Shown: positions 1-54,859 of the stretch, piece by piece | How positions within the stretch are numbered: the stretch's first letter is position 1 | Layout of the letters: each line of letters opens with the position of its first letter | Origin: Alphaproteobacteria bacterium | GTDB lineage: Bacteria > Pseudomonadota > Alphaproteobacteria > Micropepsales > Micropepsaceae | Reading direction: 5' to 3' | NCBI GenBank assembly: GCA_018971835.1 | Contig: JAGWZW010000016.1 | Location: 1 to 54,859 of the forward strand | DNA length: 54,859 nucleotides | Notes under the pieces: model-generated | Databases searched by the model: none | What the model was told of the DNA's origin: nothing | The model's input: the letters and a program-made list of their open reading frames with translations, nothing else | Program-made: the position numbers and the translations under genes

Positions 1-47
1 GCCCCCAGGACGATCCAGCACCTGGCCATCGGCGCGTGGTTCACCGC

Positions 48-108
48 CTAGGAACTGAGAGCTTCCGGCGGCATCCCCGAAAGGACACCGCCGAAAGCCG
101 AACCATTC
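48..108 (-). repeat. Diverged copy of the intron 5' end, beyond its 3' splice site
   Basis: On the minus strand this 61-bp segment starts right at the predicted intron 3' end and matches 2146-2085 over its whole length with a handful of mismatches. Both copies run from GA(A/G)TGGTTCG through a GC-rich hairpin with a TTCGGGG loop to CTCAGTTCCTAG, and weaker similarity continues (AGGTGAAAG versus CGGTGAACC). It may be the 5' end of a second, degraded intron of the same family, or a repeated terminator-like homing site. Positions 1-47 show nothing I recognise. Confidence 0.6.
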
Positions 109-155
109 GTAGAGTAGGTTACTGATTTGAAGTAATCTCCACAGTGACCTCTCGT

Positions 156-189
156 CAAACCGTGCGTGCGGTTTTCCCGCACACGGCTT
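156..189 (-). ncRNA. Group II intron domain V (catalytic hairpin)
   Basis: A 34-nt hairpin on the minus strand, just downstream of the maturase gene. It has the AGC catalytic triad at the base of an 8-bp lower stem (AAGCCGTG with CACGGTTT), a two-base CG bulge, a 5-bp upper stem and a GAAA-type loop. This geometry is diagnostic for domain V and fixes the strand and 3' side of the intron. Confidence 0.8.
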
Positions 190-213
190 TCCGACTGCCT
201 TCTTCCGGCAGCG

Positions 214-1551
214 TTACGGCGCGGCAAGGCGGGCGTACCGGCTGGTGTCGCTTCCCGTGACCACCAGGCTGTTCAGCCTGAAGAGCCCGTGGAAGTCGTA
301 AAACCAGGACGGCGGGTGGTCCCTCCACCCCTTTGTCCGCTTCTTGTGCTTCTTCCGCAGCATGATGCAGAGCGTGTAGATCGTGTAGTTGGCGATGCTC
401 TTGAAGTGCATTCGAGAGTTGCCGGTCTTGAAGTAGTTCCCCCACCCTCTCAGGATCGGGTTGACCTCTTCCTTGATGAGGAGGGGGAGGTCGCGGTGCT
501 GCCCGACACGGACAACCTCGCGGACCTTCTTCTTGACCGACGCCATCGCCTTGGGAGCCGGGTAGTAGTAAGTTTTCAGTTCGCCAGTGCGCTTCGATGG
601 CTGTACCGCAAAACGGTGGCCGAGGAAGTCGAATGGCTCGCGTCGGACGTCTACGATCCGGGTCTTCTGTACATTGAGCGTGAGCTCCAGCCGGTCGAGA
701 ACCTTGCGGGCCTCGTCCAGGTAGAACTCAGGCGCTTGGCTGCACAGGATGACGAAGTCGTCGGCATACCTCACGATATGAGCATCATGGGGGCGCTTGC
801 CGAGCGCCTTCCTCTCCCAGTGGCGGTCCAGCCAATGGAGATAGAGGTTCGCCAACAGGGGCGAGATCACCCCGCCCTGCGGCGTTCCGGTCGTTTCCTT
901 CCGGACGTGCATATCCTCCATAACCCCGGCTGTGAGCCACAGACCGATCAGCTTTACAACCGATCGGTCAATGACCCGTGACCGCACCGATAGCAGCAGT
1001 TTGTCGTGCGGAATCGTATCGAAATACGACTTGAGGTCCGCATCGACGACGTGGACGCACCCGAAGTTGATCCACTTGTAGATTTCCCGAAGGGCCTGGT
1101 GGGCGCTCTTGCGAGGCCGGAACCCATAGGAGAAATCCTTGAAGTCGGCCTCGAACAAAGGTTCGATGACGATCTTCACTGCCGCCTGAACAACACGATC
1201 TTCAATGACTGGAATGCCGAGCGGGCGCCTCGATCCGTCGGCCTTCGGGATATAGACCCGTCGGACCGGCTGGGGCCGATAGCGCTTCGCGCGAAGCCTG
1301 TCCTGCAACTCGCGCAGGAATCGGTCGAGGCCGATCACCCCTTCGATGTGCTCGAAGGTTTGATGGTCGACGCCAGCGGCGCCGCCATTGGCCTTGACCT
1401 GCCTGTAGGCGAGCCAGAGGACATCTTCCCGGCAAACCTTGTCATAAAGCACTCCGAACTTGCGCGTCGGATTCGCCTTGGCTGCTCGGTATAGAGACCT
1501 TTGTAGTACTCGCACCCTTTCTAGCGGTGTGTTTTGAGCTTTCGCAATCAC
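214..1551 (-). CDS. ltrA: Group II intron reverse transcriptase/maturase
   Basis: A 445-aa intron-encoded protein. The reverse transcriptase domain fills residues 30-315: GIPVIEDRVVQ near 112, TGTPQGGVISPLLANL near 221, and the catalytic YADD at 262-265. The maturase (X) domain follows around 330-420 with the typical ILRGWGNYF block and a basic KKHKKRTKGW stretch. The C terminus lacks the paired cysteines of an HNH endonuclease, so the element probably cannot cut the second DNA strand and would prime from replication forks. It would help its own RNA fold and then copy it into new DNA sites. It looks intact: no frameshift, and all RT motifs are present. Class assignment (C, D, E or F) needs a phylogeny. 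Confidence 0.93.
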   Translation of the reverse strand: MIAKAQNTPLERVRVLQRSLYRAAKANPTRKFGVLYDKVCREDVLWLAYRQVKANGGAAGVDHQTFEHIEGVIGLDRFLRELQDRLRAKRYRPQPVRRVYIPKADGSRRPLGIPVIEDRVVQAAVKIVIEPLFEADFKDFSYGFRPRKSAHQALREIYKWINFGCVHVVDADLKSYFDTIPHDKLLLSVRSRVIDRSVVKLIGLWLTAGVMEDMHVRKETTGTPQGGVISPLLANLYLHWLDRHWERKALGKRPHDAHIVRYADDFVILCSQAPEFYLDEARKVLDRLELTLNVQKTRIVDVRREPFDFLGHRFAVQPSKRTGELKTYYYPAPKAMASVKKKVREVVRVGQHRDLPLLIKEEVNPILRGWGNYFKTGNSRMHFKSIANYTIYTLCIMLRKKHKKRTKGWRDHPPSWFYDFHGLFRLNSLVVTGSDTSRYARLAAP

Positions 1552-2084
1552 ACAGTGCCTCTCACATTGGTACTCGTGGCAGAAGCAGAGGCCCTTCCCT
1601 CCGGTGAGGTTTTGTTGTCCTCTCCATCAATAGTACTATGGCCTCTTCCGACTCCTTAGCCCCACGTCCTTCCGGATTTCAGTGGTTGCCTTATACCGTC
1701 AGTTACGCGGCGGGTTAGACCGCGATGGAGTAAGGTCTCGTTCGTTCCGCTCAGTCCTATCCATACATCCCATCGCCTATACCCCGAGTTCCAACGCCGG
1801 CTTCATGTGGTTAGTTCATCCACCGACGCTCACTGGTCTTTGCCCCCATTCTAAAGGCTCGACGGAACCACCCTACACCGTGCTCTCCCAGCATTGCCGC
1901 ACGGCTGAAATTTACGAGGCTTACGGACGTTCACTTTCGTTACGGGCTGCATGCTTGCGGGCACCCACGGTCTGGGTCGGGGGCCACCTTTGTCCGGCGT
2001 TGTTCCCGCGTTCCGGTCACCCTCGACGCGTACGCCATAGCTACACAGTCAACTAACCTCCTACTGTGGCAGGACTTTCACCTG

Positions 2085-2146
2085 CTAGGAACTGAGCAGC
2101 TTCCGGCGGCCTCCCCGAAGGCAGACCGCCGGAAATCGAACCACTC
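2085..2146 (-). repeat. Intron-proximal 62-bp repeat with GC-rich hairpin
   Basis: The partner of the 48-108 repeat. The 9-bp stem TTCCGGCGG/CCGCCGGAA closes over an inner helix with a TTCG loop. It overlaps the end of ssb by two bases and could double as an ssb terminator, but no T-run follows it on the minus strand. Confidence 0.6.
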
Positions 2147-2615
2147 AGAACGGGATTTCGTCGTCCATCTCGCCGCGGTCGAAGCTGCCGGGCCCTTCGC
2201 CCATGCCGCCGCTGCGCGCGCCGCCGCCACCGAACCCGCCGCTACCGCCGCCGCCGCCTTCGCTGCGGCCATCCAGCATCACCAGTTCGCCGCGGAAGCG
2301 GTTGAGCACCACTTCGGTGGTGTATTTCTCGGCGCCGTCCTTGTCGGTGTATTTGCGGGTGGAGAGCTGGCCTTCGATATAGACCTTGGAGCCCTTGCGC
2401 AGGTACTTCTCCGCCACCTCGGCAAGGTTGGGATTGAAGATCACCACGCGGTGCCACTCGGTCTTCTCCTTGCGCTCGCCGGAGGCCTTGTCGCGCCAGC
2501 TCTCGGAGGTGGCGAGCGAGAGATTGCACACCGGCTCGCCCGAGGTCATGCGCCGCACTTCCGGGTCGCGCCCCAGATTGCCGACCAGGATCACCTTGTT
2601 GACGCTGCCCGCCAT
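2145..2615 (-). CDS. ssb: Single-stranded DNA-binding protein
   Basis: A 156-aa SSB that coats single-stranded DNA in replication, recombination and repair. The OB fold spans residues 1-110, beginning [21 protein letters not shown] Gly-rich linker follows, and the protein ends in the acidic tip MDDEIPF that docks partner proteins. I take the ATG at 2615 because it matches the family N terminus and has GGAG about 9 nt upstream; the open frame extends further but that part resembles no SSB. It is divergent from uvrA with an SOS box between them, a common arrangement. The group II intron begins at its stop codon. Confidence 0.97.
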
Positions 2616-2732
2616 ACCTATCTCCGTTCTCAAGAAATCTTTGCCCGAACCTAGCCCCCCGCCTGCCGCCGCGCCACTGCCGGGCGGCGCGGCTCCTGTG
2701 GAAAGGCTGGACACTGGTTCCCGTCTAGCACT

Positions 2733-2747
2733 GTTCATGATATGTTC
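2733..2747 (+). promoter_or_regulatory. LexA (SOS) box between ssb and uvrA
   Basis: GTTC-N7-GTTC, an exact match to the direct-repeat LexA operator of alphaproteobacteria. It lies 118 bp upstream of the ssb start and 142 bp upstream of the uvrA start, so one operator could control both divergent genes. Seen directly; the regulation is inferred from what is known of the clade. Confidence 0.85.
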
Positions 2748-2888
2748 CAAGTGCGAATCGAGCGCCGCGCGCTATGCGGATTGTCCTGGGCGGCTGTCAT
2801 CGGATCATGGCTTGCCCCGCCTGCGCCGCTTCGCCATAGCTAGATGTTTTCCTTTCCGTTGAACCGGCCAAAGAACCACAACCGACCC

Positions 2889-5804
<2,916 letters not shown>

Positions 5805-5866
5805 GCGGATCGCGCCGCGACAAACTGCCCTCTGCCCATGCGAGCGGCGCATAGCGGAACAATTCG

Positions 5867-5880
5867 TTGCGCTAGATCAA
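5867..5880 (+). promoter_or_regulatory. FNR/FixK-like site with a spaced -10 element
   Basis: TTGCGCTAGATCAA fits the FixK/FNR pattern TTG(A/C)-N6-TCAA. A -10-like TATGTT lies at 5902-5907, its centre 31 bp from the box centre. That spacing is what a class II FNR promoter needs (box at -41.5), and it places a start site near 5915, well placed to drive an RNA ending at the terminator at 6003. Confidence 0.45.
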
Positions 5881-5914
5881 AGATGGCGGCCCGGCGCTGC
5901 TTATGTTCGCGCGC

Positions 5915-6003
5915 AGTTCGGCACACACGGTCTGTGCTTCAGCCCCTCTCTTGCGGCGCAGACTGCCGAGCCTCTGAGGCCTCCTTCGGGAGGCCTTTTT
6001 TTT
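5915..6003 (+). ncRNA. Candidate small RNA with intrinsic terminator
   Basis: About 89 nt between the predicted start near 5915 and the T-run at 6003. It can fold as a 5-bp hairpin (GCACA/TGTGC, 5921-5937), a C/U-rich open stretch (5938-5952, with CCCCTCTC), a 4-bp hairpin (CGGC/GCCG, 5954-5968) and a strong terminator hairpin. The C/U-rich segment could pair with Shine-Dalgarno sequences, as in several alphaproteobacterial sRNAs. No convincing reading frame covers it. It may instead be only the uvrA 3' UTR. Confidence 0.4.
5977..6003 (+). terminator. Strong Rho-independent terminator
   Basis: A perfect 8-bp stem, AGGCCTCC with GGAGGCCT, a TTCG loop and an uninterrupted T-run. It points in the plus direction and ends uvrA transcription and/or the candidate sRNA upstream of the convergent gene at 6067. 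Confidence 0.95.
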
Positions 6004-6066
6004 GCGCCACCGTTTGGCGCGCATCACGCAGTCGCTTTTGCGCCTGACTCGCACCAGCCGCCGCGG

Positions 6067-7488
6067 TCAGCGCAGTTCCAGAACGCCTTCGTCTTCACCG
6101 CTGTGAACGGCCGCAGCCGCCGCCAGAGGCGTCTCCTCCGGCTCCGCGTCGAATATGTGAGCGTCGTGCGGATCGTCCGGCGTGTGGGCCGGCAGGGCAT
6201 GAGCCCCGCAGGCGCAGCTTTCATCGTCGTCGTGCTGGAAGCCGGGGACAGAATCCGGCAGCGCCAGCGCTTCATCCCCCGGAACAGCATCCGGCGAGGC
6301 CTCGGCCACTATCACCGCCTCATCTTCGGGCGGCAGTTCTGCGGGCGCCGGCGTCACCGTCGCGGGCACGCCCTCATAGGCGAAGCCGTGGGCAGCGACT
6401 GCCACCGGCGCATAGCTTGCCGGCTCGTCGTCGCGTGCTGCCGCGTGATGGACCGGCTCCGGCGCCTGCGGCGCGGGTTCCTCGTGATGCGGTTCTTCGG
6501 GCGGCGGTTCTTCGTAATGATGGACGTCGTGCCGGGATGGCGCCGGCGCTTCATGGTGATGGGCCGCGGGTTCGTGTGCGCCATCATCGTCCTCATCCGC
6601 AGTCAGCGCGCGATAGGCCTCGGCACCGGCGCCGGCCATCAGCCCCACCAGCAGCAGCAGCTTGAGCGCGGCCAGCGCGGCGAACGCCCCGCCATGCGCC
6701 GCGTAGAGCGCCAGCAGCGCGGCGGCCGGTTTGGCGGCGATAGCGGTCGTCAACAGCGCCCGACAGGCATCGAGCAAGGGCTGGCCAACAAGCGCATAGG
6801 CGATGGCGAACAGCACGAGGTAAGCGGGGATCGCCGCCAGTACCACCACGAGCAGGATGCGCAGCGTGTTGCCGCGGCTGAGCGCCCAGGCGCGGGAGAG
6901 GCTGGCGCGATGCTCCACCGCTGCCACCGCCTTGAGCAAAAAGCCGAAGCGCAAAGCGAGCACCAGTGCGCTCAGCAGCGCCGCCGCGCACAGCCCGATC
7001 TGCAAGCCGGCCACGACCGGCCAGTGAGCGAATGTGGTCTGAAGCTGCGGCCACTGCGCCGCCGCCCACTTCGCCCCCGCGGGAATCTCGGAGGCCGCAA
7101 AGCCGCCGGCGGCCAGGATCGCGATCACGATCACGCCAAGCCGGATCAGCGCCAGGAAATAGCGCAGTTCCCGCGCGCCCAGCACGAATTGCGCAAACAC
7201 GAACTCGCCGCCCTCATCGAGCGCCTCGCGCGTCAGCGGAATGGCGATGCTGGCCACGATCAGCAACGAGACGAGCACGACCGCGAGATGCCACAGCGCG
7301 GCCCAGGCGTGGCCGGCAAGCGTCGCGTCGTGGACGGTCTGCAGGTCGGCAAGATGCCGGATCGTGAGCAGTGCCAGGCCGCCATACAGCACTGTGCCCA
7401 TCCAGGCGATGCCGAGCACCGTGAAGATGCGGCCGAACAAAAAGCCGTATGCGCGGGCGATACTGCGCCCTACTGCCAGCTTACCCAT
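6067..7488 (-). CDS. Polytopic membrane protein with long acidic/His-rich tail
   Basis: A 473-aa protein of unknown function. Residues 1-270 carry several hydrophobic spans separated by short loops. The last ~190 residues are disordered, rich in His, Glu, Asp and Pro, and contain a CACGAH motif that could bind metal. It is a paralog of the next gene: both share AYGF near residue 13, an RAW.L.RGN block after a central helix, and a YRALTA segment after the last helix. I choose the ATG at 7488 because it lines up with the paralog (12 residues before AYGF) and follows a GGGGGG stretch; an upstream ATG at 7515 has no clear ribosome site. The tail is absent from the paralog. Confidence 0.7.
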   Translation of the reverse strand: MGKLAVGRSIARAYGFLFGRIFTVLGIAWMGTVLYGGLALLTIRHLADLQTVHDATLAGHAWAALWHLAVVLVSLLIVASIAIPLTREALDEGGEFVFAQFVLGARELRYFLALIRLGVIVIAILAAGGFAASEIPAGAKWAAAQWPQLQTTFAHWPVVAGLQIGLCAAALLSALVLALRFGFLLKAVAAVEHRASLSRAWALSRGNTLRILLVVVLAAIPAYLVLFAIAYALVGQPLLDACRALLTTAIAAKPAAALLALYAAHGGAFAALAALKLLLLVGLMAGAGAEAYRALTADEDDDGAHEPAAHHHEAPAPSRHDVHHYEEPPPEEPHHEEPAPQAPEPVHHAAARDDEPASYAPVAVAAHGFAYEGVPATVTPAPAELPPEDEAVIVAEASPDAVPGDEALALPDSVPGFQHDDDESCACGAHALPAHTPDDPHDAHIFDAEPEETPLAAAAAVHSGEDEGVLELR

Positions 7489-7522
7489 CATGCCCCCCAG
7501 CACCTGACCCAACATCAGTATC

Positions 7523-7550
7523 TTCGCGGAGCATGGATCGTCTCCGCGAA
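7523..7550. promoter_or_regulatory. Perfect 9-bp inverted repeat upstream of the membrane protein gene
   Basis: TTCGCGGAG and CTCCGCGAA flank a 10-bp spacer, about 35 bp upstream of the chosen start of the 6067-7488 gene. It could be an operator or a leader hairpin; no known family consensus is matched. Confidence 0.4.
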
Positions 7551-7658
7551 ACTGTGATGAAGGTTCTGTTACTTGTGCCGACGGGTCAAGCGTTCAGGCC
7601 GCAGCCGCAGGTTGCGGTGCACATCATGTCAACACTGATTTTCGCTTGCAGCGACAGC

Positions 7659-8552
7659 TCAGCGCTCGCCCGGTGCCGTCAGCGCGCGATAGGCGAAAGC
7701 GCTCGGCGCCATCGTCAGCCCCGCGACCAGCGGCGCCAGCAGGAAACTCAGCGCCGAGAGCACGGGCAGGTGCTGGAACATCGTTTTCATCTGGTCGACC
7801 GATTCGCGCATCCGCGCCGCGGCGTCCTGCGCCGGGGCGGTCGCGTGTCGCAGGAAAAACTCCGGCCCGACGATCGCCACCTCGGCCGCCAGCAGCACCA
7901 GCAGCAGCGGCAGCACCGTGGCCAGCCCCACCGCCACGATGCGCCAGACATTGCCGCGCGCCAGTTCCCAGGCCCGCCCCAGGCCGATGCGGTCTTCGGC
8001 AACCGTCGCCGGTATCAGCAGGAAACTGAGGCGGATCAGTGCATAGGCCAGCGCGATCAGCAGCACGAGCGCGACTGCGCCTGAGACTGCCGCCAGCGCC
8101 GTCGCCGGTAACTGGCCCACGGCCAGCTTGATTCCGGCAAGGGCGAGCAGGTCGACAACCACATAGGCCACCGTGAACACGATCGTGATTGCGAACAGGC
8201 CGAGCATCGCGGCGAACACCCGCAGCTCGGTTCCGCCGAAGGAGAAATAAATGAGGGCCGGCCCCTGGCGAATCCCCAGCGCCTGCTTGGTCACCGCCGA
8301 ATACATCATCGCATACAGCAGCAGCGAGACGAACGCCCACGCCATGACGATCAGTACGGGCTGGCCGATCGCGGCAGGGTTGCCCGCCTGGAGCGCAGCC
8401 GGCAGCGCCGTGTAATATTCGGCCAGCACGAAATATCCGCCCACCGTCGCAATCACCATCGGCAGCCAGATCAGGCCGATGATCGCGCCCAGATGGCCGA
8501 AGGTGAAACCGTAGGCAAAGCGGATGGTGTCCAGAACCGGAATCTTCTTCAT
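7659..8552 (-). CDS. Polytopic membrane protein, paralog of the downstream gene
   Basis: A 297-aa protein of unknown function with about six hydrophobic spans. The conserved blocks are AYGFTFGHLGAIIGLIWLP at the N terminus, IGLGRAWELARGN after the central helix and AYRALTAPGER at the C terminus; the 6067-7488 gene carries all three. The pair sits on one strand 170 bp apart and likely arose by duplication. Transcription runs away from the amidase pair. I see no catalytic motif; a structural or transport role in the inner membrane is only inference. Confidence 0.7.
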   Translation of the reverse strand: MKKIPVLDTIRFAYGFTFGHLGAIIGLIWLPMVIATVGGYFVLAEYYTALPAALQAGNPAAIGQPVLIVMAWAFVSLLLYAMMYSAVTKQALGIRQGPALIYFSFGGTELRVFAAMLGLFAITIVFTVAYVVVDLLALAGIKLAVGQLPATALAAVSGAVALVLLIALAYALIRLSFLLIPATVAEDRIGLGRAWELARGNVWRIVAVGLATVLPLLLVLLAAEVAIVGPEFFLRHATAPAQDAAARMRESVDQMKTMFQHLPVLSALSFLLAPLVAGLTMAPSAFAYRALTAPGER

Positions 8553-8756
8553 ACGGCTACGCCCCCTGACCGAGAGGCCACCCTCTCATCGCAGTTCGAT
8601 GAAACCATGACAGCGAACAGACCTGCAAATGGCCAAGGGACGCGCCCGGGGGCGCGCCGCTGCGGTGCAGCAACAAAGGCTCGGCTTTTCTGCACCGATC
8701 CCGGTGACAGCCTGTCAGGGCATGGCTAAGGTTCCTCCGCCAGCGCGGGAGGAATC

Positions 8757-10187
8757 ATGGCCATCAGCGACTATGCGAAATATGACGGGCTCGGCCTGGC
8801 CGATCTGGTGGCCAAAAAGAAGGTTACACCGGTCGAACTGGTCGAGGAGGCGATCTTCCGCGCCGAGCGTGCCAATCCGAAACTGAACGCGGTGGTGTTC
8901 AAGGATTACGACCGCGCCCGCAAGGCCGCGTCCGGCAAGCCGCCCAAGGGGCCGTTCGCGGGCGTGCCGTTCTTCCTGAAAGACATTTACGCCCTGGCCG
9001 AAGGCATGCCGACGCGGCAGGCCAGTGCCTTTTTGCCGCCCTTTCCCTGGCCGCAGGACTGCGAACTGGTGGCGCGCTACAAGAAGGCGGGCCTGATCGC
9101 GCTGGGCAAGACCAACGTGCCGGAATTCGGCCTCGTCGCCACCACCGAATCCAAGCTGTACGGCCCGGCGCATAATCCCTGGAACCTCGCCCATTCGACG
9201 GGCGGATCCTCCGGCGGCTCGGCCGCGTTGGTGGCCGCGGGCGTGGTGCCGCTGGCGCACGCCAATGACGGCGGCGGCTCGATCCGCATTCCGGCGTCCT
9301 GTTGCGGCCTCGTTGGCCTGAAGCCGACACGCGGACGCATCTCCTATGCGCCGGACGTGGGCGATTTTCTCGACGGTCTGGCCATCGATCACGTCGTCAC
9401 GCGCACGGTGCGCGATTGCGCGGCCGCGCTCGATGCCACGCATGGCTCGCTGCCAGGCGATCCCTATTGGGCGCCGCCGGCGCCGGAGTCCTATCTGGAG
9501 GCCAGCAAGCGCAAACCCAAGCGGCTCCGTATCGCTTTCACCACCACGAAGCTGGACGGCGGCAAGCTGCATCCGGATTGCGCGGCGGCGGTGAAAGCGG
9601 CGGCCAAGCTGTGCGAGGCGCAGGGCCACATCGTGGAGGAAGCCGCGCCCGCCTTCGACCGCACCCAACTCATCGGTGCCTTCATGGCCTATTGGGGCGC
9701 ATCGCTGGCGGCGGGGATCGATTTCATCGCCTCGCTCACCGGCCAGACGCCCACACGCGACAAGTTCGAGGGCCTGACCTGGGGCCTCTACGAAGCGGGC
9801 AAGACCGTCACCGCCGCGCAATACCTCCACGCCAAGATGGCGATCCAGCATGGCGGGCGGATGGCCGCGAAGTTCCATGAAACCCATGACGTGTGGCTGA
9901 CCGCCACGCTGGGCGCGCCGCCGGTGAAACTGGGCACCTTCGACATGGAAGAAACCGATATGCAGAAGGCGTTCGCCCCGCAGATCGACTACGTGCCCTA
10001 CACCGCGATGCAGAACGCCACCGGCCAGCCGGCGATCAACCTGCCGCTGCACTGGAACAAGGCGGGGCTTCCTGTCGGCGTGCAGTTCGTCGGCCGCTTC
10101 GGCGATGACCTCACCCTGCTCAGGCTCGCGGCCGAACTCGAAAAGGCCAAGCCCTGGTATCAGCGCTACAAGCAGATCGAGATGTGA
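8757..10187 (+). CDS. Amidase-signature hydrolase (first of a tandem pair)
   Basis: A 476-aa enzyme of the amidase signature family, which hydrolyses carboxamides. The Ser-cisSer-Lys triad is intact: Lys75 (FFLKD), cis-Ser151 in STGGSSGGSA and nucleophile Ser175 in DGGGSIRIPA, with the 24-residue Ser-Ser spacing of the family. GatB and GatC are absent here, so it is unlikely to be the tRNA amidotransferase subunit; the substrate cannot be read from sequence. GGAGGA lies just before the ATG. The next gene starts one base after its stop codon and is a collinear paralog. Confidence 0.9.
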   Translation: MAISDYAKYDGLGLADLVAKKKVTPVELVEEAIFRAERANPKLNAVVFKDYDRARKAASGKPPKGPFAGVPFFLKDIYALAEGMPTRQASAFLPPFPWPQDCELVARYKKAGLIALGKTNVPEFGLVATTESKLYGPAHNPWNLAHSTGGSSGGSAALVAAGVVPLAHANDGGGSIRIPASCCGLVGLKPTRGRISYAPDVGDFLDGLAIDHVVTRTVRDCAAALDATHGSLPGDPYWAPPAPESYLEASKRKPKRLRIAFTTTKLDGGKLHPDCAAAVKAAAKLCEAQGHIVEEAAPAFDRTQLIGAFMAYWGASLAAGIDFIASLTGQTPTRDKFEGLTWGLYEAGKTVTAAQYLHAKMAIQHGGRMAAKFHETHDVWLTATLGAPPVKLGTFDMEETDMQKAFAPQIDYVPYTAMQNATGQPAINLPLHWNKAGLPVGVQFVGRFGDDLTLLRLAAELEKAKPWYQRYKQIEM

Positions 10188-10188
10188 C

Positions 10189-11619
10189 ATGGCGGTTGCC
10201 GAATACGACCGGTACGACGCCCTCGGCCTGGCCGCGCTGATCGCCAAAAAGAAACTCTCCGCCCGCGAAGCGGTGGACGAGGCCATCGCGCGCGCCGAAA
10301 AGCTGAACCCCAAGCTCAACGCCATCATCTTCGAGGCCTTCGACGCTGCGCGCGAAACGGCGAAGGCGAAGCTGCCAAACGGACCGTTCACCGGCGTGCC
10401 CACGCTGCTCAAGGACATGCGCGCAGGCGCCAAGGGCATGCCCACCCGCAACGGCTCGCGGCTGATGCCGGCCTTTCCTGCCGATCACGATTCGACGCTG
10501 GTAGCACGCTTCAAGCAGGCGGGGCTGATCCCGCTGGGCAAGACCAACGTGCCCGAATTCGGCATCCTGCCGACGACGGAATCGAAGCTCTACGGCCCGG
10601 CGCACAACCCCTGGCATCTCGAACATTCGACCGGCGGCTCCTCGGGCGGTTCGGCGGCGGCGGTGGCCGCCGGCATCGTGCCCATTGCCCACGCCACCGA
10701 TGGCGGCGGCTCGATCCGCATTCCGGCAGCCTGCAACGGCCTGGTCGGCCTCAAGGTTTCGCGCGGGCGCATTAGCCAGGGGCCGGACTTTGCCGATTCC
10801 ATGCTCGGCCTCAGCGTGGACAATGTGGTGACCAGGAGCGTGCGCGACACCGCGGCGATGCTCGATCTGCTGTCACCCATCGATTATGGCGATCCCTATT
10901 TCGCGCCGCCGGCGGAAGGCTCCTATCTCGACGGTATCAAACGCAAGCCGAAGCGCCTGAAGATCGCGCTGTCACTCACGAACCTGGCCGGCGCGCCCTT
11001 CTCCGCCGACGTCACGGCCGCGCTGAAGACGGCGGCGAAGCTGTGCGAAAGCCTCGGCCACAGCGTCGAAGAAGCCACGCCCGCCATCGATGCGGAGCTG
11101 TCCACCGGCGCCTTCATGACGCTGTGGTCCGCAGGCACCGCCTTCGCCGTCGAAACGCTCAGCCGCCTGACCGGCCTGGCGCCGTCGCTCGATGTGCTCG
11201 AAGGGCTGACGCTCGGCCTTTACGAGCGCGGGCGCACCATCACCGCCGCGCAGCAGACCGCCGCCCAGCAACTGCTTTACCGCTATGCGCGCCTGCTGGC
11301 GCATTTCCATCAGACCTACGATCTGTGGCTAACGCCGACGCTGGGTGAAGCACCGCTGAAGCTCGGCACCATCGACGTGGACGAGCAGGACATGGACAAG
11401 GCCTTTGCGCCGCTCATCGGCTATGTGCCCTATACGGCCCTGCAAAATGCCACCGGCCAGCCGGCGATCAACCTGCCGCTGACCTGGAACAAGGCGGGCC
11501 TGCCCATCGGGGTGCAGTTCGTGGCGCGCAACGGCGGCGAAATGCTGCTGCTCAAATTGGCCGCCGAACTGGAAAAAGCCGCGCCCTGGGCGGCCAAACG
11601 GCCGAAATTCAAAGGGTGA
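10189..11619 (+). CDS. Amidase-signature hydrolase (second of a tandem pair)
   Basis: Also 476 aa and collinear with its neighbour: Lys75, cis-Ser151 and Ser175 fall at the same residue numbers. By my manual count, 121 of the first 180 residues are identical. The ATG at 10189 starts MAVAEYDRYD, matching the paralog's MAISDYAKYD, and lies one base after the upstream stop, so the two are surely co-transcribed and probably translationally coupled. Differences cluster around residues 51-60 and 91-100, suggesting altered substrate preference. The specific reaction is unknown. Confidence 0.9.
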   Translation: MAVAEYDRYDALGLAALIAKKKLSAREAVDEAIARAEKLNPKLNAIIFEAFDAARETAKAKLPNGPFTGVPTLLKDMRAGAKGMPTRNGSRLMPAFPADHDSTLVARFKQAGLIPLGKTNVPEFGILPTTESKLYGPAHNPWHLEHSTGGSSGGSAAAVAAGIVPIAHATDGGGSIRIPAACNGLVGLKVSRGRISQGPDFADSMLGLSVDNVVTRSVRDTAAMLDLLSPIDYGDPYFAPPAEGSYLDGIKRKPKRLKIALSLTNLAGAPFSADVTAALKTAAKLCESLGHSVEEATPAIDAELSTGAFMTLWSAGTAFAVETLSRLTGLAPSLDVLEGLTLGLYERGRTITAAQQTAAQQLLYRYARLLAHFHQTYDLWLTPTLGEAPLKLGTIDVDEQDMDKAFAPLIGYVPYTALQNATGQPAINLPLTWNKAGLPIGVQFVARNGGEMLLLKLAAELEKAAPWAAKRPKFKG

Positions 11620-11828
11620 TCTGGCCGCGCGGCCTTGACGGGGTATCCGCCGGTCCCCATGTGACTGGTGAATTGCATCTGGCGGGATTGCGCCTGCGCG
11701 CCCAGGCGCTATGAGTCCTCCCCCACCTCACAAATCTGAGGTTCGAATAGGCTCCGGGGAGGGGGTGAGGCGGAAGCCCGAAAACAACCTCCGGGCGATT
11801 TTGCTGGATTCCCAAGACGTTGGAGAAA

Positions 11829-13172
11829 ATGCCACCATTCATCCACATCGTCGGCGGCGGGTTGGCGGGCTCCGAGGCCGCGTGGGCCGCCGCCAGCCGC
11901 GGCGTGTCCGTGGTGCTGCACGAGATGCGGCCAGTGCGGGGCACCGATGCCCATCAGACCGATCGTTTGGCCGAGCTGGTCTGCTCCAACTCCCTGCGCT
12001 CGGACGATGCGCAGAACAATGCCGTCGGCCTGCTGCATGAGGAGCTGCGCCGCGCCGGCTCGCTGGTACTTCGCGCGGCCGATGCCAACCGCCTGCCCGC
12101 CGGCGGCGCGCTGGCGGTGGACCGCGAGGGCTTCTCCGCTGCCGTCACCGCCGCGCTCGAAGACCATCCGCTGGTGACGATCCGGCGCGAGGAAATCGCC
12201 GGCCTGCCGCCGGGCGAATGGGGCAGCACCATTATCGCCACCGGCCCGCTCACCTCCCCTGCCCTGGCCGAAGCGGTGCGCGCCTTCACGGGGGAGGAGT
12301 CGCTCAGCTTCTTCGACGCCATCGCCCCCATCGTCCATCGCGAGAGCATCGACTTCGAAACCTGCTGGTTCCAGTCGCGCTATGACAAGGGAGATGGCGC
12401 GGACTACATCAACTGTCCGCTGAACCAGGAACAGTATCGCGCCTTCATCGCCGCGCTGCTGGCGGGCGAGAAGACAGAGTTCAAGGAGTGGGAGAAATCC
12501 ACGCCCTATTTCGAGGGCTGCCTGCCGATCGAGGTGATGGCGGCGCGGGGCGAGGAAACCTTGCGCTTCGGACCGATGAAACCGGTGGGGCTGCAGGATC
12601 CGCGCCAGCAAGCGCGGCCCTATGCCGTGGTGCAGCTGCGCCAGGACAATGCGCTCGGCACGCTGTGGAACATGGTGGGCTTCCAGACCAAGCTCAAATA
12701 CGCCGAGCAGACGCGCATCTTCCGCCTGATCCCGGGATTGGAGAACGCCAGCTTCGCCCGCCTGGGCGGGCTGCACCGCAACACCTTCATCAATTCGCCG
12801 CGGCTGCTCGATCCGTCGCTGCGCCTGAAGGTGCGGCCGCAGATTCGCTTCGCCGGACAGGTGACGGGCGTGGAAGGTTATGTCGAAAGCGCGGCCATCG
12901 GCTTGCTGGCGGGCCGCTTTGCGGCGGAAGAGGCGCTGGGCGAAACCAGCCCGCCGCCACCCGCCACCACGGCACTGGGTGCGCTCTTGAATCACATCAC
13001 CGGCGGCGCCGATGAAAAAACCTTCCAGCCCATGAACGTCAATTTCGGCCTGTTCCCCGATTTCCCGCGTGAGGCGCGCATCAAGGGCCGCGACCGCAAG
13101 ACGGCGATGAGCGCGCGCGCCCTGGCCGATCTCGACGGCTGGCTGAACGCCGCGCGTGTGGCGGCGGAATAG
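11829..13172 (+). CDS. trmFO: Folate/FAD-dependent tRNA (uracil-54-C5)-methyltransferase
   Basis: A 447-aa enzyme that makes ribothymidine at position 54 of tRNA, using methylenetetrahydrofolate as carbon donor and FADH2 as reductant. The dinucleotide-binding motif [15 protein letters not shown] opens the protein, and the family block [18 protein letters not shown] follows near residue 45. Length is typical. I use the ATG at 11829 with GGAG three bases upstream; a TTG nine bases earlier is possible. Its stop codon abuts that of the convergent NDUFAF6-like gene. The 209-bp region before it holds a GGCCGCGCGGCC palindrome at 11623-11634 but no gene. Confidence 0.96.
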
Positions 13173-14012
13173 TCAGACTCGCCCACGCAGCGCAGCGCCG
13201 AAGATCGCCAACTGGCGATGGGGCAACGGCGTCTCCCCCAGCGTGACGAAGGGATCGAAATCGGGCCGCGTCAGCAGCTTCAGATAACCGCGCGTGGTGG
13301 CGGCGGGCAGCAGCGCCGGCAGGCCCCGCCCGGCTTTCGGCAGGGCCCGCGCCGCCGCAAGATATTCGCGCGCTCGTTCGGCCAGTGCGGCGATCACCCG
13401 CTTCAAACCGTCGCGCCCACGCCCGGCGAAGACATCCTCTCTTGAAAGCCCCTCGGCACGCACCATATCGAGCGGCAACGAGAGCTTGCCGCGCATGGCG
13501 TGGAACGGAATGGCGCGGGCCAGTCCCGCCAGTGCATAGGCGATGCCGAGTGTACGGGCGTGCCGGTCGAGGGTGTCGCCGGCGCCCAGCACCCGCGCGG
13601 CGATGCGCATCAGCCCGCCGGAAGTGGCGTCGGCATAGGCCTCGAGCGCCTCTAGGGTCGCAAAGCTCTCGCTCGCCGCGTCCTGTTCGCGGGCGCTCAC
13701 CAGTGCCTCGAACAGATCGAGCGGAACCGCGCAGCGGGCGAAGAGTTCGGCCAGGCCGATGGCGGCGCTGTGGGTACGGGGCAGGCCATCCCGCGCGCCT
13801 TCCGCCACCTCCCGCCACCATTCCAGGCGGATGGCGCCGATCATGGGCTCGTGCGCCACCTCGCCCACCCGTGCGATCTCGTAGTTGAAGGCGTAGAGGG
13901 CGAACAGCAGCGGGCGCCGGTCCGCCGGTGCAAACAAGGCGGAGAGATAGCGGTTCGCATCGTGACGGCGAACCGTCTCCGCGCAGGCCTTGAGGGCTAC
14001 AACGCGTTCCAT
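13173..14012 (-). CDS. Squalene/phytoene synthase-fold protein, NDUFAF6-like
   Basis: A 279-aa protein with the all-helical prenyl-synthase fold. The Asp-rich motifs that bind magnesium-diphosphate are missing: the first is EIARVGEVAHEP and the second region reads GLARAIPFHAMRGKLSLP, with no DxxxD. It therefore resembles NDUFAF6, a non-catalytic assembly factor of respiratory complex I found in mitochondria and alphaproteobacteria, more than a hopanoid or carotenoid enzyme. It follows secD by 23 bp on the same strand and is probably in the yajC-secD operon. The complex I role is inferred from family resemblance. Confidence 0.75.
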   Translation of the reverse strand: MERVVALKACAETVRRHDANRYLSALFAPADRRPLLFALYAFNYEIARVGEVAHEPMIGAIRLEWWREVAEGARDGLPRTHSAAIGLAELFARCAVPLDLFEALVSAREQDAASESFATLEALEAYADATSGGLMRIAARVLGAGDTLDRHARTLGIAYALAGLARAIPFHAMRGKLSLPLDMVRAEGLSREDVFAGRGRDGLKRVIAALAERAREYLAAARALPKAGRGLPALLPAATTRGYLKLLTRPDFDPFVTLGETPLPHRQLAIFGAALRGRV

Positions 14013-14035
14013 CGCGCGCCTTTCCGGCGGCGGCT

Positions 14036-15652
14036 TCAGATCGCCAGCTTCTTGGGCCGGACCGCCTTGAACCAGGTCACCACGATCAGCCGCGTCACCA
14101 TCACAGCGGTGAAGAAGGAGGTAATGATGCCGACGCCCAGCGTCACCGCGAAACCGCGCACCGGGCCGGAGCCCAACTCGAACAGGATCAGCGAGGCGAT
14201 CAGATGAGTCATGTTGGCGTCGATAATGGTCGCCATCGCGCGGCGGAACCCGGTGTCGATCGATGCAACGATGGTGCGCCCGTTGTGCATCTCTTCGCGG
14301 ATGCGCTCATAGATCAGCACGTTGGCATCCACCGCCATGCCCATCGTGAGCACGATACCGGCGATGCCCGGCAGCGTCAGCGTGGCGCCGAACAGCGTCA
14401 GTGCGGCCAGCAGCAGCACCACGTTCAGCGTCAGCGCCACGTCCGCGAAGATGCCGAACAGGCCGTAGCGGGCGACCATCACCAGCACCACCAGGATGAG
14501 CCCGCCAATGGCGGAATATTTACCGGCCTTGACCGAATCCGCGCCCAGCTCGGCGCCGACAGTGCGCTCTTCGAGGATTTTGAGCGGCGCCGGCAGCGCA
14601 CCGGCATTGAGCAGCACCGAAAGGTTCTGCGCGCTTGCCGCAGTGAAATTACCCTCGATCTGGCCGCTGCCGCCCAGGATCGGCCCTTCGATGACGGGCG
14701 CGGTGATCACCTTGTTATCGAGCACCACGGCGAAACGGTGACCGACATTTTCCTTGGTGACGTCGCCGAATTCATGAGCGCCCACGCTGTCGAAGCGGAA
14801 GGTGACGACCCATTCGCCCTTCTGCTGGTCCATCTGCGGCGCGGCGTGGGTCAGCCGGTCGCCCGAGACCATGACGCGCCGCTGCACCACCAGCGGGATC
14901 TGCGGGCCGCCCTTCTGCGGGCTGTCCTGATAAAGCAACTCGTCGCCAATCGGAACGATGCCCTTCAGCGCCGCCGGAACCGACGCCGTCTCGTCCACCA
15001 GCTGGAAGGTCATCTTGGCGGTCTTGCCGAGAATCTCCTTCAGCCGTGCCGGATCCTGGAGGCCCGGCACCTGCACGAGGATGCGGTCTTCGCCCTGCCG
15101 TTCGATGGTCGGTTCGCGCGTGCCCATCTGGTCGATGCGCCGCCGCACAACCTCGATCGACTGGCCAACCATCTGGGTTCGGGTCTGGGTGACGTAGGCA
15201 TCGGTCATTTTCATGACCAGCACGTCGTTGCCGGGTTCGGTAATCTCGTAATCGTGCGCCCCAACGGACAGCACCGAACCGCCGACGGTCGGATTCAGCT
15301 TGTCTAGAATCTTCCGGGCTTCATCGAACCGGGCGGCATCAAGAATACGCACCGAAGCCTGATCGCCCTTGGCCTGCAGATCGGTGTAACCGATGCGCGC
15401 CTTGCGCAGGCCGACGCGGATGTCGCTGACCAGCGTTACCAGACGCTCCTTCTGGACCTGATCGAGTTCGACCTCGAGCAGCAGGTAGGAGCCGCCCTGC
15501 AAATCGAGCCCCAGCGCTACCGTATTCGACGGCAGCCAACCCGGAATTCGTTTGATGGCAGTTTCAGACAAGGCGTTGGGAAGCGCGATCAGAATGCCGG
15601 CGAGCACGATCAGCGCGGTGACGACTTTCGACCAGGTGGGGATTTGCAGCAT
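14036..15652 (-). CDS. secD: Protein translocase subunit SecD
   Basis: A 538-aa inner-membrane protein that uses the proton gradient to pull preproteins out of the SecYEG channel. One N-terminal membrane span (residues 9-26) is followed by GLDLQGGSYLLLEV, the periplasmic P1 domain, and five C-terminal spans with the RND-type block GMAVDANVLIYERIREE. It starts 12 bp after yajC. SecF normally follows or is fused; here the protein ends after the SecD part and the next gene is the NDUFAF6-like one, so secF must lie outside this window. Confidence 0.97.
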   Translation of the reverse strand: MLQIPTWSKVVTALIVLAGILIALPNALSETAIKRIPGWLPSNTVALGLDLQGGSYLLLEVELDQVQKERLVTLVSDIRVGLRKARIGYTDLQAKGDQASVRILDAARFDEARKILDKLNPTVGGSVLSVGAHDYEITEPGNDVLVMKMTDAYVTQTRTQMVGQSIEVVRRRIDQMGTREPTIERQGEDRILVQVPGLQDPARLKEILGKTAKMTFQLVDETASVPAALKGIVPIGDELLYQDSPQKGGPQIPLVVQRRVMVSGDRLTHAAPQMDQQKGEWVVTFRFDSVGAHEFGDVTKENVGHRFAVVLDNKVITAPVIEGPILGGSGQIEGNFTAASAQNLSVLLNAGALPAPLKILEERTVGAELGADSVKAGKYSAIGGLILVVLVMVARYGLFGIFADVALTLNVVLLLAALTLFGATLTLPGIAGIVLTMGMAVDANVLIYERIREEMHNGRTIVASIDTGFRRAMATIIDANMTHLIASLILFELGSGPVRGFAVTLGVGIITSFFTAVMVTRLIVVTWFKAVRPKKLAI

Positions 15653-15664
15653 GCGCGCGCGTTC

Positions 15665-15976
15665 TCAGGCTTTCTTCTCGGCCTTGGGCTCGACCGGCTG
15701 GCCCTTGGCGCGCACTTCGCTCAGTGTCGAACGCAGCACCCGGACCTGCACGCCATCGGCGATTTCGACCGAGATCTCAGGATCGTCCGTCTGCGGCACC
15801 TTGACCACGCGGCCGATCACGCCGCCGGCCGTCACCACGGTGTCGCCGCGGCGGACATTGTCCACCATCTCTTTGTGCTGTTTCACGCGCTGCTGTTGCG
15901 GCCGCAGCAGCAGGAAATACATGATCGCGAAAATCGCGATCAGCATGGGGATGGGAGATTGCAGGAATTCTTGCAT
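15665..15976 (-). CDS. yajC: Preprotein translocase accessory subunit YajC
   Basis: A 103-aa single-span membrane protein that associates with SecDF. The span is IPMLIAIFAIMYFLLLRP, followed by the family hallmark RPQQQRVKQHKEMV and a small beta domain (GDTVVTAGGVIGRVVKV). The tail is charged. The ATG at 15976 gives the usual short N terminus (MQEFLQSP); the open frame runs much further upstream, but that part overlaps the divergent DUF815 gene and is not protein-like. First gene of the yajC-secD unit. Confidence 0.93.
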   Translation of the reverse strand: MQEFLQSPIPMLIAIFAIMYFLLLRPQQQRVKQHKEMVDNVRRGDTVVTAGGVIGRVVKVPQTDDPEISVEIADGVQVRVLRSTLSEVRAKGQPVEPKAEKKA

Positions 15977-16094
15977 CGGAGAGTCCGGGATAATCTGTTG
16001 GGGCGGAAAAGGAAACTGGCCTATATCCGGTTCAGGCGGGGGACTATAGCGGCGGCGCCCTCCATTGCAACCGTAGCCGCGCAAAGGCGCTGAG

Positions 16095-16973
16095 ATGACA
16101 AATCCGAAGGATTCCGCCACGCTCGAGCCAGCGCTGCTGGCCCGTATCGCCGCCGCCCTGGAGCGGCTGGTCCCGCCTGCCGCCGCCGCGGCAGCCCCAG
16201 AATCCGGCGACGCCTTCGTCTGGGAGCCGGCCCACGGCGGGCTGGCGCCGGTGGCGGTCGTCTCCGGGGTGGCGCTCGGCCTGCTCAAGGGCATCGACGA
16301 CGCCCGCGACACCCTCTTGGAAAACACGCGGCGCTTCGCCGACGGCCTGCCAGCCAACAACGCCCTGCTCTGGGGGGCGCGGGGCATGGGCAAGAGTTCG
16401 CTGGTCAAGGCCGTGCATGGTGCCGTCAACGAGGGACGCGCAGGAGCCGGACGGCTGGCCCTGATCGAAATCCACCGCGAAGAGATTGCCAGCCTGCCGG
16501 TTCTCTTGCGGCTGCTGCGCGGCGCCAGGCGGCGCTTCCTGCTTTATTGCGACGATCTATCCTTCGACCGCGACGATACCAGCTACAAATCCCTCAAAGC
16601 CGCCCTGGAGGGTGGAATCGAGGGGCGGCCGTCGAATGTCCTGTTCTACGCTACCTCGAACCGGCGCCATCTGCTGCCGCGGGACATGATGGAGAACGAG
16701 CGCTCCACCGCCATCAATCCTTCAGAGGCGGTGGAGGAGAAGGTATCGCTGTCCGACCGCTTCGGGCTCTGGCTCGGCTTCCACAATTGCGGGCAAGACG
16801 ATTATCTCGTCATGATCGCAGCCTATGCCGCCTATTACCGCCTGGATCTGCCGGCAGAGGACTTGCGCGCCCGGGCGATCGCCTGGGCGGCGGGGCGCGG
16901 CGGGCGCTCGGGCCGGGTGGCCTGGCAGTTCGTGCAGGATCTGGCCGGAGAACTGGGCAAGCGGCTGGATTAA
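16095..16973 (+). CDS. DUF815-family AAA+ ATPase
   Basis: A 292-aa ATPase of the DUF815 family, of uncertain function. Walker A is GARGMGKSSLVKA near residue 95, Walker B is FLLYCDDLSF near 154, and a sensor-like TSNRRHLLPR follows near 194. The Ala/Pro-rich N terminus is variable in the family. It is divergent from yajC (118 bp) and its stop overlaps the stop of the convergent NlpD-like gene by four bases. Likely cytoplasmic; the client is unknown. Confidence 0.88.
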   Translation: MTNPKDSATLEPALLARIAAALERLVPPAAAAAAPESGDAFVWEPAHGGLAPVAVVSGVALGLLKGIDDARDTLLENTRRFADGLPANNALLWGARGMGKSSLVKAVHGAVNEGRAGAGRLALIEIHREEIASLPVLLRLLRGARRRFLLYCDDLSFDRDDTSYKSLKAALEGGIEGRPSNVLFYATSNRRHLLPRDMMENERSTAINPSEAVEEKVSLSDRFGLWLGFHNCGQDDYLVMIAAYAAYYRLDLPAEDLRARAIAWAAGRGGRSGRVAWQFVQDLAGELGKRLD

Positions 16974-17797
16974 TTCGCCGCCACCAGCAGCGGCTTGGGA
17001 TCGACGGGCCTGGCGCCGTGCCGGATCTCGAAATGCAGCTGCGGGCGGGCGACGTTGCCGGTCGATCCGGCATAGCCGATCACCTGCCCCTTGGCGACGT
17101 GTTCGCCGCGGCTGACCGCGATGCTCTGGGCGTGGGCATAGGCGGTGACGTAGCCGTCGTCGTGGCGGATCAGGATCAGGTTGCCATAGTCCTTCAGCTC
17201 GTCGCCGGCATAGGTAACGGTGCCGGCTGCGGCAGCGCGGATCGGTTCGCCGCGCCGGGCGGCGATGTTGATGCCGTCGTTGCGCTCGCCATTGCCCTGC
17301 GACCCGAAGGGCTGGATGACGCGGCCTATCACCGGCCAGGTGAACTGCAGGGGCGAGGTGTAGCCCTGCGCGTCCTCGACCTTCTGCGGTTCAGGCGCCG
17401 TTGCCTCATAGCGCTGGCGCGGTGTCGGCCGTGGAATGGTTTGGGCGACTTCGGTGCGGCGTGCTGCCGGGCGCGGTGTTGGACGGACGGCAGAGTATTG
17501 CGCAACGCGTTCGCGCGCCTCGGCGCGGCGCGGGATGCGCAGCACCTCCCCGGGATAAATCCAGTGCGGATCGTCGATGCTGTTGTAGTCCTGCAGCGCG
17601 GCTTCCGAAACGCCATAGCGGTCGGCGATTTCGGAGAGCGTGTCGCCGCTGTGTACCGTGTAATGGCTGCCGTGGAACCAGGTCAGCTGGGTTTCGCCGG
17701 GCGGCGCGCTGGCGCAGCCGCCGAGGCTCACGGAAACGGCAAGCAAAAGCAGCACGGCAAGGCCGTGGCTGCGCTCAAATCTTTTGCTCCTTTCCAT
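16970..17797 (-). CDS. NlpD-like lipoprotein with LysM and degenerate M23 domain
   Basis: A 275-aa envelope lipoprotein. The signal peptide ends in a lipobox with Cys28 (SLGGC). A LysM domain (about 44-88, YTVHSGDTLSEIADRYGV) binds peptidoglycan, a Pro-rich linker follows, and a LytM/M23 domain occupies about 170-270. Zinc ligands are lost: the first motif reads NDGIN instead of HxGxD, and QLHFE replaces HLHFE. This points to a non-catalytic activator of cell-wall amidases, like NlpD/EnvC, working in daughter-cell separation. It begins 23 bases inside the end of pcm, as last gene of serS-surE-pcm. Confidence 0.88.
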   Translation of the reverse strand: MERSKRFERSHGLAVLLLLAVSVSLGGCASAPPGETQLTWFHGSHYTVHSGDTLSEIADRYGVSEAALQDYNSIDDPHWIYPGEVLRIPRRAEARERVAQYSAVRPTPRPAARRTEVAQTIPRPTPRQRYEATAPEPQKVEDAQGYTSPLQFTWPVIGRVIQPFGSQGNGERNDGINIAARRGEPIRAAAAGTVTYAGDELKDYGNLILIRHDDGYVTAYAHAQSIAVSRGEHVAKGQVIGYAGSTGNVARPQLHFEIRHGARPVDPKPLLVAAN

Positions 17798-18473
17798 CGG
17801 CCTTTCGCGCCTCCTGCGGCAGGCCCGGTACCATCGGGACGAACATCACCGGGATCAGCACCTGCTGCGTGATCCCTTTCTCATCCCTAATAATCTTGGT
17901 TAAATGTTGAGAAATGCTTTCACCCGCCCCGCCATTCGCAACCGGCGCGATCAGGATGCCGCCGGGGGCGAGCTGGTCGATCAGGGCCTCAGGCACCTCC
18001 TCCACGGCGGCGGCGAGCAGGATGCGGTCGAACGGCGCCTGTTCGGGCCAGCCCTTGAGGCCATCCCCATGCTTGCTTACTACATTATGTAGGCCGAGCG
18101 TCTCGAAGCGGGCCCGCGCCCCGTCGAGCAGCGGGCGGTGCCGCTCCACCGTATAGACCCGGCGGCAGAGCGGGCTGAGCACCGCGGCCTGGTAGCCCGA
18201 GCCCGTGCCGATCTCCAGCACCCGCATCCGGGGGCCCACTTCGAGCGCCTCGGTCATGTAGGCGACGACATAGGGCTGGGAGATGGTCTGGCCGCAGGCG
18301 ATGGGCAGGACCGAGTTCTCATAGGCGCTGGGGGCGAAGGGTTCCTCCACAAACGCCGCGCGCGGGGTCTTCTCCATCGCTTCGAGCACGCGCAGATCAG
18401 CGATGCCCTGCTTGCGCAAGGCCATGACCAGCGCGATGGCGCGCGTATCCCGCAGCGGAGCCTCAGCCGCCAT
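17775..18473 (-). CDS. pcm: Protein-L-isoaspartate O-methyltransferase
   Basis: A 232-aa SAM-dependent enzyme that starts repair of isoaspartyl damage in aged proteins. The SAM motif [15 protein letters not shown] is present, and the family's [18 protein letters not shown] block precedes it. It overlaps surE by 11 bases and the NlpD-like gene by 23. Two short stretches are strikingly AT-rich: 17881-17920 (12 of 40 bases G/C, with TTA, ATT and AGG codons) and 18071-18092, which holds a CTACAT-T-ATGTAG palindrome. The encoded protein still aligns with the family there, so these do not break the gene. Confidence 0.96.
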
Positions 18474-19229
18474 CGAACATCGTCCCCAACCGCTTCAGCA
18501 TGGCGTGTTCGGTGAGATTGAGGTGCAGCGGCGTGACGGAAATGCGGTTCTCGTAGATGGCGGCCAGATCGCTGCCGGCCACCGGCTGGCTGAGCACGCG
18601 GCGGAAGCCGATCCAGAAATAGGGATTGTTGCGCAGGTCCACCCGCCGCTCCATCTTCGCGGTCTGCATGTCGCGCTTGCCTTGGGCCGTGGCGGCGATG
18701 CCCTTAACCTCGCCGGGCTCGCAGGCAGGAAAATTGACGTTCATCAGCACGTCTTCCGGCCAGCCGGTTTCGACCAGTTGCTTCACCACCACGGGGCCAT
18801 GCGCCTCGGCGCAGGACCACGGCACATGATAGCCCTGCTCGAAATCGTAGGTCTGCGACAGCGCGATGGACGGGATGCCAAGCACTGTGCCTTCCATCGC
18901 CCCGGCAATGGTGCCCGAATAGGTCACATCATCGGCCAGGTTGGAGCCGCGGTTGACGCCGGAGAGCACCAGGTCCGGCTTCTTGTCCTTCATCACTTCG
19001 GCCAGCGCGATCATCACGCAGTCCGTCGGCGTGCCGGTGACGGCGAAGCGCTTCTCTTCCGCCTGCCTGAGGCGCAGCGGCAGCGACAGCGTCAGCGAAT
19101 GCGAGGCGCCAGATTGTTCGGTTTCCGGCGCCACCACCCAGACGTCGTCGCTGAGCGTGCGCGCGATCCTTTCTGCCACCTCAAGACCCGGGGCATGAAT
19201 GCCGTCGTCGTTGGTGACAAGGATGCGCA

Positions 19230-19230
<1 letters not shown>
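18463..19230 (-). CDS. surE: 5'-nucleotidase SurE
   Basis: A 255-aa metal-dependent nucleoside-monophosphate phosphatase. The N-terminal [16 protein letters not shown] carries the paired Asp metal ligands, and SGVNRGSN and [10 protein letters not shown] complete the active site. The ATG at 19230 shares its A with the serS stop codon (TGATG), so translation is coupled; a GTG one codon earlier is possible. The gene lies between serS and pcm, a conserved order in alphaproteobacteria. Confidence 0.96.
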
Positions 19231-20953
<1,723 letters not shown>

Positions 20954-21481
20954 ATGCGGAAGGCGTTTCTTGTGATCGGGCTTGCGGCCCTGGCCGGGCT
21001 TTCGGGCTGCGACGTGTGGGACCGGATCGTGGAGCCGCCCAAGCCGGCAGTGGTGACCTGCCAGTGCGCGCCCGCCTTGCCTGCCACCCCAGCGCCCGCC
21101 CCGGCGCCGCGCCTTGCCCGGACGGTGCGCCACCATGCCTATCGCCGCTATGCCGCCAACCAGTACGCCGGCAGCTCCTATCGCTGGCACCGGCGCTATG
21201 CCGAAAGCGGCGTGGACATCTACGATTATTCCAGCGCCTCCAGCCATTACGGCCACAGCCATTACGGCGAGGATCACGGCGAACATTACGGCGTTCGTCA
21301 GGACGAGGAAGGCGATCACTTCACCGGCAACACGCGGGTGTGGGCCGACGGCTATGGCCGCCGCCACATCTACGATCAGAGCGCCGTGGCGCACTACGCC
21401 TATCAGGCGCGGGTGCGCGCGGAACAGGGCCACAGCCGCCGCGATCCCTGGCACGGCTACAACGACGACTGGGACGAATAG
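20954..21481 (+). CDS. Tyr/His-rich lipoprotein of unknown function
   Basis: A 175-aa exported lipoprotein. The ATG at 20954 opens a clean signal peptide (MRKAFLVIGLAALAGLSGC) with Cys19 as the lipidation site. A Pro/Ala linker follows, then a mature part rich in Tyr, His, Arg and Asp, for example HYGHSHYGEDHGEHYG. I do not recognise the family. It is on the strand opposite to serS and tatC, which are contiguous in many relatives, so it may be an insertion into that block. A metal-binding or surface role is only a guess. Confidence 0.72.
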   Translation: MRKAFLVIGLAALAGLSGCDVWDRIVEPPKPAVVTCQCAPALPATPAPAPAPRLARTVRHHAYRRYAANQYAGSSYRWHRRYAESGVDIYDYSSASSHYGHSHYGEDHGEHYGVRQDEEGDHFTGNTRVWADGYGRRHIYDQSAVAHYAYQARVRAEQGHSRRDPWHGYNDDWDE

Positions 21482-21563
21482 GCCCCTTTCCCTGATTGCC
21501 ATCCGCCGCAACTGCGGCGGACCCAGGTGACGCATTCTTCATCGCAGCAGATTTCAACTGGGT

Positions 21564-21581
21564 GGCCCGCATTCGCGGGCC
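21564..21581. terminator. Hairpin between convergent genes
   Basis: GGCCCGC and GCGGGCC pair over an ATTC loop, between the lipoprotein gene and tatC. There is no T-run on either side, so it is a stem-loop that may block 3' decay or act with Rho, not a classic intrinsic terminator. Confidence 0.45.
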
Positions 21582-21596
21582 ATGACATTTGAGGCG

Positions 21597-22403
21597 CTAT
21601 TCGCTTTCCTTCGCCGCGTCGGCCTCACTGCGCTTCTTCTCGATCAGCCAAACGCTGAGAATCGAAATCTCGTAGAGCACCAGCAGCGGCAGCGCCAGGG
21701 AGAGCTGGCTGAAGACGTCCGGCGGCGTCACCACCGCGGCCAGCGCGAAGATGCCGACGATGGCATAGCGGCGGAACTCGCGCAGCTGCTTGGCGCTGAT
21801 GATGCCGACGCGGCCCAAGAGCGTCAGCAGCACCGGCATCTGGAAGGTCAGGCCGAAGGCGAAGATCAGCGTCATGACGAAATCGAGATAATCGCCGACC
21901 TTGGCCAGCAGCTCGATACCGAGCGCACCGTGGCCGCCCTGCGTCTGGAAGCTGGCAAAGAATTTGATCGCGAACGGCAGCATCACATAGAACACGAACG
22001 CTCCGCCGATGACGAACAGCACCGGCGAAGCGAACAGGAACGGCAGGAAAGCCTTGCGCTCGTTCTTGTAGAGGCCCGGCGCCACGAACAGCCAGAGCTG
22101 CGCGGCGATGTACGGAAAGGCCAGGCAGATGCCGCCGAACATGCCCACCTTCACATAGGTGAAGAAGGTCTCGTAGAGCGCGGTGTAGATCAGGTGGTCG
22201 TTGGGCTGGCCCTTGAGCGCCAGCGCCAGCGGCTCGGTGAGGAAGGCGTAGATGTTCTTGGCGAAGAGGAAACAGAGGATAAAGCACAGCACGAACGCCA
22301 CCACCGAATGAATCAGGCGCTTGCGCAGCTCGACCAGATGTTCGAGCAGCGGCGCCTTGGTCGCCTCGATGGCGGCTTCGTCTTCGGGGCTGCGTTCGGT
22401 CAT
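21597..22403 (-). CDS. tatC: Twin-arginine translocase subunit TatC
   Basis: A 268-aa six-span inner-membrane receptor for twin-arginine signal peptides. The cytoplasmic N terminus PLLEHLVELRKRLIHSV with its conserved Glu is present, as are FVAPGLYKNERK and the conserved loop Pro/Asp residues (ALAAVVTPPDVFSQL). The ATG overlaps the tatB stop by four bases (ATGA). Third gene of tatABC; the tail is charged and Ala-rich. Confidence 0.98.
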   Translation of the reverse strand: MTERSPEDEAAIEATKAPLLEHLVELRKRLIHSVVAFVLCFILCFLFAKNIYAFLTEPLALALKGQPNDHLIYTALYETFFTYVKVGMFGGICLAFPYIAAQLWLFVAPGLYKNERKAFLPFLFASPVLFVIGGAFVFYVMLPFAIKFFASFQTQGGHGALGIELLAKVGDYLDFVMTLIFAFGLTFQMPVLLTLLGRVGIISAKQLREFRRYAIVGIFALAAVVTPPDVFSQLSLALPLLVLYEISILSVWLIEKKRSEADAAKESE

Positions 22404-22777
22404 GCCGCGGGCGGCTCGCTCTCGGAGGTGTGTTCCGGCGCGGGCTCGGCGGGTTCGGCGGCCGGCGGCGTCTCGTGCTGGTCTTCAGGCTTGGCGGCGG
22501 GCGCGGATTCCGGCGGCAGGATGGCGCGGTTGACCTCGTCTTCGAGCGTGCCCAGCGGGCGGGCGCGGCGCAGCGCCTCGATCTCGTTGCGCAGCTCGTC
22601 CAGTTCGGTTTCGCGCGCCATCTCGTCGAAGCTGGCGCGGAACTGGTCGGCCATGCCGCGGGCCTTGCGCACCCAGCGGCCGAGCGTGCGCATCAGGCGC
22701 GGCAGATCCTTCGGCCCCACCACCACCAGCGCCACCACGAGCACCACAAGGATCTCGCTCCAGCCGATATCGAACAT
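22400..22777 (-). CDS. tatB: Twin-arginine translocase subunit TatB
   Basis: A 125-aa protein with one N-terminal span (MFDIGWSEILVVLVVALVVVG), the hinge GPKDLPRLMRTLG and an amphipathic helix, then a Pro/Ala/Glu-rich tail. The FDIGWSE start with its Glu separates TatB from TatA. It pairs with TatC to receive substrates. It starts 12 bp after tatA and overlaps tatC by four bases. Confidence 0.96.
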   Translation of the reverse strand: MFDIGWSEILVVLVVALVVVGPKDLPRLMRTLGRWVRKARGMADQFRASFDEMARETELDELRNEIEALRRARPLGTLEDEVNRAILPPESAPAAKPEDQHETPPAAEPAEPAPEHTSESEPPAA

Positions 22778-22789
22778 AGGAGCTTCCGG

Positions 22790-23014
22790 TCAGCCGACCT
22801 TGTCCTTGGGCTGATCCTGACGGTCGGGCGCGCGCTCGGAGGGGTGCTTCTCCGAGCCGATGACCTTGGGATCGTCGTCGTCGGCCAGGCCCTTCTTGAA
22901 GTTCTTGATGCCCTTGGCCACGTCGCCCATCAGGTCCGACACCCGGCCGCTGCCGAAGAGCAGGAAGACCACCAAGGCCAGGATCAGAATGTGCCAGATG
23001 CTGAACGTACCCAT
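22790..23014 (-). CDS. tatA: Twin-arginine translocase subunit TatA
   Basis: A 74-aa pore-forming subunit: a short span ([16 protein letters not shown]) and the typical amphipathic helix [22 protein letters not shown] choose the ATG at 23014 ([10 protein letters not shown]), which has GGAG seven bases upstream; an ATG two codons earlier is possible but too close to the ribosome site. First gene of tatABC, 119 bp after ppx on the same strand. Confidence 0.95.
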
Positions 23015-23133
23015 TTCCATTCTCCTTCGCCCCCCAAGGCGCAACCCTGGGGAGCAGCCGCACGGGCTTAGCCTCTTATCCGGCCCGCGGGCAAGAAATA
23101 AGGCCTCCCGCGCAAGATTACATCGGCAACAGC

Positions 23134-24657
23134 CTAGCCGATCAGGATTTCGCCCTTGCGGCCCATCGCCGCCGCCAGCGCCGACAGCCGCTTTTGCACC
23201 GGATCGCCGGCCACGGCCTGGCGGCGCCCGTCAACCTCCAGCACCAGTTTGGCTGGGGTCAGCCTGAGCCGGTAATGCGCCAGCTCGCCCACGGCCGAGG
23301 CCGACAGCGCAAAGCCCAGCCGCGCCGCCAGGCCGATGCGCCGGGCGAAGGCGTCGTCCTCGGCGCTGAGCAGATCGCGCGCCCCGCCCTCGAAGGGGAA
23401 GTCCTCGTCGCCCGAATAGCGGTGGAAGACGGCGGTGGCGATCAGCGCGCGCACGCGATGCTCGGCGCCGGCATAGGGCGCGTTGAGCACCTGGGCGTAA
23501 GCGCCGATGGCGCGGTCGTCCGGGTGGCGGCGCCAGCCGACGTCGGAGAACAGGCAGGCCACCTGACGGATGCGGGCTTCGGGCGCGCTCTCCCCCGCGA
23601 ACAGCGGCGCCACGAAGGCGCAGAGTTCCTCGGCATGGACCGGCGCCCGGCTCATGCGCCCGTTGGTGGCAGCGGCAAATTCGATCAGCGGGTCTTTGGC
23701 CTTTTCCTCGGCCGGCAGGCGCGCATGGAGCAGCCCCTCGCGCAGGCCGTAGGCGGAGATCACCACGTCCTTGAGCCCGGTGGCCATCAACAGGCGCTCC
23801 AGCACCACCGCGCCATATGGCAGCGCCTCGGCGCGGCGGCGCGAGACCACGTGCATCTTGTCCAGCGACTTCTTCGACAGCCGCGCCACCACGCGGCACA
23901 GCTTGAGCGCGCGCGCCACCGGAATGCGATAATCGTGCAGCACATGGAGCGGATAACCGCTCTCCTCCATGTCCACGCGCGCCAGGCTGCGCCAAGAGCC
24001 ACCCACCGCATAGAGCGAGCGCCCGCGCAGCGACTCGAGCGCATCCAGCACATGCAGGCCTTCGTCGACGAAAGCCCGCGCCTTGTCGGGATCGCCCTTG
24101 GCCACGTCCATCAGCCGCAGCGGACCGAAGGGCAGGGTCAGCGCCGCGCCGGTCTGCCCGTCGCGCACCGTCACCATGTCGAGGCTGCCGCCACCCAGAT
24201 CGGCCACCAGACCGTCGGCGTCGGGAATGCCGGAGAGCACGCCCTCGGCGGCGAGCCGCGCTTCTTCCTCGCCAGACAGAATGCGGATCGGCCCGCCCCA
24301 GACCTGCTCGGCCCTGGCGATGAATTCCTGGCCGTTTGCGGCATCGCGCGCCGCGGCGGTGGCGACGGCTTCGCGTGTCTTCACCTCATGCGCATCGGCC
24401 AGCAGGCGGAAACGGGCCAAGGCTTCGAGCGCCAGCGCGATGCCCTCTTCATGCAGGCGATGGTTGGTCACCATGTTGCGGCCGATGGCGCAGATGGCTT
24501 TTTCGTTGTGCACGATGGCGGGAATGCGCGAGAAATTCTCGTAGATCACGAGGCGGACCGAATTCGATCCGATATCGACGATCGCCACGGGGCCCGAACG
24601 GCCGCGGGCCGTACGGGCCGGGAAAGGCTGTCGGGTTTCGGCAGCGAGTGCGCTCAC
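23134..24657 (-). CDS. ppx: Exopolyphosphatase, Ppx/GppA family
   Basis: About 507 aa. It releases phosphate from polyphosphate ends, or acts on (p)ppGpp if GppA-like. The actin-like ATPase fold shows phosphate motif 1 ([14 protein letters not shown]) and motif 2 ([13 protein letters not shown]). The C-terminal half (residues 300 on) is the helical HD-like domain. The open frame extends 363 bases further upstream inside ppk, so the start must be internal; GTG at 24657 ([10 protein letters not shown]) lies 11 nt after the ppk stop and gives a normal length. Pairing with ppk supports a polyphosphate role. Confidence 0.92.
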
Positions 24658-24668
24658 AAGTCCACTGT

Positions 24669-26897
24669 CTAATCGCGCCGCGCGGGAACTGCAACCGGCT
24701 GCGGCTGGTCGATCTTGAGTGCACGGCCGCGACCGGAAAGCGAGGGATTGGTCATGAAATAGGTGTGCGCGGAAAAGGCGTCCTCGTTCGCGGCGGCAGG
24801 GTTGCGCGTGTATGTCGCATCCTTGTTCATGGCCCAGCTCTGCGCCTGATCCTTGATGAGCGCGACCATGATCTGATCCAGCACCTGCTGATGCACGGTG
24901 GGATTCTCGACCGGCACCAGCGCCTCGACGCGGCGGTCGAGATTGCGCGGCATCCAGTCCGCGGAGGAGATAAAGACCTTGGCCTTGGGCGACGGCAGGC
25001 GGTGGCCATTGCCGAAGCACACGATGCGGCCGTGCTCCAGAAAGCGGCCGACAATGCTCTTGACGCGGATATTATCGGACAGGCCGCGCACGCCGGGCCT
25101 CAGGCAGCAGATACCCCGCACTACCAGCTCGATGCGCACCCCGGCCTGGCTTGCCCGGTAGAGCCCGTCGATCATGCCGTCATCGACCAGCGAATTGAGC
25201 TTGGCCCAGATCGCGGCGGGCCGGCCGGCACGGGCATGGGCGATCTCCGCCTCGATGCACTCCATCAGCTTTTCGCGCAGATTGAGCGGCGAGATCGCGA
25301 TCTTTTCGAGCGCTGCCGGCTCGGCGTAGCCGGTGACGTAGTTGAAGAGCTGCGCCGCGTCGCGGCCCAGCGCCGGATCGGCGGAGAACAACGACAGGTC
25401 GGTGTAAACCTTGGCGGTCACGGCGTGGTAATTGCCGGTGCCGAAATGCACATAGCTGCGCAACTGGCCGCCCTCGCGGCGCACCACCAGGCTGACCTTG
25501 GCGTGGGTCTTCAGCTCGATGAAGCCATAGACCACCTGCACCCCGGCGCGCTCCAGATCGCGCGCCCACTTGATGTTGGCTTCTTCGTCGAAGCGCGCCT
25601 TCAGCTCCACCAGCGCGGTGACGGACTTGCCGGCCTCCGCCGCCTCGATCAGCGCCTTGACGATGGGCGAATCCTTGGAGGTGCGGTAGAGCGTCTGCTT
25701 GATCGCCACGACTTCGGGATCGGCCGCGGCCTGGTGCAGGAACTGCACCACCACGTCGAAACTCTCGAAGGGATGATGAACGATCAGATCCTTGGCGCGG
25801 ATGGCCGCGAAGCAGTCGCCGCCGAAATCGCGGATGCGCTCGGGAAAGCGCGCGATATAGGGCGTGTATTGCAGATCGGGCCGTTCTTCGAGAATGAGCT
25901 GCCTGGTATCGGCGAGGCCCAGCAGATGATCGAGCAGCACCAGCTCGGCGCCCTTCAGCTTCTGCTCGCCGGCGATGAAGTCGCGCAAATCCGCGGGCAT
26001 CGCCGCGCTGCATTCCATGTGGATGACCGAACCGCGGCGGCGGCGCTTGAGCAGCGATTCGAACAGGCGCACCAGGTCTTCGGCTTCTTCCTCGATTTCC
26101 ACGTCGCTGTCGCGCAGCACGCGCACCAGGCCCGAGCCCTTCACCACATAACCGGGGAACAGCCGGTCGAGATAAAGCTCCAGCACGTTCTCCAGCGACA
26201 GGAAGCGCGCCATGCCCGCGCCGGGCAGGCGGATGAAGCGCTGCAACTGCGCCGGCACCGGCAGCAACGCGGTGATGGCACGGCCGTCGCGCTTTCTGAT
26301 GAGCTGCAGCGTCAGCGTGAAACCGAAATTGGGAATGAACGGGAACGGATGTGCCGGATCGAGCGCCAGCGGCGTCAATACCGGAAAGACCTGCTCGCGG
26401 AAATGCACATCGAGAACCTCGCGGTCCGCCTTGGTCAGTTCGTCCGGCGAGATCAGCGCGACGCCGGCGCTGCGCAGCTCGTCGCGCAAGGCGGCCCACA
26501 TGATCTGCTGATCGGCAACCAGGGCGCCGGCCGTCTCCTCGACGCGGGCGATCTGCTGGGCGGGGGTGAGCCCGTCGTCGCTCACCGTGGTCACGCCGGC
26601 GGCCACCATGCCTTTGAGGCCGGAGACGCGCACCATGTAGAACTCATCGAGGTTCGAAGCCGAGATCGACAGGAAACGCAGCCGCTCCAGCAGCGGATGG
26701 CGCAGATTGCGCGCCTCCTCCAGCACGCGGCGGTTGAAGGCCAGCCAGGACAATTCGCGGTTGACGAAGCGCTCTGGCGAATCGGGCGCGATCTCAGGGG
26801 GTTGCGGAGGCTCGGCGGTAGCTGCCGGCGGCGCGAGCGGCAGGGTGCCGTCCGGGCTTTCGGAAACCTCTTCCAGCTTGGCAGTGGCTTTCGACAT
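24669..26897 (-). CDS. ppk: Polyphosphate kinase 1
   Basis: A 742-aa enzyme that reversibly polymerises ATP gamma-phosphate into polyphosphate. The N-terminal block [20 protein letters not shown] is diagnostic, and His465 in [15 protein letters not shown] is the autophosphorylated residue. The second phospholipase-D-like domain follows ([19 protein letters not shown]). The first 40 residues are a low-complexity Pro/Glu extension. Ppx lies immediately downstream and the Hda-like gene 65 bp upstream, an arrangement I recall from other alphaproteobacteria. Confidence 0.97.
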
Positions 26898-26962
26898 CGC
26901 TCCTCGTGCGGGCGCAAATTACGCGCTCGTGTGCCCGAGGCTAGAGGAATTCCGTAAACCTG

Positions 26963-27637
26963 TCATTGCGCAGTGCCGTCATCTTCTGCCAGCAGCTCGC
27001 GAACCAGCGCCAGATTGACCGGCCGGCCCTCGGACAGGGCCTTTTCGTCCGCCTTTGTCACAAAATCCCGTATGGCGGCAGGCGAGCGCTCCAAAAGGCG
27101 GATCATCCGCTGGATCACCGCCTCGGGCACGGCGAGCTGGCGGTCCCGGAACAGTTTGGCCGCCAGCGCCGCCAACAGCGCATCGTCGGGCGCCCACAGC
27201 GGAAAAGCCAGCAGCGCGGAAAACCGCGACGCCAGGTCGGGCAAGGCCACCGGCCAGACCGCAGGCGGCTCGCGGCCGGTGAACAGCACCGGCGCCGTCC
27301 CCTCGATCAGCGCGAACAGGGCACGGTCGCGGCCCGGACTGGCCGGGGCAAGGTCCACGTCTTCGACCGCCACCGGGCCCAGCGCCCCAAGCGCCGCCGG
27401 ATCGACCTCGTCCAGCGCCGCGGCGGGGATCACGGCGGCCTGCGCCTGTGCCCGCCATACCGCCGCCAGATGCGACTTGCCCGAGCCCGGCGGCCCGTAG
27501 AGCGCCGCGGCGGGCGCGGGCCAGCGCGGCCAGGCATCGATGAATGTCACGGCGCGGGCGTTACCCGGCGCCACCACGAAATCCGCCCGCGTCAGCTTGG
27601 ACCGGGGCGCCAGCGGCAGGATGAGTTGCGATGCCAC
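26963..27637 (-). CDS. DnaA/Hda-like ATPase
   Basis: A 224-aa protein like the AAA+ part of DnaA without the DNA-binding domain, as in Hda, which stimulates hydrolysis of DnaA-bound ATP after replication starts. The N-terminal MASQLILPLAP carries a QL-x-LPL clamp-binding motif, exactly where Hda binds the beta sliding clamp. Walker A is GPPGSGKSHLAAVW. The sequence is diverged and Ala-rich. The start is GTG at 27637, 19 bp after the phosphatidyltransferase stop. Confidence 0.82.
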   Translation of the reverse strand: MASQLILPLAPRSKLTRADFVVAPGNARAVTFIDAWPRWPAPAAALYGPPGSGKSHLAAVWRAQAQAAVIPAAALDEVDPAALGALGPVAVEDVDLAPASPGRDRALFALIEGTAPVLFTGREPPAVWPVALPDLASRFSALLAFPLWAPDDALLAALAAKLFRDRQLAVPEAVIQRMIRLLERSPAAIRDFVTKADEKALSEGRPVNLALVRELLAEDDGTAQ

Positions 27638-27656
27638 GGACGGCAGCCCTTCGGCT

Positions 27657-28220
27657 TCAGGCCGTGCGCCCCGCGCGCACGATGAGCGCCCGGAGCCACA
27701 GTGCGGCGTAATTGAGGCCGGAGGCCAGCGTGATCGCGGCCGTGATCAGTTCTGCGGCGGTTACAAGGTCCGGCATCTGCCGCCCGGCCAGCAACAGCAG
27801 GAGGATCAAGGCGATGTAGGTAATCTGCAGCGCCGTACAGATCTTCCCGAGCGGCAGCGGCGCCACCTTGAGCGGCAGGTCCAGCGTCCAGGCGGACAGC
27901 GCGCCCGCCACGATCCCGACATCGCGCCCGATCACCAGCGCCGTCAGCCACACCGGCGTGGCGCCCACGGCGCTGAGCGCCAGGAACGAGGCCAGCATCA
28001 AGAGCTTGTCGGCCGCCGGATCGAGGATGCGCCCCAAGGCCGAGCCGAGATCGAAGCGCTTGGCCAGATAGCCATCCGCCGCGTCGCTGAGCCCGGCAAA
28101 GACGAAAACGCCGAACGCCGCCCGGTGATGGCCCCCCAGCACCAGCACCGCCAGCACCGGCGCCATCAGCAGCCGGAGGCTGGTGAGGATGTTGGGCAAA
28201 TTGGGGAAGAGACGCCTCAC
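27657..28220 (-). CDS. CDP-alcohol phosphatidyltransferase
   Basis: A 187-aa inner-membrane enzyme that joins a CDP-activated lipid to an alcohol, releasing CMP. The family motif is clear: DAADGYLAKRFDLGSALG then RILDPAADK, which supplies the catalytic Asp residues (the usual AR is AK). About five spans. The start is GTG at 28220 inside the end of the DUF2066 gene (GTGA overlap), giving VRRLFPNLPNILTSLR as in relatives. PgsA (glycerol-3-phosphate acceptor) is the nearest guess, but the small size and poor N terminus leave the acceptor open. Confidence 0.85.
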   Translation of the reverse strand: MRRLFPNLPNILTSLRLLMAPVLAVLVLGGHHRAAFGVFVFAGLSDAADGYLAKRFDLGSALGRILDPAADKLLMLASFLALSAVGATPVWLTALVIGRDVGIVAGALSAWTLDLPLKVAPLPLGKICTALQITYIALILLLLLAGRQMPDLVTAAELITAAITLASGLNYAALWLRALIVRAGRTA

Positions 28221-29308
28221 GGATTCTCCATCGCCGCGGCTGTGGGCTTGGCACCGAGCCACCAGGTGCCGTTGCGGTTGGCCAGGGTGAGCGCGGCTTG
28301 CGACAGAAAGTCGTTCAACTGGCTCGCCGTGCCGGCATAGGTCAGCACAATCCGCGCCTCGCCAATACTCATGGCCGCGACATCGACGTTCAACACCACC
28401 GGAACACTTGCCAGCTTCTGCTGGATCGCGCCCCACTGCGCCAGGGACGCCAGCTGGACATTGGCGGTCAGCGTGGCCTGCTGGCTGAAATCGATGGCCT
28501 TGCGGCTCTTCCAGGCGTTGGCGGCCGCTCCGGCTGCGGCCATAGCAGCATCACCGTAGCCGCCTCGCGATTCCGAACCGGCATTGAACGCCACGGCGAC
28601 GTCGGGCAGAACCTGCGGCGGGCCCGGCGAGAGGATGCGTAGCTTCACCGTCAGCTGCCCCTGCATCTGCCCGGGCACCGGCGGCTGCACCTGTGCCAGC
28701 ACCGCCTCGCCGGCATGAGCCCGCGCCGCGAACGGCTGTACGTCCGACCAGCCGGCCATACCGAAATTCAGGGACGCCAGCGCCGCATTGGTCTGTGCGT
28801 CGCTTCCCGGCAGCGCGAGCGGCACGCCATCGACCGACCCGCCCAGCCCCGCCCAGGCCATCGCCCAGGGCGAGCCCGGCGCATAGCGCGGCGACAGCGG
28901 GATTACCAACAGTGGCTGGGCCGAACTGTCCGTATAGGCGATGTTGGCCGAGCGCAGGAAGTTGCGCACCAGATTGGCGTTGAAGGTGTAGGTCGCCAGG
29001 GCGACGTAACGCGTGGTCGAGCGCATCTCGTTGGCGAGCTGGTAGCCGCTGATCATGCGCTGCAGCGTGGCATCGTCGATCGGCGGCACGCGGTCCCAGT
29101 CCTGCTGGCGGGTGAGGCGGTGGATCAGCTTGTCCCAGGCTTCGCGCCGGCCGCCATCGACCGCGAAGTTGAACGCCTCGCTGGCGGAGGAGGCCGTGGC
29201 GTCGATCTTGACGCCGGAGACGGTGTAGGGGCCATCGGCGGCGCGCGCGCCGGGCGGCAGCGCCAGGAACAGGCCGAGCAGGACAAGAGCAAGACAAGAG
29301 CGCAACAT
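28217..29308 (-). CDS. DUF2066 exported protein
   Basis: A 363-aa protein with a Sec signal peptide (MLRSCLALVLLGLFLALPPGARA), so periplasmic. The mature part opens with PYTVSGVKIDATASSASEAF, recognisable as the DUF2066 family, which has no established function. It is divergent from purM and ends by overlapping the phosphatidyltransferase start (GTGA), so it heads the run DUF2066, phosphatidyltransferase, Hda-like and probably ppk-ppx. This order next to purMN recurs in alphaproteobacteria, as far as I recall. Confidence 0.85.
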   Translation of the reverse strand: MLRSCLALVLLGLFLALPPGARAADGPYTVSGVKIDATASSASEAFNFAVDGGRREAWDKLIHRLTRQQDWDRVPPIDDATLQRMISGYQLANEMRSTTRYVALATYTFNANLVRNFLRSANIAYTDSSAQPLLVIPLSPRYAPGSPWAMAWAGLGGSVDGVPLALPGSDAQTNAALASLNFGMAGWSDVQPFAARAHAGEAVLAQVQPPVPGQMQGQLTVKLRILSPGPPQVLPDVAVAFNAGSESRGGYGDAAMAAAGAAANAWKSRKAIDFSQQATLTANVQLASLAQWGAIQQKLASVPVVLNVDVAAMSIGEARIVLTYAGTASQLNDFLSQAALTLANRNGTWWLGAKPTAAAMENP

Positions 29309-29390
29309 GGCAGAACCTTTGAGGTCCGGGGACTATAGTCAGCCGGCCCGGTCTAAGAAAGCGCGCTTGCGCCCTTCGGCCGGCGCCCTT

Positions 29391-29405
29391 AAACGGTGAC
29401 CGTTT
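29391..29405. promoter_or_regulatory. Palindrome in the purM leader
   Basis: AAACGG-TGA-CCGTTT is a perfect 6-bp inverted repeat with a 3-bp spacer, 20 bp upstream of the purM ATG and inside the divergent purM/DUF2066 promoter region. Size and position suit a repressor operator, but I cannot assign a regulator. Confidence 0.4.
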
Positions 29406-29424
29406 CCGAAAGGCGGATATTCCC

Positions 29425-30492
29425 ATGACCTCCGGCCGCGATCCCCTCACCTACAAGGACGCCGGCGTCGATATCGATGCCGGCGAGGCGCTGGTGGCCC
29501 GCATCGCCCCCGCCGCCAAAGCGACCCGCCGGACCGGCGCCGATGCGGCGCTGGGCGGCTTCGGCGGGCTGTTCGACCTGAAGGCGGCCGGTTTCACCGA
29601 CCCGGTGCTGGTGGCCTCCACCGACGGGGTGGGCACCAAGCTCAAGATCGCCATTGACACCGGGCTCTATACCGGCATCGGCCAGGATCTGGTGGCCATG
29701 TGCGTCAACGATATCGTGGTGCAGGGCGCCGAGCCGCTGTTCTTCCTCGATTACTACGCCACCGGCAAATTGAACGTGGACGCGGCGGCCACCGTGATCG
29801 AGGGCATCGCCAAGGCCTGCCAGGAATCGGGCTGCGCCCTGATCGGTGGGGAGACGGCAGAAATGCCCGGCCTCTATCGCAGCGGCGATTTCGACCTGGC
29901 CGGCTTCACCGTGGGCGCGGTGGAACGGCCCAACATCCTGCCCAAGACCGAAACGATGAAGGAAGGCGACGTGTTGGTCGGCGTGGCCTCCTCGGGCGTG
30001 CATTCCAACGGCTTCTCGCTGGTGCGCAAGGTGGTGAAGTTCCTGGGCATCTCCTATGACGCGCTCTGCCCCTTCGCGCCGGAGCAGAAACTGGGCGAGG
30101 CGCTGCTGGCGCCGACGCGGCTCTATGTGAAGAGCGGGCTCGAAGCCATCCGCACCGGCGGCGTGAAGGGCCTCGCCCACATCACCGGCGGCGGCATCAC
30201 CGAGAACCTGCCGCGCGCCCTGCCCGAAGGGCTCGACGCCGAGATCGATCTGGCAAGCTTCACGCCGGCGCCGGTGTTCGGCTGGCTGGCCAAATCCGCC
30301 GGCATCGAGGAGGCCGAGATGCTGCGCACCTTCAACTGCGGGCTCGGGCTGATCGCGGTGGTGGAGGCGGAAAAGTCCGGTCATGTCATCGATGCCTTCG
30401 GTTTTGCCGGCGAGCACGCCACGCGCATCGGCAGACTGGTGAAAGGCGACGGCGAGGCCAAGGTGGTCTATCGCGGGGCGCTCAAGCTGTGA
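29425..30492 (+). CDS. purM: Phosphoribosylformylglycinamidine cyclo-ligase (AIR synthetase)
   Basis: A 355-aa ATP-dependent enzyme that closes the imidazole ring in purine synthesis (FGAM to AIR). Family blocks: [16 protein letters not shown] at the start, [12 protein letters not shown] near 71, [22 protein letters not shown] near 93, [11 protein letters not shown] near 140 and [13 protein letters not shown] near 252. The next step but one, PurN, is encoded directly downstream with a GTGA overlap. Confidence 0.97.
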
Positions 30493-31094
30493 GCCGGGCG
30501 CGCACCGCCGTCCTGATTTCCGGCCGCGGCAGCAATCTGCAGGCGCTGATCGACGCCGCCGCCGATCCGAAATTCCCCGCGCAGATCGTGCTGGTGATTT
30601 CCAACATCGAGGGCGTCTATGGCCTTGAGCGCGCACGGCAGGCGGGTATCGCCACGGCGGTGATCTCGCACAAGGGCCTGTCGCGCGAAGATTTCGATGC
30701 GAAGATCGATGCCGCGCTCGAAGCCGCAGACGTGAGGCTGGTCTGCCTGGCCGGCTTCATGCGCATCCTGTCCGACGGTTTTGCGCGCAAATGGGCGGGG
30801 CGCCTGCTCAACATCCATCCCTCGCTGCTGCCCGCCTTCCGCGGCGTGCATGTGCACGAACAGGCGCTGGAAGCGGGCGTGAAGTTCTCCGGCTGCACGG
30901 TGCATTTCGTGGTGCCGGAACTGGATGCCGGCCCGATCGTGGAACAGGCGGTGGTGCCGGTGCTGGCGAACGACACGCCCGACACGCTGGCCGCGCGCGT
31001 GCTGGAGCAGGAACATCGGATTTATCCCGAAGCGCTCAGGCTGCTGGCCGAAGGCAAGGTCAAGCTGCAAGGCGGCCGGGCGGTGTTTGCTTAA
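30489..31094 (+). CDS. purN: Phosphoribosylglycinamide formyltransferase
   Basis: A 201-aa enzyme that adds formyl from 10-formyl-THF to GAR. N-terminal [13 protein letters not shown] binds phosphoribosyl; the catalytic region [20 protein letters not shown] is seen near 110, with Asp in [15 protein letters not shown]. The start is GTG at 30489, overlapping the purM stop (GTGA), so translation is coupled. The stop overlaps the convergent SDR gene by four bases. Confidence 0.96.
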
Positions 31095-31933
31095 GCCCCT
31101 ACACCGCTGATCTCCGCCGAGACCTGCCACAGCTTCGCCGCGGCGGCATCGTCCTGCGCCTCTTTCGAGGGCGTCGTGGGCCTGGACTTGTCGAAATATT
31201 TGCCGCTGACGCCGTCGACCTCCGGCGAGGTCGCCAGATAGAGCAGCGTCCGGGCGCCCTTCTCCGGCGACAGCGCAAAATTCTTCGCGAAACCGAAGAC
31301 CGTTTTCAACAGGCCGGTGTTGTTGTCGCCGAAGCGGGTGGCGACGAAGCCCGGATGCAGGCAGTTGGCGGTGACGGCGGTGCCTTGCAGCCGCCGCGCC
31401 AGCTCGCGCGTGAACAGGATGTTCATCAGCTTGGAGCGCGCATAGACGACGAAGGCGCGATAACGCTGTTCGGATTGCAGATCGGCGAAATCGAACTTGC
31501 CGCCGCGATGCGCGTCCGAGGCGGTGGAGACGATGCGCGCCTTGCCCGCCGCCTTCAGGTTCTCCAGCAGCAGGTTGGTCAGCACGAAATAGGACATATG
31601 GTTGAGCGCGAAGGTCTGCTCCAGCCCATCCGCGGTGACCTGGCGCGGAGTGAACATCGCGCCGGCATTGTTGATCAAAACATCGATCTTCGGCTCGGCG
31701 GCGGCGATCTCGCCCGCCACCCGCTTCATCTCCGAGAGGCGCGACAGATCGGCGTAATAGGCTGCGTGCGGAATGCCGGGCGCGATGGCGTTCAGATGCC
31801 TGAGCAGCGCTTCGCCGCGGGCGGGATCGCGCGCAACGAAAACGATGCGCGCGCCCATGCCGGCCAGCTTGCCGGCCGCGACCGCGCCGATGCCCGAAGT
31901 CGCGCCCGTGATGACGACGGTCTTGCCCTGCAT
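31091..31933 (-). CDS. Short-chain dehydrogenase, retinol-dehydrogenase-like
   Basis: A 280-aa NAD(P)-dependent oxidoreductase. TGATSGIG (residues 9-16) is the cofactor loop, NNAG the structural motif, and YARSK supplies the catalytic Tyr and Lys. The long C-terminal region with LHPGFVATRF is typical of the retinol dehydrogenase/WW-oxidoreductase-like group; the substrate is not predictable. I use the ATG at 31933, preceded by GGGAGGGA at good spacing. It lies 36 bp after ndk on the same strand. Confidence 0.88.
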   Translation of the reverse strand: MQGKTVVITGATSGIGAVAAGKLAGMGARIVFVARDPARGEALLRHLNAIAPGIPHAAYYADLSRLSEMKRVAGEIAAAEPKIDVLINNAGAMFTPRQVTADGLEQTFALNHMSYFVLTNLLLENLKAAGKARIVSTASDAHRGGKFDFADLQSEQRYRAFVVYARSKLMNILFTRELARRLQGTAVTANCLHPGFVATRFGDNNTGLLKTVFGFAKNFALSPEKGARTLLYLATSPEVDGVSGKYFDKSRPTTPSKEAQDDAAAAKLWQVSAEISGVGA

Positions 31934-31969
31934 GGAAGTCCCTCCCTTGCCGGGCAAGACCTTAGCCGA

Positions 31970-32392
31970 TCAGCCGACGATTTCGAGGTCGGAGAAGAAG
32001 AACCTGATCTCGTTGGCCGCGGTTTCGGCCGCGTCGGAGCCGTGGACCGAATTGGCCTCGATCGATTCGGCGAAGTCCTTGCGGATGGTGCCCGGCGCCG
32101 CATTGGCCGGATTGGTGGCGCCCATCACTTCGCGGTTTCTGGCGACGGCGTTCTCGCCTTCCAGCACCTGCACCACCACCGGGCCCGAGGTCATGAAGGC
32201 CACCAGGCTGGCGTAGAACGGCCGCTCCTTGTGCACGGCGTAGAAAGCCTGGGCCTGGGCCGTGGAAAGCTGGAGCCGCTTGGAGGCCACCACGCGCAGG
32301 CCCGCCTTCTCGAAACGGTCGATAATGGCGCCGGTCAGGTTCCGCCGCGTGGCGTCCGGCTTGATGATGGAAAGCGTGCGCTCGATGGCCAT
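31970..32392 (-). CDS. ndk: Nucleoside diphosphate kinase
   Basis: A 140-aa enzyme balancing nucleoside triphosphate pools through a phospho-His intermediate. It opens with [14 protein letters not shown]; the active-site His is His117 in NSVHGSD, the same number as in E. coli. Length is standard. It is divergent from the ABC-F gene (106 bp) and probably co-transcribed with the SDR downstream. Confidence 0.98.
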
Positions 32393-32498
32393 GAAAAGCT
32401 CCGTTGGGGCGTTGACAGGTCTTGGGGAAAATCGCGCGCCTTATAGAAGCCACGCCGACGCTGGGCAAGCCGCGGAATTGTGCTAGACACCCGCCGCC

Positions 32499-34385
32499 AT
32501 GCTGACCATCGACGCCCTGACCTACCGCATCGCCGGCCGGGAAATCCTGTCCGGTGCCTCGGCGCGCCTGCCCGCCGGGCGGCGCATCGGCCTGGTGGGG
32601 CGCAACGGCGCGGGCAAGACCACGCTTTTCAAGCTGGTTCTGGGCCAGCTCCATGCCGATGGCGGGGAGATCTCCATGCCCACCGGCTGCCGCATCGGCG
32701 CGGTGGCCCAGGAGGTGCCGGCCGGCCCCACCAGCCTGCTCGATACGGTGCTGGCGGCCGACCCGGAGCGCCTCGCGCTTCTGGCCGAGGCCGAGCACGA
32801 GATCGACCCGCACCGGCTGGGCGACATCCACACGCGGCTCGACGCCATCGACGCCTATTCCGCCCCGGCGCGGGCCGCGGCGATCCTCGACGGCCTGGGC
32901 TTTCCGGCCGAGGACCAGCTCCGGCCCTGCGCCGAATTTTCCGGCGGCTGGCGCATGCGCGTGGCGCTGGCGGCGATCCTGTTCTCCGCGCCCGATCTGC
33001 TGCTGCTCGACGAGCCGACCAATTATCTCGACCTGGAAGGCGTCTTGTGGCTGGAGGATTACCTCAAGCGCTATCGCGGCAGTGTCATCATCATCAGCCA
33101 CGACCGCGACCTGCTCAACAGCGTGTGCGAGTTCATCCTGCATCTGGAGCACGCCAGGCTCACGCTCTACAGCGGCAATTACGACACCTTCAGCGAGACC
33201 CGGGCCCTGCGCCGCGCCAACGACCTGGCCTTCGCCAAGCGGCAGGAGGCGGCGCGCCAGCACATGCAGGCCTTCGTGGACCGCTTCCGCTACAAGGCCA
33301 GCAAGGCGCGGCAGGCGCAGAGCCGCCTGAAGATGCTGGAGAAGATGGAGCGCATCGACATCCCGCTGGACGAACACGTCGCGCCCATCCGCATCCCCAA
33401 GCCCGATCATGCCAGCCCGCCGCTGCTCACCCTCGAACGGGCATCGGTGGGTTACACGCCGGGCAGGCCCGTGCTCTCCAACATCTCGCTGCGCTTCGAT
33501 CCCGATGACCGCATCGCGCTCTTGGGCAAGAACGGCAACGGCAAATCGACGCTGGCGAAACTCCTGGCCGGAAAGCTGGGGGCGATGGCGGGCGAGGTGG
33601 TGCGCGCGCGCAAACTGATCCCCGGCTATTTCGCGCAGCACCAGTTGGAGGAACTGGACGGCGCCATCACGCCGATCCAGACGCTGGGCCGTTTCCGCCC
33701 CAAGCTCAGCGAACAGCAATTGCGCACGCAGCTCGGCGGCTTCGGGTTTTCCGCCGACAAGGCGACAACCAAGGTGGCCTCGCTTTCCGGTGGCGAGCGG
33801 GCGCGGCTGATGCTGGCGCTGGCGACGCTGGACAAGCCCAACCTGCTGATCCTCGACGAGCCGACCAACCATCTGGACATCGACGCGCGCGAAAATCTTC
33901 TCACCGCGCTCAACGATTTCGAGGGCGCAGTGGTGCTGGTGAGCCACGACCGCCGCCTGATCGAGGCCACGGCCGAGCGGCTGCTGCTGGTGGCGGGAGG
34001 CGGCGTCACACCCTTCGACGGCGACCTCGAAGATTATCGCCGCTTTCTGCTGGCGCGCGAGGAGCCGAAGGCCGCCGTCGTCAAGGAAGAAAAACTCTCG
34101 AAAGAAGAGGCCCGCCGCGCCGCCGCCGAACGGCGCAAGCAATTAAGGCCGCTCAAGGACAAGGCCGATCTGGAGGAACGCCAGGTCGAAGCGCTGAATG
34201 CGGAAATCCGCAAATACGATGCGGCGCTGGCCGACCCCCTGCTCTTCACGCGCGATCCGGCCAAGGGTAATGCCGTCTCCAAAAAGCGCGCCGAGGCGGT
34301 CAAGAAACTTGCTGCCGCCGAGGAGCGCTGGATGCGCGCGGCCGAAGCCTATGAATGCGCGATGGCGGAGGCGGAGATCGCCTAA
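32499..34385 (+). CDS. ABC-F family ATPase, YheS/Uup-like
   Basis: A 628-aa cytoplasmic protein with two ABC domains and no membrane spans; ABC-F proteins act on ribosomes. Walker A motifs GRNGAGKTT (near 34) and GKNGNGKST (near 345); signatures FSGGWRMR and LSGGERAR; both Walker B motifs read DEPTN.LD. The linker between the domains (about 240-300) has the charged arm (RFRYKASKARQAQSRLK), and a basic coiled-coil tail covers 530-628. The architecture is closest to YheS. Whether it aids translation or confers antibiotic protection cannot be told. Its stop is 8 bp from that of the convergent OmpA-like gene. Confidence 0.93.
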   Translation: MLTIDALTYRIAGREILSGASARLPAGRRIGLVGRNGAGKTTLFKLVLGQLHADGGEISMPTGCRIGAVAQEVPAGPTSLLDTVLAADPERLALLAEAEHEIDPHRLGDIHTRLDAIDAYSAPARAAAILDGLGFPAEDQLRPCAEFSGGWRMRVALAAILFSAPDLLLLDEPTNYLDLEGVLWLEDYLKRYRGSVIIISHDRDLLNSVCEFILHLEHARLTLYSGNYDTFSETRALRRANDLAFAKRQEAARQHMQAFVDRFRYKASKARQAQSRLKMLEKMERIDIPLDEHVAPIRIPKPDHASPPLLTLERASVGYTPGRPVLSNISLRFDPDDRIALLGKNGNGKSTLAKLLAGKLGAMAGEVVRARKLIPGYFAQHQLEELDGAITPIQTLGRFRPKLSEQQLRTQLGGFGFSADKATTKVASLSGGERARLMLALATLDKPNLLILDEPTNHLDIDARENLLTALNDFEGAVVLVSHDRRLIEATAERLLLVAGGGVTPFDGDLEDYRRFLLAREEPKAAVVKEEKLSKEEARRAAAERRKQLRPLKDKADLEERQVEALNAEIRKYDAALADPLLFTRDPAKGNAVSKKRAEAVKKLAAAEERWMRAAEAYECAMAEAEIA

Positions 34386-34393
34386 CCGGTCAT

Positions 34394-35035
34394 TCAGCCC
34401 TGCGCCGCGACGTGCGGCAGGATGCGGATTTCGACGCGGCGGTTGCGCGGCTCGTTGACATTGTCGCCAGTGGGAATGCGCAGATGCGTCTCGCCGTAGC
34501 CGCGCGGCGAAATGCGCGCCGGATTGATGCCCGCATCGACCAGTTCGTTCGCCACCGCTTCGGCACGGGCCTGCGACAGCTTCAAGTTTAAATCCGCGCT
34601 GCCGGTGGTGTCGGTATAGCCGTTCACTTCGATCAGCGTCCGGTCGTAACGGCGCAGCACCCCGGCCACCGCTTCGATGGTGGTGGCGGCGGCCGGCGAA
34701 ATCGCCCGGGAGCCGGCGCGGAAGAGGATATCGCTGCGCAGGTTGAGCACGATGTCGTTGCCGATGCGCGCCACCCGCACCGCGCGCAAATTCCGGCGCA
34801 GGTCCATCTCCTGGCCGTCCATGTAGGGGCCGACCATGTTGTCGGCGAGCACGCCGACCGGGCCGCTGGGCGCCGCGCGATGAACGGCGACAGCGCCGTG
34901 GGGCCGGGGCAGCGGGTTGGCACCGGCCGTAGCCCCGGTTTCCGGGTGCTGTTCGCTTGGATAATAGGGTCTTGGGGTCTGGCAGCCCGTCAGCATCAGG
35001 CCCGCCGCGACCATCAGAAGCGCGATTTTGTTCAT
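34394..35035 (-). CDS. OmpA-family lipoprotein
   Basis: A 213-aa outer-membrane lipoprotein. The ATG at 35035 has AAGGAG nine bases upstream and opens a lipoprotein signal (MNKIALLMVAAGLMLTGC, Cys18). The C-terminal OmpA-like domain (about 105-210) binds peptidoglycan: LIEVNGYTDTTGS, LSQARAEAVANELV and NRRVEIRI are the family hallmarks. It resembles Pal but lacks a visible tol neighbourhood, so I do not call it pal. Confidence 0.9.
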   Translation of the reverse strand: MNKIALLMVAAGLMLTGCQTPRPYYPSEQHPETGATAGANPLPRPHGAVAVHRAAPSGPVGVLADNMVGPYMDGQEMDLRRNLRAVRVARIGNDIVLNLRSDILFRAGSRAISPAAATTIEAVAGVLRRYDRTLIEVNGYTDTTGSADLNLKLSQARAEAVANELVDAGINPARISPRGYGETHLRIPTGDNVNEPRNRRVEIRILPHVAAQG

Positions 35036-35173
35036 GGGACAACTCCTTACCGGCAACAAACAGATTCGCGCCTCCCGCCAGACCCTATTTAGGCAAAGAC
35101 GGGGTTTGCCGTCACCCCGTCCGGCGCTCTATGACTCCCGAGATCGCAATTTTCGCATTCAGGAGAAGTCGTC

Positions 35174-35941
35174 ATGGATTTATTCGATCTGAGCGGCAAG
35201 GTGGCGCTGGTCACCGGCTCGACCAAGGGCATCGGCGAAGCCATCGTCCGGCGCATGGCCGAGCACGGGGCCAAGGTGGTGGTTTCCAGCCGCAAGGCCG
35301 ACGCCTGCGAAAAGGTGGCCGCCGAAATCAACCAGGCCCGCGGCGCGCTGGTGGCCGCGCCCATCGCCGCCAACATCAACTACAAGGAACAGCTCCAGAT
35401 GCTCGTGGCCAAGACCCGCGAGGCCTGGGGCAAGATCGACATCCTGGTCTGCAACGCCGCGCTCAATCCTTACTACGGGCCGCAGATGGAGATTCCTGAC
35501 GACGTCTTCGACAAGGTCATGGCCGCCAACATCCGCTCCAACCACTGGCTCAGCCAGCTCGTGCTGCCAGAGATGGTGGAGCGCAAGGACGGCGCGATCA
35601 TCATCGTCTCCTCGATCGGGGGCCTGCGCGGCTCGCCGGTGATCGGCGCCTATTGCATCTCCAAGGCGGCGGATATGCAGCTCGCCCGCAACATCGCGGT
35701 GGAATACGGCCCGCACAACATCCGCGCCAACTGCATCGCGCCCGGCCTGGTGCGAACCGACTTCGCCCGCGCGCTGTGGGAAAACCCGGACACCTACAAG
35801 GCCACCACCTCCCGCGCGCCGCTTCGCCGCATCGGCGAGCCGGACGAGATCGCCGGCGCGGCCATCTTCCTGGCTTCGAGGGCCGGCTCCTTTACCACCG
35901 GACAGACTCTTGTTTGCGACGGCGGCGTCACCATTTCATGA
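35174..35941 (+). CDS. Short-chain dehydrogenase/reductase
   Basis: A 255-aa classical SDR. TGSTKGIGE near residue 14 binds NAD(P); NAA, SSI and YCISK supply the Asn-Ser-Tyr-Lys tetrad; PLRRIGEPDEIAGAAIFLAS and GQTLVCDGG close the fold as in FabG-like enzymes. GGAG lies before the ATG. The cytochrome c gene follows 69 bp downstream and may be co-transcribed, suggesting an oxidation feeding the respiratory chain, but that link is speculative. Confidence 0.9.
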   Translation: MDLFDLSGKVALVTGSTKGIGEAIVRRMAEHGAKVVVSSRKADACEKVAAEINQARGALVAAPIAANINYKEQLQMLVAKTREAWGKIDILVCNAALNPYYGPQMEIPDDVFDKVMAANIRSNHWLSQLVLPEMVERKDGAIIIVSSIGGLRGSPVIGAYCISKAADMQLARNIAVEYGPHNIRANCIAPGLVRTDFARALWENPDTYKATTSRAPLRRIGEPDEIAGAAIFLASRAGSFTTGQTLVCDGGVTIS

Positions 35942-36010
35942 CGCAGGCTTCATGCACGGGCGCATAGCCCTTCCGCTAGTTTGAGATCGAACGACACCGG
36001 AGGGGCCCGC

Positions 36011-36898
36011 GTGCGCCTGAAACACAAGTTTGCCATTTTCCTGGCGCTGGTCGTGGCCGTGATCGCGCTGACGCTGTGGCGCGTCATGGCCGTCTCCAGC
36101 GGCATTCTGGAGAAGCACTATGCCCGGCCGGACAACCCGCTGGCCGTGCCGGTGGCGGGCGCCGACGTTAAGGATGGCGAGCGGCTGGCCCATATGGACG
36201 GCTGCTTCGCCTGCCACGGCCAACAGCTTACCGGCCGCGTGCTCTTCACCGGCCCGTTCGGCACCAAGCTGGTGGCGCCCAACCTCACGCGCGTCGTCCG
36301 CAAGCAAAGCGATGCCCAGCTCGCCACTGTTATCCGCTATGGCATCCGCCCTGATGGCACCACGCTCATCAACATGCCGAGCACGCGCTTCCTGGCCAGC
36401 TCGGACCAGGACATCGCCGCCATCATCGCCTATCTGCGCACGCTGCAGCCGCTGCCGGACGCCACGCCCGCCAGCAGCTGGGGGCTGGGCGGCCGCGTCC
36501 TGCTCGCCATGCATTTCTTCCGTGTGACGGCGGAGAGCACCAATACGACGATGCGGGGCCCTCGCCTGACGCCGACCGAGCCGATGGCGCTCGGCCGCTA
36601 TCTCACGCAGTCGCAATGCGCCGCCTGCCACGGCAGGAACCTGAAGGGCGATCCGGAGGAATCCTCGCCGGATCTGCGCTTCTCGCTCAAGCACTACTCA
36701 CAAGACGTGTTCGAGCGCTTCTTCACCACCGGCGTGGGCCGCAGGGGCCACGGCACAAGAGTGATGACCCCCCTCATCAAGAGCCAGTTCCATTATCTGA
36801 CCGGAGCCGACGTGGACGCCCTCTACCGTTATCTGAGCCTGCCGGCCGGCGCGGTCACCTCCATGACGCCAGCCACGGCACAGTCGCCGCACGCCTGA
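36011..36898 (+). CDS. Membrane-anchored diheme cytochrome c
   Basis: A 295-aa periplasmic electron carrier with an uncleaved-looking N-terminal span (residues 6-26). Two c-type heme sites: C65-F-A-C68-H69 and C203-A-A-C206-H207, each starting a cytochrome c domain; NMPSTRFLASSDQDIAAIIAYLR and VMTPLIKSQFHYLTGADVDALYRYL carry the likely Met ligands. The start is GTG at 36011, with GGAGGGG upstream; the frame continues to a TTG at 35981 without a ribosome site. This two-domain layout is typical of dehydrogenase-linked cytochromes. Confidence 0.9.
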   Translation: MRLKHKFAIFLALVVAVIALTLWRVMAVSSGILEKHYARPDNPLAVPVAGADVKDGERLAHMDGCFACHGQQLTGRVLFTGPFGTKLVAPNLTRVVRKQSDAQLATVIRYGIRPDGTTLINMPSTRFLASSDQDIAAIIAYLRTLQPLPDATPASSWGLGGRVLLAMHFFRVTAESTNTTMRGPRLTPTEPMALGRYLTQSQCAACHGRNLKGDPEESSPDLRFSLKHYSQDVFERFFTTGVGRRGHGTRVMTPLIKSQFHYLTGADVDALYRYLSLPAGAVTSMTPATAQSPHA

Positions 36899-36900
36899 CG

Positions 36901-36937
36901 GACGGCCTTGCCGTCGGCATTTGCACCGCGCAAATGC
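36901..36937 (+). terminator. Two consecutive hairpins after the cytochrome c gene
   Basis: Directly after the stop codon GACGG/CCGTC (36901-36915) and then an 8-bp stem GCATTTGC/GCAAATGC (36917-36937) can form. No T-run follows, so termination, if any, would not be the classic intrinsic type. Confidence 0.4.
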
Positions 36938-37002
36938 GGCCGCATGTCCTTGGAAAATCGGCCCTTTCAAAGCCGAACGGCCCGGCCGCGCGGTGAGAAC
37001 TT

Positions 37003-37026
37003 TATATTAGAATCTTTTACATTAGA
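37003..37026 (+). promoter_or_regulatory. AT-rich direct repeat upstream of an exported-protein gene
   Basis: TATATTAGA and TACATTAGA recur with a 15-bp period in a markedly AT-rich stretch (about 36995-37060), some 140 bp upstream of the gene at 37163. A direct-repeat binding site for an activator would fit; no known consensus is matched. Confidence 0.3.
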
Positions 37027-37162
37027 GAAATGAAATGTTTCTGTTACAGTTCCCTTGGTCCCTTGGGAGCGTACCAGAACGAGATGAACCGGCAGCCGGA
37101 GGGACACAATCACCAATAGCGATTTCGCAAACGCGAATTCCAGAAAATATCGGGAGGAATCG

Positions 37163-38119
37163 ATGTGCGTCGGCAAATCCGTGAAGTTCGTTCTGGCTGC
37201 GATGTTGTTTGCAGCCTCGTGTGCGTCGGCCCAGGCCGCCGATCTGCTCAAGCCTTATGTCCTCGCCGCCACCACGACGACCGGCACTGTCGCCTCGGTA
37301 ACCGACGAGGTGAAAGCCAAGCTCACTGGCGCCGGTTTTAAGATCGTCGGCTCTTATTCGCCATTCGACGGAGCCAATGTCATCGTCGTCACCAACGATG
37401 TCCTGCTGAAGGCTGCTGCCTCGTCGGACCGCGGCGGTTATCTGGCGCCCGAGCGCGTCACCATCACCAAGCAGTATGGCAACGGCAAGGGCGTCGCCTT
37501 CAATCCGGCCAATGCCGATATCCAGGTGGCGTTCACCAATCCGGTCTATTGGGCCGCCGCTTACCGCGTGACCGCAGACGTCTCCGCGGTGAAGGCCGCG
37601 CTCGTCGCGGCCCTGGGAGACAAACAGGAATACGGCTCGTTCTACGACTACAAGAACGGCATCTCCGCTGGCGATCTCAAAGATTATCGCTACATGATTT
37701 TCATGGAGGAATTCACCGACCCGAGCGATCTGGGAAGCTTTGCCGATCACGGCGCCGCGGTGAAGGCGGTCGAGGCGGGGCTTGCGGCCCATGCCGGCGG
37801 CACCAGCGAGGTCTATCGCATCGATATCCCTGGCACGCAGGAAACGGTGTTCGGCGTCGCGCTGACCCAGGGATGCAGCGCCGATGCGCACATCATGAAG
37901 GCCGTCGACATGGGCCCGCTCCACAACACCGGCTATGCGCCTTATGAAATCCTCGTCGATGGCAAGCACGCCGAGGCGCTTTACGCCCGCTTCCGCATCG
38001 CGATTTCCTACCTGGGCCTGCCGATGGTGTCCAACCCGACTGGCGGCACGTTCATGGATATCATGTGCGCACCGCATGCGATCGCGCATGCGCTGACGGC
38101 TGCCGCCGGCAAGAAGTAG
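37163..38119 (+). CDS. Exported protein of unknown function (weakly DUF302-like)
   Basis: A 318-aa protein with a signal peptide (VKFVLAAMLFAASCASAQA) and GGGAGGAATCG before the ATG. The mature part shows two halves: TDEVKAKLTGAGFKIVGSY near residue 48 and VFGVALTQGCSADAHIMKAVDMGPLHNTGYAPYEILV near 233. The second half vaguely recalls DUF302 proteins, but the match is too weak to assign. A strong terminator follows. It sits at the head of a group of exported proteins (37163-41245). Confidence 0.75.
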   Translation: MCVGKSVKFVLAAMLFAASCASAQAADLLKPYVLAATTTTGTVASVTDEVKAKLTGAGFKIVGSYSPFDGANVIVVTNDVLLKAAASSDRGGYLAPERVTITKQYGNGKGVAFNPANADIQVAFTNPVYWAAAYRVTADVSAVKAALVAALGDKQEYGSFYDYKNGISAGDLKDYRYMIFMEEFTDPSDLGSFADHGAAVKAVEAGLAAHAGGTSEVYRIDIPGTQETVFGVALTQGCSADAHIMKAVDMGPLHNTGYAPYEILVDGKHAEALYARFRIAISYLGLPMVSNPTGGTFMDIMCAPHAIAHALTAAAGKK

Positions 38120-38132
38120 ACACGGCAAAACG

Positions 38133-38160
38133 AAAGCCCCGGCATTGCGGCCGGGGCTTT
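38133..38160. terminator. Intrinsic terminator, probably bidirectional
   Basis: An 11-bp perfect stem, AAAGCCCCGGC with GCCGGGGCTTT, and an ATTGCG loop. It lies between the convergent genes at 37163 and 38183, and can supply a short T-run in both directions. Confidence 0.85.
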
Positions 38161-38182
38161 GCATTTGCTCCTGCGGGTGCGA

Positions 38183-38485
38183 TCAGCGGTGATCGTGACC
38201 GTCGTGATGATCGCCGCCGTGATGATCACCGCCGTGGCCGCGGTCGCCATGATCGCCGCCACGCTGATCGCCGCCGCGATTGTTGCCATCCTGCCAGCCG
38301 GCATTGCGATGGTCGCCGCCATGACGGTCGCCGCCATGACCATCGCCGCCGCGATTGTCGCCGTGCCAGCCATTGTCGTGGTGATCGCCGCCCTGCCAGC
38401 CGCCATCGCGATGGTCGCCGCCACGCCAACCTTCGCCATGCCAGCCGCCGTCGCGATGATCGCCATCACGCCAGCCTTCACCATG
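38183..38485 (-). repeat. Minisatellite-like coding repeat
   Basis: DNA coding for the Gly/His/Asp tail repeats imperfectly with short units (variants of CATGATCGCCGCC and of GCCATCGCGATGGTCGCCGCC). Such runs expand and contract by slippage, so tail length may vary between strains. The pattern keeps the reading frame and is not a CRISPR array. Confidence 0.6.
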
Positions 38486-38893
38486 CCACCAGCGGTCGTG
38501 ATCGTGGCGGAAGCCGTGGCGCTCATAATAGGAATAACCCAGCGCAGGGCCGTAACGATAATGGCCCCACCAGCGCGGACGCGGGCCCTCCCACTCGTCG
38601 CGGTGCCAGCCGCCATGCACCCAGTACCAGTAATCGCCGTCGATCATGCGGTAATAGACCGGGCCGCGAAACCACATGCCATCGTAATAGACCGGGCCGT
38701 AATAGACGGGATAGCCCCAATAGTCTTCGGGACAACCCCAGCGGTCGCAATAGCCTCCGCTCCCATAGGAGAAGCCGACGCCCGGCACGCCGATGCTGAT
38801 GGAAAAGCCGTCGGCTTGCGCCGGCGCCGATAGGAAGTACGCAGCCCCCGCCAGCGCCATCGCTGCTGCCGTAGTTTTGAAAAGCGATTTCAT
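38183..38893 (-). CDS. Exported Trp/Tyr/His/Gly-rich protein with C-terminal repeats
   Basis: A 236-aa protein with a signal peptide ending APAQA. The N-terminal mature part has an aromatic core (YWGYPVYYGPVYYDGMWFRG then GGWHRDEW) shared with the neighbour at 38990. The C-terminal ~105 residues are degenerate repeats of units like GGDHRDGGWHGEGWR, ending in a run of His, Asp and Gly. The many His and Asp could bind metal ions; this is inference. The family is common as YXYY-type hypothetical proteins but has no established role, to my knowledge. Confidence 0.8.
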   Translation of the reverse strand: MKSLFKTTAAAMALAGAAYFLSAPAQADGFSISIGVPGVGFSYGSGGYCDRWGCPEDYWGYPVYYGPVYYDGMWFRGPVYYRMIDGDYWYWVHGGWHRDEWEGPRPRWWGHYRYGPALGYSYYERHGFRHDHDRWWHGEGWRDGDHRDGGWHGEGWRGGDHRDGGWQGGDHHDNGWHGDNRGGDGHGGDRHGGDHRNAGWQDGNNRGGDQRGGDHGDRGHGGDHHGGDHHDGHDHR

Positions 38894-38989
38894 GTCCTGC
38901 CTCTCATGATCTGCCCTCTAGCACGGAACAGATTGCTGTCCGCGAGATGAACACCGTCTGAACCGATGATGGCAATGCGATGGCCACAC

Positions 38990-39559
38990 TCAACGATGAT
39001 GGCCGCCCCAACGGCTGCCGCCGTGACCGCCCCAATGGCCGCCACCGGAATGACCGCCACTGAAGTGGCCGACGCCGCCCCAATGCGCGCCGCCGCCGAA
39101 TTGGCCGCTGACATAATGACCGCCGCCGCGTTGCTGCCAGCGGATGCCGGCGGGCGCATGGCCGACGCGCACGTCGCGATGCCAGCCGTGATTCACCCAA
39201 TAGACTCGCTGGTGGTCGTCATCGTCCCAGCGATAATAGAGCGGACCGCGATACCAGGTGTCGCCCCAATAGAACGGGCCGTAATAGACCGGATAGCCGC
39301 AATAGCCCGGCGGCATGCCCCAGGGCGGGGGCACGTCGTAATAATCGTAAGAGGCGCAAGGATCGGCATAGCCGTAATAATCGTCGCCGTAATCGCCGTA
39401 ATACGGATAACCGTAATAGCCATCGTCGTCGTCATAGGCGGGAAACCCGAAGCCGAACGAGATGCCCACATCGGAATGCGCCGCCGCCGGTGCGACCAGC
39501 CCAAGCATCGCCGCAGCCGAGAAGGCCGCTGCCAATGCGAGTTTTCCCAGAGGTTTCAT
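38990..39559 (-). CDS. Exported Tyr/Gly/His-rich protein, paralog of 38183-38893
   Basis: A 189-aa protein with a signal peptide (AAFSAAAMLGLVAPAAA), preceded by GGAGGATAG nine bases before the ATG. The core YCGYPVYYGPFYWGDTWYRG and VNHGWHRDVR matches the downstream paralog almost motif for motif. It begins with an acidic Tyr/Asp-rich stretch (DDDDGYYGYPYYGDYGDDYY) and ends in Gly/His/Trp-rich sequence without clear repeats. The two genes lie 96 bp apart on one strand, so probably one transcript from a tandem duplication. Confidence 0.78.
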   Translation of the reverse strand: MKPLGKLALAAAFSAAAMLGLVAPAAAHSDVGISFGFGFPAYDDDDGYYGYPYYGDYGDDYYGYADPCASYDYYDVPPPWGMPPGYCGYPVYYGPFYWGDTWYRGPLYYRWDDDDHQRVYWVNHGWHRDVRVGHAPAGIRWQQRGGGHYVSGQFGGGAHWGGVGHFSGGHSGGGHWGGHGGSRWGGHHR

Positions 39560-39708
39560 CGCTCTATCCTCCGATTACCCGAATGCCAGCCTGCAATCTG
39601 AAACCCGCCGCCTGAACCGCAGATGAACAGAATATCCTGCCAGACCGCGGCGCGTTTCATTCAGCCCTTGCCTGGTCATGGCTTTACCTCCAATGCTCAC
39701 GGTCCCGC

Positions 39709-40542
39709 ATGACCGCGCTCACCCTCATCCTCGTTTCCGCTGTTGTCCACGCCGTCGTCAACATCCTGACGAAGCAGGCGGACGACAAATATGCCATGCG
39801 CTTGCTGATCGGAGTGTTCTCGGCGGTGCTGGTGGCGCCGGCGCTGTTCTTCGTGCCCTTGCCGCGGGGCTTGGCGCTGGAGCTCTTGACCGGCACCACC
39901 TTCGTGCATGCCGCTTACGAATGGCTGCTGGTCCGCTCTTATGAGAGTTCGGCGTTTTCGGCCGTCTATCCAGTGGCGCGCGGCACCGGGCCGCTGTTCA
40001 CGGCGCTGGGCGTGATCCTGGTGCTCGGCCAGCACCCGCCGGAGATCGAACTTCTCGGCATCGCGCTGGTGTGCGGCGGGGTGATCGCGCTGGGACTTTC
40101 GCACCGCGCCACGGAAGGCGCCAGGGCGGGCCTCACCTTCGCGCTCGCCACTGGCTTCACCATCGGCTGCTACACGGTGATCGATGCTTCAGGCGTGCGC
40201 GCCGCGGCCGATCCCTTCACCTATGTCTTGTGGTTCTTCGTGGCGCACGGCGCTGCGGTCCTGACCACCGCGCCCGCCATCCGCGGCCGCGCCGTGCTGA
40301 TCGAGGCACAGAAACAATGGCGTCTCGGCGTCGGAGTGGCCGCGCTCTCGATCACCACCTATGGCGCGGCGATGCTGGCCTATCGGCTCGGCGCCACCGC
40401 GCAACTGGCTGCCCTGCGCGAGACCAGCGTGCTGTTCGGCGCGCTGTTCGCGGTGATCGTGCTGCACGAAACCATGACCCTGCGGCGCTGGCTGGCGGCC
40501 GGCGTGATCGTGCTGGGCGCGCTGCTGCTGCAGGCGGGCTGA
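39709..40542 (+). CDS. EamA/DMT-family permease
   Basis: A 277-aa inner-membrane protein with about ten spans in two similar halves, as in drug/metabolite exporters: ESSAFSAVYPVARGTGPLFTAL in the first and RETSVLFGALFAVIVLHETM in the second are the typical EamA re-entrant blocks. The substrate is unknown. It is divergent from the exported-protein pair (149 bp) and points toward the Met-rich protein gene 130 bp downstream. Confidence 0.88.
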   Translation: MTALTLILVSAVVHAVVNILTKQADDKYAMRLLIGVFSAVLVAPALFFVPLPRGLALELLTGTTFVHAAYEWLLVRSYESSAFSAVYPVARGTGPLFTALGVILVLGQHPPEIELLGIALVCGGVIALGLSHRATEGARAGLTFALATGFTIGCYTVIDASGVRAAADPFTYVLWFFVAHGAAVLTTAPAIRGRAVLIEAQKQWRLGVGVAALSITTYGAAMLAYRLGATAQLAALRETSVLFGALFAVIVLHETMTLRRWLAAGVIVLGALLLQAG

Positions 40543-40672
40543 CGATCCCGGCCGCATGGCGCCGCGATCACGATTGGTCGAGCGCCCCGCCGGTCTTGAT
40601 CCGGCGCAAACGGCCAGCAGTGTATTCTTCTAGGATAGCGGCCCGCAGCCCTGCTTTCGAAGGAGAGACTTC

Positions 40673-41245
40673 ATGAAGGCGCAGCTTCTTTCGCTAGGAT
40701 TTGCCGCCGCTTTGGCCCTGACATCGGCCCCGGCGGTCCTCGCGCAGCCGGCCTCGCAAGACCAGACCACCATGCGGCCGGGCATGGGCCCCGGAATGGG
40801 GCGCGGCATGGGGCGCGGCATGTCGCAAGGCGTGTGCCGCGGCGGCATGATGGGCGGAGGCATGATGGGCGGCCTGTTCGGCATGGGCATGATGCACCAT
40901 CCCGACGGCACGCTGGCCTATCTGAAGGCCGAACTGAAAATCACTGGCCAGCAGGAAAAGGCCTGGGACGCCTTTGCCACCACGATGCGCGCCGATGCCG
41001 ACACGATGCGCGCGGCGATGCAGTCCAACATGAAAGCCGGCTGGCCGAAGACGCTGGCCGAACGGCTCGACCGTCAGGAAGCGATGATGACCACGCATCT
41101 GCAATCGCTGCGTGACACCAAAAAGGCCCTGCTCGCCCTCAACGACGCGCTCGACGCCGCGCAGAAGCAGAAACTCGACGACATGGCCATGCCCTGCCAG
41201 GGCGGCGGCATGGGACAAGGCATGGGCTGGGGGCGCTGGCAGTAG
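40673..41245 (+). CDS. Met-rich periplasmic Spy/CpxP-like (LTxxQ) protein
   Basis: A 190-aa exported protein: signal peptide to about residue 24, then a low-complexity Met/Gly-rich stretch ([10 protein letters not shown] and [18 protein letters not shown]), a helical domain starting [19 protein letters not shown], where ITGQQ fits the LTxxQ motif, and a Met-rich tail. Spy/CpxP proteins are periplasmic chaperones or stress sensors, and Met/His runs of this kind often bind Cu(I) or Ag(I); both ideas are inference. GGAGAG lies before the ATG. Confidence 0.8.
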
Positions 41246-41338
41246 CCGATCCCTGGCGCGGGCGCGAGGCAGACCTCCAAAATGTCTGCCAGCCTGCATA
41301 AGGATATGCAGATTTCTTTATATGCTCCTTGCCCGGGC

Positions 41339-41362
41339 GCCGGGGCGCTGCTATACCCCGGC
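41339..41362 (+). promoter_or_regulatory. Leader hairpin just upstream of the ahcY ribosome site
   Basis: GCCGGGG pairs with CCCCGGC over a 10-base loop (CGCTGCTATA), ending about 17 bases before AGGAG. A GCGCTGC string recalls the SAH riboswitch core, but the rest of that aptamer is not seen. The upstream part (41300-41328) is AT-rich with GCATA...TATGC ends and could be an operator. Confidence 0.4.
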
Positions 41363-41387
41363 CTCGCCGCAGCAACAGGAGCCTTTC

Positions 41388-42791
41388 ATGCCCGCGCCTC
41401 AGGATTACGCCGTCAAGGACATCGCCCTCGCCGATTGGGGCCGCAAGGAACTCGATATCGCCGAGACCGAGATGCCCGGCCTGATGGCCACCCGCGAGGA
41501 ATATGGCCCCCGCCAGCCGCTCAAGGGCGCCCGCATCGCCGGCAGTCTGCATATGACGATCCAGACGGCTGTGCTGATCGAGACGCTGAAGGCCCTGGGC
41601 GCCGACGTGCGCTGGGCCTCCTGCAACATCTATTCGACCCAGGACCACGCCGCTGCCGCTATCGCCGCGGGCGGCACGCCGGTCTTCGCCGTCAAGGGCG
41701 AGAGCCTTGAAGATTACTGGGAATACACCCACCGCATCTTCGAATGGGCCGACGGCGGCACGCCCAACATGATCCTGGACGACGGCGGCGACGCCACGCT
41801 CCTCATTCATCTGGGCAAGCGCGCAGAGGACGGCGACACCGCCTTCCTCGACGGCGCGACCAATGAGGAAGAAGAGGTTCTCTTCGCCGCCATCAAGCGC
41901 CGGCTCAAGCACAAGCACGGCTGGTATTCGAAAGTCGCGAAAAATATCAAGGGCGTGACCGAGGAAACCACCACCGGCGTCCACCGCCTCTACGAGATGC
42001 ACAAGAAGGGCACGCTGTTGTGGCCCGCCATCAACGTCAACGACAGCGTGACCAAGTCGAAATTCGACAATCTCTACGGCTGCCGCGAATCGCTGGTGGA
42101 CGGCATCCGCCGCGCCACCGACGTGATGATGTCCGGCAAGGTGGGCGTGGTCGCCGGCTTCGGCGATGTCGGCAAGGGTTCGGCAGCGTCGCTGCGCCAG
42201 GCCGGCTGCCGCGTCATCGTCACCGAGGTCGATCCCATCTGCGCGCTGCAGGCGGCGATGGAAGGCTATGAGGTCACCACGATGGAAGAGGCCGCACCGC
42301 GCGGCGACATCTTCGTCACCTGCACCGGCAATGTGGACGTCATCACCGTCGAGCACATGCGCGCGATGAAGCACCGCGCGATCGTCTGCAACATCGGCCA
42401 CTTCGACAGCGAGATCCAGATCGCGGGCCTGCGCAATCTCAAGTGGCACAACGTCAAGCCCCAGGTGGACGAGATCGAGTTCTCCGACGGCAAGCGCATC
42501 ATCCTGCTGGCCGAGGGCCGGCTGGTGAACCTGGGCTGCGCCACCGGCCATCCCAGTTTCGTGATGAGCGCCTCCTTCACCAACCAGACGCTGGCGCAGA
42601 TCGAACTCTTCACCAAGACGGCGGAATATCCGGTGGGCGTTTACACCCTGCCCAAGAAGCTGGACGAGAAGGTCGCCAGCCTCCACCTCGCCAAGATCGG
42701 GGTGAAGCTGACCAGGCTCTCCGAGCGGCAGGCCGCCTATATCGACGTGCCGCAGGCCGGCCCCTTCAAGGCCGAGCATTACCGCTACTGA
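41388..42791 (+). CDS. ahcY: Adenosylhomocysteinase
   Basis: A 467-aa NAD-dependent enzyme that splits S-adenosylhomocysteine to homocysteine and adenosine, keeping methyltransferases active. The substrate region ([20 protein letters not shown]), the catalytic block [14 protein letters not shown] motif [17 protein letters not shown] and the C terminus PFKAEHYRY are all canonical. I use the ATG at 41388 with AGGAG upstream; the longer frame overlaps the Spy-like gene. It ends with a strong terminator, so it is monocistronic at its 3' side. Confidence 0.98.
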
Positions 42792-42844
42792 GGCTGCGCC
42801 CGCCGGCCCGATGGCCGGTCGTCACAGATTCGGTACAATCTACC

Positions 42845-42880
42845 GGCGCCCGTCCTGATTAGGATGGGCGCCATGTTTTT
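42845..42880 (+). terminator. Rho-independent terminator of ahcY
   Basis: A 12-bp stem: GGCGCCCGTCCT with AGGATGGGCGCC (one G-T pair), GATT loop, then ATG and five Ts. It separates ahcY from the divL-like gene. Confidence 0.92.
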
Positions 42881-42972
42881 GGCCTGTTCCGTACACCGAT
42901 CGGTTAACGCCTTGATCGGACTCGGCAATCGCGGATTGCGCGACATCTTGTGTCCAACACGAGATTTTGCCG

Positions 42973-42988
42973 TTTACACTTTCTTAAC
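42973..42988 (+). promoter_or_regulatory. CtrA-like box in the divL-like promoter
   Basis: TTTA-CACTTTC-TTAAC differs from the CtrA consensus TTAA-N7-TTAAC at one position. It is about 90 bp upstream of the gene at 43079, where CtrA sites act as activator or repressor elements. A second half-site, TTAAC, occurs at 42904-42908. A GANTC site follows five bases downstream. Confidence 0.5.
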
Positions 42989-43078
42989 CACAGACTCTGG
43001 CCGGTTTCGGTCAATCTCCGTATCATATTGATTCTTATGTGATTCGCGGCGACTCGCGAGATGTGGGGAAGGCCCGCA

Positions 43079-45475
43079 ATGGGTCCAATCAGGGGATACA
43101 AGGGGGGACGGACAAGGTCGCTGGCCGCCCTGCTGGCGGGCACGCTGATGCCTGCGCCTGCCCTGGCCGCACCTGTTGCCACGCCCGACCCGGCACTGAT
43201 CGCAGGCGCCGTTGCCATCGGTGCGGTTTCGCTGGCCGTGGCGGCAGGGCTGTGGGCCCTGGCCGAGCAGCGCGCCGCCAACCGCCTGCGCCGGACCCTC
43301 AAGGGCGCCTCCGCCCGTGCCCGCGCCGCCGCGGGGGCGCGCGATGCCCTGATCTCCGCCGGGCGCGAAGCCCTGATCGTGTGGGGCCGCGACGGCACGC
43401 CCTCCTATTCCTATGCCGGGGGCGAGCAACTGCTGGATTCCTGCCTGGCCGGTGCCGACGCCACGGCCCTGTCGCAGGCCATCGACGCCCTGGCCGATAA
43501 CGGCTCCGCCTTCGATCTTGCCGCCCGCGACCGGGACGGGCGCCGCATCACCTTGCGCGGCCGCGCGGTGGGCAGCATGGCGGCGATCTGGCTGGAGCCG
43601 GAAGCCGCCGGGAAGACGCAGGCGATCGACTTCCGCGCGGTGCTCGACGCCCTGCCGGTGCCGGTGTGGCTGCGCGACAAGGCGCTGGCGCTGGCCTGGG
43701 GCAACCGCGCCTTTCTCGCCGATACCGGCGTGAGCGATATCGAGGCGGCGGTGGCGGCACAAAACGCGCTCGACAAATCCGAGCGCGAGCTTGCCGCCAC
43801 CGCGCGCAGCGAAGGGCGCCCTACCGACGCCACACGCTTCTGCACCGTGGCCGGGCAGCGGCGCGAACTGGCCTTCACCCATACCCCGCTCGACGCCGGC
43901 GGCATCGTGGGCACCGCCATCGACATCACCGACATCTCCGCTGCCGAGACACGGCTGCGCAAGCATGTCGAAGCCAACACCGACACGCTCAACAAGCTGG
44001 TCACGGCGGTGGCGATCTTCGACCGCGAGCAGCACCTGGAATTCTACAACCGCGCCTTTGCGCGGCTGTGGGCCCTGCCCGAAGACTGGCTCAAGAACCA
44101 CCCGACCGACGGCGAAATCCTCGATCGGTTGCGCGAGGCCCGCAAGCTGCCCGAACAGCGCGATTATCGCGCCTGGAAGCGCGCGCGACTGGAACTCTAC
44201 GGTCAGAGCGGCGAATACATGCCCGAGGATCTCTGGCACCTGCCCGGCGGCAAGACCCTGCGCGTGGTGGCGCAGCGCCATCCCTTCGGCGGGCTCACCT
44301 TCCTTTATGAAGACGTCACCGAGAAGCTCGAACTGGAAAGCGAGTACAACACGCTGAGCAAGGTGCAGTCCGCCACGCTCGACACGCTGCAGGAAGGCGT
44401 GGCGGTGTTCGGGCCGGACGGCAAGCTCAAGCTGCACAACGCCGCCTTCGCGCGGCTGTGGGAGCTGGAGCCGGCGCTGCTGAACGGCGAGCCGCACATG
44501 CGCCGCATCGCCGAAGCCTGCCTCGGCCGCTTCGGCGAGAAGGACAAATGGCAATCGCTGATCGCCAGCATCTCTTCGGGCTCGGAGCGCCGGCGCGAAT
44601 GGGGCCAGATGGAGCGCAGCGACCGCACCATCCTCTCGATCTGGCTGGCGCCGCTGCCGGACGGCGCCACGCTGGTCAGTTTCGCCGACATCACCGACCG
44701 CTCGCGCATCGAGGCGGCGTTGCGCGACCGCAACGAGGCGCTGATCGCCGCCGACCGGCTGAAATCGGACTTCATCCACCACGCCTCGTTCCTGTTCCGC
44801 GACCCGCTCAACGCCGTACACGGTTTCGCCGAACTGCTCGCCACCGGCAGCGCCGGGCCGCTCAACGCCAAGCAGCAAGGCTATATCCAGGACATCCTCG
44901 CCGCCTCGACCCGGCTGGCCGAAGTCACCAGCGACATCCTCGACCTGGCGCTGATCGATTCCGGCGCCATGCGGCTGGAACTGGCGCGCGTCGACCTGCG
45001 CGAACTGCTGGAGCACGTCATCGAGCCCTTCCGCCGCCACGCCGAGAGCCTCGACATCGCCTTCACGCTCGACTGCGCGCCCGAGATCGGCGTCGTCATG
45101 GTGGACCAGAAGCGCATCCGCCAGGTGGTGTTCAACCTGTTGTCCAACGCCTTCAAGTACACCCCGCGCGGCGGCGCGGTGACGCTGGGCGCCACCGCTG
45201 TCGGGGACGACGTGCAGATCTTCGTGGCCGACACCGGGCCGGGCATCGCGCCGGAAGTGAAGGCCAATGTGTTCGAGCGCTTTGCCGCCAAGGGCCAGAA
45301 CGGCAGCCGCGCCGGTGCCGGGCTGGGGCTGGCACTCGTCAACCGCTTCATCGAGCTGCATGACGGCTGGGTCGAAGTCGACACCAGCGGCCGCTCCGGC
45401 ACGCTGGTGCGCTGCCACCTGCCGCGCCGCGTGCCCGAGGGCGAGCCGCCGGCGCGCGAAAGCTCCGTGGCATAG
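43079..45475 (+). CDS. divL: DivL-like PAS sensor histidine-kinase homolog, Phe at the acceptor site
   Basis: A 798-aa membrane-linked protein: N-terminal hydrophobic segments (about 12-35 and 45-63), at least two PAS-like domains (near 190-300, then NTLNKLVTAVAIFDREQHLEFYNRAFARLW-type repeats near 310 and 440), a dimerisation helix pair and a complete ATPase domain (NLLSNAFKYTP, DTGPGIAP, GAGLGLALV). The H-box reads FIHHASFLFRDPLNAV, so residue 571 is Phe where kinases have His and Caulobacter DivL has Tyr. DivL is a pseudokinase that controls CckA and hence CtrA. The position upstream of tsaE-amgK-murU-addB fits divL as I recall it. The ATG at 43079 has GGGGAAGG; an ATG at 43061 is possible. 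Confidence 0.75.
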   Translation: MGPIRGYKGGRTRSLAALLAGTLMPAPALAAPVATPDPALIAGAVAIGAVSLAVAAGLWALAEQRAANRLRRTLKGASARARAAAGARDALISAGREALIVWGRDGTPSYSYAGGEQLLDSCLAGADATALSQAIDALADNGSAFDLAARDRDGRRITLRGRAVGSMAAIWLEPEAAGKTQAIDFRAVLDALPVPVWLRDKALALAWGNRAFLADTGVSDIEAAVAAQNALDKSERELAATARSEGRPTDATRFCTVAGQRRELAFTHTPLDAGGIVGTAIDITDISAAETRLRKHVEANTDTLNKLVTAVAIFDREQHLEFYNRAFARLWALPEDWLKNHPTDGEILDRLREARKLPEQRDYRAWKRARLELYGQSGEYMPEDLWHLPGGKTLRVVAQRHPFGGLTFLYEDVTEKLELESEYNTLSKVQSATLDTLQEGVAVFGPDGKLKLHNAAFARLWELEPALLNGEPHMRRIAEACLGRFGEKDKWQSLIASISSGSERRREWGQMERSDRTILSIWLAPLPDGATLVSFADITDRSRIEAALRDRNEALIAADRLKSDFIHHASFLFRDPLNAVHGFAELLATGSAGPLNAKQQGYIQDILAASTRLAEVTSDILDLALIDSGAMRLELARVDLRELLEHVIEPFRRHAESLDIAFTLDCAPEIGVVMVDQKRIRQVVFNLLSNAFKYTPRGGAVTLGATAVGDDVQIFVADTGPGIAPEVKANVFERFAAKGQNGSRAGAGLGLALVNRFIELHDGWVEVDTSGRSGTLVRCHLPRRVPEGEPPARESSVA

Positions 45476-45520
45476 CGCAAGCGCCTTTGCAGGAAACCAG
45501 CATGCGCGCGCTCAGGTTGA

Positions 45521-45546
45521 TTTTACATATTTTACATATTATATGT
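45521..45546. promoter_or_regulatory. Operator/promoter of the toxin-antitoxin pair
   Basis: Two tandem copies of TTTTACATAT (45521-45530 and 45530-45539) merge into a palindrome ACATAT-T-ATATGT (45534-45546), 20 bp before the antitoxin start. AT-rich repeats like this are where Phd-type antitoxins bind and repress their own operon. Confidence 0.6.
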
Positions 45547-45565
45547 GTTTCAAGAGGAGACTATC

Positions 45566-45808
45566 ATGGCACCAAAGGAACATATTGTAACCTCGGCGGG
45601 CGAATTGGTGCGCAAGTTCTCGCACTACAGCGATGCGGCGTTGGCCAAGCCCGTGGTCGTGACCAAGAACGGCCGCCCACGGAACATTTTGCTGTCCGTG
45701 CCGGAATATGAGCGGCTCAAGATGCGCGATCAGCAAGCGTTCCGCGCCGTCGATACGCCGGAACGGTTTCTTGCTGATATCGAAGCGCTCGCAGGCCGCA
45801 AGCGTTGA
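45566..45808 (+). CDS. Phd/YefM-family antitoxin
   Basis: An 80-aa protein with the Phd/YefM N-terminal DNA-binding fold: IVTSAGELVRKFSHYSDAAL, then KPVVVTKNGRPRNILLSVPEYERL, the family's most conserved block. The C terminus would wrap the toxin. GAGGAGA precedes the ATG. The toxin gene starts inside its stop codon. It sits between the divL-like gene and the ferredoxin pair, with an AT-rich promoter unlike the surroundings. Confidence 0.88.
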   Translation: MAPKEHIVTSAGELVRKFSHYSDAALAKPVVVTKNGRPRNILLSVPEYERLKMRDQQAFRAVDTPERFLADIEALAGRKR

Positions 45809-46245
45809 ATCTCGCGCCGCCGGAGCGGGGCTCCGTCATCCGTTACGCCTATCTTTGGGCAGACGAACACAGGCGCGGCCGCGAGGAAGCGCAAAAAGAC
45901 CGCCCCGCTCTCGTTCTGGCCTTATCGGTTCGCACCAGCGATGACCGCACAGAAGTTCTCGTCCTCGCCATTACGCATACCCCGCCGACCCGACAAACCG
46001 AAGCCGTCGCCTTACCGCCTCAAGTCAAGCGCCGACTTAAACTGGATGACGACGCCTCTTGGATCGTCACCACAGAGGCCAATGCCTTCATCTGGCCCGG
46101 CCCCGATATCCGCCCGATCCCGAACCGCGCCCATCTGGGCGTCGTGTACGGAAAAATCCCCGAGGACTTGCTGCAGGCGGTGGCCCGATCTTTTCTCGCC
46201 AACAGGAAGCGGCAACAAACGAAATTTGTTCCGCGCAGCGGTTGA
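45805..46245 (+). CDS. Putative PemK/MazF-like toxin
   Basis: A 146-aa protein. PPERGSVIRYAYLWADEH near the start, KDRPALVLAL near residue 31 and ITHTPP near 57 follow the layout of MazF/PemK ribonucleases (an RG near the N terminus and a KxRPxLV strand), in the longer form seen beside Phd-type antitoxins. It is larger than classic MazF (about 110 aa) and SWIVTTEANAFIWPGPD is a distinct block, so assignment is tentative. The only usable start is TTG at 45805, overlapping the antitoxin stop (TTGA); weak initiation would keep toxin below antitoxin. Confidence 0.7.
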   Translation: MNLAPPERGSVIRYAYLWADEHRRGREEAQKDRPALVLALSVRTSDDRTEVLVLAITHTPPTRQTEAVALPPQVKRRLKLDDDASWIVTTEANAFIWPGPDIRPIPNRAHLGVVYGKIPEDLLQAVARSFLANRKRQQTKFVPRSG

Positions 46246-46286
46246 TGCGATGGCCCGATTGCCGGGCGTATGGCTGAGCCAGGCCT

Positions 46287-46607
46287 TTAATGCTGGCTCT
46301 TGGGCATGCGCACGACGAGCCCGTCCATCGCCTCGGTGACCTTGAGCTGGCACGACAGGCGGCTGGTGGCTTCGCGGTCCTGCGCGAAATCGAGCATGGT
46401 TTCCTCCATGTCGCCCATCGGCGGCATTTTCGCGTTCCACGCCGGATCGACATAGACATGGCAGGTGGCGCAGGCGCAGGCACCGCCGCAATCGGCATCG
46501 ATGCCCGGGATCAGGTTCTTCACCGCGCCTTCCATCACCGACCAGCCGACCGGCACCTCCACCACGTGTTCCTTGCCGTTCTCTTCGATGTACTTGATCT
46601 TGGGCAT
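46287..46607 (-). CDS. [2Fe-2S] ferredoxin, adrenodoxin type
   Basis: A 106-aa electron carrier. The cluster ligands are seen in [17 protein letters not shown] (C-x5-C-x2-C) and in the later RLSCQL. The start [14 protein letters not shown] at 46607 is the family N terminus; a longer frame to 46661 runs into the reductase gene. Ferredoxins of this type feed cytochrome P450s or Fe-S assembly; the reductase immediately upstream is its likely partner. No P450 gene is in the window. Confidence 0.93.
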
Positions 46608-46653
46608 TCCGGTTTCCTCGACATCGCCCGCGTGCGCGGGCGCTGAAAAAATC

Positions 46654-47865
46654 TCAGACAATGTTCTTCATGGGGATGGCGGTGTCCGCCAGCCGGGCGG
46701 CAGCGATGGGCGTGCCGTCGGCGATCAGCTTGCGCCCGACGATATATTCCGGCGCGGCGTTCACCGCCTCCACGCACGCCACCTTGCCCTCGCGCAGATG
46801 GAAGACGGCGAATTTGCGCGTGGCCGGATCGCCGCGCACCACCAGCTGGTCGCCCGGGCGCGACAGCCCGGCGATCTGCAGCTTGAGATCGTACTGGTCG
46901 GACCAGAACCACGGCACCTCGCGATAGGGCGTGGGCTTGCCCAGCATCGCCAGTGCCGCATGCTTGGCCTGGTCGATGGCGTTCTGCACGCATTCCAGGC
47001 GGATTTCCTCGCCGTTGTGGCCGTGATGGCGCGTGCAGTCGCCCGCCGCGAAGATCGCCGGATCGCTGACGGAGGTGCAGAACCTGTCCACCACGATGCC
47101 GTCCTGGCAGGTCAGTCCGGCCTCCTTGGCCAGCTCCACGTTCGGGATGGCGCCGATGCCGACCAGCACCAGATCGGCGGGATAGAGCTTGCCGCCGGCG
47201 CGCAGGCGCTCGACTTTGCCGTGGCCCTCGAAGGCTTCCACGCCGGTCTTGAAGCAGAACTGCACGCCCTCGGCGCGATGGGCCTGTTCGTAGAAGGCCG
47301 ACAGCTGGGGCGAAACCGCGCGCGCCATCAGCCGGTCCAGCGCCTCGAATACCGTCACCTCGAGCCCGCGCTTCTGCGCCACCGCGGCCACTTCCAGGCC
47401 GATATAGCCGCCGCCCACGACCGCCAGCTTTTTTCCCGCCACGATTTCGGGGCTGAGCCGGTCCACATCGGCGATGGAGCGCAGGTAATGCACGCCCGGC
47501 AGCTCGGCGCCGGGCACCTGGATCTGGCGCACCCGCGTGCCGGTGGCGATGAGCAGCTTGTCGTAAGGTTTGCGGCTGCCGTCCGACAGCAGCACCGTCA
47601 TGGCCTTGCGGTCGATCGCCCGCGCCGAAACGCCCAGCAGCATCTGGCAATGGGCTTCGGGGTAGAAACTGTCCGCCTTGAGGAACAGCCGCTCGCGCTC
47701 CAGCTTGCCCAGCAGATAGGCCTTGGACAGCGGCGGGCGCTGATAGGGCGGATAGGCCTCGTCCCCCACCATGATGATGCTGCCGGCGAAGCCCTCGGCC
47801 TTGAGGGTCGTTACGGCCTGAACGGCAGCCTGACCGGCGCCGATGATGACAATCTGTTCCGACAT
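46654..47865 (-). CDS. Ferredoxin--NAD(P)H reductase, putidaredoxin-reductase type
   Basis: A 403-aa FAD enzyme passing electrons from NAD(P)H to ferredoxin. The FAD motif is [14 protein letters not shown] (residues 5-18), the NAD motif [15 protein letters not shown] (near 147), and [12 protein letters not shown] (near 268) is the second FAD contact. The C-terminal domain ([16 protein letters not shown]) is typical for this group. It ends 47 bp before the ferredoxin start on the same strand. Both genes run against the flanking divL-tsaE block, so they interrupt it. Confidence 0.93.
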
Positions 47866-47995
47866 CGCTCTAAATCCGGGGGCTGTTTCGGCCCCTCGTG
47901 CCCCTTATCCGTTACCATGTCCCATCGGGACGGCGGGAATCAACGCCCGCAGCCCCACATTGAGAGCCGCCCAAAGGCGGGCTAAAAGACCTCAG

Positions 47996-48475
47996 ATGCG
48001 TAACGATATCAAGCAATTCGCGTACACGCAGCCGCTGCCCGGGCTGGCCGCGACCGAGGCCCTGGGCGCGCGGATTGCCGCAGGGCTTGGCCGGGGCGAT
48101 GCCGTGGCCCTCGAAGGCGATCTGGGCGCCGGCAAGACGGCGCTGGCCCGCGCCATCCTTCGGGCGCTGGGGGTGAGCGGCGCCGTCCCCAGCCCGACCT
48201 TTACCCTGGTCCAGCATTACGAGACGCCGGGGCTCAAGGTCGGCCACTATGATCTCTACCGAATCGAAGACCCTGCGGAGCTGGACGAATTGGGCCTGGA
48301 CGAAGCATTGCAAGAGGGCGCCGCCCTGATCGAATGGCCGGAGCGCGCCGCGGGCCGCCTGCCCGCCGATGCGCTGCAGGTGCGGCTGGAGGCAGCGGGC
48401 GAAGGCCGGTTGGCGTGGCTCGCCGGCCCCGCGCGCTGGCAGCGGATTTTTCCGGAGCGCACCGATGTCCGCTGA
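47996..48475 (+). CDS. tsaE: tRNA threonylcarbamoyladenosine biosynthesis ATPase TsaE
   Basis: A 159-aa ATPase that works with TsaB and TsaD to make t6A37 in ANN-decoding tRNAs. Walker A is GDLGAGKTALARA, then SPTFTLVQHYET and HYDLYRIEDPAELDELGLDE, the family signature. I use the ATG at 47996 (MRNDIKQFAYT); the frame extends upstream into the reductase promoter region but without similarity. It overlaps amgK by 11 bases. Confidence 0.95.
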   Translation: MRNDIKQFAYTQPLPGLAATEALGARIAAGLGRGDAVALEGDLGAGKTALARAILRALGVSGAVPSPTFTLVQHYETPGLKVGHYDLYRIEDPAELDELGLDEALQEGAALIEWPERAAGRLPADALQVRLEAAGEGRLAWLAGPARWQRIFPERTDVR

Positions 48476-49583
48476 ACGCGAGGAGTCGCTGCGCGCCTTT
48501 CTCTCCCGCGCCGGCTGGGGCGAGGCTGCGCTGATGCCGCTGCCGGGCGACGCCTCGACGCGGCGCTATCTGCGCGCGCTCAAGGGCGAGCGTGTCGCCA
48601 TGCTGATGGACCAGCCTTTGGGCGCGGAGTCCCCGCCCTGCCCGCCGGAGGCCAGCGAGGAGACACGCCGCGCCCTCGGCTACAACGCGGTGGCGCGGCT
48701 GGCGGGGGCGGACTGCGCCCGCTTTGTGGCGGTGGCGGAATTCCTGCGCGGGCGCGGGCTCAGCGCGCCGGAAATCTATGCCGCCGAGCCGGAACACGGC
48801 TTCGTGCTGATGGAGGATTTGGGCGAGCGGCTCTACGCCGATGTGCTGCTGGCCGGCGCCGACGAAGCCCAACTCTACCGCAGCGCGGCGGAGGCCCTCG
48901 CCAGACTGCATGCCGCGCCCGCCCCTGTCATGCTTTCGCCGGAAAAGCCGCTCTATGCTTATGACGAAACTGCGATGCTGGCGGAAATCGATCTGATGAC
49001 GGAGTGGTTCTTTCCCGTTGGCCTCAGCCGGCCCGCGCACGAGGACGAAGTGGCCGAGCACCGCGCGCTGTGGCGCGAGGTGCTGCGCCCGGTGCTGGAG
49101 GCGGAAGCGGTGTTCGTTCACCGCGATTACCACGCGCAGAATCTGCTGTGGCTGTCCGAACGGCGCGAGGCCGCGCGCGTCGGCCTGATCGATTTTCAGG
49201 ATGCGGTGGCGGGCTCGCGGGCCTACGACCTGATCTCGCTCACCGAAGATGCGCGCCGCGACGTGGCGCCGGAGCTGGCCGAGGCGACGACCGGCGCCTA
49301 TCTCGCCGCCATGCGCCGCCAGGGCACGCCGCGCGACGAGGAAACCCATCGCGCCGAGATGGCAGTGGCGGCGGCGCAGCGCAACGCCAAGATCGTGGGC
49401 ATCTTCGCACGGCTCTACAAGCGCGACGGCAAGCCGCGCTATCTCTCCTATCTGCCGCGCGTCTGGGGCTATTTGAATCGCGACCTCGAGCATCCCGCGC
49501 TGGCGCCGCTCAAGGCCTGGTACGACACGAAGGTTCCGCCCGAATGCCGCGGCGAACCGCGCCTGGAAGGAATGAACGCTTGA
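48465..49583 (+). CDS. amgK: Cell-wall sugar kinase (AmgK-like)
   Basis: A 372-aa protein of the aminoglycoside phosphotransferase fold. VFVHRDYHAQNLLW is the Brenner-type catalytic loop and LIDFQDAVAGSRAYDL the metal-binding DFx motif. AmgK phosphorylates the anomeric position of MurNAc/GlcNAc in peptidoglycan recycling. Pairing with the MurU-like gene downstream is the main reason for this call. GGAG sits seven bases before the ATG; it overlaps tsaE by 11 bases. Confidence 0.85.
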   Translation: MSAEREESLRAFLSRAGWGEAALMPLPGDASTRRYLRALKGERVAMLMDQPLGAESPPCPPEASEETRRALGYNAVARLAGADCARFVAVAEFLRGRGLSAPEIYAAEPEHGFVLMEDLGERLYADVLLAGADEAQLYRSAAEALARLHAAPAPVMLSPEKPLYAYDETAMLAEIDLMTEWFFPVGLSRPAHEDEVAEHRALWREVLRPVLEAEAVFVHRDYHAQNLLWLSERREAARVGLIDFQDAVAGSRAYDLISLTEDARRDVAPELAEATTGAYLAAMRRQGTPRDEETHRAEMAVAAAQRNAKIVGIFARLYKRDGKPRYLSYLPRVWGYLNRDLEHPALAPLKAWYDTKVPPECRGEPRLEGMNA

Positions 49584-50308
49584 ACACACAAGGCCCCACC
49601 CGCGCCATGCTGATGGCCGCCGGGCTCGGCACCCGCATGCGGCCGCTGACCGCCAACCTGCCCAAGCCGCTGGTCAAGGTGCGCGGCAAGGCGCTAATCG
49701 ATCATGTGATCGACCGGCTGGTGGAGGCGGGCGTGACGCTGATCGTGGTCAACGTGCATTACTGCGCCGACCTGCTCGAAGCCCATCTGAAGAAACGCAA
49801 AGACGTGGAAATCCGCATCTCCGACGAACGCGCCGAGCTGCTGGAATCCGGCGGCGGCCTGTTCAAGGCGCTGCACCATTTCGAGGGCGAGCCGTTCTTT
49901 CACGTCAATGCCGATACGGTGTGGGTCGAAGGCGCCAGCTCGGCGCTGGAGCGGCTCAAGGCGCGCTGGAATCCGGAAACGATGGACGCGCTGATGCTGC
50001 TGGCGCCGACCGTCCACACCGTCTGCTATGACGGCCGCGGCGATTTCTTCATGGATGCGGAAGGCCATCTGAGCCGCGTGCCCGAGCATCGCATCGCGCC
50101 CTTCGTCTGGATGAGCGTGGAGATCCTGCATCCGCGCATCTTGGACGGCGCGCCGGGCGGGCGCTTCTCCATCAATCCCTTCTGGGATCAGGCGATCGAA
50201 CGGGGCCGGCTCTACGGCACGCGGCTCGATGGCGTCTGGATGCACATCGACCGGCCGGACGCGGTGACCGCCTCCGAAACCTTTCTCGCCGATCTGGCGC
50301 CGGCCTGA
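49580..50308 (+). CDS. murU: Nucleotidyltransferase, MurU-like
   Basis: A 242-aa sugar-1-phosphate nucleotidyltransferase: MLMAAGLGTRMRPLTANLPKPLVKV is the nucleotide-binding signature. In the AmgK-MurU route it converts MurNAc-1-phosphate to UDP-MurNAc, bypassing de novo synthesis, which underlies intrinsic fosfomycin tolerance in Pseudomonas. Start: TTG at 49580 overlaps the amgK stop (TTGA) and has GGAAGGA upstream; an ATG at 49607 would shorten it by nine residues. Confidence 0.87.
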   Translation: MNTQGPTRAMLMAAGLGTRMRPLTANLPKPLVKVRGKALIDHVIDRLVEAGVTLIVVNVHYCADLLEAHLKKRKDVEIRISDERAELLESGGGLFKALHHFEGEPFFHVNADTVWVEGASSALERLKARWNPETMDALMLLAPTVHTVCYDGRGDFFMDAEGHLSRVPEHRIAPFVWMSVEILHPRILDGAPGGRFSINPFWDQAIERGRLYGTRLDGVWMHIDRPDAVTASETFLADLAPA

Positions 50309-50313
50309 ACGAC

Positions 50314-53301
50314 ATGGCCGCCAACGTCTTCACCATCCCGGCGGGTGCCCCCTTCGCCGGGACGCTCGCGCGCGGCCTTAAGGCGCGGCTGAAGGCGGAC
50401 GCCGATCCCTTCGCGCTGGCGCGCGCCACCATCTTCCTGCCGACACGGCGCGCCATGCGCACTTTGTCCGACGCCTTCGCCCACGAACTGGGCGGGGCGG
50501 TGCTGCTGCCGGAAATCCGCGCACTGGGCGACGTGGACGAAGACGAATTCCTGTTCGATGCGGCGCTGCCCGATCTCGACCTGCCGCCGGAGATTGCGCC
50601 GCTGCGCCGCCGCCTGCTGCTGGCCACGCTGATCGAACGCTGGGACCGGCGCCAGCGCGACGGCAAACTCTCCTTCGCGCAGGCCGCGGCGCTGGCGCGC
50701 GCGCTGGCATCGTTTCTCGACGAGGTGGAAACCCAGGGCGCGGACCTCGCCAAGCTCGAGACGCTGGCACCCGCAGCGCTCGCCGCGCACTGGGCCGAGG
50801 TGAAGGGCTTCCTCGCCATCCTGCATGAGCAATGGCCGAAGCTGCTCGAAGCCGAAGGCGCGCTCAATCCGGCGGCGCGGCGCAATCAGGCGCTGGCCGC
50901 GCTGTGCGACCGCTATCGCACCGCGCCACCCGCCGGCCCCGTGATCGCCGCTGGGTCCACCGGCAGCATCCCGGCGACGGCGGAGCTGCTCAAGACCATC
51001 GCGCATTTGCCTGAGGGCGCGGTGATCCTGCCCGGGCTCGACCGCGACCTGGATTCCGCAAGTTGGGACAGCCTCGATCCCGGCCATCCGCAATTCGGCA
51101 TGAAGCAATTGCTGGAGCGCATCGGCGTGGCGCGCGACGCCGTGGTGGAGTGGGACGGCACCCCTGCGCGCCCGCGCGCGGCGCTGCTGCGCGAGACACT
51201 GCGGCCCGCGCCCACCACCGATGCCTGGCGCGCACTCGCGGAACGCGGCGGCGACGAGATCTCCGAGGGGCTTGAAGGATTGTCGCTGATCGAAGCGGCG
51301 CATCCGGGCGAGGAAGCGGCGGTGATCGCCCTGATGCTGCGCGAGGTGCTGGAAACGCCGGGGCAGAGCGCCGCGCTGGTGACGCCGGACCGCAATCTCG
51401 CCCGCCGCGTCGCCAGCGAACTGAGGCGCTGGGACATCGCCATCGACGATTCCGCGGGCAAGCCGCTGGCGCATACGCCGCCGGGCACATTTCTCTGCCT
51501 CTTGAGCCAGGCGTCAGAAAGCGGCTTTGCGCCGGTGCCGCTGCTAGCGCTGCTCAAGCATCCTTTGGCAGCGTGCGGCGAACTACCGGCCCAATTCCGC
51601 GCCCGCGTGCGCGCGCTCGATCGCTTCTGTCTGCGCGGGCCGCGGCCCGATTCCGGCCTTGATGGCATCAGGCGGATGATCGCGCGCGCGGGGCAAGGCG
51701 AACGCGATGACGAACGGCGCGACGCCGCGGCCGAAATCGCGCCGTGGTTCGAGCGCGTGGCGCGCCTGCTGTCGCCGCTGGATGCGGCAATGCAGGCCGA
51801 TGCCATTGCCCTCTCCGACATGGTGGCGCTGCAGGTGAAATCTGCCGAAGCCCTGGCGGCGACCAACGACGAAGCGGGCGAAGGGCGATTGTGGTGCGGC
51901 GAAGCCGGCGAAGCAGCGGCCGCTCTGGTGACAGCCTTGAGCGAAAGCGCCGCCGATCTGCCGCTGATGTCGCCTTCATCCTATCCGGCGCTGTTCCGCG
52001 CACTGGCGGAAGAAGTGGCCGTGCGCAGCGTGCGCGGCCGCCACCCCGCGCTCGCCATTCTCGGACCGCTGGAAGCGCGTTTGCAGAGCTTCGATCTCAC
52101 CGTGCTGGGCGGGCTCAACGAAGGCACATGGCCGGCGGCAGCGGCGGCCGATGCCTGGCTGTCGCGTCCGATGCGCCAGGCGCTGGGCCTCGAACAGCCC
52201 GAGCGGCGCATTGGTCTGTCCGCGCATGATTTCGCCGCGCTGGCATCAGGCCCGCGTGTGGTGCTGACGCGGGCCCAGAAAGCGGAAGGCTCACCCACCA
52301 TCGCCGCGCGCTGGTGGCAGCGGCTGGAGCAGCTGACCAAGGGCCTCGGCCTGCACGGCCGGCTTGCTCCGTCTACGGATTATGTCGCGCTGGCGCGGCG
52401 TCTGGCCGAGCCGGAGCGGCGGTCCGAGCCGATCAAGCGGCCCGCTCCGTGCCCGCCGGTGGCGGCACGGCCACGCAGCCTCTCCGTCACCGAGATCGAA
52501 ACCTGGCTGCGCGATCCCTACGCTATTTATGCCAAACATGTGCTGAAGCTCGCGCCGCTGGATGGCTTGGACGCTGCCATCGGCCCGCTCGAGCGCGGCA
52601 CCGCCGTCCATGCGGCGCTTGAACGTTTCACCAAGGAATTTTCAGATGGCCCGCCGCCGGAGGCGGCGCTGCGCCTGATCGACATCGCCGAAGAGGTGTT
52701 CGACGAATTGTCCATTCCGCGCGCGGCGCGGGCGCTGTGGTTCCCGCGCTTCGCCCATGCCGCGCACTGGTTCGTGCGCGAGGAACGCCAGCGGCGCGAA
52801 GCCATTTCACGAAGCCATATCGAGATTTACGGACGCTGCCAATTCGCAGGCCCCGCCGGCCCCTTCACGCTGCGCGCGCGTGCCGACCGCATCGACGAAC
52901 TGAAGGCCGGCGGTGCGGCGGTGGTCGATTACAAGACCGGCGAGCCGCCGACCGTGAAGCAGGTCACCACGCTGCTGGCGCCGCAGCTGCCGCTCGAAGG
53001 GGCGATCCTCAAGGCTGGCGGGTTTACAGCGGCGGGTGAACTTCAGCCGACGGAGCTGCTCTACATCCGCTTCGGCGGCGGCGGCGCCGAACCCGGCGAA
53101 CTGCGCGGCATTGCGGGCGACATCGCCGCGCTGGTGGCGGAAGCCGAAGAAAAACTGCTCCAGCGCATCGCCGATTTCGACCGCGAGGACACGGCCTATC
53201 TGCCGCGCGTCAAGCCGTTCCGCGCCGATCAGCCGGGCGATTACGATCACCTGGCGCGGGTGCGCGAATGGTCGCTGTCGGGCTGGGAGGGCGAGGAATG
53301 A
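50314..53301 (+). CDS. addB: AddB subunit of the AddAB helicase-nuclease
   Basis: A 995-aa subunit for double-strand break repair. The N terminus (IPAGAPFAGTLARGL) has no Walker A, as I recall for alphaproteobacterial AddB, so the subunit would not be a motor. The C-terminal PD-(D/E)xK nuclease is visible: IDELKAGGAAVVDYKTGEPP, residue about 865 on, after the entry helix LSVTEIETWLRDPYAIY. The cysteines that hold an iron-sulfur cluster in Bacillus AddB are absent there. It starts 5 bp after murU and overlaps addA by four bases. Confidence 0.94.
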   Translation: MAANVFTIPAGAPFAGTLARGLKARLKADADPFALARATIFLPTRRAMRTLSDAFAHELGGAVLLPEIRALGDVDEDEFLFDAALPDLDLPPEIAPLRRRLLLATLIERWDRRQRDGKLSFAQAAALARALASFLDEVETQGADLAKLETLAPAALAAHWAEVKGFLAILHEQWPKLLEAEGALNPAARRNQALAALCDRYRTAPPAGPVIAAGSTGSIPATAELLKTIAHLPEGAVILPGLDRDLDSASWDSLDPGHPQFGMKQLLERIGVARDAVVEWDGTPARPRAALLRETLRPAPTTDAWRALAERGGDEISEGLEGLSLIEAAHPGEEAAVIALMLREVLETPGQSAALVTPDRNLARRVASELRRWDIAIDDSAGKPLAHTPPGTFLCLLSQASESGFAPVPLLALLKHPLAACGELPAQFRARVRALDRFCLRGPRPDSGLDGIRRMIARAGQGERDDERRDAAAEIAPWFERVARLLSPLDAAMQADAIALSDMVALQVKSAEALAATNDEAGEGRLWCGEAGEAAAALVTALSESAADLPLMSPSSYPALFRALAEEVAVRSVRGRHPALAILGPLEARLQSFDLTVLGGLNEGTWPAAAAADAWLSRPMRQALGLEQPERRIGLSAHDFAALASGPRVVLTRAQKAEGSPTIAARWWQRLEQLTKGLGLHGRLAPSTDYVALARRLAEPERRSEPIKRPAPCPPVAARPRSLSVTEIETWLRDPYAIYAKHVLKLAPLDGLDAAIGPLERGTAVHAALERFTKEFSDGPPPEAALRLIDIAEEVFDELSIPRAARALWFPRFAHAAHWFVREERQRREAISRSHIEIYGRCQFAGPAGPFTLRARADRIDELKAGGAAVVDYKTGEPPTVKQVTTLLAPQLPLEGAILKAGGFTAAGELQPTELLYIRFGGGGAEPGELRGIAGDIAALVAEAEEKLLQRIADFDREDTAYLPRVKPFRADQPGDYDHLARVREWSLSGWEGEE

Positions 53302-54859
53302 GTTCCGACTCGCTGAGCGCCGCCGATCCGCGCCGCTCCGCCTGGGTGTCCGCCCATGCCGGCTCGGGCAAGACCTACACGCTCGCCAACCGCGTGACGC
53401 GCCTCTTGCTCGACGGGGCGGCGCCCGAACGCATTCTCTGCCTCACCTACACCAAATCCGCCGCAGCGGAGATGCAGGGCCGACTGTTCGAGCAGCTGGG
53501 AAGCTGGGCGATGCTGCCCGATGCGCAACTCACCGCAAGGATTGCGGAGATCGGCGGCGCGGCCGACGATCTGCCGCGCGCGCGGCGGCTGTTCGCGCTG
53601 GCGCTGGAAACGCCGGGCGGCCTGAAGATCCAGACCATCCATTCCTTCTGCCAGTATCTCCTGGCGCGCTTTCCGCTGGAGGCCGGCATCGCGCCCGGCT
53701 TCACGGTGCTGGACGACCAGACCGCGCGCGAATTGATCGGGCAGGCGCGCACCCGCGTGCTGGAGCGCGCCGGCAGCGGCGAGGCGGCGCTGGCCGCCGC
53801 CGCCGCGCATCTGGTGACGCAGACCAGCGAACAGCGTCTGAACGACATTCTCGACGCCGCGCTCGGCAATGACCGGGGCAAGCTCGAACGCTTCTTCGCG
53901 GAGCTGCCCGACGACGCCGGCGCTTTCACCCGCGCGGTGCGACAGGCACACGGCGCCCGGGAGCGCGACACGGTGGAGCGCATCGCCGCCGAATTTGCCG
54001 CGCTGATCGATGCCGAAGAACGCGAGCTGCGCAGCATCGTCGCCTGGCTCGCAGGCGGCAAGAGCACCGACGTGAAGCGCGCCGACGCGCTCACCCGTGC
54101 GCTGGCGCACGAGACGGCGTTCGACCGCTTCGCTGCCTTCGGCAAAGCCTTCCTCACCAAGGAGGGTTCGCTTCAGAAGCGCATGGCCACCAAGGATCTT
54201 GCAGACGCGCAACCCGCCCTGCACACGGCGCTCGAAGCCTGGGGCGCGCGCGTGGTGGCGGCGGAAGAACGGCGCCGCGCCGCCCATGCCGCCTCGCTGG
54301 CCGAAGCGGCGTTGACGCTGGCCGATGCCGTGCGGAAGGTCTACGCCGAGGAGAAACGCTTCCGCGGTGCGCTCGATTACGACGACCTGATCGCCGAAAG
54401 CCTGAAGCTGCTGAAGAAACGCGAGGCCGCGGCCTGGGTGCTCTACAAGCTCGACGGCGGGCTCGACCACATCCTGATCGACGAGGCGCAGGACACCAGC
54501 CCCGAGCAATGGCAGATCGTGCGCGCGCTGAGCGAGGAGTTCTTCGCCGGCGCAGGCGCGCGCGCAGACGGCAGGCCCCGCACCATCTTCGCGGTGGGCG
54601 ACGAAAAACAATCCATCTTCTCTTTCCAAGGCGCGGACCCGGTGCAGTTCGACATCAACCGCCGCCATTTCGCCGGGCGGGCGCCCGGTGAAGGCTTCGT
54701 CGACGTACAGCTTGCCACCTCACGGCGCAGCGCCCCGGAGATTCTCAGCTTCGTCGATACGGTGTTCGCCGACGCCGAGGCGCGCGAAGGCCTCACTTCG
54801 GCGGAAGGGCCGATCGCGCACACGCCGCACCGCGTGAAGGCCAAGGGCCGCGTCGAGTT
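53298..54859 (+). CDS. addA: AddA subunit of the AddAB helicase-nuclease (partial, 3' end missing)
   Basis: The first 520 codons of a UvrD-family helicase with a C-terminal nuclease that lies outside the window. Walker A is SAHAGSGKTYTLANR near residue 18, motif Ia KIQTIHSFCQYLL near 110, motif II LIDEAQDTSPEQW near 394, motif III GDEKQSIFSFQGA near 434. The frame is open to the edge. The ATG overlaps the addB stop (ATGA). It supplies the motor and, with its own nuclease, processes broken ends for RecA. Confidence 0.96.
   Translation, partial: MSSDSLSAADPRRSAWVSAHAGSGKTYTLANRVTRLLLDGAAPERILCLTYTKSAAAEMQGRLFEQLGSWAMLPDAQLTARIAEIGGAADDLPRARRLFALALETPGGLKIQTIHSFCQYLLARFPLEAGIAPGFTVLDDQTARELIGQARTRVLERAGSGEAALAAAAAHLVTQTSEQRLNDILDAALGNDRGKLERFFAELPDDAGAFTRAVRQAHGARERDTVERIAAEFAALIDAEERELRSIVAWLAGGKSTDVKRADALTRALAHETAFDRFAAFGKAFLTKEGSLQKRMATKDLADAQPALHTALEAWGARVVAAEERRRAAHAASLAEAALTLADAVRKVYAEEKRFRGALDYDDLIAESLKLLKKREAAAWVLYKLDGGLDHILIDEAQDTSPEQWQIVRALSEEFFAGAGARADGRPRTIFAVGDEKQSIFSFQGADPVQFDINRRHFAGRAPGEGFVDVQLATSRRSAPEILSFVDTVFADAEAREGLTSAEGPIAHTPHRVKAKGRVE

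Follow-up and report, generated by a model that had tools for sequence, protein, structure and literature searches.

Cell-cycle wiring is known to have been rewired among the Alphaproteobacteria. DivL takes part in controlling CtrA, the master switch of the cell cycle; in Caulobacter, its phosphoacceptor histidine is replaced by a tyrosine. In C. crescentus and B. subvibrioides, divL is a member of the GcrA regulon; among 23 Caulobacteraceae and Hyphomonadaceae, GcrA control of the gene was predicted for most, and in other orders for only few representatives (PMC7987155). The same study hypothesised that TGATTCG is the context of a GANTC site suited to GcrA activation. The P1 promoter of Caulobacter ctrA has a GANTC site at -28/-29 and CtrA boxes in the same leader, and Caulobacter transcription start sites activated at 40-60 min have GANTC between -10 and -35, with GANTC elsewhere going together with a minimum at that time (PMC4287350). 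The promoter of mipZ, a GcrA-dependent gene of Caulobacter, contains two juxtaposed GANTC sites (PMC3667746). For the Rhodobacterales, CtrA control of cckA and divL has been predicted, with a CtrA site upstream of divL as feedback, and there the CtrA module is portrayed as separate from GcrA and CcrM (PMC2877005). Promoters of ctrA in the Sphingomonadales and Caulobacterales carry from one up to five or six GANTC sites in 300 bp (PMC8116508).

GcrA control of divL has already been reported in the Caulobacterales, where GANTC sites likewise lie upstream of the GcrA-regulated divL gene (PMC7987155), and the divL leader described here is a variant on that arrangement. What is new is a fixed layout of the leader, together with a distribution in which dense GANTC sites are found on the ccrM and divL leaders and not on the ctrA leaders. 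The published comparisons consulted scored the presence, number and strength of motifs, and the Caulobacterales study scored their presence, number and conservation from -200 to +100 (PMC7987155), whereas the divL leaders considered here keep a strict layout of GANTC pair, hexamer and CtrA box throughout a genus. The leader resembles the mipZ promoter in having two juxtaposed GANTC sites. Unlike the Rhodobacterales module, isolated from GcrA and CcrM, both kinds of site share one leader here. In the part of the open literature that was covered, no description was found of the strictly spaced combined layout or of the contrast with ctrA leaders. A promoter whose geometry is fixed in more than 50 species offers a clear way to test how one start site combines CtrA with methylation, and the same promoter would test whether DivL, rather than CtrA, can be a methylation-sensitive node.

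The window, meaning the whole 54,859-nt stretch of DNA that was analysed, comes from a genome of 3.67 Mb in 162 contigs. The divL-like gene occupies positions 43079-45475 on the forward strand, and the leader is bounded upstream by ahcY (41292-42791, same strand; NCBIfam TIGR00936 above cut-off). The Pfam domains PAS_7, PAS_4, HisKA and HATPase_c all score above their cut-offs in the divL product, and no NCBIfam model does so among the best 25 of 75 matches. The position of the phosphoacceptor histidine is occupied by phenylalanine in this protein; counted by eye among 71 orthologs, it is tyrosine in 56, phenylalanine in 13 (this gene included) and unreadable in 2. By its domains and H-box, the product is thus a DivL-like pseudokinase. 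The H-box mostly reads SYELRTPL; in this gene and 12 relatives it is SFLFRDPL or close to it, the residues around the phenylalanine having changed as well. A match to DivL at E 1e-60 or better was obtained in 87 of 96 genomes of the host family, and a scan of genome contigs with DivL returned one close match, an unclassified metagenome-assembled genome (L033, 91% DivL identity), plus four remote kinases. No 16S gene was found in the genome studied here; that of G066, a genome of the same genus, matched plasmid-borne 16S at 88.2% in the best of 15 matches listed, and 10 of 533 records have a best place of at least 90% outside that listing.

The leader contains six GANTC sites within 229 bp (42827, 42919, 42993, 43030, 43041 and 43051), three of them packed into 43030-43055, and every coordinate of the original prediction was confirmed. 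The start codon of divL is most likely the ATG at 43079, with the Shine-Dalgarno-like GGGGAAGG at 43065-43072 (forward strand) as its ribosome site; inspection of the sequence upstream of the in-frame ATG at 43061 revealed no ribosome site, and all six GANTC sites are upstream of both codons. The most distal site (42827-42831) lies just downstream of ahcY. It is followed on the forward strand by a distal element, GTTAAC...GGACTC (42903-42923), that contains the site at 42919-42923, by two CNACATCTTGT-like motif copies about 20 bp apart (42940-42971) and by a CtrA-like box, TTTA-N7-TTAACC, that runs into ACA (42973-42992). The predicted TTTA-N7-TTAAC at 42973-42988 is indeed one mismatch away from the CtrA consensus TTAA-N7-TTAAC. 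Directly behind the box is a GACTC (42993-42997), and further downstream are a putative -10 hexamer, TATCAT (43021-43026, forward strand), with a start predicted at about 43033, the pair GATTC-N6-GATTC (43030-43045), which has an 11-bp period and a second site in the context TGATTCG, and the third GANTC of the cluster (43051-43055). A small hairpin can start at the second GATTC (43041-43066), and an inverted repeat, GTCCC-N-GGGAC, spans the first divL codons (43079-43110) in many orthologs.

Whether such a cluster could arise by chance depends on how common GANTC is in the genome. The motif is depleted in the window (89 observed versus 215.6 expected from dinucleotide shuffles), and none of the other intergenic regions called there exceeds two sites, as had been claimed. 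Counts were extended to a sample made of the window and 40 further stretches (718,095 bp, about 20% of the genome), in which a custom codon-usage script defined the genes. The sample holds 1118 GANTC sites at 1.42 per kb of coding and 2.55 per kb of intergenic DNA, densities that agree with the intergenic bias reported in Alphaproteobacteria (PMC3973325). Among its 286 promoter-containing intergenic regions, four others have at least five sites, each more than 900 bp long, compared with 356 bp for the divL leader as called. Apart from the divL leader, no place in this fifth of the genome packs three GANTC into 26 bp or six into 235 bp. The genome's own ccrM leader, which lies outside the sample, is denser, with six GANTC in 81 bp. 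The sample contains six GANTC-N6-GANTC pairs, of which three, including that of the divL leader, fall in DNA predicted to be intergenic. The Poisson probability of at least six GANTC in 287 bp at the intergenic density is 1.1e-4, which, extrapolated to about 1,460 promoter regions, corresponds to about 0.17 such leaders expected genome-wide. The site count by itself is thus not overwhelming, and the case rests on conservation.

Conservation was assessed in 71 leaders, namely those of 70 of the 87 genomes with a DivL match and that of L033; the remaining 17 genomes gave partial or weaker matches or were not retrieved. GANTC is enriched in these leaders, as the original prediction had anticipated. 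The 53 leaders with DivL identity of at least 56% and 260 bp available have a mean of 4.28 GANTC per 260 bp, where the remaining parts of these loci predict 0.41, and 15 leaders with identity below 56% have 3.47 versus 0.47. These counts are approximate, since a script picked the start codons and not all of them are reliable (in L085 the chosen frame has 8 residues). Of 56 loci that are 9 kb or longer, 49 have their densest 130 bp in the leader, ties included, and 38 have it there uniquely; in the other 7, GANTC is denser somewhere other than the divL leader. A pair of GANTC sites 11-13 bp apart is present in the last 130 bp of 59 of the 71 leaders, with a spacing of 11 in 53. Within the set made of the same genus and L033, 55 of 57 leaders have this pair; of the two that do not, G028 is cut short by a contig end 13 bp ahead of the called start and G049 has one site. 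The pair is absent from ten leaders of other genera, eight of which still have at least three GANTC in 260 bp.

The pair is part of a larger arrangement. In a 58-row alignment, restricted to leaders with the pair whose DivL identity is 54% or more, the columns of the pair, of TATC and of TTAACC are near-invariant and the spacers are variable. Among the 59 leaders with a pair, the hexamer 3 bp ahead of it is TATCAT 30 times and TATCTT 22 times (52 of 59 together), and TTAAC followed by C or T lies 45-46 bp upstream of the first site in 53. The CtrA-like box was conserved in one half: TTAACC is among the most conserved elements of the leader, but the first half is variable (TTTA in 28, TTCA in 17 and TTAG in 8). 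The second site of the pair has the context TGATTCG in 57 of 59 leaders, and the pattern YGAKTCK, on either strand, fits the second site in all 59 and the first in 10. Further upstream, a GANTC lies 104-116 bp from the pair in 42 of 58 leaders, within a distal element whose consensus across the 58 aligned leaders is TTAA-N4-CTGATTTGACTC. An extra GANTC exactly 26 bp before the pair occurs in 26 of the 59 leaders, at -29 from the predicted start, which matches the site of Caulobacter ctrA P1 (PMC4287350); this site is missing from the genome studied here. Matches to a loose CNACATCTTGT-like pattern are found at about -139 and/or -119 in part of the orthologous divL leaders.

As a conserved unit, the six-site leader survived in part. 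Only the sites at 42919, 43030 and 43041 are broadly conserved. The site at 43051 has a counterpart at the same offset in 3 of the 59 leaders, this one included, and is seen in L033 and G023, and the site at 42827 has no conserved counterpart in the alignment. The emphasis previously placed on the GACTC right behind the CtrA box was not upheld, as the corresponding sequence in L033 is GTCTC and the offset of 37 occurs in 1 of 59 leaders, making the site private to this genome. That three of the six sites lack broad conservation and that the expected number of such leaders is as high as 0.17 per genome are what a functionless chance clustering would have in its favor. This explanation is nevertheless hard to credit at all, since it is contradicted by the conservation, the positions being fixed across a genus-level set, and the cluster is the only one of its kind in the 718-kb sample.

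The regulators that such sites would serve are present. CcrM and CtrA, which the original prediction presupposed, are both encoded by the genome, as are GcrA and ChpT. The CcrM-type methylase combines an N6_N4_Mtase domain with a RAMA tail, and its top-scoring NCBIfam model is that for CcrM, with 624.7 bits against a cut-off of 830 that is not reached. CtrA is 81% identical over 201 residues to a Caulobacter sequence. Within the host family, ccrM was found in 85, gcrA in 87 and CtrA matches in 84 of 96 genomes, and in genomes at least 90% complete the figures are 60 of 60 for CcrM and 58 of 60 each for GcrA and CtrA. One genome with the pair, G029 (95% complete, 10 contigs), has no GcrA match, and two others, G023 and G024, have no CtrA match at E 1e-85. 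Because these regulators are near-universal in the more complete genomes, assembly gaps may lie behind the three absences.

Taken together, these features suggest that the divL leader is a compact cell-cycle promoter that receives inputs from CtrA and from CcrM and GcrA, a reading to which a probability of roughly 0.6 is given on the strength of sequence comparison. Since the core is kept in nearly all genus relatives examined, DNA replication and CtrA itself probably determine when divL is expressed. RNA polymerase carrying the housekeeping sigma factor would use TATCAT at 43021-43026 and start transcription near 43033; this genome has a poor -35 region (TGGCCG, with a spacer of 17 bp). CtrA would bind at 42973-42989, about -60 to -44, a place suited to an activator, so that active CtrA would raise the level of DivL, its own upstream activator. 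CcrM would methylate the GATTC pair, which in the frame of the predicted start lies at -3 and +9 and so straddles it, and GcrA would read the methylation state at the second site, whose sequence matches the reported extended motif. The output of divL would then change as the replication fork passes and the sites are later remethylated. As TGATTCG is the context hypothesised for GcrA activation, a promoter that joins CtrA with GcrA-read methylation is proposed, and we lean towards activation by GcrA as the effect of methylation.

This proposal is weakest on whether methylation activates or represses, because the conserved pair sits on or beyond the predicted start. Counted from that predicted start, this leader has no GANTC between -10 and -35, and its pair, unlike the sites of the Caulobacter starts activated at 40-60 min, lies outside that interval, so methylation could repress. 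It is possible, though doubtful, that CtrA controls the promoter and that GANTC close to the start acts chiefly as a mark for repression or delay, with GcrA not being its reader. Sites at about -3 and +9 would suit such a mark, given that Caulobacter starts whose GANTC lies outside -10/-35 reach their minimum at 40-60 min (PMC4287350); dense GANTC near the gene is also a feature of ccrM leaders in the same family, and G029 keeps the pair with no GcrA match. Against it stand the context TGATTCG in 57 of 59 second sites, which is the one hypothesised for GcrA activation (PMC7987155), and the occurrence of GcrA in 87 of the 96 family genomes.

Two further explanations would account for the conservation of the pair without cell-cycle control. 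If the pair were a degenerate LexA box, its conservation would reflect SOS control and the GANTC sites would be a by-product. The 11-bp period is identical to that of the box, and overlap of LexA and GANTC sites has been noted (PMC7987155), but a LexA box reads GTTC-N7-GTTC and the pair reads ATTC-N7-ATTC, on which ground it was rejected as a candidate box. It is the whole GATTC that is conserved in the alignment, and the conserved sites 26 and about 111 bp upstream have no 11-bp partner in the list of offsets, making SOS control quite improbable. Perfect LexA-like boxes in the sample, with 12 coding and 11 intergenic calls, are little informative. The other explanation, that a hairpin in the 5' untranslated RNA beginning at the second GATTC is responsible for part of the conservation, is also improbable. 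Complementary arms of varying sequence look regular by eye in many leaders, and the mean best stem across the 59 leaders is 6.2 versus 5.2 in shuffles, yet RNAalifold returned no consensus structure for 58 sequences, the mean fold z-score is -0.54, with values below -1 in 20 of 58, and a hairpin would leave the first GATTC, the hexamer and the CtrA box unexplained.

A promoter that combines CtrA with GcrA-read methylation at divL also bears on where methylation enters the circuit. In the host family, ctrA leaders have a mean of 1.27 GANTC per 260 bp, with 0-3 in each (30 loci returned of 84 matching genomes), and gcrA leaders likewise have a mean of 1.27 (30 loci returned of 87 matching genomes). 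The ccrM leaders have 2 to 9 GANTC, and at least six in 27 of 30 loci, counted for 30 of 85 genomes in the 330 bp before residue 30, a stretch that differs from the 260 bp used elsewhere. Dense GANTC in this family is therefore a property of the ccrM and divL leaders and not of ctrA leaders. The divL promoter differs from the ctrA promoters of Caulobacter in the gene it serves, in the position of the main conserved pair at the predicted start, and in being found alongside ctrA leaders of so few sites. One tentative interpretation, which we would sooner doubt than accept, is that the methylation clock in this family acts one step upstream, on divL and on ccrM with its array of about six sites rather than mainly on ctrA, and that the CtrA box of divL closes a fork-gated loop from CtrA through DivL and CckA back to CtrA.

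In the ccrM leaders (L001:2313-2490 in this genome; L146-L175 in relatives), about six GANTC sites are arrayed around a TTGACCTGTG-like sequence; this array is conserved for the most part, is denser than that of divL and is a candidate for methylation autoregulation. Many ccrM leaders and some divL leaders contain a CNACATCTTGT-like palindrome, which in the divL leaders can be present twice, at a distance of about 20 bp. The palindrome CAASATSTTG of the ccrM leaders is rare in this genome, with 2 coding and 0 intergenic exact matches in the sample. On the 3' side of divL, at 45805-46245, lies a gene for a PemK/MazF-like protein that barely passes its Pfam cut-off (23.3 versus 23.1 bits). The genome also encodes a second DivL-like protein (L119:16166-17854, minus strand) of 562 amino acids, which stops ahead of the kinase part and is preceded by an intergenic region with five GANTC in 919 bp. 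About 20 genomes of the family have a second DivL match that ends near query residue 550-590.
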